DNA of 64,000 nucleotides from Polytrichum commune (taxonomy: Eukaryota > Streptophyta > Polytrichopsida > Polytrichales > Polytrichaceae), in contig OX485804.1 in NCBI GenBank assembly GCA_950295325.1, positions 61,906,533 to 61,970,532 on the forward strand, in the 5' to 3' direction. How positions within the stretch are numbered: position 1 is the first letter of the stretch; every line of letters starts with the position of its first letter. The notes beneath the pieces are model-generated. The model saw only the letters and a list, made by a program, of their open reading frames with translations, was not told the origin of the DNA and did not search any database. The translations under genes were made by a program, and so were the position numbers. Positions 1 through 64,000 of the stretch are shown here, in pieces.

Positions 1-240
1 ACACCTGTCAAATGCCATTTTAGCTGTCAAAGAATCTTTTTTTTTTTGAGGGGGGGGGGGGGGCACTTCACAAAAATGTGCTATGCAAAGTTTCCACCTG
101 TCACAGTGAAGGCCTCTCCTAAAATCGCATGTCACAAAATACAATGGCTAGAATTTGCAAATAAAAACATAGTTGGACTCCAATCTTGGCACTCTAGCAA
201 AAACTTCCAAACTCCAATAACTGTATAATTTCAACTTGGC

Positions 241-420
241 AACTTTGACTTGGCAAGCACAACTATATGTGAACGTGGATTTTCCAAACAAAGTTGGGCG
301 AAGAGTGATCACAAAAGTCAATTGAAAATTGAAAGATTGGATGCATTAATTCGAGTGTCATTATGCGGTCTTCCGACGGAAAACATGTATTGGGCTAGAT
401 TTTTGACACATGGAAATTGA
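241..420 (+). pseudogene. hAT transposase C-terminal fragment
   Basis: From base 241 one frame reads NLTLASTTICERGFSKQ and runs open to a TGA at 418-420, about 59 residues. CERGFSKQ followed by a K/S-rich stretch and LDALIRVSLCGLPTENM is the conserved C-terminal dimerisation region of a plant hAT transposase class (the zinc-finger 862-like, CERGFSK type). Only this tail survives; the sequence before 241 does not continue in frame, so this is the 3' end of a dead element. The same class appears at 47.6-48.9 kb on the other strand and differs from the ERIFSIAG class of the intact element at 27-32 kb. The G15 run near 49-63 lies just upstream. Confidence 0.75.
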
Positions 421-2454
421 CCCAAAACCGGAGAGCTTTGCTTTGGAGTGTGATGATGATCAAGTGCATTATGTAGGGAAAATCTAAATAATTTAGTGCA
501 TCATTTTATTGCATGTACTTCTTCATTATAGTGAGACATCATATTATTTTCTTATTCAATACAAAACGGCCAATATCAAGTTTTTTTTGGTGAAGTGTTG
601 CAAAAAAGTTTGAAAGTTTGAGTGAAGTGTGATTATTTGAAGCCCTTCACATTGAAATGCATGTGCACACTTCAAACTTGAACACTGATTGTCATCACAG
701 TATCTGGATTGTGACCAGAGAATTGTGCTCCAAGACAGTCCAAATTATTGCAATGTAGAAACTGTATTGTTGAATAACCAGAACAGATATCCTTATAAGT
801 ACCATGGTTAGACAACACTTATGGATATTAGTAGCCAGGGATCAAAGCACTAATAACTAAGAGAGAGTGATCCAGCTATCCAGGAGTTACATGCTCAAAT
901 ACTAAGCAAGAGAAGCGAAGCAGCAATAGTAAAATGGTTACAAATCGTTTGACCAGCAGCCATTCACCAGAAACAATATGCACCAATATTAGATTCAGAT
1001 CTTTGCACTGAGTCACTGACCAATCAATAAAAGTACTCCATGCTTTGGGGATTTTACCTGGAAATTCCCTTACAGCCAATTTAGGGAAAATATCTACAAC
1101 TCACTAAAATCTTCAAGGCCTGTAATCAATATATCCAGAGCACACATGACTTGTTCTGCAGGTTAGTAATTTGACTTGAAGGCAAGTTTCAAACTGTTGT
1201 ATTTACTAGCTGAACTTCTTAAAATCCAGAATATGAACATTTGAGTGAACGCAGATGCCCTTTGTTCATTTCAGGATGCACTTAGTACAAATTTGCACAC
1301 TAAATTAAACCACACCAGCAAACTCTTGAGTTTGATAAAGAGCAAATTCCACTCCTAGTTAATTGTTTTTTTCTCGCCACCTATCACCTGGAGTACTACC
1401 AAGGTTGTGAAGTCCCTGACCAGCCTTTTGGAAACGCTGAGAGTGATTAATGTAACACGCTATAGATTCTGGGTGATCCTTAGCTATAAAAGGCTCAGAA
1501 TAACAAGACAAGGATCTCAGTTAGAATTCTAATGAGAATTTTCCTGCAAGTAGAAACTTCTACAGAGCTACACAATTGCTGGTCCATGACAATTTCATGT
1601 AATCACAAAATAGACTGACGGTGTCCAGAGTAGGATCAATAGTCACTACACAAAACAAAATAGCTCCCAATAATCACAGGCCCCAGTCGTCAGCATCTTC
1701 AGAGGGCACAACAGGTGTCAATATCAGAGAAAACTGCTCCATCCAAGCTTTCAGCATGGGTGTCATCAATTCCTTCATTTGCTGTTGATAAGCACCACTC
1801 AGGACACCCAGAATTGAAATACAACTGCGCAAAATGATTAGGCCTACCACCGTAAAGAGCTTTCATAAGCCTGCATAATAGGACACAAAGACATTCTAAG
1901 GTCAACCAATTTTGCTAAAGCATTCAAATGCAACAAACCAATTGACCCTTCTCTATTAAGATATAACATCTGATCTGCCATCTGTGACCAAGACAAGAAA
2001 AGACATCAATTCAAAGTACTACTCGCCAACCACAGGAGGCTTTTATCAAAACCATCTTATGGGTTTAAAGATGCGTCATTACTTGAGGTACCCACAAAAG
2101 CAACAGTTGAGAATCTGCTAAACAGTAAGAGGATAGAAAAGCCTTGTAAATTCATAGCAATAGATGAAGCCTCAGCCAATCGAAGTATAACTGGAGAAGG
2201 AAACATGCTTACAAAACTAAATGCACCACATTCCATGCCCTCCAGTAGTACTCTTCAGAAAATGTTAGCCATATATTAACAAAATAAACCCCACGGCAGT
2301 TGCCTTAAAATTACAACGTTAAAAATACTTTAAGGTTGAATTAAAAAAGTCAACTGTGTAATTAAAACAGAAGAATCTCTCAACTGCTAATACAGCTAAC
2401 AGATACGAAATACCATAATCATGGAGCCATTGTAAATGCCCACCCACCTCCAAC
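421..2454. other. no gene seen; downstream flank of the SC35 relic
   Basis: No coding segment is recognisable on either strand. The longest open stretches are 60-70 codons, cysteine-rich, and have no family resemblance. The part near 2.3-2.45 kb would be the 3' untranslated region of the minus-strand SC35 relic. A loose inverted repeat around 600-690 (GAGTGAAGTGTG against CACACTTCAAAC) is too short to interpret. Confidence 0.5.
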
Positions 2455-5211
2455 TCAACGTCCATCAGAATGGACTGGAGAAGGACTGCGGGCCTGGTCA
2501 GGAGTTGGACTACGTCGAGGATGCTCTGGAGAAATGCTACGTTGAGGTGGTGAATGGCTCCTGGCTCCAGGTAAACTTGAAATTTGGCGCCGAGGAGGCG
2601 ATGATTTCTCTTCTGGAGATTCACTATCCCTGATTACACAAACACCTCCGTGAGAACAAATCCAATAATTGATACCTTTTAAGTTAGAATTCACTAGATT
2701 CAGTCATCCAAGGACTTCGGTTGGCCTTTAAAAGTCAATGCATTTGAGGGAGGTGATATCCTGAATGTAAAGAGCATACTTACCAAAACAGAAAAGAAAC
2801 CTTCTCAAGAAATTAGTTATAAGCAGCTACTTCTACGCCTTTGATCATTCACTTAGCTACCTGACTGGATCCAAAGGAGATGAATCTCCATTCCTTGCCA
2901 CCACTTCCTTCATTGGTTCTTCAGATTCTAACCACTTTGTTGGACTGCAACTCACGCTACGTTTTCTTGTAGGAATGGCACTTTGCTTCCTTCAAGGGCT
3001 TTGTCCTCTGCTTGGACTGCAAGATATAAACAAAATTCGTTCAGGAATAATGAATATGTACTAATTACTAAAATTCTATGGTAGATTCTCTATCACAAAT
3101 GCAAATATCTTCTTTTTATGTGCAAACCAAAAGTGACTGAAAAATTCTCATATTGAGAATTCTGTGCCTTCAGTTACTGTGCCAGTACCTGTGCCTTGTG
3201 TGAAGGGAAGCTTTAGGTCTATCAGATACACCTCGAAATGAACGCTTTACATCTCCACTTGCACGGCCACGACTTCTGCTTCGACTGCGGCTGATGCTGC
3301 GAGAGGGACTCGGGCGTCTTGAACTATGACCCCGTTGTCTCTCCTTATCTCCTCCACCTCGGCCTCTCGTCACGATACCTTTCACGCTCATAACAGTCAC
3401 GACTTCGACTGCACCGACGTGTATCACGTGGACAACGTTCATTTTCCATAGTGTGCCTTCTATCTCGGCTGCAAAATTGACAAAAAGAACTTTAATTTTG
3501 TTGGAAATCTGAAAAGACAAAAAAGTACAGCACAGCGATGATGCAAGATGAATAGAATAAATATCGACACCTTGGTTACGTTGTTATTGATGAAGTGCAA
3601 GTAATTCCTAGTGTCTATAAAACTCAAAGGCATGATATAGAAGAAGACATGACCTTGATCAACACTGTTTAAGAGCAACCAGAAGAGAAGCTAGCAATAC
3701 CTTGGGCGCCATGGGCTTTAACTTCTGGATCTACTGACTTTCTTCAAAGTAGTTTCTGTGAATCTTCCTCTTTGACTACAGCACATCAGGAAAGAAGGAA
3801 TTACCAGGTGTCAAGACACATTTGTCAGAAAATGTTAGCTGCCAAGTATTAATAACTCATTCTATCACCTTCTAGGATGTTACGTAGTAAATTGAACCGA
3901 TTATCATACCACATGACATATACTGTACATAAAATCCACAGATCCTAGAGGGAAAAACATCCGAAAGACGCACAGAACAGTACCAGCTTCTAAGAAGCTC
4001 AAAGTCACTGCTCAACCAATCATCCTGACTCTAACAATGTTTTCGAAACTATGACTAAACCCTCCAAGATCTGTGCAGCAGCATGCTAAGCATCCGACAA
4101 CTAGTCCTGATATCCTTGGAGGGAATCAGCAACCATATAGGGTGCAGTTGGGTAGTATGTAGAAGGTTTTGAAACAAAACCTAGATGATTCGAGAAATCT
4201 CCTGCAAATAGATTGTGTATAGAGACAAAAACTACTGATTCTACAGAACCTAGCATGTACATCCAACAACAGAACCACATGTGCACAACTATAGCTGAGT
4301 TAGAGCCAAGAACTAATCAAGATGCCTTCTAGAATATAAATGCTGTAGAACTTAGAAATGACAATGTCCTTCTCATGCAAAGGTTGCATGAGATTTGGAA
4401 GCTTGAGATTGAAAGCCCTCCAGAAGGGCATCATCACACCTGCCCAAAATTACACAGCTAAGAAGTAGCTGAAGACTCACATTGGCTCATAATTGCGACC
4501 ATACTTCGCAGTCTGCACGACGATGTGTCTTCCATCAGCTGCCCTCCCTGCATCAAAGTGACATGAATGACGGAGGAATTAGGTGACCGCGATAAGCTTA
4601 CATGTTTCCATCTCCCGACCATACTTCGCATACTGAACCACCATGTCTCGCCCATCAACATTCCTGCCTGCATCGCGGCAGATGAAATGTAACAATACTT
4701 AGCAGTGGCTTCTACATTGTAGATATAATTAAAGCATGGGAAACCGCACGTCATCGACTTAGACTCAGATTACAAGTTTACACCCAAGCTGAAAGAGCCA
4801 CTAGTCACCAAAATCGGTTCCCAACTAAGACAGTCGCAATCAACAGTGACCAAGATTCAAAAGGACAGGTGGTCCACCATCCGAGCGCTCTGTGGCTTTC
4901 TGTGCCTCGTCAGCATACTTGTATCGAACAAATGCAAATCCTCGAGATTCTCCAGTCCTGGAAAGATGACCCACCATTGAAAAGCAAGCAAGTCATCAGC
5001 AGACCACTTTGAAAGCCCAAAAATTCCATTGTCAATCTGTAGCTTCTGAAGAATCCATGTCAACTTGTTTGCATAATGAAGGGAACCTCACAGGTAATAA
5101 AATGCAAGACAAATGAAGCTAGCATTGCCTTCGATCTCTTGGGATAAAAATGCCCACCACCTTCCCGTCTCGATCAAACATTTAGGGGTAAAGATTCATC
5201 TGCACTTGTAC
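2455..5211 (-). pseudogene. SC35-type SR splicing factor, intron-bearing pseudogene
   Basis: SR proteins of the SC35 type bind pre-mRNA through one RRM and recruit spliceosome parts through an arginine-serine tail. Exons on the minus strand, higher coordinate first: 5129-5211 (MFDRDGKVVGIFIPRDRR), 4877-4957 (RNP1 motif RGFAFVRY, then KYADEAQKA), 4602-4667, 4481-4547, 3189-3468 (RS domain), 2861-3016 and 2455-2629, ending SPVHSDGR and TGA. All junctions are phase-compatible. Lesions: a one-base frameshift near 5185-5190; a GC instead of GT donor after 5129; a frameshift near 3345-3360 between a PRWRR frame and a DKERQRG frame; an in-frame TGA at 2992-2994, a likely CpG decay of CGA. The first exon carrying RNP2 is missing. 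Because introns are kept, this is a segmental copy rather than a retrocopy. A working gene with assembly errors is the alternative. Confidence 0.82.
4481..4667 (-). repeat. tandemly duplicated RRM exon in the SC35 relic
   Basis: Two adjacent exons encode the same end of the RRM. The 4602-4667 exon (66 nt) reads RNVDGRDMVVQYAKYGRE and the 4481-4547 exon (67 nt) reads RAADGRHIVVQTAKYGRN. Each has a GCAG acceptor, and the donors are GTAAGC and GTGAGT. They are about 120 bp apart from start to start. The first is phase 1 to 1, so it can be included or skipped without changing frame. The second ends in phase 2, which fits the next exon (EPI then RDRR), so it cannot be dropped. The pattern is a 120-bp tandem duplication of exon plus flanking intron. 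Confidence 0.8.
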
Positions 5212-5426
5212 CTGTTCTAGAAACAAATAAAGCACATTACAAATAGGCAACTTTTCATGGGCATGAAGACAACAATCTCATTAACCTCACAAAACCCATA
5301 AAACGTTCTAATAAGTACAAATAAGGCGTTTTTCCCTGAACTATGTGTTCAAGACCAGGGTGCCTTAACAGTGACCCCTTTCCGAACAATGTCCTCTTTA
5401 AATGTGAACGTGCAGGTCAATCAAAC

Positions 5427-5516
5427 AGCAATTGATGCAATTGCCATGCCAACAGCAGTCCGGATCTTGTCATGTGGGTCCTCCAATACTGGAGGGAGAA
5501 GTTCTTTGATGGCTGC
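5427..5516 (-). pseudogene. isolated exon of an importin-9/KA120-like karyopherin
   Basis: Bounded by a TTACAG acceptor and a GTTTGA donor, 90 nt encode 30 residues that begin AAIKELLPPVLEDPHDKI and end AVGMAIASIA. This fits the early HEAT repeat of importin-9/KA120 nuclear import receptors, where a similar stretch ends in SSIA just before a DWPE motif. No neighbouring karyopherin exon is visible; the next sequence in frame is a stop. It lies 216 bp upstream of the SC35 relic on the same strand, so it is a stray gene fragment rather than part of a working gene. The family call rests on memory of the family pattern and a short stretch. Confidence 0.5.
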
Positions 5517-6970
5517 CTGTAACAGGAGTCGATGACGACTGTGATTGGAAAGGTGGCAAAAACTCTACACCATTTATGGTATTTAGTGTCCCGCACATTA
5601 CTTACGAAGGGCCTAAAATAGATGCCTAGAGGTCTCAAAGTGTCACGTTTGTAGATTGTCAATATGGTATTATTTGTTGACATAAGTAAATGTTTTGAGT
5701 GAGGTTTTTTTTATATTAATTAATTAATTTTTACATTACAATCATTTAACACAGCACATTGGGATATTTGACATGTTAGTTTTGTGTTTTAGTATGTAAG
5801 GGGAAGATATTATTGAGCATACTAATGGCAAGTATCATGTGTTGACATTTTAATATGTAACAAGAAGATAGAGCATAGTAAGGGCTGCTTTACACTACGG
5901 TGGAGAAGTCCTACGGTCATGAATTCTAGGGGAATTATGAAATTTGATTGGCCGAGAGTGACACTCTTGTCCGGTGGTGGTTTACACTACAGCCAAGAGT
6001 CCTTTGGTGGAGAACTTTGTATATGGATGAAAAAATGACATGGCGGCCAACATGGCGACACTTTTTGAAGGGGAGTTATCTAGAGGTCAAGTTTCTTAGG
6101 CAACCTCAAAGCCTTGGACAAGAAACTTGGCCTCCAGAGAACTCCGACTTGAATAAAATATTTTTTCCTAAGAGAAATTTGAACGGTTAGATTAAAAGCT
6201 TGTCATGTTCCAAACCTACTGAGGCGGTTGGTTCTTCCTCTTTCACTTCGACATCTTCTCTTGCTTGATTGTAGAGGCTATTTGGAGGTTTTTGTGTGAG
6301 AAATTTGTGTGTAGATTTTTTTTGCAAGGTGGTTGGTTATTGGCACCTTCTGTTTACTTTTAGTCAAAATGAACACTACGTAGATAGTGAGAATTTTTCT
6401 CAACCTCCAAGTCAATTTCCAACTAGTGCTTAAAGATCCTACAATTAGAATCTTTCTTCAACTAGCAAAATCTTGATTTGAGAATTTGAATCATGTGAAG
6501 ACAACATAGAGGTTAGAGGAAAAGAAGCATATGAAGGGAGTGACATGCAAATTGTAGAACCTTCAACCATATCCACAAAAAAAAAAAAAAACAATATAAA
6601 AATTAAATTAAAAATAAATAAATAACCTTGGCAAATAAGAAAGCTACAAAAGTGAAGATAGTAGGAGAAGAAGATGAAACCAAGAAGAAAGGAAGGCAAA
6701 AAGAAGAAAAACAAATTGGCTGGATAGTGAAATTAAGCACTTCATTGCGCTTTGAAGGGAGACACATTTAGAATTAAGTAGAATGAAAAAAAACAAGGTA
6801 TGTTCTCCATTCAAGAAATTTTCAAATTTTTTTTTGCCATATAATAGTTTTTTCAATAAAAAAACGTATAAATTTTGATGTTTTTGCCTTCACCCAAAAA
6901 TGCCGGATTGGCCCCAATATGTACGTCCCCATTCTCCCCTATTTGGTCTTTACATCAAAGAGGCTTCAAT

Positions 6971-7527
6971 CCTGGGTACGCAACTCCCATATTATACGCA
7001 GGGGGCATCGTACTTAAAACGGCTCAGAGGATGGCTTTTGTAAAAATTATATCAAATTATATCAAATTAAAATGATCAAAAAGTTGGGTGAAGACCAAAT
7101 TAAATAAAATGAGATGAAAAAAAAAGTTGGGTAAAGACCAAACTAAATAAAATGAGATGAAAAAAAAGTTGGGTGAAGACCAAATTAAATAAATGAGATG
7201 AAAAAAAAGTTGGGTTGCATATTTATTAAGCCTCTCATTAAAATTATAATTCATTCACAATGTTAAAATTTTATTAAAAATTTCAAAAAGTTGGGTAATT
7301 TGACCTATGGTACATGTATTAAAAAAATCATATAATTAGGTTTTTAATGCAATTATATGCTTCAAAATATATTCATTTCCTATATATAATTACATTTTTG
7401 GATTCCTTGTTAGAAGGGCTACAAGGGTTTCCTACATTAAAACAAATTGTATCACTCAATATTGGACTAAAACGCCTTATAAGTGATTATAATCAGGACC
7501 ATATAATACGGGAGTTGCGTACCCGAG
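6971..7527. mobile_element. nested small TIR element inside the Harbinger copy
   Basis: The ends are inverted: CCTGGGTACGCAACTCCC on the left and GGGAGTTGCGTACCC on the right, with the match continuing into ATATTATA. The flanks show the same GAGGCTTCAAT on both sides, so the target duplication is 8-11 bp, depending on where the ends are placed (GCTTCAAT if 8). This would suit a hAT-like or Mutator-like non-autonomous element. It contains a 43-bp tandem repeat and no coding sequence. Confidence 0.65.
7078..7215. repeat. 43-bp tandem repeat, about 3.3 units
   Basis: Units begin AAAAGTTGGGTGAAGACC and continue through an AAATAAAATGAGATGA stretch; starts fall near 7078, 7122, 7165 and 7206. The array lies inside the nested TIR element. 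Units differ by single substitutions and one short deletion. Confidence 0.8.
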
Positions 7528-8559
7528 GCTTCAATTGACAAAACAATGATATTGAACATTGAACCATGGACCTCATAGATTCAAAATTTTATCCCTGCAC
7601 TTCACCAAGCTTCTTTTTGTCTTTTTTCATGCTAAAAAAATCCATACATTGTTTTAATGTTTATCCCACATTATCCAAGCATGTGTAATCTTAAACATTT
7701 CAAGGTCATTTTTTAAGGTTCAGAATTTATTTTTTAGTATTTTAATATGCTCCATGATATGATATTGCATAGTATTGTAATGTCATATTCAATCTTAAGC
7801 AAAAATTAATACATGAGTTCGACTTTAAGCACAAATATTGACTGCAATTCTTAGATTTTCTCGTATTGTTGAAGCATGTCGAAAGAAATTTGAGATTGTT
7901 TTTAATTTGTATAAAATAGACAACCTTGCCAATTCAGTTTTCAATAATGATAGGCACAAATATAAATTCTATGATTCTTTGGATCAGTGGTCATACTAAG
8001 TTGGCTTTGTAATAAAGCATATAAATAAAACTACAATGAATGGTACAAATGCTAATACATAAGATAATTATGAGAATACAAATTAAGATATATCTCATGA
8101 TATATAATTAGAACATGTCTCTCAATATGAATCGACGTCAGCTTCAAAAAAGGATAAATTTCAAGACCAAACATATTTTAGTTTGAAAAGATAGCACACA
8201 CTAAAATTGAAATGTTGGGTACTTAACCAAGACCAATGAATTGCTGCACAAGGTAGATCATTAAATAGATCATCTCATTCATAAGCACTAGTCTTCTTTT
8301 ATATATTTTTGTTATTTACCGGATTTTTTTTTCCTAAATGTTTCATATAATAGTTTTTTTCCAACATCAAATGAATTCGGGTGGCTTCTTTTTTAAAAAA
8401 TTGGATTTTTCCATCATAGTCTACTCGTATTTTCATAAGTTTTTCTTCCGACTCTATAATATTCAAGTTGGTTGTATTATTTTTTACATGGTCATTGAAT
8501 TTTATTTGCACATTTTGATTTATATCTTCTTTATTTTAGTTATGTCTTCTTTTAAGACA

Positions 8560-9417
8560 TGAAATGTGTCTATATTTCTAAGATTATCAAATAATTTTAA
8601 TGATGTCACTTCCATATCTTCTTCTATATTTTTCGTCCAATTCAAGTTAAATTCATAATCATGTATGATGCACAGGTTGTGAAGGTATAAATAAGCTATA
8701 GCAATACCTGAGATAATTTATAATGGGATATCAATCTTCTTCAATAATATTCTTCATCTTCCTTTTAAGATGTCGAATGTATGTTCAACTGCTATTCGAA
8801 TGTTTAATTTAATAAAATTCCAGTGTTATTTTTCTTTTGAGAACCCTGTATTTTTTCCCCTAAAATGTATATAAAACCATAGACACATTGGATATGCAAC
8901 ATCCCCAATAAATTTGTATAGTGTAATTATTCTATTTATAGTTTTCTTTCCAATTTTTTATTTATGAAATAATGACCAATCATGTATACTTTTGGCCCAA
9001 CTTAAATCATAATTTCAAAATTTGCATTGACAATTTAGTACATCTTGAAGTAAATATTGAATAAAATCTTTTTTTACAATAATGTGAAGTAAGACCTATA
9101 TTTAGAGCAGTATATGGAATGTGATTGTAATCTATTGCCCTTAACATGTATAAAATTTCATGCAAGTTCTCAGATTCTGCAGATATTTACTTCATTATTC
9201 CTAGTATTGGTGTTTGAAAAAACAAAGGCCCCAACAATTTTTTAATCCCCTCACAAGCCCTCCTAGGAATGATCAAAGCACTAGGCTTTGATATACCATA
9301 TGAATGTACAAGTGTGTGCAAAGTATCTCCAAAATCCGATCGATGTAATATAATTTTAATTTTAATATCTATTGATTTAAATTTTGTATATTTCTTGCTT
9401 AAAAAGAGTCCAAGCAA
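8560..9417 (-). pseudogene. Harbinger DDE transposase (DDE_Tnp_4-like), degraded
   Basis: Reading down the minus strand, frames joined across stops and shifts give the order expected of a PIF/Harbinger nuclease: FGDTLHTLVHSYGISKPSA with RRACEGIKKLLGPLFF (about 9190-9417), then AIDYNHIP (9135-9160), NYDLSWAKSIHDW (8965-9010), GDVAYPM (8885-8920), IAVEHTFDILKG (8770-8800) and IAYLYLHNLCII (near 8690). The residues at the catalytic D, D and E positions of the family are all still visible. Several frameshifts and stops separate the blocks, so no full protein is made. The C-terminal part continues toward 8300 as an open but unremarkable stretch. Confidence 0.75.
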
Positions 9418-10523
9418 ACAACATAAATATGTGAACTCACCCGTGGACAGTCTTGAAATATTCTTGCACTATACAATTTAAGCAAATATTGTGATACATA
9501 TCTATTTGGCCGATCGAATTTCTACACTGAATGCTTTTTGTATCCAAATAAAGAAAATATCATGATCATAAGTACAACATTATGTTGATAAATGATGGTT
9601 TTGTGAACTACCATAATTGAAACAATGATATGCCTTCTAAATCATAAAGATTGCAAGAAAAACTAGAATTTTTTTACTTTGATTGTCCATGATTCAAGAT
9701 CAATGTAAAAGAAAGAGAAATTGAAGAGGAAGATTAAGAATAATGTATATACTATATAATGAAGAAGAGTAGTGTTTCCTACAATTTATATGAGATTTTT
9801 CCTCTTCACACTTAACTATGTTCTCCAAAGACCCCTCAAAATTTGCCTTACAAGTACAAAGACCAAAATCGGAAAAAAAGCATGCCCTTCAATATCCGAC
9901 CCTCGGATCTTGTTTTGGATTTTTGAACACATCTATGGATTTTTATTTTTTGGGGGAATTTTATTACTACATGAATTGGAAGATTATAACAATTGAAGTG
10001 AAGAGAATTAATCTTTTAAATCTTTTCTACAGGGTCATCCCACTTTGATTCTCTAAAGGATGATTGTTTTGCACTACCAACATGTAATTTTTGTAAAAAT
10101 CAATAAGAAAATAATGTTACCTACTTATTTACCTTAACATGGATGTATTTTACAAATGGAATATTTTCAAAAAATTATTGTCATGAAAGGAGTTCTAAAC
10201 CATTGCCATATACATTTTATTTTTTTATTAATGAAAATTTTTAAAATTTCAATACAATGGTCTTTTAGGGGGTTAGGTTTCTACTATGGCCAACTATGAC
10301 CATTTTGTGAAGTTGTCCGGTGGACTTCTCCTCTTGGTGAAGTTGTCCAATACACTTTTCCTCTAGGTGGTTACACTACGGCCGGTCAAGACTTCTTAAG
10401 GCATTTTTTTATTGAATTTTAATCGCCTCCGACATACCATCCCTCACCTCAAATAACCATGTCTTGGGCTGAAATTCTTGACCGACCGGTGCACTTCTTC
10501 TCTATAGTGTAAAGCAACCCTAA

Positions 10524-11366
10524 GGCCAAGTGCCATTTGTGCACACTTTAGTCAACTTATAGACCGTTGTGCAATCCTAGGGTGACCACAGCTGGGATAC
10601 ACTTCAGGGTCCTTAAACAATAAGATCAATTGAGAGCTGATCATCGCTCTATAATAATGTATCATAGAATTATTATAGTGGACTTCAAAACAAGATCTGG
10701 ATTGAAAATGCTATAGTGCTTGTATAATAGTTTATTATATTATAATATTTTGTTATACAAATTTAAACTACTACATTTTATATTAGAACTTGTCTCTTTA
10801 TCGATATAAGAACTTCATAGTTCATAACCATTCAGACATACGAATTAATAGTTTTGTATTACAATCCCAACTATTGCCACCCCAGGTGTATAGAACATAC
10901 TCATGCCAAGGTATTAGTAAATGCCATTGAATGTCAAGTGTCATGTGAGGTGACACTGATGCTAATGATGAAGTTGTTGGTCATTGGTGTAACCTAGCAT
11001 ACGCCTCACAACTAGGGTAAGTGACACTATTATGCATGTCACACTAATACCATTAAACAATACATTGAAGTGGGACAATTTATTTAAGTTCCAACAAGTA
11101 TCATACCAAGAGGTATAAAGCTAGAAAACAATTTGCCTTTACACAACATAATTCAACAATCCCTTTACGTAGTCATGCAAGAAGTGTAATCTATATATAA
11201 AAGTACATATGAAGTATATTATATACAGTAGGATGTACAGTGAACCCTAAAACTGATCCAAAAACTACATGCGGCCACCATATTTCCTTAACAGTTTTCT
11301 GAAATTCATCATACATATCTGCACCTTTCCTCTTCCCTCCTTGAATGACCATCTAAGCTTACATCA
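10524..11366. other. no gene seen
   Basis: AT-rich sequence between the Harbinger element and the first exon-like segment of the next locus. I see no coding signal, tandem array or clear inverted repeat. Confidence 0.4.
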
Positions 11367-11819
11367 TCAACAGTATGAGGAACATCGTCTATTGCAAGAA
11401 CATCGTCTAATGCAAAGGCATCGACAGAAAGTAACATTATCTATCATCAAAGGGTTGTCACAAGGCTGTTGATAGCCAGCCAGGAAGGAGGTAGGAGTTA
11501 GGGTTACTTGAGGACTCTCAACATATGTGCCATAATATGAAAATATTTTTCCTTCAAACCGTGCATCACAAAGCCTCTCATGCAGGTCATCAACAGTGAG
11601 AACGGGTCTACAATAGTCCATGGAACACAAATGAAGAAACAGACCAATGCATGCAAAAATAAAATAAAATAAAAATAATGAGTCCAATGAGCTTACCTCG
11701 AGGTCCTAACCTGGATTGTCTAGACTACTCCCAAAAAAGTAAAAAGGGGAAGGTAAAAAAGGAAGGAAATGACTGCCCATTGACCCCCCCCCCCCCTTTA
11801 CTTAACGTAATGCGACTAA

Positions 11820-12329
11820 TGCCCCCTCCCCACCTGACTTTAGCTAAGCTTAAAAGTTGGTTCTAAAAACACAGCCTTCACACCATCGACATTATCTAGT
11901 GCGGAGCCTAGTTGGCAAATGATGTGGCATGGTTTAGAAGTGGAGGTTTTAAGCCTCAAGCACCGACCCTTCCATCGATACCTAGACTTGAGGCAAGAAT
12001 GTAGGACCTTTAAAGGTGCCGCCTCCCGCCCTTGTGATTGGTTGCTTTTAGTCTTAGGGCACGAGGAGCTCCAGTAACAAAAACCGATGGTAAGATAAAT
12101 GAGTAATAAGGCATTCGGGGATGGGACAACAAGTATCCAACATTCATTTCTTGATAGATAAAACAATGAACATGTGTGAAAGCTACTTAATCAAAACCTA
12201 CTTGAAAATCTCCGGAGCAAGTTCTTGTAGGTGCATTGGGATAGCCGGATGCCTCCGCTATAACCAAGGGAGCTTTACCCGGGTTTTAGGAACTTTGGTT
12301 ATTTGGTAAAGTCAAGTGGGGAGGGGGCA
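11820..12329. mobile_element. Tourist-like MITE, TGCCCCC ends (copy 1)
   Basis: Ends are inverted: TGCCCCCTCCCCACCTGAC on the left, and the same with one change (CACTTGAC) read inward from the right. TAA flanks it at 11817-11819 and 12330-12332, the 3-bp target duplication of PIF/Harbinger elements. It has no coding capacity. A second, more diverged copy lies inverted at 18464-18986; the interiors match over most of their length (for example GGTCCTACATTCTTACCTC against its complement). Confidence 0.85.
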
Positions 12330-12332
12330 TAA

Positions 12333-12778
12333 GGTTGAGTTTCCATGTAGGCCACTTGCCCACCAGATGCTAGTGTGAATAAGGACAAACCCGCCCAAAT
12401 GTAGAGGGAATCTGGTGGGGTAGGGTTCGTACATGCCAACTAGCTACTCCCATCTTCTCAAATCCGAGCCCACCTACTAACCTCCTCCTCCAAGATAAAC
12501 CCTCCCCCTCCTCTAGGGTAAAACTTCCTCCTCCTTTAGGTAAAAAACTCCTTTTAAAAGCGGTCTTCAATCCTTCGGTGATCGACACTTGAAAGCTTGA
12601 AATTATTAATGAGCACATGAAAGTCTAGCAGCATGTGTCCATGGCCCTCCACATTCTAGCAAACCACTAGAATGTGGTTGGATGGCAGCTTGTGCTTAAC
12701 TACATGTGAACACCTCCAACCCACTAGATACTATTATCTAGAATCTAGTGGACGAGCGGCCTGCATGGAAGCTCGCTG
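12333..12778. mobile_element. Tourist-like MITE, TTTCCATGTAGGCC ends
   Basis: The left arm GGTTGAGTTTCCATGTAGG matches the inverted right arm CAGCGAGCTTCCATGCAGG, and the match continues through GCCACT and the CTAG region. TAA flanks it at 12330-12332 and 12779-12781. The left TAA is also the right flank of the preceding MITE, so the two elements abut. The arms resemble the 121-bp palindrome at 32965-33085, so they are probably one family. Confidence 0.7.
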
Positions 12779-14125
12779 TAAGTCTACTCCTGTGAGTCTC
12801 TTGAACCGAAATAGGTGCCTGGATTTCCTAAATATAATGACACAAACTGTTCACAATCCAATCAAATCTCCTAGGCTCTTACAGTACCTGTAAAATTTGG
12901 CTTTTGGCATCAGGAGTCAATACGCATGGGACCTGCAAAGCAAACAAATATCTTGCACACAATTTTTTTTTTAAATTAAAAAAAATTGTTCCTCAAATAT
13001 GAGAGCCATACAAGGAATGTGAAGCTTGGAAGTTGGAACATGTGAGCTCTTATCCACTTGATTGTGGCACAGAACATTTTTACTGGACTGCTTTTTTGTC
13101 ATGAACTAGAGCAGGACAAATAAGTAACAATGTGGACAGCACTGCTTGGGATGCAATCATTGCAAGGGAAACATCAGAGGCCGGAATCAGTTTTGCACCA
13201 ATATTTTCAAATCCTCTTATGATTTCCATCTACTGAATCAATTATTTCTGAATTTACTAAATCTGCTCCAATGGCACTGAAAACATTGTCAATGGCCAAG
13301 TGCGATTCACAATATTTGTCCTTGTCAGGATCTTGTTTTAGACAAGAATTCCAGATTTTAGTAACCAGTACACAACAAACTAGAATCAAGAGAGATTGCT
13401 AATCTAAATGCCTTAAGAGTTACATACTCAACCAACAACAAACAAAAGGAAGCAAACTAGAACGAGAATAAAGCAGAAAGCAAACAGACGTTGCAGCTAT
13501 AGCCAAATGATGGCAAGCCATTTGACTACCCAAAACAATCTGCTCACAGAAGCCACCTTCCACAACATATTTTACATGGGCACTTTACAAGACAAATGCA
13601 TGGTACATAAACTTCAGGGTTGCATTTACCTGGCAGAAAGAAATAAATACGTGCCTCCTTTTCTCCAAACACCTCACTCCAGTGCATGTAGTCATCCTGG
13701 AAAAGAAAGAAAACTGTGAGAAGACAAGTTTTGTGATCTAAAATCAAATCCATTGCTGGAAAGCTTACAATAAGTACTCCATATTAAAGTGATTGCCTTC
13801 CATATTACAAGTCATAATTATTTCCACTCTTGGCGAATAGTATTGCAGACTCCACTTGTAAAAACCAAACTTGAACTCGACAATCACCATAATGTTTCAA
13901 CTTGTAAAAGTGCAAGAAATCAGTAAGAAATATTGACGAAAATACCAGATATCATTTATTGACCAACGCACCTCAAAACTTGCATGCTCATTGACAGCGA
14001 CACTGTAGAATTCTGAATAAGGAATTACTTATTTTCTGTGATCATCAATAGCTGTGCTGCTCTGAATAGAATTTTAAAAAAAAAGCTGGTGTTAAGTTTG
14101 CCAATAGATTTCTGTCAGACTAAGA

Positions 14126-14278
14126 TAGTCCCTTTAGTGTAAGTTATGTTTGGAGTTACATGTTGCTATAACCTTTTACCAAGATTTTCATTTTCTACTC
14201 AGATAAGACAAATTGATAATCCAATAAACAGTTATAGTAACATGTAACTCCAAATGGTAACCCACACTAATAGGACTA
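14126..14278. mobile_element. 153-bp hairpin MITE flanked by TA
   Basis: The left arm reads TAGTCCCTTTAGTGTAAG and later TTGGAGTTACATGTTGC; the right arm is its near-complement, ending ACACTAATAGGACTA. The two arms cover most of the element and would fold into a long hairpin. The inner motif TGGAGTTACA is shared with the elements at 21.2 and 46.9 kb. TA at both ends could be a target duplication. Confidence 0.7.
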
Positions 14279-17200
14279 TTTAGTGTTGTTCCACATTGTT
14301 CACGACTTCCAAGTAAGAATGGGCCAGACAACATAGAACATCTCCAAAAAATTGATTGTATTCCTCACACAAAATGACCATCAAAAACACCCTTGGAATA
14401 CGTTCTTAGCCAGTGGTTGATTTCCTGTCAGAAAGTTAGGAGCTAAAAATTCAGTACAAAATCCTCTTGCAACACCACACAGAAAGTAAGTGCTCTAGCA
14501 TATCAATTTAAGCATCATTCGTAGCCACTTGATATGAAAGGATTTCCGATGGCAGGATCTCAGCTTCATAAGGAAAAAATCAATCTAAGTCTTTCAGCAG
14601 ACAAAGAGATGCGGCAGAAAACAGCAATGATGACGGATGGAAATCAAATCCCCACTGCCAATGACCAATGTTAAAATAAAATTAGACTTTTCACTTTCAA
14701 TGTATTTCAGCCATACCACACAGCTAAACAACATAAATAGGATGGAAGAGATACGAATTGAGATGAGTCTACACTCCCCAAGCCTAAGAGTGGTACCCTA
14801 TCTCTGTAGATGCTGTTCTTAGAGTCTCAAACTTACATGTCCATCGTGTATAGCAGTCACAAGTTCACACCACTAGCCAATATTTTTGTCACTTCCTAAT
14901 AGTTAAAAGCACACTTGAACATATCATTTTTCTAGCCTTGAACAATGTATTCTAAAAATAAGATGTGAATGCACATCCTCTGCCACAACTCAGGAAGCGA
15001 CACAATAACTCGGTGAAATGACACCAACCGCACAGAAAAGCTTTGCTAGTAAGGAAATCAAAGTCTCCCTCATTGGTGACTAAGCTTAACATTTGGACTC
15101 CTTGGTCTTCTCCAATACAGAGTAATTGGTTCTTTTGAAGAGGGTAATCAGGATCCTTGCAACATCTACTTTAAAGCGTATCTCATAACAGTGATACCAA
15201 TTGGTGGCAGGATAATTTTCAGGATCAGAATAAGCAGGGATACGAGAACAAGATAAGCAGGGACACTTTAAAGTGACAACTTATCAGATCCAAACCATTC
15301 AAGGACCTTCAAAAGGATTTAAGTGCAACCCAGATAACTACACCATCACTCCACCTTGCATAGTATGACAAGCTTACTCAATTTCTCTTTTAACACTTCA
15401 TGTTCTGACAACAAGCCGTCCATATATAGAGACTTCCAATTTAATCGGATCGTGTAATGGGTAGGATACGTACGCATCCTCTGCAATAAGAGGGATCTGC
15501 AGACCAATAAGAAGTACCTGCAGCCAATCCCACCTTGCAGTTAGGAGTTTACCATCTGCTGCCATTTGGAAAAGACCATGAGCACGGAATAACATATATT
15601 TCTAGAGTTAATGCTACTTGGAGAAATACATTCTGCAAATGAATTGTATCCGCTTACATCAAGGCGAGTGCATATAAAGGCAGACGTAAGCATGAAGCAA
15701 TGTACTGCCACCGGACATCCAGGACACTAAAATATGATATAACAATTCAACAGATCTACCCTTGTCCAAAGTGGTTTCCGAGTACTCAAGTATGCTCTCA
15801 AACTAGCGAATCATGGCCTCCCTTAGCTTTTTCACTATCTGCACAAATATACAATAACTCATTCTCAAAGAAGCACAGAAATATGTCAACTGTAGAAAGT
15901 CGTTCAATATGAAGGTGAACCATACAAATATCTTCAGATGCAACAACATGCAAAATTGCCAGGCAGCTGAAAGAGCCTGGATTGACAAGTCCATATTTTG
16001 CATTCTCAAAATGAAAATGAATGGCTCAGTATTTTAGAGTACAAGTAGCACCTCAGGTTTGTAGAGCTGTAAAACACCATGATATGTGTCTCGGATTAGT
16101 GCAATGTCCACACTTGTTCTTAACTGCCACCACTCCAATTTCAGCCCATCTTTACCTCTAAGTTCCATGCTAGATTAATGGCCAAGTAATTTGGTTCATG
16201 AGCATTATGAATTTCAACCACAAAATGTAGCACAAGACAACCTACTTGAAGATTTTTCACGAGTTAGTAAAACATCCAAGTGCAAACTCATAAACAACCG
16301 TTTTACGACTTAAATTTCAAAACATCTCAACAGCGGCTCATAGAAGGCTATTATCATGATGACATGCACAGCAGCACTTAGGTTGCAACTATTACCCTTT
16401 TCTGATAACATCATATTCAGCAAAAGATATAATTTGCTGAATAGGTTTTCAACATTATATACTTCAAACAAGTCACATTGCAACCAAAAGAAGACACTTT
16501 TATATGCAACACATACATAGATCAACATACTTAAATTGTGTAGCTTTCTCTGAGACTTTAATTTCTAATTCTCAGCCCTAATTTGCCTTAATCAAGAAGT
16601 ATTACAATAAACTTAGAATATTGCATCTCCAAAAGAAGTTCCAAGAAATCTAATCAGATCATCTTTTACACAGATGGTTCCAAATGTCCACGGAAACCAT
16701 ACTAGAGTGTAACATGGATCTTCTGGGGGGAGCCCTTAAATATACTCACGCCAGTGCCTTGTACCTCGAATACATTGCAGGAATCCATGTGTCCAACAAA
16801 CTTGTTAAAAATAGCAACTTCTAAATTGAGACTCCAAATTAGGTCAGGAATATTGCCCCGTTGTCATGGTCCGCCACAAGAGAGATCGAAACTTTGCACA
16901 TCATGGCAGTTCAACAAATTTTATATAGCCTACTGATCTGTGATTTATGCCCATATAATCATGGAAGGAGAAACACACCCAACTACTCACGAGACCAATT
17001 ATCTTGTTTCGATCAAATTTCCAGTGACTTCCAATAACTTCCTCCCATCCGATCAAAATAAAGACCAAATCCGCGCCATCCCTGTACTCATCGAGGGCTT
17101 TCAAGAGCGGGACCATCAGCCCTGTGACCAAAACATTACCATGTAGCGAGGCCCAGAATATCAAGATTCAGAAACCAACCTGTACTAGTTTCAGGAGTAG

Positions 17201-18049
17201 TGGTACTTGGAGAGGTTCAAAACCGACACCGTGCCTGTTGTCCACGACCTTCACCCTTGCTGCTTCTTTGCCAGATACTTCACTGGCAAGCCTTAGCCAT
17301 GGGCTGCATTTACGATCGCAAATTTTGCGCCCCTTACCTAGGGCTCGGACAACGAATAGATCCACAAACAACATACACAAATACATTGAATACAGAAACA
17401 AATCAGAAACTCACTCCGAACAGTGAAATCAAACGCAAGCAACATATCCAAAAGAGTTCCGTGCACGGGAAGGTTAGTACTGAATAGTAAAGGGGCACAA
17501 AATTTGGCTGCGTGCGTAATGTTTGGAAGGAGAGAAGAGAATGGTGAGAATTGTAGGGCAGCGTGTGATTGATATAGGAGCGATTGAGGCCCAATTTGGA
17601 GCAGCAGCTGAGATCCAAGGAGATATAAGCACCTTGCATGCCAATAAATCCCTGTGTGCATCTTCACGATCCAGGACCAACGGCCACGCTTGTCATTGGC
17701 ATACAACACGATCTCAGATCCCATCTCTTATCCATCTCTTCCCAAGGAACAGGGATCGCCTCATCGTCTTCCGGTGCTTCAAGGCACAGATTTCTAGGCA
17801 TCCTCCGCTGACAATTTGCATGCTTAACTATCAACCGCTCCTGTCTCATCAATCTCTAACCTCCCCACAGTAGGTTCCTGCTGCAAGCTTCGATCGTACT
17901 CGCTCCTTGGTCCGGGGCGTAGGCGCTTCCGCTTTTCGCGAAGCTCCATCGCCACGGGGATACCAGCTCGCCCAACGACACGGTCATGGGGTCCCCATGA
18001 CGTGGCTCTCTTTCTCTCCTATTCAGAGAGACTCCTAGGGCTGGCTATT

Positions 18050-18463
18050 TCATGGCCCAGCTTTTGCTGCCCCTCTGCTGTTTTTTTTTTTTTTTTTGCC
18101 GCCGGGCAGGCAAAGCAGCTATTGTATGGCACTGTGAAAAAAGTTGTTGCAGCCAAGGCAAGCTACCATGCAGGCTATAGAATGTAGTAAAAATGTAGAC
18201 TGTCTTTTACCCCAACGTAATAAGCATATTGTCTGCGTTTTACTCGACCGTAAAATAAAATAAAATGTGTGTAATCGAAATTGTTTATAGTTTTGTTCAT
18301 TTTTTACTTTCTTTTTATTATTCAGCCCAGGTTCTTCAAGGGCCACCGGGGCTATGGAAGCCCAGGTAAGGTGTCCAACCCTTCCAGAGTAGGCTTGAAT
18401 CAAGAGATGGACAATTGAGATTGGATGGTTGAGGTCTTTGTCCTATCAAAAACCTTCACATAA
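18050..18463. other. no gene seen
   Basis: Starts with a T17 run near 18080 and otherwise holds no recognisable coding or repeat structure. It lies immediately outside the start-like block of the unidentified minus-strand locus, so it may include that locus's promoter; no convincing TATA element was found. Confidence 0.3.
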
Positions 18464-18986
18464 TGAACCCCCCCCCTCCCAAATAAGATAGAGCCAAAAA
18501 CTGGGTAAAAACTCTCTTGGGTATGGCGGAGGCATCCAGCTACCCCAATGCATTTACAAGAACTTGCTCCAAATATTTTTTAATAGGTTTTAGTTGAGTA
18601 GCTTTCACACATGTTCATTAGATTTATTTTTTCTATCAAGTAATGGCGAGTTGGATAGTTTTGTCCCATCCCTAAAAGTCTTACCACTCATCTAACTTAT
18701 CATACCATCCATTTTTGTTAATGGGGCTCCTCATGCCCTCATGGCTAAGACTAAATGCAACCAATCACAAGGGTTAATTGGAACCAACGCATTTAAAGGT
18801 CCTACATTCTTACCTCGTCTTTAGGTACCGATGGGAGGGTTGATGCTCGAGGCTTACAAACTCCGCTTTTAAACCAAGCCACATCCTTTGCCAACTAGGC
18901 TCGAGACTAAATAGCGTCGATGGTGTGAAGGCCACGTTTTTAGATTCAACTTTTAGGCTAAGCTAAAGTAAGGTGGGAATGATGCA
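18464..18986. mobile_element. Tourist-like MITE, TGCCCCC family (copy 2, inverted)
   Basis: This is the same family as 11820-12329, in opposite orientation and more diverged. The right end read inward is TGCATCATTCCCACCTTAC; the left end has grown a C9 run. The left flank is TAA (18461-18463) and the right flank is TGA, a decayed duplication. Shared interior words include ACATTCTTACCTC, CAACCAATCACAAGGG and CTAGGCTCGAG-like segments. Confidence 0.75.
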
Positions 18987-19139
18987 TGAGTTAAGTTGGA
19001 TAATTGAAGAAAAGGCTACTATCGGTAACAAAATGGTGACCAATTGAGAACTGAAAATAAGGGTACCTAAGTAGTATAGCAAACCCGCACACTCGAAGAC
19101 AGTGTCTAGGAAGATTTTTGACCATAATCAGTCAAGATC

Positions 19140-19330
19140 CTAGTGTTTCCAAATCCAACTAATTACATATTATGATCTTTCGGGAATTTTTAATTAATTT
19201 GAGGTATATTCCATATATTCCTCTTAAATGATCGGTAATTTTCCGGAAGTCTTAAACTTCAACCGGTTATGTCTCAAATTCCACTTGTTCATATGTAACT
19301 AGCAATTGGTTCTTCCCCGTGCATTGCTCA
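19140..19330. repeat. dispersed repeat, ATGATCGGTA family
   Basis: Contains AAATGATCGGTAATTTTC followed by AACTTCAACCGGTTATGTC. Closely related blocks lie at 22615-22700 and 58890-58985, and part of it at 59710-59740 (GAGGTATATTCCATA). It is non-coding. The copy at 22.6 kb is the seed of a minisatellite. Confidence 0.65.
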
Positions 19331-19564
19331 AAGGAGAGGAGGGAAGCCATTAATTATTACCCTTAGCACATAATCATGCAAGAGGACATGCAAATGTTGA
19401 CGTGGCATGTTCCCGTTGGACATGAGAAGGACATTTATATACCTATCCCACAGCAAGTCGTCCTTGTGGAACATTGTTTGTTTTATCATAAAGGTACATG
19501 TGTGTTACTTGGATCTTTTCTCTCAATGCACCCAGTTCTAATAGGATATGAATTATGCAATTAA

Positions 19565-19990
19565 TGCAATATGATTAGCAAATCCAAATCGTGTCCATAG
19601 CCATTTTCCTCGTGAATTTTATAGATCATATGAATATATATTTTTTATTATGAAAGTGAAGATTACCGTGTTCGTTAAGACAACATATGGGTCTCCCCCC
19701 ACCCCAACTCTCCATCATGTTGACTATTGGGAGTAGAATTGTCGAGAAGAAGTCTATGGGCGATGAAAGTAGCTTGTGGATTCTGGTGAGGCCACGTTGC
19801 ATGTGCTTTCTCGACCGTCGGATTTGACCGATGTAACCCTCCTCCCTTGATCTCCTCCGTTCCTGCCACCACTCATCCACTGCGTGTGCATACAGACAGA
19901 CAAAGAAGACAGACAGACACTCACTCTCTTCACCTTCCCGATTACGATTTCTTTGTCGATTCTCTTCGCCAGAGGTCATCTGATTACGTT
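19565..19990. repeat. dispersed repeat shared with 43.4 and 62.0 kb
   Basis: The left half (GATTAGCAAATCCAAATCGTG, then ATGTTGACTATTG) recurs in the same orientation at 43415-43575. The right half recurs inverted at 62045-62200, where a frame reading VDEWWQERR, GYIGQIRRSRKH and SSPIDFFST is kept in both copies. The family is unknown; conservation of the peptide frame hints at an old coding exon of a mobile element but could be chance over so few differences. Confidence 0.6.
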
Positions 19991-20229
19991 AGCATAACAT
20001 GAGCGTGTAATCAATTTTTTTGTAAACACATGGTTTTTTGGTGTTGGTTCTTAGATTTACAACTAATCACATATCACTAAAATATTACATCGTGTTTAGA
20101 TCTATATTGTTTCTAAACCCATAGGTGTCTAGACTACTATTGTGTTTGATTTAGACATGTCAATCATACATCTGAAATTCATTGCAAAGTTCAACTTGAC
20201 TTCTTCAAGTTGTCCTCTCACCAATTATG

Positions 20230-21127
20230 AACTAAGGTAGAGGGTGCTAAAACCGACACCCATAAATGCCTCCCAATCGTCAACATTCTACTGCCTTGAA
20301 CCATTCCGCATGGTGTAGGAGTGCCCGGGCCCACAAGGAGATGATTTTAGGTGTCATTAGTGGTGCCACATCATACCAGCCTCTACTACCTTCATGTAGG
20401 GTAAGTAACATGCCTCTCATACCTTGGGAAAGAGAGGTAAATGGGTGTATTGTAAATACATTTATCACATATTCAAGTCTCTATGCAAGGTTGATTATGA
20501 CAATGATAAATTCATTCACGCTCCAGCATATACCTATAACGAGGTCATGCAACTCCTTGAGCTCACACGAGTTGTTGAGCATGAGTAGTGAAGCTAGTGT
20601 AACGTTTGCCATATAGTTTTAAAATGTCATTGAGTGACATTATATGTACAAAAACTTATGTGGTTGCCCATACAAATGCTTCGGAATATTAAAATAAAAT
20701 TTAGAATTTGACTGAAAGTGTTTCCACATGTACATGGTAATAGGCAACCATCGTTCATGTTACTGAAATGCTTGTTATTAAATTTTAATTCAATAAATAA
20801 TAAAGTAGCCAATAAAGTGGACCCTAACATATGCAAATTTGATAAATTTGCAATCATTGCTCACATGTGACCGCTCACTACTCATGTCTAAGCTTCCCTC
20901 AGTCCTCATCATATGCAAAGGTTGTCATACACAGGGGCTAGAAATTGGTTTAGAAAGCTAGTGATTTTGACTTTGAACATTCATCATATATTCACATGAG
21001 GCTAACTTTTTTTTCTTTGTACCTTTTTTAAGCCCAAAGTCTTATATATATATATATATATGAACCACATGGCCATATGTATGTGCAATAGCTTAAAGTG
21101 TTGGTTTAAGCATCCTCTACCTTAGTT
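20230..21127. mobile_element. non-autonomous TIR element, AACTAAGG ends
   Basis: The left end AACTAAGGTAGAGGGTGCT and the right end read inward AACTAAGGTAGAGGATGCT match, and the match continues into AAACC and ACAC, about 30 bp of inverted repeat. No clear target duplication is seen. A TA microsatellite lies at about 21043-21061. No coding sequence is recognisable inside. The ends resemble those of the element at 58982-59618. Confidence 0.65.
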
Positions 21128-21205
21128 GCTCGTCATTAGGTGAGCCCAACCAAGAAATATGTTGGACTATGTGACTTTTTTGATTGAGATGAATAAACTT
21201 AAATG

Positions 21206-21433
21206 TGTACACTAAAGATTTTTATTAGTGTCACTTACTATTTGGAATTATGCAATGCTTTATTTATTGATTGTATATCTCATTTTTTTTATCAACAAAG
21301 GTCAAATTGATTATTTGGACATTAGTGATCATCAACATATTTACTTGGTAAAAAAATTATATTAATAGCGATAAAATAAATCATTTTTTAACTCCAAATA
21401 GTAAGTGATACTAAATATCATATTTAGTGTAGT
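21206..21433. mobile_element. MITE, TTAGTGTCACTTAC arms
   Basis: Inverted arms: left TTAGTGTCACTTACTATTTGG, shortened here to its first 20 bases for comparison, and right CCAAATAGTAAGTGATACT. Outer parts carry ACACTAAA on both sides. It belongs with the element at 46919-47142 and shares the TTTAGTGT word with the CACTA-like elements at 24.3 and 45.5 kb. Confidence 0.65.
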
Positions 21434-22486
21434 TATTGTTAGAAAGATTGCACAAAAGGCATAATCTCTTTGTTAAGGCTCCGCCTAATAGGGTGGCATA
21501 TGAGTGTGAAAACAAATTGTATGGTATCAACATGGTGCACTATGCAATTTAAGATAGTCTTTGCTCACATTGTCATTAACTCGATTTTATCATAAAACAC
21601 AAGCTCTATTTTTCATAAATAACCAATGTTAGGTAATCCGACATTGAATTTGAGCATGTAGACCCTACCTTGCTCAAGAATCCTTTTGGTGCAAGGTGGG
21701 GTTTATTGCCAAGCTTGCGGCGGGTGGGCTTTTGGCTTCCTACCTACCTGGCTAGTTTTTTTTTTTTTTTTTTTTTTGTTGTCAAGTAGAGAGAATATTT
21801 CACAGCTGGAATCGAATCGCCAACCACTTCAATTCGGAAATGAGTACCTCTCCACTATCACCCGGTAGTTTAGGGTCATCTTGGACCCTTTATTTTTCAA
21901 AAGGGCTGCCACTATGGTAGTACGCATGTTGTCACACCGAGCACGAGGAGTATGCTTTGAATCGGCTAAGTCCATAAACGTCGACTTAGAGATGATTTGC
22001 CACTGCCATGAGGAGGATGAGTGCCACCTCTATATGACTCGGGATTCATGGTGTCTACTTAAACTTATCCATTGTGAAGGTGAAAACATAGTTGATTATA
22101 TTATAACTTATGAATGATTATTTTAAGATATTCAAACTCCGAAAATAATGTCAAAGACCCTAAATTAGTCTATTGTGATGAATTGGAATGAATTGGCCCT
22201 CGACCCTTGTAGGAGTTTTTTTCAACCATGGCCGCTTCATTTATGATGGATGAGTTTATGTAGACACCATGAATCCCAAACTCTTTATCTCATCCCTCAA
22301 TGATAACAAAAATATATATAATTCTATTCTATTATTGTAATTACTCGACCTTATCTGTTATTTTCATTGTAGCGTTTATGTGTAGTAAAAATATTTTTGA
22401 TATATTTGGTAATCAATGTAATTAACACTCTTCCTTATGGAAATCACATATAAGAGTTGCTTTGCTACAAGTAGCAAGATTCCTTA
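21434..22486. other. no gene; T-run and a 31-bp inverted repeat
   Basis: A T22 run sits near 21752-21778. At 22042-22073 the word GGGATTCATGGTGTCTAC is repeated inverted at 22247-22281 (GTAGACACCATGAATCCC), a 31-bp near-perfect inverted repeat with a 170-bp loop. I see no coding gene. Confidence 0.5.
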
Positions 22487-23440
22487 GAGCAAGCCCACTC
22501 GTTCCTGGATCTGCATCTGCATCCGGCAATGAAAAGTGGCCTCCGTCCAGAATGCAGATGCAGACCCAGGCATACGTGCCACTCATCCTGCATCACTTTT
22601 TTTCACTAACTTCAAAGTTCCTCTATAATGATCGGTAGGTTTCTGAAGTCATGAACTTCAACCCGTTATTTCTTGAACTCATTTGCAAGTAAGTAAGTGA
22701 GCTGACGAATTTCCCCAGATTTACCCTAATTCTCATGTGGTTATTTCTCAAACTCATTCTCAAGTAAGTAACCCAGCTCAACGAATTCCCCCATATTTAC
22801 CCTAACTTTCATGTAATTATTTCTCATGTGGTTATTTCTCGAACTAATTTTCAAGTAAGTAACCGAGCTCAAGAATTCCCCCAGATTTACCCTAACTCTC
22901 ATGTGGTTATTGCTCGAACTAATTTTCAAGTAAGTAGCCCAGTTCAACAATTCCCCCAGATTTACCCCAACTCTCATGTGGTTATTTCTCATGTGGTTAT
23001 TTCTCAAACTAATTTTCAAGTAAGTAACCCAACTCAACAATTCCCCCAGATTTACCCCAACTCTCATGTGGTTATTTCTCATGCGGTTATTTCTCAAACT
23101 AATTTTCAAGTAAGTAACCCAGCTCAACAATTCCCCCAGATTTACCCCAACTCTCATGTGGTTATTTCTCGAATTCACCTGTAAGTAAGTAAGTGAGCTG
23201 TGGAATTCACGCAGGTGCCTTGTCTTATTTGACGTGTACCCTTAAGGGGTTGCGTCTTGTTCAAATAGCATATTCCCTGCATAAGTTGACGTTATGCAGG
23301 GAGGGTTGCAGTGCCTGCAATACTTTTCATCCGGAATTAAAATTATCAGGGACCACTGGGCGTCGTTCCTGCATCCGCATCTGCATCGCGGATGTAAAAG
23401 TGCAGATGCAGATGCGGATGCAGGGTGAGTGGCCTTGCCC
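22487..23440. mobile_element. non-autonomous TIR element containing a minisatellite
   Basis: The left end GAGCAAGCCCACTCGTTCC and the right end read inward GGGCAAGGCCACTCACCC are followed on both sides by TGCATCTGCATC-rich repeats. The left flank is TTA and the right flank TTG, a possible decayed TTA duplication of the Harbinger type. The interior holds the tandem array at 22690-23190. No transposase is present. Confidence 0.55.
22690..23190. repeat. minisatellite, about six units of 75-95 bp
   Basis: Each unit carries TCTCATGTGGTTATTTCTC, then CAAGTAAGTAA, then CAATTCCCCCAGATTTACC. Longer units hold an extra internal copy of the 17-bp word CATGTGGTTATTTCTCA. Because the unit length is often a multiple of three, the array is open for over 110 codons on both strands, which is a by-product and not evidence of a gene. 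Each unit contains CAAGTAAGT, a good match to a plant 5' splice site. Confidence 0.9.
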
Positions 23441-23451
23441 TTGCCCAAAGA

Positions 23452-23577
23452 AGAAGAAGAACTCTGGTCTCCATAGGAGGCCGGAGTGAATAAAGTGTAT
23501 GTTCGTAGAACATCCTAGGCCATGCCTTACGGCAATAGCTTTGGATGTAAAACTACTTCGCCCTTTGTTACTATGCC
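23452..23577. repeat. direct repeat, copy 1 (pair with 25509-25631)
   Basis: About 125 bp, including GGCCGGAGTGAATAAAGTG and GAACATCCTAGGCCATGCC, repeat almost exactly 2.06 kb downstream in the same orientation. No LTR signature (TG..CA ends, primer site) was found between or beside the copies. Confidence 0.75.
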
Positions 23578-24300
23578 CACTATTTCAATCCAATTATCTA
23601 TTCATATGATGTGTTGAAAGCAAGAGCTTAATGGACCAAAGAGTGGTCCAAACAAAACGAAAATAAAGTAATCAATATGTATACAATGGAAGACATGATG
23701 TGGACTATTGTCTATTGTTTCAAATAGGTAGGGGGACAACAATTGCAATGGGTCGGGGCCCGAAATGGCACAAGTCCAAGCTATTATTCTACATCCAAAA
23801 TGGATGCATGCATATATGCCATCTTGAAATGGAAACGATTGTGAGCTTCTTCTTTTTTGTTCAATTTGTTCTAATTATCCCAATTAGGACGTGTTACTAT
23901 TTGGAGTTACGAAGTGCCATGAAGTCTTACTCAAGGTTTCAATTCTTTTTAATGAGTTTAATGGGTTGTTCGGACATTGTAAAACATAAATGACTTTGCT
24001 TTGTAGAATATTACATTTTCATTAAATAACTATAGCACTAAGTAACTCCCAATCGTAACATGCATTATTCGGGATGATCAAAGTCATTGTGGAGGGCCGC
24101 GTGAATATTTTTACACACTAAATAGCAACAACCAACGAGAGCAATGAGACAATGAAAGTTGGAAGATAGAGACAATGTTAGGAGGATTGGGATAGGCACA
24201 TATTGGGTCATGTGCATATTGCTTGAATAATGGCATGCCCATTACAAATTAAAAAGTGCAGTGGTAAAATTAAGGTTGTCAATGTAGTATGTCTTGTGTT

Positions 24301-24740
24301 CACTACACTAAAAAGGGTATTTAGTGTTCGATACACTAGTAAATACGAATGCATACACTAAGTGTCAATGACCCTAAGAAAGTAAGCAACATTAAATGTA
24401 AACCTAAACACTAAATATCAACTATGGTAATATGTGGAAGTGACATGTTTGAATTTAGTGTTAATAAGGATATGGGAAAAAAATAAAATAAACAAAAAAG
24501 TAAAAATAAAACAATGATATCATATGAGAGATCAACCAACAAGAAGGTGGGACGGCATCCTTAAAATTGCAAGTCCAGCGAAATCCATGTTTCATAAGAA
24601 GGGAGGTGACAGTAGGGAAGATAGCAACACATTTATGTATAACACTAATTGTCAAGGAATTGAAAACTAGCATTGACCAAGGTAGGGTGGTAACAACATT
24701 AAATGTAATCAAACATTGAATATCCTTTTTAGTGCAGTAG
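24301..24740. mobile_element. CACTA-like non-autonomous element
   Basis: The left end is CACTACACTAAAAAGGG and continues TATTTAGTGTT; the right end read inward is CTACTGCACTAAAAAGGAT. CACTA-type termini suggest an En/Spm-like non-autonomous element. A related copy is inverted at 45524-45926, sharing the inner words CATTAAATGT and ACTAAGTGTCAATGACCCTA (or its complement). The exact end and the 3-bp duplication cannot be fixed by eye. Confidence 0.6.
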
Positions 24741-25508
24741 TCACACGTCTTTCTATATTCCTCTTATAATCATTGGTTTTTTTTCTTAGTTGTTTCGTTG
24801 AAACATACACTCACAACATTGGATCTTATGGCCAAAGACTCACAACGTCTACATGTGTTCATCCGGTAACAAATTTTGGATGAGTTCAATGTGTATATAG
24901 GATGAGACTTGTTTAAAGGTTGGGTTGCAAGTTAGCGGGGAGGTGGGGTTAGTTAGTTACAATATTAAAATTGAACACATTGAATTGTAATAGTTCCAAA
25001 TTAGATATGATTACATGATATTGTTAAATCACATTCCACTCGTAAAGCACGTTTAAATACTTTAATTAGGGTATCAACCTCAAGATTGGGCTAAATTCAA
25101 TATCCTAACCATAAACTCAACGCTCCATACCCTAATATAAACTCCAAAATACTGTAAATTTCATATATTGGTGTAGATTAAAATGTTGATTCTATTTATG
25201 TAGTACTAGTTAGTGTAGATACCCTGATGTTACATTTTTTCGTGCATTGATTTTACATTGCTCATTTCCAATAAACGATCATATATGTTCTATATTACTT
25301 CATGAATTCTACACCAATAATATGTAATAATTAAATTAATATTTACCATATGCCTTGATTTATAATAATAAAACTATCTTGTTTATAACAACCAACTATT
25401 ACATGTTTATTACACCTATCACAACTAACAAATACATTTTTTGGTTTGGGGTTTTGTGCATGGGCATAAGTTCAAAAACATGTTCTCCAACATTCACCTT
25501 TGAAAATG

Positions 25509-25631
25509 AAGAAGAAGGAGAAGAACTCCGGTCTCCAGAGGAGGCCGGAGTGAATAAAGTGTATGTTCGTAGAACATCCTAGGCCATGCCTTACGGCAGT
25601 GGCATTAGATGTAAAACTACTTCGCCCTTTG
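25509..25631. repeat. direct repeat, copy 2 (pair with 23452-23577)
   Basis: Matches copy 1 with a handful of substitutions over about 120 bp. It lies in otherwise featureless AT-rich DNA that continues to the hAT element at 27196. Confidence 0.75.
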
Positions 25632-27187
25632 CAGGATATAGACACTATATTTAGTAACCAATAGTAAATTTTGGTAGCCATTTATTGTGTATTGAAAATG
25701 AACCTAAAAGCAGTCGGGAACCCTCGTGTGATGTACATTTCATGATTACAAACATACTTGAATTGACTCCAAAATAAAGAAACACCATTATTCACGCATG
25801 TGGCAACATTGGAATAGATTCTCATTTTTCTTCTTTTCTTTTCCTTTCCTTGTGTGGTCTCATCCTTCAACACATGTTACAATAACTTGCAATCTTGTAG
25901 GGTTTAGGTTTGGCTAGCATTTAGGGTTCCCGGGTAATTTTATTATTTTACTATTATTAAAAACATTCTATTTAAATATGTGTTTATGTAAGTCATTATT
26001 TAAACATAGATTACATGTTTTATGGATTTTTGGGGGCTTAATATATACTTTTATATATGCCATCATACATCCATTGCCACACATATCCTAACATTATGAC
26101 ATATTAATCATCATGAACTTTAATTTGACTCCAAACCTTATGTATATTATTGTTGTTTTTTCAATTATTTTTATTATGATATAGTATGAAAAACCAATTT
26201 TATCCCATTTTTTGAATATTTTTAACACATGTTGTCTCAGTAGGGTTTTTTTGTAGTTAATATGCATTATTGGCATGTAATCTTCTTCTTCTTTTTATAA
26301 TATTTTCTCAAATTTTAATAAAATAAACAATTTACACTAATTATAATAAGAGATACTATCTTATCAACTTACAATTTTTAAATGATGTCTTTAACATTAT
26401 ATAAAAATATTTATGATTTATGATGGATTATTATGGATACATTCCATTCAATATATTGTAAAAAATTAAGGTTCAGATCATTATCTTACAATCATCTTTT
26501 TTCCATCAAAAACTCCTATTGTTCAAGGCCTTGATCTATCTTTCCAATTGATGGGGTATATTTATTTGTTATTTTAATTATTATAATAAATTAACTATAT
26601 TTAGGTTAAGATAATCACATTAATGTTTTTGCATGTTATGCGAACTTTAATCACATATGTTACATTAAATTATGGTTAGGGTATGCGACTAAATTTAAAC
26701 TGACAAATACTTCATCATAAAAGTGTTTCCTTCAAAACTTGTGAGGAAATTTTTATTTAATTCAAACGAAATATTATATACCAATTAGATTTATCGTTCT
26801 TATGCAACATAATTATGATATCAATTTGTGTTAAAAAAATGAACCCTCCATCACGGATTTTTGTTGAATTCATCATAATGAAAGTACCTTTGAATGACTA
26901 ACCATTTAATGAATGACTAATCACATTCTTGCTTATTTAACATTGACTGTGGAATTTAGGGCAGTTGCTATTAAAATGACAAGTATCAACCGAGTGTATG
27001 TACCACAATCAACACCTTCATTTTATAATTAATTATACCCATATTTACATTTACATTGTGGATAGGGTATCGACCGTGATATATACCCTCAATTGATATT
27101 TGAACTTATTGTGCTTGTAATCTTAAATAAGAGATTATTGGGTAAAAAAAGCCCAAAGCTCATGTATCAACCAAGAATTTATTATGC
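25632..27187. other. AT-rich, no gene seen
   Basis: No coding segment, tandem array or clear inverted repeat was found on either strand. The base composition is distinctly more AT-rich than the flanking hAT element. Confidence 0.45.
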
Positions 27188-27477
27188 GTTGATACCAGTG
27201 TTGGTCTGTTATCTAAAATTGGACATACCAGTCGGTTCTAAGTAATAAAGATTCCTTAGAAACTAGGATTAGTTGGATCCATGGTATTACAAACAATGCA
27301 TTTTTGCAAATACAGTAATGATATGAATACTGTAATTTTGGGGAAATTCCAAAGAGCATAAGAAGCTCAATATTATAAGATATGATACCAGACATATATG
27401 AACACGGGTCGGATATGTTTTACCCCACTGAGAGTATTGATTTGGTGAGAGTATTGATTGGCAAACCACTTATGTGC

Positions 27478-27655
27478 ACCATTACAAAACAATTATGTAA
27501 ACAATTACGAGTCTCTGTAAACAATTCGCTCTCTGTAAACACTTACAGTCTCTGTAAACAATTCGCTCTCTGTAAACACTTACAGTCTCTGTAAACAATT
27601 CGCTCTGTAAATAATTACGAGTCTCTGTAAACAATTCGCTCTCTGTAATTATTCA
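27478..27655. repeat. subterminal minisatellite of the hAT element
   Basis: Repeated words CTCTGTAAACAATTCGCT and CTCTGTAAACACTTACAGT alternate, giving a period near 42 bp made of two related 21-bp halves. Such subterminal repeats in hAT elements commonly bind transposase; that role here is inference. Confidence 0.8.
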
Positions 27656-27902
27656 GACAGACAATTGAGCTACAGATAGACAAAGCAACTACAAGCCACA
27701 GGCTTCACAAAGCCTTTTTCATAATACATTCACACATGTCACATAAACCCATCAAAGATATACAGCAGGAATTTCCTTTGCACAAACAACAACATCATTT
27801 TCATGTGCATCACAAAGCATCACAAAGCATCGTCATGCCCTTCGTAATCAAATTTAGTCCTAAATAATCAGCCTGCTATTCAATCTAATCAGCTTACAAT
27901 TC

Positions 27903-30900
27903 CTACTCCTCATCTTCAGCCTGCTCTTCAAAGTAACCAGCTTCCTCAATCTCATCTTCAGCTTCGTCAACTATTTCCATCTCTTTGGCAAAATAATCCT
28001 TGACATCTTTGACCACCTCAGTGACCTCACATTCATGTCTTGAGTCATCAGGCCAATTCTTGTTGATCATGATCAAGCTATCCAAATTATTTAAACCAAG
28101 GCGGCAACGACGCAGACTTGTAAGCACACCTGCAATGCTAAAAATCCGCTCCGTTTCAATTTGTGACCCTGGAATAGCCAAAATTTGACGTGCAAGAAAA
28201 GAAACTGAAGGGAAACGCGATGCATTGAGCTTCCACCACGTCAGAGGCTCCTCCGCTTCTAGATGCACTATAGTGAGACGCCGGAAAAGTGACAGCTCCG
28301 CAATGAGAATGCCCTCGCAAGCTTCTTCAGCAGACGCTGGAGCACCAAATAGAATATTTGACGGAGCATGATCAAGAGTTGTGGTTGGGGACCCGCCAGG
28401 GTTCAGGAACTTGTGCACCTTCACAAGGTAAGGAATCAAAATTTTCTTGTCATACTCCTCCACCACTTGCTTCGCTTTGGCAACTCCCACGTAGTCAATC
28501 ACGTACTCCAGCCCCTTAAATCGAGGGTCCAACATCAAGGACAACATATTGTGAGCTTGGTCTGCCACAAATTGTAGAGAAAATCGGAGAAACGGCTTCA
28601 TGACATCCACAGCTGTCCTCGCCATCCTCGCCTTCAGAATTTCAATCTCAGACTCGAAGTCACCCACCTGAAAAAATTGGACACCCTCAGTAAAGCTACG
28701 GAGGTTGAGGCAAATAAAATGCAAATAAAATACAAAGGCAGAGGTAGACCAAATTCATGTCCACAGGTAGACCAAATTCATGTATACAATATTAACACAA
28801 TCCTAGCTCCTGGTGATTGTTCCATTGTTCCTCAAAGTCCTTGACATGATAGAGACTGGAGTTGAAGGAACAATTGTAAGTTAAAAGATGAATAATGCCT
28901 CAGTACACTTGGTTTGTTAATGTGACATAGCAATCCACCTATATGAGAACTGTACCAGTATAGAACTCCACAGCCCCAAAGAATCCCATATTACTCGAGG
29001 GGACTCTGCACAATGGTGACATCTCAAACAGAGCCAAGAAGTTTACATTACTGACAATATCCAAGGATGCAAGTAATGCCGTCACAGTGAGCATGATTAG
29101 GAGCTGCATCTGCTGCCCTTTCGATATGAAAGAACTGCTTTTGTAATTAAATAAATAAATAAAATTCAACAATAACTGTGCTCAGCCGTGAAGAGTCCCA
29201 ATGTGGGAGTTCAACTGTGGCTAATCATTCACAGCCTCCAGAAAATTGTAGTACATGTACAATGATAGAAAACACAATCCGTTACGATTTGCAGAACAAG
29301 CTAAATGACTCCAGTCTTAGCTGAACAAAGGATCACAATTGTGAGCAAAGATGATATGTTCCCTTTCTTGATTGTGTCGATTTGCAGCCCCCGAGAGGAC
29401 ACTTATATCATGAATAGATGCAAGACAATGACAATTATGATTCCATACTATAATGCATTATGAGGAGATGATGGGGTCTAAGCATGAGACTGAAGGCATG
29501 AAGAAATTGATTTTTGTAGTTCTTTAGCTACGGCATCTTGTGGAAATTGGAATAATTTGAGAGTTACATTCTAAAGAGAACAACAGTAACTCTCACTCTG
29601 GTATGTTTTATGTGAATTCCTAAACATCTTATCTAATCTTGAGTTGGAAACTGGAGGTTGCATGCAACTCACAAGTTACCACCGAACAAGGACACAAATG
29701 GGTCAAGAATACTTCGCAAGGGGTTTACAAAGATCACAGAGGCAATTCATGTTCTCTTCCATCTAAATTGACATAACCTACTTGAGATGTGCTTTCTAAT
29801 TACGGTAGACTCGAAGTCACCCACCTGAAGAGGGTGAAGTACGCGTGACCTCTGTTCATGCACTCCCTGCAACTCGATAGACATGCGGAAGGCAGCAGCT
29901 AGTGCATCTGAAAGCAACCAATATCCACGAGTTTGATTAAGCACACATTGTTGCACAACTGGATTGAGGGTTTGAGTGACGGTTCTTGCTGTAGCCCACG
30001 TCATCCCGCTCGGTACGCGAGCTTGCAACTTCAAAGACTGCCTTCTGTAGCAAATGCTGATGGCGTCCGCATACTCTTGGGTCTCCTGGAACAACACAAC
30101 TTTAGAGGCAAATCTAGTCTTCACAGGTGTTTTCAACTTCCTAGTAGGCAACCCAACATCGATGCAAGCTTTATCCCACTCCTGACGGCCTTTACCCGAC
30201 TTCTTCGTCCAAGTGATGCAAGCCTGCAATGATTTCTGGGCATTCTTCAACGACACTTCCTTCATCCCCTTGCACATTTGCTCGTCATTGGTAGCATACT
30301 GGCAGACCTTGGACATAATGTGACCAAAGCAGGCAGATGAAAAAGGTTTAGCTAACCCAAGAATGTCACAAGAAACTGTAAGTTGTAGAGCACGCTCAAG
30401 CGTTGCCAAATTGGCACCCTCGTCTTTCACACAAGCAACAATCTTGTCTGTCAGTTTAAATTTGTCCAACAGAGGCTTTACAATTTCGGCCAAAGCAGCA
30501 CCACTAGTATCCTGTGCCTCAAAGAGTCCGACAGTCACATGGCGAGGCACCCAACAGTCATCGATGAAGTTCACGACTAAGGCGAATGTATCCCAACCAG
30601 TTCTAGACATCCACAAATCGAAGGTGATGCTAGCAGTCTGGCAACTACCAATCAGAGGCAATACAAAGCGATCCATCGTCTTCTCTAGCATGGCAGGTAT
30701 ATGCTCGCGGACAAGTTGCTTGCGACTTGGACAGATGACCTTTGGGTCACGGCGCATCACAAGTCGCCGCAACCAAGCCGATTCTACTATCGACAACGAT
30801 TCATACCCCTTGGCAATAAACAACACAAGGTCTTCAATGAATCGTTGTTGTTGCACATCATTCTTTGCATAGGGTTTAGTGTTACCGAAATATGCTGTGA

Positions 30901-31426
30901 TGGATGACGGTGGTGCGCCTTTTCGCTTTTTAGTTTTTTGCCGAGCAGTCTCTCCTTCGTCGGCCTTCGATTCTCGCACATAGCGAGCGAACTCCTCCGC
31001 ATGCTCGTTCTCAACGTGGGTCTTCATGCTCGTGATCCCATGAGCAGGGTTATATTGCAGAATCCCCTTTCTGTTGCGAGTGCCCCTACCAGAAGAGTTA
31101 CTGAATTCTGCTTCAGTTGGGTGACAAACCCAACACCTCAGCTTTTGTGTCTCTCTCACGTTAATGCTCATATCCTCTCCCTTCAGTCGGAAGAAAGCCC
31201 ACACGGCCGAGCTTCGGTGGTAAGGTGTCCAGAAGGATTGAGTGGCCTTCAAGGAAACATAACAAGCTCGCCAAGCAGCGTCGTCTTCAGCCGCCTGCCC
31301 TTCGCCAAGTGGCCGCTGTGCATCCTCACGGCCTTCGGTAATGCGTGCCGAATCTTGTCTTTCCAAGTCGATGCTCTCGACGTTTCCTGCATCGTCATCG
31401 AAACTTGGTTGAACACTGCTCGACAT
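27903..31426 (-). CDS. hAT transposase (BED zinc finger, RICESLEEPER-like), two exons
   Basis: The protein cuts and rejoins the element ends in the nucleus. Exons are 29825-31426 and 27903-28667, joined in phase 0 (LHPLQ then VGDFES), giving 788 residues and a TAG stop. A start ten codons upstream is possible; MSSSVQPSF is preferred because the extra residues look like leader. A BED zinc finger spans about residues 68-142 (C98, C101, H137, H142). The RNase H-like core shows TFDLW (D270) and VKDEGAN (D335), then LDPRFKGL at 579-586. The hAT dimerisation region runs about 672-725 with WWKLNASRFPSVSFLA and ETERIFSIAG. The tail is acidic. No stop or frameshift was seen. A domesticated gene is possible, but the intact ends argue for a mobile element. 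Confidence 0.92.
28668..29824 (-). other. transposase intron bounded by a 23-bp direct repeat
   Basis: The 1,157-nt intron has a CAG-GTGGGT donor and a TTTTTTCAG acceptor. The same 23 bases, plus-strand 28650-28672 and 29807-29829, lie at both boundaries and include the CAG-GTGGGTGACTTCG junction, so the donor and acceptor fall at the same place in each copy. If the intron is retained, translation runs about 25 codons past the donor (ending RWKRT) and stops. No known element was recognised inside. Confidence 0.85.
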
Positions 31427-31960
31427 GGTAAGTGAATACAAAAAAATGAACCCCAACCTCAGATTCCAAGCCGCAACCCCAGATTTCCAACCCCAACCTC
31501 AGATCTACAAGCCACAAACTGAAATGCTTCACAAAACACAAAACCTAGAATTTAACAAGAAGAAGGAGGCATACTCTTTGAAGTACAGATCTGCTCCCGC
31601 TTTCGGCATTACAACAAACACCCACTCCGCGTCTTGCATTTACAGGCACTCCGCTCAACATTGAAGAACACTCTCTTTGTATTAACAATCCACCAACAAT
31701 TTCTCATCACTCATAACCTACTATACCTGCTCTCAACAAATGCAGCCAACAACCGGTTTCAATAATCACAATGTCGAGGAGAAAACATCCCAATAGTGGT
31801 AGCTGCCGCAGTAACCCGTGTGCACATACACGGCACGGTATGAATAAGAACCGGGTTTCGAGTTTAGGGTTACTGACCAGGTCGGGTTTTGGATACCCTA
31901 TTGATACCCTCGGGACATACCCGCCGAGACCCCAGATAACAGACCAACACTGGTTGATAC

Positions 31961-32961
31961 CTTAATTTGTTATGTTTGAACTTTTAATTACTAGTTTGTG
32001 TTGTTAGATGATCATGTCTTGGAATAATACCGATACAAACAATCATTCAATTTTATTGGAATAATCTTTGATCAATTCATGTTTATGACTTGTTATATTT
32101 TATTTTAACTTTATTTACAATGATTGAAGTTGTTGAATAATATCCTTATATTAGGGTACTGGATGATGTTATATTTTGTGTTAAAAGTTAGGTTTTTTGT
32201 GTTCATATTGTAAAAATAGTGGTAGAGGTTGTAAAATATGCCCATGTTAGGATAGTGCAAATATATAATTTGGAAACCAATAGATAATTGACACTAAAAA
32301 ATGTTTAAAATCAAAAGAGTTGTTTGTGCATAAGTGATATGAACGAGAAAGTTGAGAGACTAAGAGAGACCCGATATTGGATCAAAGTCAAGAAATGAAA
32401 AGAGATTCAATAATGGTTCAAAGCAAGGAAAGTAAGAGATATCCAATAATGATTCAAAGTGAAGAAACTAAGAGTGAGATCTAAAATTTGGGAGAGATCT
32501 GAGAGAAATGAAAAACTAAAAGAGAGAGAGAGAGAGAGAGTCAATAATGATTCAAAACTAAGAGATTATGAAAGATTCTTGAATGGTTCTTGAATGGTTC
32601 TAAGGTAATAAATTATGAGAGATCACTAAGATATTAAGTACAAATTAATGATCACAACCATTAAGAACATTAACCAAAAATTCTTGAAAGCATAATCCAA
32701 TAGTCACAAATAAGTCTCACACAAACCGAGAGTTACAAACACATATTCTACAAGCCAAGAGTCACAACCACCGAGAGTGTAAGGAGAATAAACAAAAGAC
32801 GAGAGTGCCACAAAGACCCTTTATGAAGTCCTTTGTGTGGGTGGATGGGACTAGAAGTGCTCATGGTTGCCCTTATTAATACTCGAGGAATGTTGGTTGT
32901 GGGTAAACATATACATACAAGGTCAACAACATGTTAGTTTGGATTTTAGTCATGAGAGCCC
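31961..32961. other. no gene; imperfect GA-rich repeats
   Basis: From about 32340 to 32620, words like CAATAATGATTCAAAG and AAGAGAGATC recur at irregular 50-60 bp spacing, and a GA microsatellite lies near 32521-32541. No coding sequence was recognised. Confidence 0.5.
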
Positions 32962-32964
32962 TTA

Positions 32965-33085
32965 GGGTTAGTTTCCATGTAGGCCACTCATCCACCAAAT
33001 TCTAGTGGAAATGTAGATTCCACGTGGTGCAATCTACATTTCCATTAGAATTTGATGGGCGAGTGGCCTACATGGAAACTAACCT
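32965..33085. mobile_element. 121-bp palindromic Tourist-like MITE
   Basis: A near-perfect palindrome: the left arm GGGTTAGTTTCCATGTAGG mirrors the right arm CCTACATGGAAACTAACC, meeting around CCACGTGG. TTA flanks it at 32962-32964 and 33086-33088. The arms match the family at 12333-12778. Confidence 0.85.
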
Positions 33086-33088
33086 TTA

Positions 33089-34853
33089 GCCAAGGGACCG
33101 TCCTACACCACGTGATAATCTTAGAACCACATAAATAGACTCCGTTTCACAAAGACGAAAGTCCATAGTGTTGGGCTTCAAAGATGAGAATATGTAGATG
33201 TTTTGAAATCCAAGCCCGAAGCTTCCTAGGCCTTACTTGAATACAATGTACACAAGGGCAATGGAAGACCCAAGGAATATACAATGTAGGAAAGAAGGAA
33301 GAGAGAGGAGGATAGATTGACAAAGAAGAAAGGTAGAAAGGAAGGAAATAAGGATGGGGACGAAAGGAGGGAAAGAAAGTAGATATTACTTGTTTTTGTT
33401 AGACTCAGCTTTTATTTGTAGTCTTTCATATTTCCAATGACTCACATGGCTATTCTACATATATTTTTCTTTCTCTATCAAGATATTTATGGAATATTAT
33501 ATTCTAGAGAAGGTCCACGTTTGAAAGCACAACTGATTGCTCATCCAAGAGCAAACTTGGTTGATGGAACTCATCACAAAATTTCATCCATAAAGACAAT
33601 ATATCATCCACATTTTCCCATATCTTGTTCATGAGCCGATCGACTATGACTAATAACCAAATCGAGGAGGTGGATGACGAGCCTCGCGATGGTTACCTAG
33701 CTTATTTAGTCCAAACTGGCTTGATGAAATAGATAAGGAGCGATAAAACAACAATAAATGGAAAAGAAAAAGAATGTGATGAGAAAAAAGGCTGACTTGA
33801 GACAATAGAAACAACTCCCCAAAATACTCACACTCTCTCTCCCTCCCTCCCTAAAATATTACAGAAATCAGTTTCCAACGGAGAATGACTCACTCGTTTC
33901 CAGATACGTTAGTGAGTCCTCTCTGCCCAATCATCAACCCAAAATCCTCCGAAAATCCTCCAAACCAAAATCCAAACACTCTATCACAACACCAAAACAC
34001 TCGCAGAAGCAAGCAAAAGCAAAACCCAATGGCAGAAACAACAACAAGGGTCACGTGAGGAGGAAACTGGAAAGATGCCTCACAAATACATTACATTATA
34101 TTACATTCAACCCAAATAACAATGCGTTGAAGCATATACCTGAAAGCCGAGGAGGGAGCGAAGGAAGCATCCTGTTCGATCACACCTCTCTCTCTCTCTG
34201 TCTCTCTCTCTCTGTGTCTCCCTCTCTCTCTCTCTGTCTCCTAAGTTCTCCTCTTTGAGCCTTCAAGGTAAGGTAAGGCTGTAAGGTAAGTAGGTGTCAC
34301 ACATATCCACCCTTTTCAAGCCTCAAGGGCTCCCAAACAGCTTGCTGGGTTGTGGGCTACAGCATTTTTGGGGTTGGGTTTTCGTGGGTTTCGCATTTTA
34401 GATGACAGGGTGATGACGACAGGATATGGTGGCTAAATGGAGTGTTTCTGCCATGGCGTGAACACATAAAAAGTGGGGTAACTGGATTTTATGGGTTTTT
34501 TGAAATTTTGACTGGTCGGTGGAGAAGGGAGGCGGGGTTTTGGAGGAAGCGAGGAAGGAAAGGAGGATGAAGATGGGTGTACGGTGATGATGGTCGGGGA
34601 GGAATTTTTGTTGCACGTGGGTGTTTAAGATTGTTTGAGTGTTCTTGAGTAAATTTCTTTTGGGTCGTTTTTTGTGGTTTTTTGGAGGTTGTGGAGAGGT
34701 TGCGGTGCGGTGGAGAGGTCACGTGGTGGTGAAGGGGGTTGAGGTTACACTTGCAAAGGTTGGAAGGGAGAGTGAGGAGAAGAAGAATAATAAGATAAAG
34801 AGTAAGAGGAATAAGAAGAATAAAGGAGGAGTGTATCTGTATTTGGGTGCACC
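33089..34853 (+). promoter_or_regulatory. ARMC8 upstream region and probable 5' UTR
   Basis: No coding gene. A purine-rich stretch at 33280-33385 is followed by CT-rich tracts at 33832-33852 and 34183-34248; CT/GA tracts of this kind are common in plant core promoters and 5' leaders. CAAG followed by GTAAGGTAAGG at about 34265-34272 could be the donor of a leader intron. From about 34400 the sequence becomes G-rich up to the ATG at 34854 (GCACCATGCCG). No confident TATA box was seen. Confidence 0.45.
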
Positions 34854-37800
34854 ATGCCGGCATCCGCAGCATGGGCGAGGCCCGAGGATCTGGTGGAGAG
34901 TTTGAGCTCTCTGGACAACACAGCGAGGTTGAAGGCACTTCGGGATGTCAAAAACCAAATCATCGGGAACAAGACGAAGAAACTGTCCTACATAAAACTG
35001 GGGGCGGTGCCAAGGGTGGTGGAGATTCTAGCTTGTGAGACCGAAATCCCTTTGTTGGTGCAGTCGGCTGCTGCGGTGGGCAGCTTTGCCTGCGGGATCG
35101 ATGCTGGTGTGAAGGCTGTGTTGGATAGTGGTGTCTTGCCCCACCTTCTCAAGATGTTGCAAAATGGAAATAGCAAGGTAAAGCATACATCATACATCAT
35201 CCTCTCCATCATCATCACTTCGATGTCTTGTAAACCTCGGTATGTGTATGTGCTTAAATTAGCAAGGTATCACCATCATCATCGTCATCATCATCATCAG
35301 CGCCCATCATAATGTGCACAATGGGCTTGGATTGAATGCATCCACTACCATCAAGTCTCAAGGAGTTTCATGTATTTACTTTGTTTTCCTTTGAGGTTTA
35401 AGCAATTAGGATTCATGTATGGTGGTTGTGATGAAGTTCGAGATTCAAGTTGGTGCTTGCAAAGTGGTGTAAATGTAGTGGGGTCAATGGAGATGTGTGC
35501 TTTAGGGTCTTCAAGTGGGAGGGGTGTTGCATAATGGAGATTGAAAGATATCATCATCATCATCATCGTCTATTATCATAATTTGTAGATTGGGCTTGGG
35601 ATTGAATTATGTCACCCACTTTTATCAAGTCTCAAGGATTTTAGTTTTTTGTTATCCTTTGAGGTTTAAGCAATCAGGATTTATGTGTGGTGTTGGTGAT
35701 GTTCGAGATATAACTTGATACCTGCAAAGTGGTAGAAATGTAGGAGGGCCAATGGAGATGTGTGTTTTAGGGTTTTCAGGTGGGAGGGGTATAAAAGTCT
35801 TGATATGTTTGGCGACAATAATGGCATTGTGGTTATGTGGGGTTGGCCAATTGCATGGAATGAAAGTGAATGTGTTCATGAACATAGATGTTAATCACAA
35901 CATCTCCATACTATTGTGTGTGTGTGTGTGTGTGTGGGTGTTACGTTATGTTCTGGTATCCACAAGTGGAAGGGGTGTGAAAGTGTCTTTGCATGTGGCA
36001 ATGATGATGAATCTGTAGTTATTTGGGGTTGGCCATTTGCATGGAACAAAAATGAGTGTGTTCATGCACATGGATGTTAATCATCACCGCGTTTCCCATT
36101 TGTGGGTTTCATTTTATGTTATGTTGCACACTTATGGGATTATTACTGGTGTTGTGGCAGGTTGTGGAAGCATGCGCGCGTTCTTTGAAGATGATATTCC
36201 ACTCGCGTTTAGCGCCAAAGAGTGACATGTTTCAAAGCCACCGCATGGAACTGATACTCCAGCTTCTCAACCATAAAAATGAGAATGTATCTGAAGTTGC
36301 GGCATGCGTGCTCGCCCGATGCTGTGAAACAGCAGAGCATCAGCAGGTGTTTGCGAATGCAGGGGGCTTGCGAAGCCTTGTCGTTCTTCTATCAGGCTCC
36401 GTTAAGACGAGAGAGGCGGCTTTGGATGCATTGGCTGCGTTAACGAAAAACAACAAGCACCTTTCGGAGACGGTCATCAAGATGAACCACGGGGAGTCTT
36501 TGCGCTTGATTATTAAGCTTCTTAAGGAAAAACCACCCGTCACTCGGCTCCTAGCCTGCACGTGCCTAATAAACATTGAGAAGGCGTGTCCAGAGAAATT
36601 TAAGTTCGCCTCTTCAGACTTGCTAACGCGAGACAGCATGTTGGTGATTTTGTTGAAGTTGCTGGATGAACCTGGCCAAGTTGGAGAGGATGCTCCAGGT
36701 GATCCATCCTACCCACAACTATTTTTTACTTGGTTTCATAGATTTTAAAACCTGGTTGCAGCTGTAGAATAAACATCATACCATGTTGGAATAGGTCCAT
36801 GTGCCGATGGATACATGAGGCCTGAAATTGATCATCCTTGTTTACGTTTCCACATCCACTTAACCTAATGAAGTTTAAAATTGTGTGTTCTATGAAAATC
36901 AGGTGTTTTGGCACATTTGTTCTCGAATAATGAAGAGCTCCAGAAAAGTGCAGCTGAGCAGAAAGTTGTTGAGAAGTTGGCGAACTTTCTACTACGAGAG
37001 GAAGTTCCCACAAAGCAGCTGGAGGGTGTGTTGTTGGCACTTACTGAATTATGTTCCAGACTTGAGGACAGTAGACGGAACCTGTTGGATTTGCAGGTTT
37101 GTTTTTTGTTATGAAAATCACGCAGTTGAGACAGGATTGTGCAAGCCTTCACATGTATTCATTGTAGTGACAGCAGTTTTCTTTAATCCCCATGTGCACA
37201 TATTTCTGACGTCTCAGCAGCCTCTTTGACCTAATGTTATGATGTCTGGGCAAGGTAGAGAAAATCTCAAAAGTCCTCAATAGGTCACAGTTATCAAAGG
37301 GGTCTAAGACTAAAATTAGATTGGGGATGGGTGTGATAGGACTGAAATGTCTGAACACCTCGTTGGCTTTGGCTGCTCCATTGCTGCTCCGCCCATTTGG
37401 TTAGTCATCTCTCGGGTTGCTACTTCGTCAGGAAATAACTAGACGCAAACGCAAATCATACCTATGGTCCCTATTTGTTGATTTATTTATTTGTTGGGAG
37501 CGTCATACTTGCGCTATGTAAATCTTGCAATTTGATGGGAACACTTATCAACACAGGCCTACTACTCCTACTAGAGTAGACATATATTGATTGTCCAATG
37601 TGACCAAATGCTTTGAGAAGGTAGGATTTTGAACTCAATACTGAAGTTTGGGGTATATACCAGTGTTGGACTGGTATTGTCTTTTTTTTGATATCATTCG
37701 GGTATATATAATGAGGATTTCACATTTTTTGATACCAGAAGGGTATATGAGGAATTTTGTTGTTCTGTACCATTTGGGTCTATATACCATACAAGAGCCT

Positions 37801-40800
37801 TCATACCATGGAAAATCATTCAAGTATTTATATATGGTTTAGAATGGAATTGACTCAAATATTAACTCGGGTAAAGAAAGATTCTCTCACCTTGACATAC
37901 CCACCAAAATATCATTATTTGACTGGCATTGAAGTATTGATACCCACGGGTAGGTTCTGTGATACGATGCATTCACCTATATACCAGTCCAACATTAGTA
38001 TAAATGTGCAGTTGAAAGCTTCTCAAGAGGGGAGAGAAACTATGGTTTGATAATCTGGTCTATAAATGGTTGTGTGTAGGTTCAAGGACCAATTGTGGCA
38101 GCTTTGTGTCATCCCTGTGAAGGAGTGAAGGTGGCCGCCTGTGCTTGTGTGAAGAGTCTCTCTCGCTCAGTCAAGGTAGTTCTCTGAATCTCTTTTTTTT
38201 CATCCTTTCATTGCTTCAGTAGGCTGGGGAAAATGTGTCCGAGTAATGGAGAACACGAAAATAGCATAAAGTCCCCCATACTGATAAAAATCAGATTCTG
38301 TAGCTACAAGGGAAGCTGCATATTCTTCAGCCTGCCGGCCCCTCAATAATAAAAATAATGTTTATAATCCTTATATTGCTTAGTTTACATCCAGTGTAAG
38401 AATATTGATGATGTTTTACTGCACAATGAAGGACAAGTCATGATAGTGTTTTCTGCTGCACCAGAACCTGCGCACTTATTTAGCCACAGAGCAATTTGTG
38501 CGACCGTTGTTGCAGTTGCTGAACGATTCCTCTCAACTAGTACAGGTCAGTCATAAGCTCTGCTTAGTGTAAGAGTTTGGAGATTTTTGTTGTTGGAATT
38601 GGTATGGAGAATTCATTTTGGAGATCTAGTCAACTCGTGGGAAATAAGAGGCTGATAATGAGAAAGTAATAGGAGCGTATGGTGACGATTGTTAGGTCAT
38701 ATTTCATCACATGTGTTCTACGCTAGCATTATTGTTGGTTGAGCATGTTCTGGGAAGTAGACTTGCAGCTACACTAAATAGTCCTATTAGTTGTGAGTGG
38801 AAAAAGTAATGTGGAATTAATTAGTATGGCCACTCTAATTGTCTAGTCAGGACTGAAGACCCCGGGTCTTTCCATAAGCCTTCCTGGAGACTTCTGACCA
38901 ACACCTTGAATTTTAGTTCAAGGACAAAAGTAGCATAAAATACTCACCCACATCAATTTTCCTAGACAAACAATAAATATGCCCCACACCAGAATTGAAC
39001 TAGAGATTTGGCTTGGGTTGAAGATCAACGTAGCCCCATTGATTCTTATGTTGAGAATTATTGTGGGTTCTACACTGATATGTGTAATTACATTGCCCCA
39101 CACTAATTTGTCAACATTTCACACTATTTTGAATAAATATGACCACAGTCACAAAATACAGTAATTATTTTGCTATTGTGGTTGCTATATAGATCAATGA
39201 ACAAAGTTATGAGTTTTTTCTGATCTGGTTGAGAGCCAAGGTAATTTGCACAGTTAAAGAGGCAACCTAGTTGTACATATCAGTGTAGAGAATTACTGTG
39301 GACTATTTATTGTCCTGAATTGAGAAGAAAGCATATTGTCAGACATTTGCATAGACACTTGCTGTGCAAGTATGCTTTATTTAATAATAATAGCTATCAA
39401 GCTGCCACCATAGATTGGTGTCTGGTTCAACACTTTGAGTGTTGAAATTTTATTTCCATGTGGATTTCAACAAAGGTCTTCACCAATGTGATGTGACATG
39501 AGGCTTTCAAATATTTTGTGTCGAAACAGACAACACCCTGCGTTATCTGCCAATCGATCTCCTGGATGTAACTGTTGGTGAACTGTGTACTGACAACAAC
39601 TTTTTCATGTGTTTATTGAAGGCGGAGGCCTTGACTGCATTTGGGAACATAGTCCTTGATTTCAATCCACACAAGATTGTTGTTATGCAATTAGCTGGGT
39701 TCATCCAGCTCATCAATCTTGCACAATCTATGGAGCCTGCATTAAGGCGGAATGCAGTTTTGGCTTTGAAGAACTTGTTGTACATGGCAGACATAACAGT
39801 GAAGCGTCGGGTGATGAGTGAGCTGTCAGTGTCAACTTTGTGTGATCTAATCCGAGGTGAATCTTAATTTCAATGGGCTACTTTGGTTTTCTTCAAAGTT
39901 GTTAGTGCTATATGTGCCATTTTGATCATTAGTTTTTAACTTGAGACAACAGTGTTATGTTCTATATATATGAAGGTATTTTAAGCACAAAGGAGATAGC
40001 CTACTCTCACACATCCTCTTCCTTTCAAAATTTACAGCTAAAAAGAAACTTACCTGGATATTTATTGACAAAGATGGAAGGGAGCCAATATCTTTATACC
40101 TCCCTAAACTGCTTTGTTTCAATCTAAACATGACAAAACTTCTGAGGTCTAGCCATTTTTGTTGAGAATTGGCCACTAGTATCAAGAAGTAAGCCATAGA
40201 CTCCATTGTCCATGCGATCTCAGCGTGACAAAGAAACCAATCAAAATGTAGCCCTGTTCATATTTATAGCGTTTGTTACTCAAAGCATCTCTGTTGATAT
40301 GAAACGGTACTTGGATTCTATTCTTGTATTCTGCTGATCAAACAACTCATATGTGACTTGATCTCAACATTAAAAAATTTGTTGCATTACTAGCAGATGC
40401 GGAGGAGGATGTGCAGGAGCAGGCTATCTCCCTTGTGCAGAACCTTGTGTATGGAGATCCGGATTCTGTCGAACAAATATTTGCAGATGAAAGTCTATTG
40501 CTTCAAGCTGTGGAAAAGCAGCTTGTGACCTCTCGCCCAGAAATTTCTTTACAGGTTGGACTTCATATTGTACAATCAATTTCACTCGATCTTTGCAGTT
40601 CCTTCCTTATTGACAAGTATACAATCTATACAAGCCCGATCCAATTGTAATTCTGTAATCTGTCTTGGTGTATTCCTTGACCTCAGGAAGGCCATTTTAA
40701 CCATGTTAAGAGTAGTAGTGCTCAGAGTCTCGTGATCTCGTCGAGGATATTTTAACTTTCATCAACATTGAATTTTAACCATCTAAGTAAGGTACATATA

Positions 40801-42044
40801 TCAAAAACCAACACCTAGGAATCTTTACTTTAGTAGATATTGAATATGAGGGTGTACACCACCTGAACATCTTATATAGATGTTAGTTTTAGGTTGCCTA
40901 CAAACGAATGATATGTTTTTACTGCAATGAGATCCTCTTAATCTTGTGTAAAAGAAAATATAATAATCTGGTAATTCTAATGATAGAACTGGGCTTGGTG
41001 CTTATCATGTTGGTTTTAGGTGTGCTTATGTTGCATACTCTCTGTGTGCACAGGCTCTTCGTGTTATCAACAATGTTGCAGCTGGAAGTGAATTGCACAA
41101 AGAGGCAGTGATGGCATTAGTTCTTCCACAACAATCATTAAATTACAGCCTGCAGACACCCTGGCTTATCCGCTTTTTGCAAGAGATGAGCAATCCTCAA
41201 CTTAGGGTAGTAGCTGTTTTGTGTATTATCAACCTAACGTATCCCGGAGAGAATGGCACAAGTTCACGAGTTTTAAGGCTACGAGAAGCAGGAGTTGAGT
41301 CTCAGCTTCAGAAGATGGTGGACGATCCATGCTTGGATGTCAAGGTCACCATCTACTACTTTTTTAAACTCCCATTTATCATGTGGTTGTCTCCAATCCT
41401 ATCAAACAACCTTTATCTCAATCTTTATGAACCACATCTAAGATAAGGGGGCCTAATTTGGTTACCTATCTTAAATGGACACCTATATTTGAGTGGTGTG
41501 TGGATCTAAGAACGGACGCCAAAATGGCATCATGTGTTTAAAAGAGATTGGACTACTTGTTCAAAATTTGTTAACTATTCTAAGCTCAACAATCAACTTA
41601 ATTGGGGGGCTTCAAGAAAAAAGAGAATTTTCACTTTGATAATGATTAAGATATTCATATGAGCTTTGAAACTACAAGGAAAATGGCTATGGCCTCAATT
41701 TGGATTTGCTAATCTTCTTGTACTAGTTCGTGTTAAATATCATAGGAGAAGTGGGTGCACAGCTAAAAGTGGCCATTTTAGGCCCACTTACCTAAGAGGA
41801 TTGGTCTTTCAATACTTTCTTATGATTACCAATCCAGAGAGTAAAACATTAATCAAACATTTTGTTCATAGCAAATAATCTAGTCTTACATCAGAATATA
41901 TTGTATTAGTTGATGGAAAAGCAATTCCACCACAGGTGAACAGTCGCTAACGCTGTGATGGTTTTTGTGCAGGATCGTGTGAAGACAGCCCTTGAACACT
42001 TCAAAAACAATGGTTTGCAAGCTAATATTGGGATCAACACTTGA
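34854..42044 (+). CDS. ARMC8: ARMC8/GID5-type armadillo-repeat protein, nine exons
   Basis: Armadillo scaffold subunit of the GID/CTLH E3 ubiquitin ligase complex (yeast Gid5 relative), which holds the substrate receptor; it acts in the cytosol and nucleus. Exons: 34854-35177, 36161-36698, 36903-37096, 38080-38175, 38465-38545, 39622-39856, 40397-40554, 41054-41344, 41973-42044. All nine join in phase with GT-AG introns, giving 662 residues, close to the human protein. Evidence: early ALRDVKNQIIGNKTKKLSYI and LGAVPRVVEIL match the family's N-terminal motif (NAVIGNN, LGAVPRLL); VKVAACACVKSLSRSVKNLR matches the conserved LHSLSRSVQQLR block; the end reads DRVKTALEHFKNN. ARM repeats fill the whole length. 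The start follows a CACC context. It is the only clearly functional host gene in the window. A short MITE lies in intron 3. Confidence 0.92.
35380..36110 (+). repeat. diverged tandem repeats in ARMC8 intron 1
   Basis: Two blocks of about 290 bp begin GAGGTTTAAGCAAT and contain GGAGATGTGTG and AGGTGGGAGGGGT-like words (starts near 35393 and 35664). A second pair, containing TGGGGTTGGCCA, GCATGGAA and CATGGATGTTAATCA-like words, lies near 35835-35900 and 36022-36090. A GT microsatellite (about 35917-35935) and several TCA microsatellites occur too. The repeats lie wholly in the intron. Confidence 0.7.
37661..37997. mobile_element. hAT MITE in ARMC8 intron 3
   Basis: The left end CAGTGTTGGACTGGTATTG and the right end read inward TAATGTTGGACTGGTATA match. 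The flanks GTATATAC and GTATAAAT are a degraded 8-bp duplication. The first nine bases equal those of the intact hAT at 27196-31952, and 15 of the first 19 agree, so it is probably mobilised by that family. The interior repeats GGGTATAT and ATACCAT words. Confidence 0.8.
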
Positions 42045-42560
42045 AAGTAATTCCCACCATTCCAAGTGACAATGTGAAAGCCACCCAGTGATGCCAAATG
42101 GTTCTTTCAGTTCTGACCCCCCAAATTTGGTCAAGGGTAAGTCTGATTATCATCTAAATTTTAGATACACACTTTGAGGATCTCAATTCTTTGATACCCT
42201 ATAAGGCTCTCCGATTCAACAGAGTGCCGAAAGTAATATCCACATGGGAATCTGTAAGGCTCCTACCAATGCAGTAATGACACGCTGCAAACATCTGTCA
42301 TACATTAATTATTTTATGTTGAACCATACATGTGACTACAGTTAGTTGTAAATCTAATCATCAATTCCTTAGGTGTGTGTGCAGGTTAGCAATTGTGAAT
42401 CATCACAACAATCTCAACAAAGTTGGAGCACATCAGATTTAGACCTCCTCAATGGAGTGGGAGGTTGGTCCTCTGTTTTAGGTGTAGCAGTAGCTTCTTT
42501 TAGTGGTGCTGTACATTAGTTGTAATTGGGCCAGGATTGTTTGTGGCATCAAAGATCAGA
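42045..42560 (+). other. probable ARMC8 3' UTR
   Basis: Follows the TGA directly. A possible untranslated intron could run from GTAAGTC at about 42137 to a GTGTGCAG acceptor near 42386; if spliced, the termination codon would still lie close enough to avoid decay. No clear polyadenylation signal could be chosen. Confidence 0.35.
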
Positions 42561-45523
42561 GGTACTTTTTTTGGTCTTTTTTCTTAAGATTTTTAGAAAC
42601 CCTTAGTCTAGATTAAAGGTGAACTCATTTTTGCACGTCATCCTGCCAAAAGGCCTTTGAGCATTTGCTCCAGCTGTAATTGAATAGATTTGATGTACCA
42701 AAGTAAAGAGGGTGAATCCCGTAGTCTACAAGGCTACGAGCTTTCCAAAGTAAAATATTGTGTTGAGATGGAGTTGTTAAGTGCAATCTATAGGTATTAT
42801 CATAAGATTAGATTTTTCTGAGGTTCAGATCTCATCGGACTAGGTAAAGGGAAAGAAAAATATACAAACTCCCTCACAATTACTTATTAAAACTTGGTGA
42901 ACCGTGTGCTATTGAACATAACTGTAACAAATGAGGGGAAACAAACTTGAAATACAATAGTGCAGGCAAGCAATTATTTGAGAGGACGCATGTTTCACCC
43001 TTTCCATCTGAGTGTGTGTTGTCAATGCAATCACAAGTGTGAGTTATCCATGATAAAGTGACAACACAATGCGCTCAATTGTAGTTTTGTGAGCAATCTT
43101 ATGGAGTCACTGGGTTTGGAGTTTGGATTTTGGATTTTGGGGGATCAACAACTTTCATATATTGGTTATGATACATGTTGCAGCTTTCATTTAGGACAAA
43201 TTATTAGTGGCTTACAGATTTGAAACTGAACTTGATGGACTAGGTATCCCCTGAGAGCTGGGAGATCTGAAGGGTTTACAGACCTCACCATATGGGTGCC
43301 ATCTCCTCTAGGCCATCTGATCATGGAATTTCATGGGTTAAGGTAGACGTGCCTTAGGTAGATGCCTTCTCTCTGCAACCGCTTCATGTAGGATATGTAA
43401 CACGTGATTAGCATGAGATGATTAGCAAATCCAAATCGTGCTTGTATCCATTTGCCTCATAACTTTTGGAGCTCATATGAATATTTGATTCATTGTCAAA
43501 TCGAAGATTCTCATGTTGATTCAATGGTCATATAAGTCTCCCCAACTATGTTGACTATTGAGTCTAGAATGCTCAGCATATTTTGAGCATGTGGTCTAAT
43601 CTTATTCCTTAAACATGGTTGGGGTTAGAGCTCATGCCAAATTGCATGGGCCATGCTTTGCCAAGCCATGATCCCATCATATTTGATTTTTGTGATCCTG
43701 ACCGAAAACTATTGCCGGACAAGCCCAACCTCAAAAACAAATTCTTGAGGTCTCCGTTTGTTCACAAAACATATATTGAGTGCACTTCACTTCAAGGTCC
43801 AAAATCCAATATATATGTTCACTTCCCCCTAGTAAGTAAAGCAATTAACTAGGATTCATTCCCAAAAGTGAAATTATTAGTAAAACATGTAATTAAATTG
43901 GAAGTCAAAAATATCTTGAGGATCTTATAATTTATGTGACTTACCATTTGAAAGGATCTTTGTGGTTCTAAAATGAAACTTAAATTAGTGTTCTATTTTT
44001 TGTTTTTAGAAAATAATATTTTAGTTAATTCCTTCTACTTACACAAGTATTCATACACATTCAAGCTAATTTAGGGGGGGGGGGTTGATTTAGTTAAGGG
44101 TATTAAGCCTAATTAAACATAATGAAACTAATTAAGACCAGTTAAATAATAAACTATTCTTACCAAAGTAATTAAGCCTATTTAAATAAAGAATGTGCTT
44201 ACTTGAATTGATTATGAACTAATTCTGATTTAAGAACATCAATTTTTATATCTATGTAATAAATGTAATCAACCATATTTGCTGCTCATGAGAGTAGCAA
44301 AGATGTTTTTCGTTGGCAAATTTTCCTTGATTATATGATCCATCATATTAATTTAGTAAAAGCATTTGATGAGATAATTGTGAGATAAGATATATAAGTT
44401 AAATCTGAATTTTTTTGTCAAAACGAAATCGATCATATTTTATCTCACATTAAATATGCTTACATAGTACAAACATAAACATTTTATTATATTTATATAT
44501 TTATAATTAATTTTATTCATTACAAATCAATTTACTTAAAAATAGTACAAACATATAAGAAACTTGTTCATGAAAGAAAAAGTTTAAAATAAAAGAAAAA
44601 GATAATTTGGCTATGACGACATATCATAGTGGCTTGTCACATGTTACACATGTGGACACCTACACATTCTTATTAAAAATTGCTTTGTAGAATCAAATGT
44701 CACATATGGCCTTGGCGACAACTTGTGGGAGGTTAGAATCTAAGCCTAAAGTATCAATAGCTACATCACGACCCTTTCCCATTCATTTGTTATCTACAGA
44801 ACAACAAATGCTTCACTACAACTAGGAGGGGACAAAAGTGTATTATGTGTCAACTCAAAGGTGTTTACCTTAACTAAGCTCCATCCAACCCTCTTCATAA
44901 ACTCATCCAATTTTTGTTACCAGATGATTATACTTGAGTGCCACGAATCCCTGTTGCACCTGTGGCCGCCCACCTTTCTAAAACGGTTGATATCAATGAG
45001 GAGCAATGTATTGACAACCATGACATCCTTCGTTGTATATTAAATGATACATAATGTTCATGTTTAGTACACATACCTTAAGAGGGTCAAATTTCACTAC
45101 TCAAGTTTTGTCCAAATGCCCTAAACTTTTGTGTGTCGTCAATCTAAGAAAACACATCGTTGCTAGCCACTTGTTGTTGACTTTCAAAGGGTTCTACGGT
45201 TTAGTTTGGTCGTGGACTTTTTGCCAACATGAGACCTTCATTAGTAGGCAAGGAAACATTAAGTCAGCCCAGAAGTTTCCATGGGTTTCCTTCAATGTCA
45301 AGTTTAATGTACATTACATTAGATAAATAACACCCCTTGGACCTTATTTCAACAGGTGGGCCTTCATGTTGCGTATTAGAGAATGCTTTGGAAGTCAATA
45401 GCCGATGTCAATGTGCTTTGGTTGAATCTTTGTCCTTCATGTGCGTGCTCTCAATGCTCCTCTTACCCCCTATTTGTCCACAAATTTTACCTTATGGTGC
45501 CGCAACTACACTAATTATCCCAA
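42561..45523. other. no gene; one dispersed repeat copy
   Basis: The block at 43415-43575 is a copy of the repeat at 19565-19740. A G10 run lies near 44076-44085. The rest is AT-rich, and no coding family was recognised on either strand. Confidence 0.5.
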
Positions 45524-45926
45524 CCACACTACTAAGGATATTTAGTGGTTGAGTATATTTAATGTTGTTACCACCTTGCCCTACTAAACACTAATTTTCA
45601 ATTCCTTGACAATCAATGTTAGATATATATGTGCCGCTACCTTCCCTACTGTCACCTTCCTTCATGTGAAGCATGGATTTCACAGGAATATGAAATATTG
45701 GAAGGCTAGAATGCTAGAAGATATGCTAGAGTTCTCCTTTTATCATTGTTATTCATATCCATACTAATACTAAATTCAAGCATGTAAGTTCCACATCTTA
45801 CCATAGTTGGTATTTAGTGTTTGAGTTGACATTTAATGTTACTTACTTTCATAGGGTTATTGACATTTAGTGCATGCGTTCGTATTTAGTATATTAAACA
45901 CTAAACATCCTTTTTGTGTAGTGTGG
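45524..45926. mobile_element. CACTA-like element, inverted copy
   Basis: The left end CCACACTACTAAGGATATT and the right end read inward CCACACTACACAAAAAGGAT match, then both continue into TTTAGTG. The interior matches the element at 24301-24740 in opposite orientation (for instance CATAGGGTTATTGACATTTAG). Confidence 0.6.
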
Positions 45927-46918
45927 GAGGGCTAATAGTGTGTGTGGGAAATTCGTGAAGGCAATACTGAATTTCTTTACCCTATGAAATTAGTGCCACC
46001 AAAATATCCAGGAAGCATCGTCATCTCAACACTACTCATTGAAAATACTATTCATAGCAACACTCTTTGCTAAGAGCACTGGCATTATACATTGATAAGC
46101 ACGTGCTTGCATATAATTTCTTTTTATATCTCTACAAACACTTGAGAGCACGCAATGATTTTCTTGAATTGTATGGTAAATGAGCATGTATTCATGAATT
46201 TAGTATCACTCAATAAAAAATTCAATCCTCACTAATTTTGAGACTTGGCAAAATAGTGCATGTTTTAGGAATGAGTACCACACGCACTTATTGGGGTAGT
46301 CAGCGTAGTCGGTTGCTTATATAGTATCGTAATTTTGTTACTTTTAAATTGTTTCCCAACACCTAACATCGAGGTGTAGTAGCAATTTGTCCTTATAGGT
46401 TCATTGCCTATTCATACTAAACTAATTTGAGTAATGCAGGGTCTTGGACCTAATCTAGGTATTGTGTTGGCTAAAAATAGAAACCCCCCCCGAGGTGTAC
46501 ACAAGAACCAACATTTTCACCCTTCTCAATGATAAGTGTTGTGAGCATGTATGCGGAAAGTACACTAAACATGATACTTAGTGTCATATGGTATTTAATA
46601 ACACTTCTTATAAATAAGTGAACAAATATTGTCATGGATGATGAATGAGGTCATACATTGGCCAAAACCCTACCTTCTCTTGTCAGCAACTTGGGATGAA
46701 ATATTGTCATGGATGATTAAATTTTGGATGAAAAATCACTTGGTAAGTGACAGTTATTGCAACACTGTAAATCTATAATCCCCCATTTTTAAATTTTTTT
46801 TCAAGGAATGAAAAATAATGTTGGTTTAACATCTAGTGTTGGTGACACTATACCACAGTTTACAAATAGTATTCAACAAAAAATTAGAATTAGTGACACT
46901 AAATATCATATTTAGTGC

Positions 46919-47142
46919 AGTACACCATTTATGGTATTCGGTGTCACTTACTATTCAGAGTTACACAATGCTATAACTATTCACTAAGAATATAATAATT
47001 TACCAAGTAAAGTCATTAATGTTCTCTAATGTCCGAACAACCTAATCAACCTTAACTAGTAAAAACTGATTTCCAAAGTAATTGTTATGGTACTGCATAA
47101 TTCCAAATTGTAAGTGACACTAAATACCATAATGGTGTACTA
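46919..47142. mobile_element. 224-bp MITE, AGTACACCAT ends
   Basis: The left arm AGTACACCATTTATGGTATT and the right arm read inward AGTACACCATTATGGTATT continue into GTGTCACTTAC on both sides. Just left of it, 46888-46918 carries an extra arm-like ACTAAATATCATATTTAGTG, suggesting a second, broken copy. The family is shared with 21206-21433, and 5570-5600 holds another solitary arm. Confidence 0.75.
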
Positions 47143-47585
47143 CATGTTAGGCAATCTCTCCATTTGCTCTTGTTTTCTTACAAGTGCCACCATAGCTAGC
47201 CTTGGTAAATTTAGCCTCTCTAAATCTAGCACTCTCTTTATTGGAGAAATGTGGTGCATATGACTAATACCCAACATGACCGTGCAAGAATGCAACTTAC
47301 CTTTAAGGTACATGTGCTCCTATATTTTGGGATTATGACCTACTATGGATACCTAATACTAAGGATATACTTCAACACTCCTTTTTAACGGTCCCACCTT
47401 CGTTTCATGTGATGAGATTCATTATTTATTTACTTATAAAAATGCCTTTCAATGTGACGGACAACATCAAAAACTACCTTTTCAACTGATGGGTTACGAA
47501 AATGTAAATCCTTCACAAAAAATGAAGATCAAATCATATTCTTTCAAAAAATAAAATATAAAGAATTTTGAACTCCTTGCAATAT

Positions 47586-48860
47586 TTAGTGCAAACTAAG
47601 AATTCTCCAATTTCTCATGTTGCACCATAATTCAAATACTACTCTCCAACCCATGTTCTCCAACTCTATCCCACACAATGATGCTTGCATCAAAGCATCC
47701 AAAGTGTCCAACTTCAATGAAGCTTGCAAGTGGCTCTTGATAGAATTTCTTTTTGAAAATCCCCTTTCACAAATTATAATGACAAGTTATTTTGGCCAAA
47801 GTTTCATGAGATGTGGCCAATCGGTATACCACTCGTTGATGCTCCCACAAGATTGCCATGCCTTGTTCAATGATTTGTTTACATATTCATGCCTCAAAGT
47901 TTCTACAAACTCAAGCAACTCGGCTCTATTTGCATCGTTTTTTATCGTTGTCAATCCAAATTTTACGATCAATCTCTCCAACCATTGCTCTGACATAGTC
48001 ATACAAATTGGTCTTGGATAATACGTTCAGATTGATTTTTTTTTTTATGCATTGAAAATACGTAAATTATGAAACCTTTTGTTCAAGCTATCCACAATTG
48101 CTTGCATATACATGACAAGCAACAAAAACCAAACCAATTAGAGGAAAATGAAGAGCAACCCATTTAGCCACAGCAAATTGTGATCATTGTTTTTCTTGTG
48201 GTCACATATGGATGATTTTTACATTCATTGCAACTTGCCTCCAAACCCCATGGTGAATTAACACAAAATTCCTCACACGCAGAGCATGACATATAACCAT
48301 GTGTAGGCCCACCATGTGGTCTCATATGCATGAGCCGTTTCCTGTTAATGTTCCAAGATGATGTAAACTTCCTTCATATGTACGTGCCTAAGTTCTTTTG
48401 GGTGCAAGTTGTTGAAGTTCTTGGAAGGTGAATGTTCACTACTTGAAAGTTGCTCATTCACTTGTGTTTGTGATGTAATTTATAGTAACCCATCCTTGAT
48501 TGATTAAAGTGTAAGAAAATTAAAAATAAAAAACTTCTATGAAAAATAACACATAGTGAAAGGAACACTCTACAAAAACTAAAACTTATAGGGCATTGTT
48601 ATTATGAGTTTACAAGATAATATAAAGTACAATTATTCTTTGCATATTATTCATATTTCAATCCTCCATATATAAAAATATATATAGTCAATAACTTCAC
48701 AACTTACATAGCCTTACAAAAACAATTTGAAATATGTACCTCTTGAAAAGGTTCATGTCTTTGTGAACCTTGAGAACCAGATAAAGATGGTATGGAGAGT
48801 TGGTCAGGACCCCTCCTTGATCTGCCAACCTTGAATTACTTTCCGATGCCATGTAGAGGC
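47586..48860 (-). pseudogene. hAT transposase, decayed (CERGFSK class)
   Basis: On the minus strand from 48002 the frame runs QWLERLIVKFGLTTIKND and on to LMKLWPK, one TAA, then IIICERGFSKRNSIKS, LDTLDALMQASLCGIELENM and a TAA at 47586-47588. These are the conserved end of plant hAT transposases. Just upstream (48050-48110) scraps read VDSLNKRFHNLRIFNA, and further up (about 48720-48840) GPDQLSIPSLSGSQGSQ fits an N-terminal linker. Stops and a large internal gap show it is dead. The same class ends at 241-420. Confidence 0.75.
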
Positions 48861-50628
48861 TGATTTAATAATCTAGTTTGATAAAAAAACAAACAAAATT
48901 TAAGATGCACTCAAATATAATATCTTGGTATCTTTATGCGGACCTCTACTTTTGAACATAATATGAACTTGGACAAAGTTGGAACATGAACACGAGCATG
49001 TACATGAATTTGTATATTGACCTTTCCTTAAATTCCAAGGATCCATGGATTACTTTTCAGGTTGCCCATAAAATTACACTATTTTACAGGCAACCCGGAA
49101 GATATTGGAATTTTTTAACTGGTTGTAAATATATTGTGGAAGGATGTTGAAATCCATAGTTGGTGTCGGGTAGAGATTTCTAGGTGATTATAGGAAACCT
49201 CCGATAAATCTAACGATGGGGCCCACATGTTCACCAGGGTGGAAAATCATGGGCCAAACTGTGATTTTAGGAGGATGAAATCCACATCAGGTGCATGCTA
49301 TACATTGCAACCCAAATTTGGGAGGTTATTGATTACAAAAGAGTCGGGCGCATGGCATCAATTATATTGATTATTTTGCGAACAAGGGTCTTCCAAGCTC
49401 TAACGCACTCCAAGTAGGGTTGTGGATACAAAGGTCCACATAAGGATTTGCCCTAAAGACAACAAGGATCAAATAGTCTAGGTGCCATACACACAATAGG
49501 TTGACAAACACTAGCCACATGATATCTACCCAAATGACATACTTAGAAGTTGTGACCAAGCTCATTTTGACGGGCCATATATGAGCATAACCAATGACAA
49601 CACCCAACGGACCTACAACATCTTTGGAAACCACAATGGTGTGTAACTCAAGCCAAAATGACATAGTAATTAGGTATTTGCTAACTTCCACCTTAATTAG
49701 ATGCACCGAAGGAAGGAACAAAAAAGGGAACATATCGTTGCATGATACAAACAAACACAATGCTCTAGGATGTTGAAATCTTCTTAGAGGTGGAGTATCT
49801 AGTAGAGCACGATAATCTTCTAAAGGAAAAAAAACTTAGCATTAAAAAAATGATGTGAAGAATGAGACAAAGAAACCATAGATTGAGACAACACTTAAGT
49901 TTGGTCTACTTGAGATTGTGCTTGGGTCAAAGGAAGAACTACATTAGTATTGTCGACATGGTCTTTCATGGACAAGGAATTTGGAAAATGAGGATTTAAT
50001 GAGAAGGCAATGTGTATATAAGAATGAGTGGACATCCGTGATCAACATTAGGTTAACGGGTTCAAAATCATGCCGGTACCTGGATACATGCGTTACTTTT
50101 TTATTTTATTTTATTTTATTTTCTATATAAGAATGGTAGGATACCCCTTGAATATGGGAAGAGACAATGATAGAATGGGAATACCTAGAGAAAAAAAAAT
50201 TCAAACAGATGATACAGAGTGCACAAATCCATGATGGGCGATAATGCATTGTTAAGAATGCAATTTGTGAAGAGGATCTCCATTCAAATGCACTGCCACA
50301 AACTTACATCAATAGAAGGACAAAAGACGGAGGGGATGAAATTTCAATAAATGATTAGCCCAAGGGATGGATGGATGGAAGGCCTTCCAAAAAAACATAC
50401 GTTTACGGAGGACACTACAATGTGAATGGCTTATAAGAAATAAGGGCATGTTTTGGGATGATTCATGCAATAAAGTAAATGCAAATGGCATAGCACGATC
50501 CACAATTAAAAATATTTCTACAAATACATCCATGCCATACATACATGGAACACATTTGATAAGGAAATAAAATGTCTAAGTGTCAAGTAGGCACAATACA
50601 AATGCATGTGCAACAAGACAAGACACCC
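48861..50628. other. no gene recognised
   Basis: A 129-codon open stretch on the minus strand (49371-49760) resembles no family I know, has unremarkable composition, and is probably chance. No tandem array or TIR structure was identified before the element at 50632. Confidence 0.4.
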
Positions 50629-50631
50629 TTA

Positions 50632-51588
50632 GGGCTAAGTTCCATGTGCTGGTGCCGGTCCATTTTTTAAGTGGGTGAGAAATGGGTGACATCATCCAAA
50701 AAATGAGTGACGTCACCCATTTTATGGAGGGGTACTTCTATGTGGGGTGCCAGTTTATTTCAATTTCTTACTTTCTTATCAAATTTGGTGAATAATGAGA
50801 TGTCAAACTTTATGAAGGTGACTGGTAATGAATGCCATCATCGTTTAACTTTTGATATTTTACTTGTACAAGAATTCCCGTACATTTATTGAATGAATTT
50901 TCAATTCTGTGTTTTTGGTGTCCATAGGTTGATACAGATGTCATCTATGAAAATATATAAATATTATTATATTATACTTTTAGTTGAAATCATAATAATA
51001 CATTTATTATAAGAATTTTTTTATACATTTGAATAGTCTTTTATTTTATTTTATTTTATTTAACCCAACACTTACTATCACATTGCATTTAATATATATG
51101 TATTTTTTGTTATTATGATCCAAATTCTTGAAAAGATCATGAGATACACGTTCCCATGAGTTCACGATGAGAACTCCAACAATATAATATACAATCATTT
51201 TCTATCTCTTCTTTCCTTTTCATTTCTTCTCACAACTAGGCTTTGAGTGTACAAAGAGTGCGCGATGCAAGAGCAAGGAGCCCTAGGAGTACCCCAAAAG
51301 AAAGGACTCGAAGAACAATATGGCCTTTAGTACCCAAGGGTGTACCCAAGGTGACCGGCTGTTCCAGTCATCGGAGCTCTCTAACCGGCACATGTCCTTC
51401 TCTTGACCGTTAGGACTACCGGTCCTTTGGCGCCCATTCTTGCACAACGTATAATGCGGGACACCCATCCATGTGGGGTACCAGTCCTTGGGTGAGGTGG
51501 ATGGGCACATGGCACCACCCTTTTTTTCACCCGTCCACCCATTTATTTTTCAAAAAATGAACTGGGACCAGTACATGGAACCTCGCCC
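50632..51588. mobile_element. 957-bp Harbinger-type non-autonomous element
   Basis: The left end GGGCTAAGTTCCATGTGCTGG, given here by its leading bases, pairs with the right end read inward GGGCGAGGTTCCATGTACTGG; the inverted repeats are over 40 bp with about 80 percent match. TTA flanks it at 50629-50631 and 51589-51591. The interior repeats GTGGGGTACCAGT and ATGGGTGACGTCAC-like words inward of each end. No transposase is present. Confidence 0.85.
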
Positions 51589-51591
51589 TTA

Positions 51592-53140
51592 ATCCCATGA
51601 TTGAAAGAGTCACAATGTCAAAAGTGGAGGAAAGTCTTGAAGACGCCCGTGCCATCAAATTAGAGTGATCGATGATTTGATCGGAGTCGTAGGAAAAGCA
51701 AGGCTTGGAAAGAAGAGGAGAGGAAAAAGTCAAGCACACATAAATAGAACACAAAATAGAAAAGTACATGAAGTCCATAAATTGGAAGAAATGGCGGGAC
51801 TTGGCGAGGAAGGGTGCATATCACACAAGGGCAATAAGGGGATGTTATAGGGGATCGGATCTTGTTGAAAGTATTGGTGACATGGAGAAGAGTAATAGGT
51901 GCCAATCAGGTGAGGCAACCCCCTAGAACATGAATAGACCTGGTTATAAATTGAAAATGTATAGAACAAGTAGGTATCTTTGTATGCAAAAACCAGGAGG
52001 TGGTCACACCATAGTCCGCCAAGAGCTTAAGGCTAGTGTAAATGCAGCCTACAAAATTTGTGACTTAGCCTATAAAATTTTGAAAGTGTAGGACAAAGAG
52101 CCTATGGACAATTTAAAAACATAGGATATCAACCTATGTGATAAAAAACATGTAGGAAATTTTGCCTACAAAGTTTTTAAAAGAGAGGATTTTAGCCATT
52201 CATCCTTCTTCAAATTGGGAAATTAGTTGACCTAAGTACATATCTTTAGGCTAATACTCGGGGCTCTTGGGTGGCACATAGACGGATATCAATAATAGCC
52301 CTAACTCCCTTCCCGCCAATCTTTACAAATACCATTCATCACAACTCCTCTCTCATCAGCTCCTCTCTCTCTCTGTGTGAAGCATCTCTCTCTCTCTCGC
52401 TCGCTCTGTTGAAATTCAAGTGTCGCAGTCTCGCAGATCAAGCAACTCTCAATCTCTCGCGCAAGCAGCGTTGAAATTCAAGTGTCGCAGATCAAGCAAC
52501 TTTGTGTGTGTGTGTGTGTGTGCGAGGTCAGCGATTTGAACTCTGTCTGTGTGTGTGCGAGGTTTTTGCTGGATAGTTCTGTGGTTACGAATGTTGGCAG
52601 CAATTTAGCAACCTTTCATTATAATCAACTCTTTAAAAAAGAGTTGGTTAATCCTTGGCCTTCAAACGTGGTGAAGGGCTTAGCCAGGTTCAATTCTTGC
52701 CAAGGATACCACTTAGTACTCAAATTTTGAATTTAAAGCCTACAACATTAAAAGATATGAAGGATTTTAACCTACTAAAAATTAGTTTTGAAGGCAATTG
52801 GCGGGTAACTTAAAAACTCAAAAGGTTTTCAACTTACAAAAATTTGATATTGTAGGATGCAACCTATGCCATGAGGGAAATAGCCTATGCCCTTTTAAAG
52901 AGGTAGGCAATTAACCTCAATAACTTCAAAAACTTTTTGGACACGCCGCCACACAGACACAGGTATCTTGCCACGCAAACATAATTAATGAGAAAGTAGT
53001 AATCCTTTGCTACTTCCCACAATGCACTGTTGAGAAGATGAAAATGTTCCTCTGAGCAGTTAAATCTTGCCAATGAATTTGGGCGAAGAATGATCTGCAT
53101 ATCAAAAGCACTGACTTGTTGTTGAGAGATCAAATAAAAT
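51592..53140. other. no gene; two microsatellites
   Basis: CT-rich tracts at about 52345-52410 and a GT tract at 52503-52522 with a second short one near 52545-52555. A duplicated phrase, GTTGAAATTCAAGTGTCGCAG, starts at about 52409 and 52470. No coding sequence was recognised. Confidence 0.5.
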
Positions 53141-56100
53141 CTCAATCCATCTACAGGTCTGAAATTGCCTTACTTCCGTTTCTATCTGTAATGCCCTTGT
53201 CCAGCCCTATGGAAAAGGTTGGTGGTTTTTCCCTAGCTAACAGTTGGGAGCATGATTGCAATCTTTGTGACTGAATATCCCATACACATTGATGGAGACT
53301 TGCCTTGGTGAGCACTATAAGAGCCATGGCAGGAGAGGAGGTTGTTATGTCTTTGAATAAACCCAAAGACTGCAGCAAAGTGAAGATATACTATTCCACG
53401 AGGGATGACACTTGGACCCACCCGGCACCCCACATGCCGGATTCACAACCCTACAGTCTGACGTGGAAATATGTTAAAATCTAATGGCTTGGTTGTCATC
53501 TGTTCTCTCTCGAAACTTTTGCAGCGTTCCACACCATGCTTCATACAGATTTTAGAATGATAGGTGGGATCAAACTTTACTTCCAAGGAATCATCAGGAG
53601 TCTTTGATTGTAGAATGAATGCCAAGGGTTGCGGTCGAATAAGTTTGTAAAGTCTAGGCTCTTGCAGAATTTCTGCCACACGATTTACCTCGTACTCGCT
53701 TAAGGAGTTTGAGAGAGATTTGAGAAACCCCGTAGCGTTGGGATCCGAGGACCGAAGGATGTAAGTATAAAACCCCGCAGATAAAGACACTGATCCAATG
53801 AGGCAATCCAAAGATCCATGATTCCAGTATGAAATGTGTACAAGAACTAGTGCCGGGCTTAGCGGATGATGATAATGGGCAGTTCTGGTGATGAGCTCAA
53901 CAACACAACTCATGAGGAGAATGAAATATGTGGTTATTCTTTTTGAAGATGTCTACACACCATCTGGCGATCTATCTCTCTTAGGATCACCAAACATTCA
54001 ACCGTACTAAGCTTGACGGTAAGTTTGGTTCTTGGTTCATGTTGGAATCAATCAGGAGCTTACCATGGTTTGTCTTTCTGGTTTCGTTTGTTTTGTACGA
54101 GGTTGTTAAACCCCTTGGATTTCCGTACGTGATTTTGGTGATGAAGACACCCAAGGAATTGCATGAATTACTCAAATGTTTCAAACAACAAAACTTATTC
54201 ACTTTGGCTGGGCCCAAACTACAAGTACTTTCGTGGCTCTTGCAAAATTTCTTCCACACGGTTGATCTCATGGTCGCTTGCTAAAATGGAGAAAGATTAT
54301 AGAAAACCCATACCGTCGGGATGGGATGGACGATGAAAGTGAGAATAAAGCCCTCCAATGAAGACAAGGACTTCACTTACCTGGGCGGGGTGTATCCATG
54401 ATCCTGAAGGTGGACAGCCTGGAGGTGTCTGCCCCATTGCACTTCGGGCCGGGTGACTCTAGTATCTTTCTAAGGAAGGCATACACGTCATAATTTGTGG
54501 CAGCGGGAGCTCGCGTTCGCGCGGCTCTCTCCCCAACAACTTCAATCTGGAAAGAAATCTGTGCATGGATTATTGACATGGAATTAGATGATTTACTACG
54601 CCAAGCATCATTGCAACTTCGTCTGCGCATCAAATGCTCTAACTTGTCGATTGAGGAATGAAATAAGATCGCAATCAGTCCGGAGGTTTGAATTTCCTTT
54701 CTCTCCGTATTGCCATCGTCTAACTCTGACGCCGCTCCATGTTCTAAACAACATTGTAATGGACAACTGGAGGTGATTCTCAATGACATCGATAGGCTAT
54801 GTAAGACAAACTGAGTGAAGATTGCAGCCATTGGAGAGATAAAATTGTGGGTGTGAGTTAGTATGAAGTGGTTCCTAAGCAAGTTTAATCCTTGATATGC
54901 ATGCTCCATCTTTTAATTACGTCCATCGTGGTGCGTTTAAGATGCTCATTGTTAGCACATGCGCAGATTTCAGGGTGCATACAAATGCCATTTCTAGTGG
55001 CAAGGGTGGTGGTTCTTGGCCAAGGTTAACTTACAGGTTGAGAGGACGATGATTATAATGCTTTGTGATCCGTAGGTTCAAAAGGATGATCTCTTTATGA
55101 GTAAATATATACCATACCCATTGCTGAATACTGCAGAGGTGCAAAGTGTAAGTCCCAATGCCGGAGAGCTAATGATTATATCTTTGAATAAACCCAAAGA
55201 CTACAGCAAAGTAAAGATACACTATTCCACGGAGGATGACACTTGGACCCAGCCGGTATCCCACATGCCGGATTCACAATCCTACAGTCTGACGTGGATA
55301 TGCATTTGAACTACAAATCCTCTGGGAATCGTTGTAAGGTAATCGTCATCCGTGTTCGTCAGAAAGCTTTTGCAAAACCCTACCTCATTCTTGACACATA
55401 TCGAGAACGATGTGTAGGAGCGTAAAAAAACGCTTTATAATGAACCATCGGGAGTCTTCGAATGTTGGTTGAATGCCAAGCATTGCGATCGAGTGAGGCT
55501 GTAGTGTCGAAGCCCTTGCAAAATTTCTTCTACACGGTTGAAGTCATGGTCGCTTCCTAAGTTTGAGAAAGATTAGAGCAAACCCATACTGTCGGGATAG
55601 GATGGACGAAGAAAGTAAGAATTCCGATGAAGACAAGGATCTTACTTGCCTGGGCGGGGCGCATCATGATCCAAAAAGTGCATGGCCTAGAGGAGCCTAC
55701 GGCATTGCACTTCGGGCTGGTAATCCTAGTATCTTCCTACAGGAGGCATAGATGTCATAATTTGTGGTAGCGGATGCCCGCGTTCGCGCGGCTACCATGT
55801 CAATGTGTTAATGCGGCTCCCATGTAAATGTAGCAGAGTTTCTATCTGGAAATATTTATTATCAGAATCGGAGTACGTGTGAAGCTTATGGCGGGACACC
55901 GGTGTCCCGCCATAAGCTTCATGTGTGTATTCATTTCACAATAGTAGGACGTCGCTGTGTGCTCTATTGAAATGCGTGTGATGCTAACTTGCACATTCTT
56001 CATATTGGGGGAATTGTTTTTCTCGCGCACACATGTAGACGGTTCGTTAGCACGCATGTTTTCGTCTACCACAGGAAATGCTTTCATTGGATACAGCTGA

Positions 56101-58930
56101 TTCCGAGAATATGAGTATGTCTCATGCTACTTGTTAGAAGTTGTTAACTATTAGTACGTAGAAATCGTCTTCTATTAGTTTTCAAGGAATGAAGAAAGCC
56201 ATCACAGTTTCAGCACTGCTTTCCAACGTAGACGTGGTTTCTGAATATCGGAGGCGGAGTTCTGAATCACCAGAATCTCGTACAAAGCAGACGAAAGAAT
56301 AACGTCAACGCTTGTTAGTTTGGTCGCAGCCTTGGCGCCTTCGGAGATGACATACTTGTGCAACTCCACGGGCAACACCAAATCAGAAGCACTGCAGTCT
56401 GGATCTCGCGAGAAGTGATCAACCCTGGGCTTCTTATTGTAGTGCGCAACCTCGAAGATATCCGGAGAACAGTGCAGTTCCTGTACCGGTTAGAACCAGT
56501 TAAGTGAATACTCGAAGAGAAGTGACCTAAAGGGCATAAAGAAAAGCATAGTGCAAGGCGACTCGAACAAAGACTTCGGGAAGCCGTGATAGTTGTTCTG
56601 ACTCTAATCTTGTCTCCCACATTCGCTATGGATCACGAAAGAGAATGTCAATCCACCCGGAGGTGTGAAAATTTTAGTTTTCTTTGTATCTGTCATGCCA
56701 TGTCCAACTGGAGGCGATGCTCAGCAATCTCAACAACCTCAATACTTTGAGTGAAGCTTGAGGCATTGGAGAGCTAGATTGTAGCAGCGAGTTGGTAAAT
56801 GGTTCTAAAGAAAGCTCAATTCCTGATATGCATCCTCCATCTTTAAACCGCATTCATGATGCTCATGTTTGAGAAACCCCGTAGCGTTGGGATCCGAGGA
56901 CCGAAGAAAGTAAGTATAAAACCACGCAAATAAAGACACTGATCCAATGAGGTAATCCAAAGATCCATGATTTAGGTATGAAATATGTACAAGAATTGGG
57001 GAGGAGCTTAGCTGATGATGATAATGGGCAGTTCTGGTGATGAGCTCAACAACACAACTCATGTAGAGAATGAAAAATGTGGTAATTCTTTTTGCGGATG
57101 TCTACATACCATCTGGCGATCGATCTCTCTTAGGATCACCAAATATTCAACCTTACTAAGACGGTGAGCTTGGTTCTTGGCTCGTGTTGGAATCGATCAG
57201 GAGTTACCATGGTTGTCTTTCTGGTTTGGCTTGTTTTGTACGAGGTTGTTAAACCCCTTGGATATCCGTACGTGATTTTGGTATGAAGAGACTCAAGGAG
57301 TTGCATTAATGCATGTCCTTGGTGGAATGTTGCAGTGGTGGCGAAGGTTTGAGGAATGATATTGACCAGCTGGTTCCTGAACCGGCACAACTTGTATGAA
57401 ACAACCAGGAGGTGGCCACAGACACTACACAAGCAAATGAATGTAATAAGAGGCCGGTTACAGTACCTTCCTTCACTCACGTTTTAAACTCCACGAAAAT
57501 GAGCTGCTACATTAAGCAGGCACCTGCACTGCTGAACACTTCCATCTGCATGTTTTTAAAAGCACTCACTTGTTGCTTGAGAAATGAAATAAAATCTCAA
57601 TCCACTCGGAGAATAGTTTCCTTTCTATCTGTAATGCCATGTATAACTTACGACGATGCTCAGCAATCTCAAATATAAATATACACTTGGCCAGATTTCG
57701 GGGTAATATGAATGCCATTAATTGTGAGAAATCTTTGGTGGTTGCAGGCCGTGGTTCTCCCCTACCTTACAGGTTGGGAGCATTTATGCAATTCTTATGT
57801 GATTCATAGGTCATGATCTCTTTGTGAGTAACCAGAATGATATGCAAACACCTCGGATTCTGTGCTTTTTAGACATGTTGACCACGTTGAAAACCACTTT
57901 GGTCTATCTAAAGAATTCATTTAAAAAAATTTCTACATAGATTAAAGGGGTGTGGTCTATCGGAGATGTTATTGAAACTTTTAGATAATTTCGATGGTTC
58001 ACATACTACTTATTCACTTGAGCTGGGCCCAAACTCCGATCCCCACAAGAAACACCGTCGATGCTTCGAGAAATATTATCCCATACATATTGCTGAGTAT
58101 CTGAGAGGTGAGCACTGTAAGAGCCGAGGCAGGAAAGGTGGATGGCATGTCTTTGAATAAACCCAAAGACTGCAGCAAAGTAAAGATATTCTATTCCACG
58201 GGGGATGACACTTGGACCCAACCGGCATCCCATATGCCGGATTCACAACCCTACAGTCTGACGTGGAAATACACTCAAACTCAGCTCCAAGAAGGTTGGC
58301 TTTCCCATCTGTGCTCTTCATAGAGCTTTTACATTCTTAACTCCTACAACATTCTTGCCATAGATCGTTAACGATATCTACAACGATCACTATTTCTGTT
58401 CATAAGCAAGAGTGAGGACCATTTGAATGTTGGTTGAATGCCAAGGATTGCGATCAAGCGACCTTGTAGTTTCGAGGCTCATGCAAAAATTCTTCCACAC
58501 AGTTGATCTCATGCTCGCTTCCTAACATGGAGAAAGATTTGAGAAAACCCATACGGTCGGGATGGGATGGACGAAGAAAGTGAGAATAAAGCCCTCCGAT
58601 GAAGACAAGATCTCCACTTACCTGGGCGGGGCGCATCCACGATCCAGAAGGTGGATGTCCTGGAGGAGCTTGCCCCATTGCACTTCGGGCCGAGTGACTC
58701 GAGTATCTTCCCGCGGGAGGCATACACGTCATAATTTGTGGCAGCGGGAGCTCGCGTTCGCGCGGCCCTCTCCCCAACAACTGCAATCTGGAAAGAAATC
58801 TGCACATGAAGAGTGTCGGGGCAGAAAGAATCCATTCCCGAATCAAACCGGTGACATGTTCACGTTTTTCGGTTCTGTCTACATGAATTTGAGGTTATAT
58901 TCTTCAAATTCCTCTGAGTGATCGGTAGAT
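53140..58930. repeat. three decayed copies of an unidentified coding block
   Basis: The same segments recur in direct order, in copies near 53.1-54.9, 55.0-57.2 and 57.2-58.9 kb. Plus strand: 53348-53470, 55172-55305 and 58150-58285 each read SLNKPKD, KVKIYYSTGDDTWTQP and MPDSQPYSLTW with small changes, resembling a small beta-sandwich binding module (tentative). Minus strand: blocks at 53470-53800, 55440-55620 and 58430-58590 read EINRVEEILQEPR-like, and blocks at 54400-54560, 55640-55800 and 58620-58810 read ARSAMGQAPPGHPPSGSW or a frame NYDVYA. A longer duplicated segment links 53720-54180 with 56870-57330. Stops and shifts differ between copies. I do not know the parent gene. Confidence 0.6.
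53475..53913 (-). pseudogene. longest open piece of the triplicated block
   Basis: About 145 residues are open, with FYTYILRSSDPNATGFLK, YEVNRVAEILQEPRLYKL and QPLAFILQSKTPDDS. The matching region at 56805-57062 keeps NHGSLDYLIGSVSL and FYTYFLRSSDPNATGF before diverging, and the copy at 58454-58620 reads GGLYSHFLRPSHPDRMGFLK and EINCVEEFLHEPR. Conservation of the peptide across copies suggests it was once coding. I do not recognise the family; no signal peptide or membrane segment is clear. Confidence 0.4.
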
Positions 58931-58981
58931 TTCCTTAACTTCAACCGCTTATTCTTCAAACTCGATCGGTTCATCTGTAAC

Positions 58982-59618
58982 TAAGGCAGATGAGGCTAAT
59001 TCAGTTAGCTTCCTTAATCGGACACCAATTTTTGGCTCCTAATCGACAGTATAGTAGCTCTAATTTGGTGGGTGAGTAATACATGTTGATTTTGATGTCA
59101 CCTGGATAATATTTGGGTTAGTCACCTTTGCAAAAATTGACTACACCCACCATCCTCCATAATTACGAGTGTTATCCTCTGAGCTTGACTATAGTGATTG
59201 GCATGTGACTGTGAGGTGCCGACCAACTTGTATCGTGGGTATTCTATAATGAAACGCCAATTCGGTAATAATTTATCTTATCCGTGACCACCTTAGAGAC
59301 ATGACACAACCAATATTGGCATTAAACTTGGTTTTGTACTGACAAATGATGCCATGTAGAATATGCTGAAGGTGTCATCCACTTATACAACATTGAATGA
59401 TAAAAGAGTTCCTCCCTACAACATCAAATTAAAAAGCAAAGAATCTTTCATTCTAGACTCTAGATCAACACCTTCCTCAACCATGATTTAGACAATTTTG
59501 ATTTTTTTTGGGTTCTGATTCACAATTGCTAACATGCTCAAGCTTCTAAATTCTAATGCTTGATTCCATTGGTTGGATGATTCCACATAGCTGGAGGTGT
59601 CCACATTAGCCTCATCTA
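58982..59618. mobile_element. possible TIR element, CTAAGGCAGATGAGG ends
   Basis: CTAAGGCAGATGAGGCTAAT at the left is inverted at the right as ATTAGCCTCATCTACCTTAG, about 640 bp apart. The target duplication is not clear. The ends resemble the element at 20230-21127. The interior has no coding signal. Confidence 0.5.
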
Positions 59619-60433
59619 CCTTAGAGGTCAGTGGTCCCCATTCATTGTCCATAAATTAGGTCTCTCTATCTAGCCTCAGGCCCCATGGAAGCCACTTATC
59701 TTCTTCTTTTATTGATTTGAGGTATATTCCATAAATTCTTCCAAAATACTCGAGCCAAGCACTGAGGCCTATCTTGGACGCTAGCCACAGTAGAGTTATC
59801 TGTAAATCTCTCAAAGAGGGACAAAACTGTGGGTTTGATCCTTCTTTGAGAACACATTCTATTAAGAGCTCATTAGCTCATTGTGCATTTGAGCCAATTT
59901 TGAAAATTGGGTGAAAGTTTTGGGACTTCCTCCTTTCACTTCCCAAATTTTGAGAGAATTTGAGGATTTAAAATAGGGTTTGCGCATGGGACTCACTATT
60001 CTAAATCTTGGATCGGCATGTGCAAGGCTACCTTGGCCCACTTAGGGCCCCTTCACACATGAGCCAAGAGCCGTGACCATGAAATTGTGAGAGCCCAAAA
60101 GGAAGTGTCTGAAGGTCATCCCAAGACACCTCCAAAATCATTTAGTATGGTGACAAATCCTCAAGTGTAATGTGAAGCCACATGTGAGCAGACCCTCAAC
60201 CAAATGCTATTTCAATGAATTTCTATTCACACATGATAAAATAAAATAAACCAACGCTTGTGAGCTTTTGGAGTGCCATGGTCTCCTAGTTTGTGTTAGG
60301 CCTACCTCCAAGAGGTGGTTTTTGAAAATAGTCCAAGTGACCATTAAACATAATCCATTTGATGCCATGTAGGAATCCGTATAGACTTTACATCCATCTT
60401 GCATTCACGTACTCCGTTGGTCCCTCAACCGTA
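59619..60433. other. no gene seen
   Basis: No open frame of note, tandem array or inverted repeat was found; the stretch is composed of short AT-rich sequence. Confidence 0.4.
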
Positions 60434-60441
60434 GTGTGAAG

Positions 60442-60838
60442 CAGAGCCCTACATCGGGCGCCCATACCCATGCCCATGCCCATACCCACCCATGCCCATG
60501 GGTTTTGGGTGGGCATGGGTGCAATATTATTGTTCATGGGCGGGCATGGGTGGGCATGGCTGTGCTATTATTGTTCATGGGCGGGCATGGGCGGGCATGG
60601 GTGGGCATGGGTGGGGCATAATTACACAATTACACAATTACACAATACACATTACATAATTTTTGAATACATGGGCACAATTTGAATAGCATGGGTGGGC
60701 ATGGGTGGGCACATGTCATGCTATGTGTGGGCATGGGTGGGCATGGGTGGGCATGGGTGGGCATGGGTGGGCATAGGTCGTTGCTGATGGGCATGGTCTG
60801 GGTATGGGTGCAATTAGAAAGGAAAATGTTGGGCTCTG
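60442..60838. mobile_element. hAT-type MITE filled with a GGGCATGGGT minisatellite
   Basis: The ends are CAGAGCCC and GGGCTCTG, with CCCATACCC just inside both. The 8-bp duplication GTGTGAAG is perfect at 60434-60441 and 60839-60846. The interior has CCCATGCCCATG words on the left arm and runs of GGGCATGGGTGGGCATGGGT over most of the rest, with ACACAATTACACAATTACAC between. The arms can pair into a long hairpin, and the G-strand has dense GGG runs. Long open frames rich in G, H, W and M here are by-products of the repeat. Confidence 0.8.
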
Positions 60839-60846
60839 GTGTGAAG

Positions 60847-63500
60847 CGAACTTGGACCGGCTCCACCTTATACAAGTGGCCATAAATGTCAGTGATTGAG
60901 AATTTTTAAAAAAAAAAGTGGAATAAACTTGAGAGAGCACGTGATTTGCTCTTGAAAAACATCTTCTTGTTAGAATCATCAAACCATATATTGAAGAATG
61001 GTTTGGTTTAGGATGTAGGATAAAAAAAACTTTCATGTATGGCTAAAAGTTCAAAATATACTTATATCTTACGTGTATTACAAGTAAAATAGAGGTTGCA
61101 AGATTCAAATCAATATAACTCTATATTTAAATATACCCTAATCGAAGTATTGTCCTTGAAAGTATTTGTAAAACTCTGGAGTATGTGGAACATAGTTGAT
61201 ATCACAAAAAGCAATAAATTTCCTCAAGGGGTGCAACAAATTGTTGATTTGATTCCTCATAATCAATTGGCCAACATAGGATACTTTGCAATATTTGGAA
61301 AAAATATGTTAACCTTTTAAATAAAAAACCCTTTGCTCCCTTTCCCTTTGAAAGAAAATTTTAAAACTACATGAAGTTGTCAGTTTTTCATCACATATTA
61401 GACCTAAAAGTATACATGCATGTTGTTGTTTTGCCACACCTACTTGAAAAACATGATTAATTTGTCAATGAATACAATATTATAAATATATACCTATTTT
61501 TTTACATAAAACATTTATTTAGAATGAGTGATAGTTTTCACATATTTAACAACATGTATCTGTTGAAGTGCATCATCCACATAAGAAGTTTGGTTCACAT
61601 ATCTCATTTGTTGTCAAACCTCAACTTCATATTTTTTTGCCATGGGGTTTAAATGCCCAATCTGAATGGTAGATTATTTTATTGTTCATGTTCTTGAAAG
61701 AAACATATATCATTTGGATATTTTGGTGTTTACAATTTCACTTCAAGGAGGTCATTATTGTTACAACACCATGCACCCAATTGTGAACAATGGACATACT
61801 AAATATGTCTTAAATCTAAAAAATCATCTCTAACCATCACTTTTCTACTCTTCACATTTTTTAGTCCTCATATCCTTGTGTAATGCATATATTTGTCTTG
61901 TTGTATATCCAAGATCTATCTCATCCAAGATCCAAATTTTAATTGTTGTAGATATGTAAGGTGCATACGAAGATTTTTTTGCTATAGAATCAAGATCATT
62001 TGGGCTATTGGATGCACTTTTATCTTCTCTTGTACGGTAAACATGATAACGCAGTGGATGAGTGGTGGCAAGAACGGAGGGGATCAGGGGAGGAGGGTTA
62101 CATCGGTCAAATCCGACGGTCGAGAAAGCACAGGCAATGTGGCCTCACCAAAAGCCAGAAAATGCTTTCATCGCCCATAGACTTCTTCTCGACAGGTAAT
62201 CTCCACAATATGAACATGTATAAACAAATGATTGATTGAAAAATGAGCTTTACAACCTTTATTTTTGGGCTTAGATTGATTTGATTCATTCCTATAATCT
62301 TTAAGGATCATAAGGGTACTCGTACTTCCATCATAATAAGATATGGGATCAATTACCTCATACTCATAAATACATTCAATTAAAATAAGTAGAAAAATCA
62401 TATTTTAAATACCAAGTACGCTCAATATATAAATTTAGTTGGGAATGTTTCATATTTGGATCACCATCCAATTTTTCACTAATACTCCATTCCATAGGTG
62501 ACTCATCTTTACAAACTTGTTCTTCAATAAAATGTGACATTTTCTCCTACAATATGTAGACACATGAGGCGCTCATTTTTGTTTCAAAGTTTTTTCTTGT
62601 CTTCATTTCCTATTTCAAACATTGAATTAAATTGGAGAATTATTAGGCTTTTAAATCTTTTTTTTTCGTTCCTCTCATAAATCCTATTTTATTTAAATTA
62701 TATAATTATATATAATAATATTTTTTGATGAAACTAGCATAACATTTAACAAAGTCTGATATGATTTCTACAATTCATGTAGTGTTGAATCTAGAAAATA
62801 TAGGAAGTAGTCATTGCACATCACATACACTACAACTAACCAATGTCATCTAGAAAAAATGATGACACAAAGTTATTTGTAAATTGAAGACAATCACATT
62901 AACTTTAAGACATATATTCTTACACTATTGTGCTATATATATATATATAAATTTTTAGTCCAAAAAATTAAACATATACACAAAGATGTACAATACATGT
63001 ACTAAAACATGTCTTGCAATATGGGATGTACTACCTCTGTTTGCAATACTGGGATTCAAATTGTATATCCTTGCACTACAAAAATGATTGTTTTTTATGA
63101 ATAATTTTTTTGTATCCAAAAAAATTAAAAAAAGATTGAAACTTACCTTATTGAAATCCACGGGGGATGCACTCAATGCGGCATGTACGGACCAACCTGG
63201 GTGCACAAAAGAGATATTGATTGTGCCATGAGGTTCAAAATATACATAAGGTACGGGTATTATTTATTCTAACTTTCTAATATATACTAGGCATTATTAT
63301 TTATATACTCCTAGTTGTACTTCTACCGTTAGGCCATAGTCAATTATAATAAAGTGGATAATCTACAAGAGGTTCAAATGAATATTCCATCCAACATATG
63401 AGTTGGGTGGTAATCCCACATTGTCCAAGGATAGATTCATTATAATTAAGTATGGTATGTTGTATGTCAAATCTAAAGTCAACTGTCCAAAGCCGGGGAT
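60847..63500. other. AT-rich, no gene; one dispersed repeat copy
   Basis: The block 62045-62200 is the inverted copy of the repeat at 19740-19880. A TA tract lies near 62933-62950. No coding family was recognised on either strand. Confidence 0.5.
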
Positions 63501-63589
63501 AATGATTAATTATTGAACTTGAGATGTGTTTGTGTGGTATTGTTTGTTTCTCAAGTAGTAGTTGAGGAGTGAAGAAAAGAAGGATAAAT

Positions 63590-63705
63590 ATAGCACGGCG
63601 GCTAAAACATTGACCACCGAGACTTGTACTTGGGAAGGATCTATAGGATGCACCGCAAAATTGGCAACATGTGGATTGAGTATAGACAACCAATTGACCT
63701 TTGGG
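63590..63705 (-). pseudogene. possible WD40 (TOPLESS-like) gene fragment
   Basis: On the minus strand a frame reads NPHVANFAVHPIDPSQ, then a degraded segment whose bases still resemble a codon series for VLEP. Phrases of the type HP-x-x-F-A-V-H-P-x-D-P-x-Q occur in the C-terminal WD40 repeats of TOPLESS-type corepressors. No other exon of such a gene is seen in the remaining 300 bp. Weak call on about 16 residues; chance similarity is possible. Confidence 0.25.
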
Positions 63706-64000
63706 ACCAACCTTTCAATATGAGAATAAAGTTATGCTTGTATCAGAATAAGAATGGATCAATGTGGACCTACGATTTGACAAATTATTGGATGGTAGAA
63801 TCAGGAGCCATCATTGCATTGGCTATAATGTTTTATATTGAAGACTTTTTTTTTGTATGAGTTACATTCAATAAGTGAATGAAAGTTCAATGATTTCATC
63901 GATCATTAATAAATGTGTCTTACTAAGAGTATATTAACCATATTTTTTACATGATCTTTTTGGCATATACATATGAATGGGGTCTATATGATTTATTTAT

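Follow-up and report, generated by a model that had tools for sequence, protein, structure and literature searches.

An intron gained in a Polytrichum commune hAT transposase gene, with a host MAP70 gene as its source

Introduction

Where does the DNA of a new intron come from, and how does it acquire its splice sites? Such origins are rarely resolved, because the sources and the empty sites have usually been lost. The question is raised by a hAT transposase gene in the 64,000-nucleotide stretch of Polytrichum commune DNA analyzed here as a whole (the window; assembly GCA_950295325.1, contig OX485804.1, forward strand, positions 61,906,533 to 61,970,532). An earlier note on this DNA had pointed to an intron bounded by an exact repeat and had offered two origins for it, namely insertion with a long target duplication or duplication of a sequence carrying AG-GT.

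Results

A complete hAT element with a repeat-bounded intron

The element is present with both ends on the minus strand (27196..31952; 4,757 bp). It has 19-bp perfect terminal inverted repeats, CAGTGTTGGTCTGTTATCT, and lies between two identical 8-bp target site duplications, GTTGATAC, at 27188..27195 on the left and 31953..31960 on the right. Its transposase gene, also on the minus strand, comprises exon 1 (29825..31426), which ends in CAG, a 1,157-bp GT...AG intron (28668..29824), and exon 2 (27903..28667), which encodes the hATC dimerisation domain and ends in TAG. Removal of the intron yields an open frame of 788 residues in the window copy. In this product, Pfam recognized Dimer_Tnp_hAT (PF05699; E 1.4e-14), and four Hermes/transposase structure chains matched residues 658-739 (E 3.5e-11 to 4.7e-11). 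Short terminal inverted repeats, an 8-bp target duplication and a C-terminal dimerisation domain thus all place the element among the hATs. A zinc finger that the earlier note had named was not recognized by Pfam, which reported only the hAT C-terminal dimerisation domain among matches with E up to 1. The same note's figure of 559 residues for a product that retains the intron, put forward there as a possible repressor, was reproduced by translation from the ATG at 31426; the listed open reading frame for the retained form has 569 residues and starts at the TTG at 31456. Given its perfect terminal repeats, target site duplication and intact frame, the window element looks recently mobile, in agreement with its earlier description as an active-looking transposon. 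In the same region, a tandem array of ~37-bp units (TCTCTGTAAACAATTCG) occupies 27496-27648 in the 3' untranslated part of the element, and open reading frames that resemble armadillo repeats by eye lie at 34854-36748, ~2.9 kb from it.

The two copies of the repeat, AGACTCGAAGTCACCCACCTGAA on the plus strand, were found at 29807..29829 (donor side) and 28650..28672 (acceptor side), both annotated on the minus strand, with 23/23 bases identical and a spacing of 1,157 bp. Read on the minus strand, the repeat is TTCAG|GTGGGTGACTTCGAGTCT. The donor is CAG|GTGGGT, with exon 1 ending at 29825, the acceptor is TTTTTTCAG|GTGGGT, with exon 2 starting at 28667, and the predicted junction 29825/28667 joins CTTCAG to GTGGGTGACTTCGAG. 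As had been claimed, donor and acceptor therefore fall at the same position in two exact 23-bp copies, and removing the intron leaves one copy. This repeat is not a product of chance: in 500 first-order Markov simulations of 5 kb each, with the composition of the repeat's region, the longest exact direct repeat reached 16 bp (mean 12.0), vs. the 23 bp observed. The same 23-bp repeat is also exact in a second copy, L009. The window intron has GT-AG boundaries, a pyrimidine tract and a branch-point-like motif. The tract is modest, with 12/20 pyrimidines before the CAG; the motif, TTTAC, was called by eye against the branch-point consensus and has its A 24 nt from the acceptor. A T run is also present.

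The intron was gained in one clade of the family

We searched the window's own 408-Mb assembly (64 contigs) with the intron and its flanks, which returned 18 matches, and read seven hAT copies at base level, each with both element ends. Four of them carry the intron: the window copy, L009 (C1; 98.7% identical), and L011 and L012 (both C1; 93-97%). Three close relatives, L013 (C1), L014 (C6) and L016 (C5), lack it, and in each of them exons 1 and 2 are contiguous exactly at the predicted junction (in L014, for example, CTTCAGGTTGGAGATTTCGAGTCTGAG). Target site duplications of 8 bp flank all seven copies, five perfect and two with one mismatch; those of the intron-bearing copies are perfect and differ from one another (GTTGATAC, GTTAGAAC, GTTAATAC and ATTCAAAC), marking four insertion sites. 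A protein search of the genome gave 74 matches, with 57 of 580 candidates scored. Among the matches listed, the intron position is covered by 33 copies, 29 of which span residues 520-550 unbroken and without the intron (three of these 29 being the ones read at base level), while the four intron-bearing copies are split there. Every more distant copy scored that covers the site is also intronless. Together, the three empty sites and the 29/33 copies crossing the position as one match demonstrate that the intron was gained, in one clade of the hAT family. The alignment of other genomic copies that the earlier note had proposed thus came out in favor of gain, with a single uninterrupted site in the intronless copies.

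In a tree of the seven copies, the four intron-bearing ones group with an ultrafast bootstrap of 100 in both halves of the coding sequence; the first half also pairs L011 with L012 (98), whereas the second favors a different grouping (52). The frame is intact in the window copy only, L009 having one internal stop and the other five being broken. Intron lengths are nearly equal (1,157, 1,152, 1,161 and 1,162 bp), even though the cores of two lineages are unrelated.

The ends of the intron match a host MAP70 gene

Both ends of the insert in the window match one non-hAT locus, on C3. The donor-side end (29752..29808, plus strand; 57 bp) is 93% identical to an intron of the gene at this locus (L015), whose sense is on the plus strand, and the acceptor-side end (28670..28722, plus strand; 53 bp) is 92% identical to a coding exon of the same gene. 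The locus is a gene for the plant-specific protein MAP70 (Pfam PF07058, E 8.2e-61), and the matched DNA belongs partly to a coding exon and partly to the intron after it, in antisense to the transposase. The acceptor-side end provides the pyrimidine tract and the branch-point-like TTTAC. Considerably more of the gene survives in L011 and L012, whose introns keep 459 bp of MAP70 (286 bp at 97% and 173 bp at 91-92%). These copies retain the MAP70 exon-intron junction, including the exon's own donor site in antisense, so the capture took place at the DNA level. For the MAP70 paralogues on C5 and C7, the match is limited to the exon. The donor-side end shows three differences from the MAP70 sequence, unpolarised as to direction of change, that are common to the window copy, L009, L011 and L012 and fit a single capture. 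On sequence similarity, then, the source of the intron is the host MAP70 gene on C3, and with one copy of the site in three relatives and inserted DNA traceable to MAP70, insertion with a long target duplication, the first of the two origins offered in the earlier note, is supported. Target and MAP70 have TCTTC in common at the acceptor-side junction and CT at the donor-side junction, so the true duplication measures 18-23 bp.

The long-duplication footprint itself is complete in two of the four intron-bearing copies, the window copy and L009; in L011 and L012 it is partial, the donor-side copy being interrupted by captured DNA. There, the donor-side repeat reads CAGGTGGGT (CAAGTGGGT in L011), followed by 531 bp, AGTCT and the MAP70 DNA. 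The 531-bp fragment is 89% identical to sequence on C6 that comprises the 3' end of a gene and DNA downstream of it; other open reading frames of this gene match pyridine-nucleotide oxidoreductase (Pyr_redox_2, E 1.4e-10), its last one gave no Pfam match, and we take the gene to resemble FSP1/AIFM2. In the window copy and L009, the DNA between the MAP70-derived ends differs from MAP70, and the core has been swapped: 28837..29638 is 79.5% identical to C2:18996402-18997275 (L010), and 29640..29734 is 80% identical to C1:22528456-22528561 (L017), the gene upstream of which presumably resembles MOR1. By these matches, the content of the intron has been changed at least twice by other captured DNA, and all four copies have nothing of the insert in common except its splice-site ends. 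An AGT before the MAP70-derived CTAC is present in all four copies and absent in MAP70, and this is best explained if the full duplication predated the second fragment of L011 and L012.

Mosaicism and further introns in the family

Between the window/L009 pair and the L011/L012 pair, the first 1,000 nt of the coding sequence contain 77 fixed differences and the other 1,367 contain 10. This roughly tenfold drop falls at coding nucleotides 1000-1070 (window 30357-30427), and the window element therefore looks like a mosaic of two family lineages, recombined inside exon 1 and not at the intron.

Other subfamilies have introns elsewhere. In a sister subfamily, six copies share their own 1-kb intron at residue 374 (L043, G000:C5:33132300-33133800), which is 99-100% identical between copies and has thus probably moved recently. 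No source was detected for it, the genome matches being its own six copies only. An intron of 0.3 kb, missing from the window copy, occurs at residue 618 in a more distant subfamily (L044, G000:C7:19134100-19134900). One copy of each was read at its boundaries, which have 7 bp, AGGTATG, in common at residue 374 and only AGGT at residue 618; long boundary repeats are thus not general for introns of this family. The intronless copy L013 (G000:C1:74014000-74021000) contains two insertions of another kind. A 340-bp gap at element positions 2950-3330, in exon 1, corresponds to a small element with poly-G/poly-C inverted ends and its own 8-bp duplication, GACTAGAT; at element positions 145-1317, in the 5' leader, an insert with the ends CACTACAAGAAA and TTTCTTGTAGTG, flanked by CAT, resembles a CACTA element.

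Substitution patterns suggest selection and splicing

Over 1,839 nonsynonymous and 528 synonymous sites, the window copy and L009 differ by ~13.5 nonsynonymous and ~14.5 synonymous changes (binomial test against neutrality, at most 13 of 28: P 3e-4). Along the path of exon 2 from the L011/L012 split to the window copy, we counted 1 nonsynonymous and 4 synonymous changes (P 0.01; 5 changes), and with a stricter outgroup 1 nonsynonymous and 3 synonymous (P 0.04; 4 changes). In exon 2 alone, the window copy and L009 differ by 3.5 synonymous and 3.5 nonsynonymous changes. The same exon revealed no such constraint between the broken copies L011 and L012 (2.5 synonymous, 15.5 nonsynonymous). These patterns suggest continued selection on the transposase once the intron was in place, and hence that the window intron is probably spliced. 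Considering the stop in L009 and the broken frames of the five other copies, splicing could have failed in most copies.

Discussion

We propose that the intron was gained when a staggered break was repaired with captured MAP70 DNA, and that it then spread by transposition; we give this reading a probability of roughly 0.8. The break would have occurred in an intronless hAT transposase coding sequence, at CTTCAG/GTGGGTGACTTCGAGTCT, and would have been patched with ~695 bp of host MAP70 DNA, part coding exon and part following intron, in antisense, with ~18-23 bp of the target duplicated on both sides. To judge from the footprint, the duplication may have been made by a staggered break or by two overlapping repair tracts after excision. 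Since the duplicated stretch carries AG|GT, one copy would have served as donor and the other as acceptor. Reversal of the MAP70 exon would have turned its lysine codons, AAG AAA, into TTTCTT and so given the pyrimidine tract. Transposition of the element would then have carried the new intron to further sites. Later, one lineage (the window copy and L009) swapped the intron core for other DNA and another (L011 and L012) took in the 3' end of the oxidoreductase gene. We infer that the full duplication was ancestral to all four intron-bearing copies; given the interrupted donor-side repeat in L011 and L012, a shorter ancestral footprint of ~9-13 bp, lengthened in the window lineage by conversion, is also conceivable.

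Pursued further, that last point becomes an alternative account of the first insertion, which would have had the two-fragment form of L011 and L012 (MAP70 and the 3' end of the oxidoreductase gene) and would have duplicated ~9-13 bp; the window lineage would have acquired its 23-bp copy afterwards, through conversion or a template switch involving exon 2 or an intronless copy. Such an order would suit the exact placement of the second fragment between CAGGTGGGT and AGTCT of the donor-side repeat, as well as the family's signs of mosaicism. We nevertheless consider it unlikely, because an ancestral full duplication explains the AGT beside CTAC in all four copies but not in MAP70, and because exon 1 near the donor is not divergent between the lineages, with no breakpoint seen there.

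It is likewise doubtful that the insertion went unspliced and disabled the transposase, so that the copies, as non-autonomous passengers, depended on intact relatives for their movement. Mobilisation in trans can occur among hAT elements, and the frames of L009, L011 and L012 are broken. However, GT-AG removal restores the window frame exactly, the substitution patterns point to selection between the window copy and L009 and on exon 2 after the gain, and the sole insert parts kept in common by all four copies are the splice-site ends.

Could the intron instead be ancestral to the family and have been cleanly lost from the intronless copies, for example by recombination with cDNA? Loss through cDNA would likewise leave the junction precisely empty. 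We regard this as very improbable, since 29 of the 33 site-covering copies among the matches listed, including all the more distant ones scored, lack it, both splice sites lie inside a direct repeat, and the sequence can be traced to a host MAP70 gene, in which it forms exon and intron. It is scarcely credible that a transposable element or introner inserted here and duplicated 23 bp of its target, for while the same insert ends do occur outside hAT, they do so in the MAP70 host gene, both ends were found only in hAT copies and this source at the sensitivity of the genome search, and the insert has no terminal repeats or poly(A) by eye.

Three further candidates were rejected. Tandem duplication of exon sequence, the earlier note's second origin, fails because the insert is not a copy of the flanking exon, self-comparison of 28600-29900 finding only the 23-bp match. 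A retroposed MAP70 transcript would not keep MAP70 intron DNA, as the fragment does, and the fragment has no poly(A). Were the repeat a by-product of joining intronless and intron-bearing elements, the divergence step would be expected at the donor and not at coding nucleotides 1000-1070.

Returning to repair with captured MAP70 DNA as the preferred origin, a broader idea can be put forward tentatively, as possible rather than probable: transposase genes may be intron nurseries, in which gap repair after excision repeatedly patches host DNA in at AG/GT sites, overlapping tracts duplicate splice sites, and transposition multiplies and reshuffles the resulting introns. Consistent with this idea, three subfamilies have introns at three positions (residues about 374, 534 and 618), and the residue-534 intron described here has, in one lineage or another, incorporated sequence of at least three further origins in the genome.

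In this single genome, the empty site, the donor gene, the duplicated splice site and copies at several insertion sites are found side by side, as are two later stages where other DNA has taken over part or most of the donor sequence. A young intron can therefore lose its traceable origin within a few per cent divergence, and an intron gained in a mobile gene can multiply without being mobile itself.

Among known systems, the closest is staggered-break intron gain, known from Daphnia (PMC4202315), where the repeats measure 4-12 bp and most sources are unknown. Reported exon-intron repeats of this type number 33 and span 4 to 12 bp, and a review lists staggered-break gain and tandem AGGT duplication among seven intron-gain mechanisms (PMC3443670). 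The present case shares with staggered-break gain an insertion at a break, direct repeats at opposite ends of the intron, and later breaks and insertions within the intron, which turn it into a mosaic. It differs in the length of the repeat (23 bp, of which 18-23 bp is true duplication) and in having a source gene identified by sequence match; moreover, the gene that gained the intron is mobile, so that, unlike in those cases, the intron is found at several sites. Tandem AGGT duplication likewise lets a duplicated AG|GT give both splice sites, but here the DNA between the copies is a fragment of another gene and not exon sequence.

The splice sites of introners come from target duplications. 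Introners are elements that make introns (PMC9860276), and they resemble the present case in that new introns arise from inserted DNA with a target duplication taking part in splicing. Here, a single capture appears to have been multiplied by hAT, and no self-mobile insert family was found; at its sensitivity, the genome search did not turn up the insert as an intron dispersed among unrelated genes.

Pack-TYPE elements and transduplication also place host gene fragments in DNA transposons (PMC8903248, PMC2572040). Pack-TYPE elements are described as non-autonomous, whereas here the element's frame is intact and the fragment sits within its transposase gene, where it has the form of an intron. 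A clade-specific putative intron gain has been described in CACTA transposases (PMC4158355), with no source named and no transposable element identified in the introns in the accessible part of that paper. Both introns are specific to one transposase clade; what distinguishes ours is that insert, source and empty sites can all be seen. In a limited search that covered few subscription papers, we saw no report of a transposase-gene intron traced to an identified host gene fragment. The mechanism is thus known in kind, and what is new is that the source is resolved, that the duplication is longer, that the intron spread by transposition and that its remodelling can be seen.
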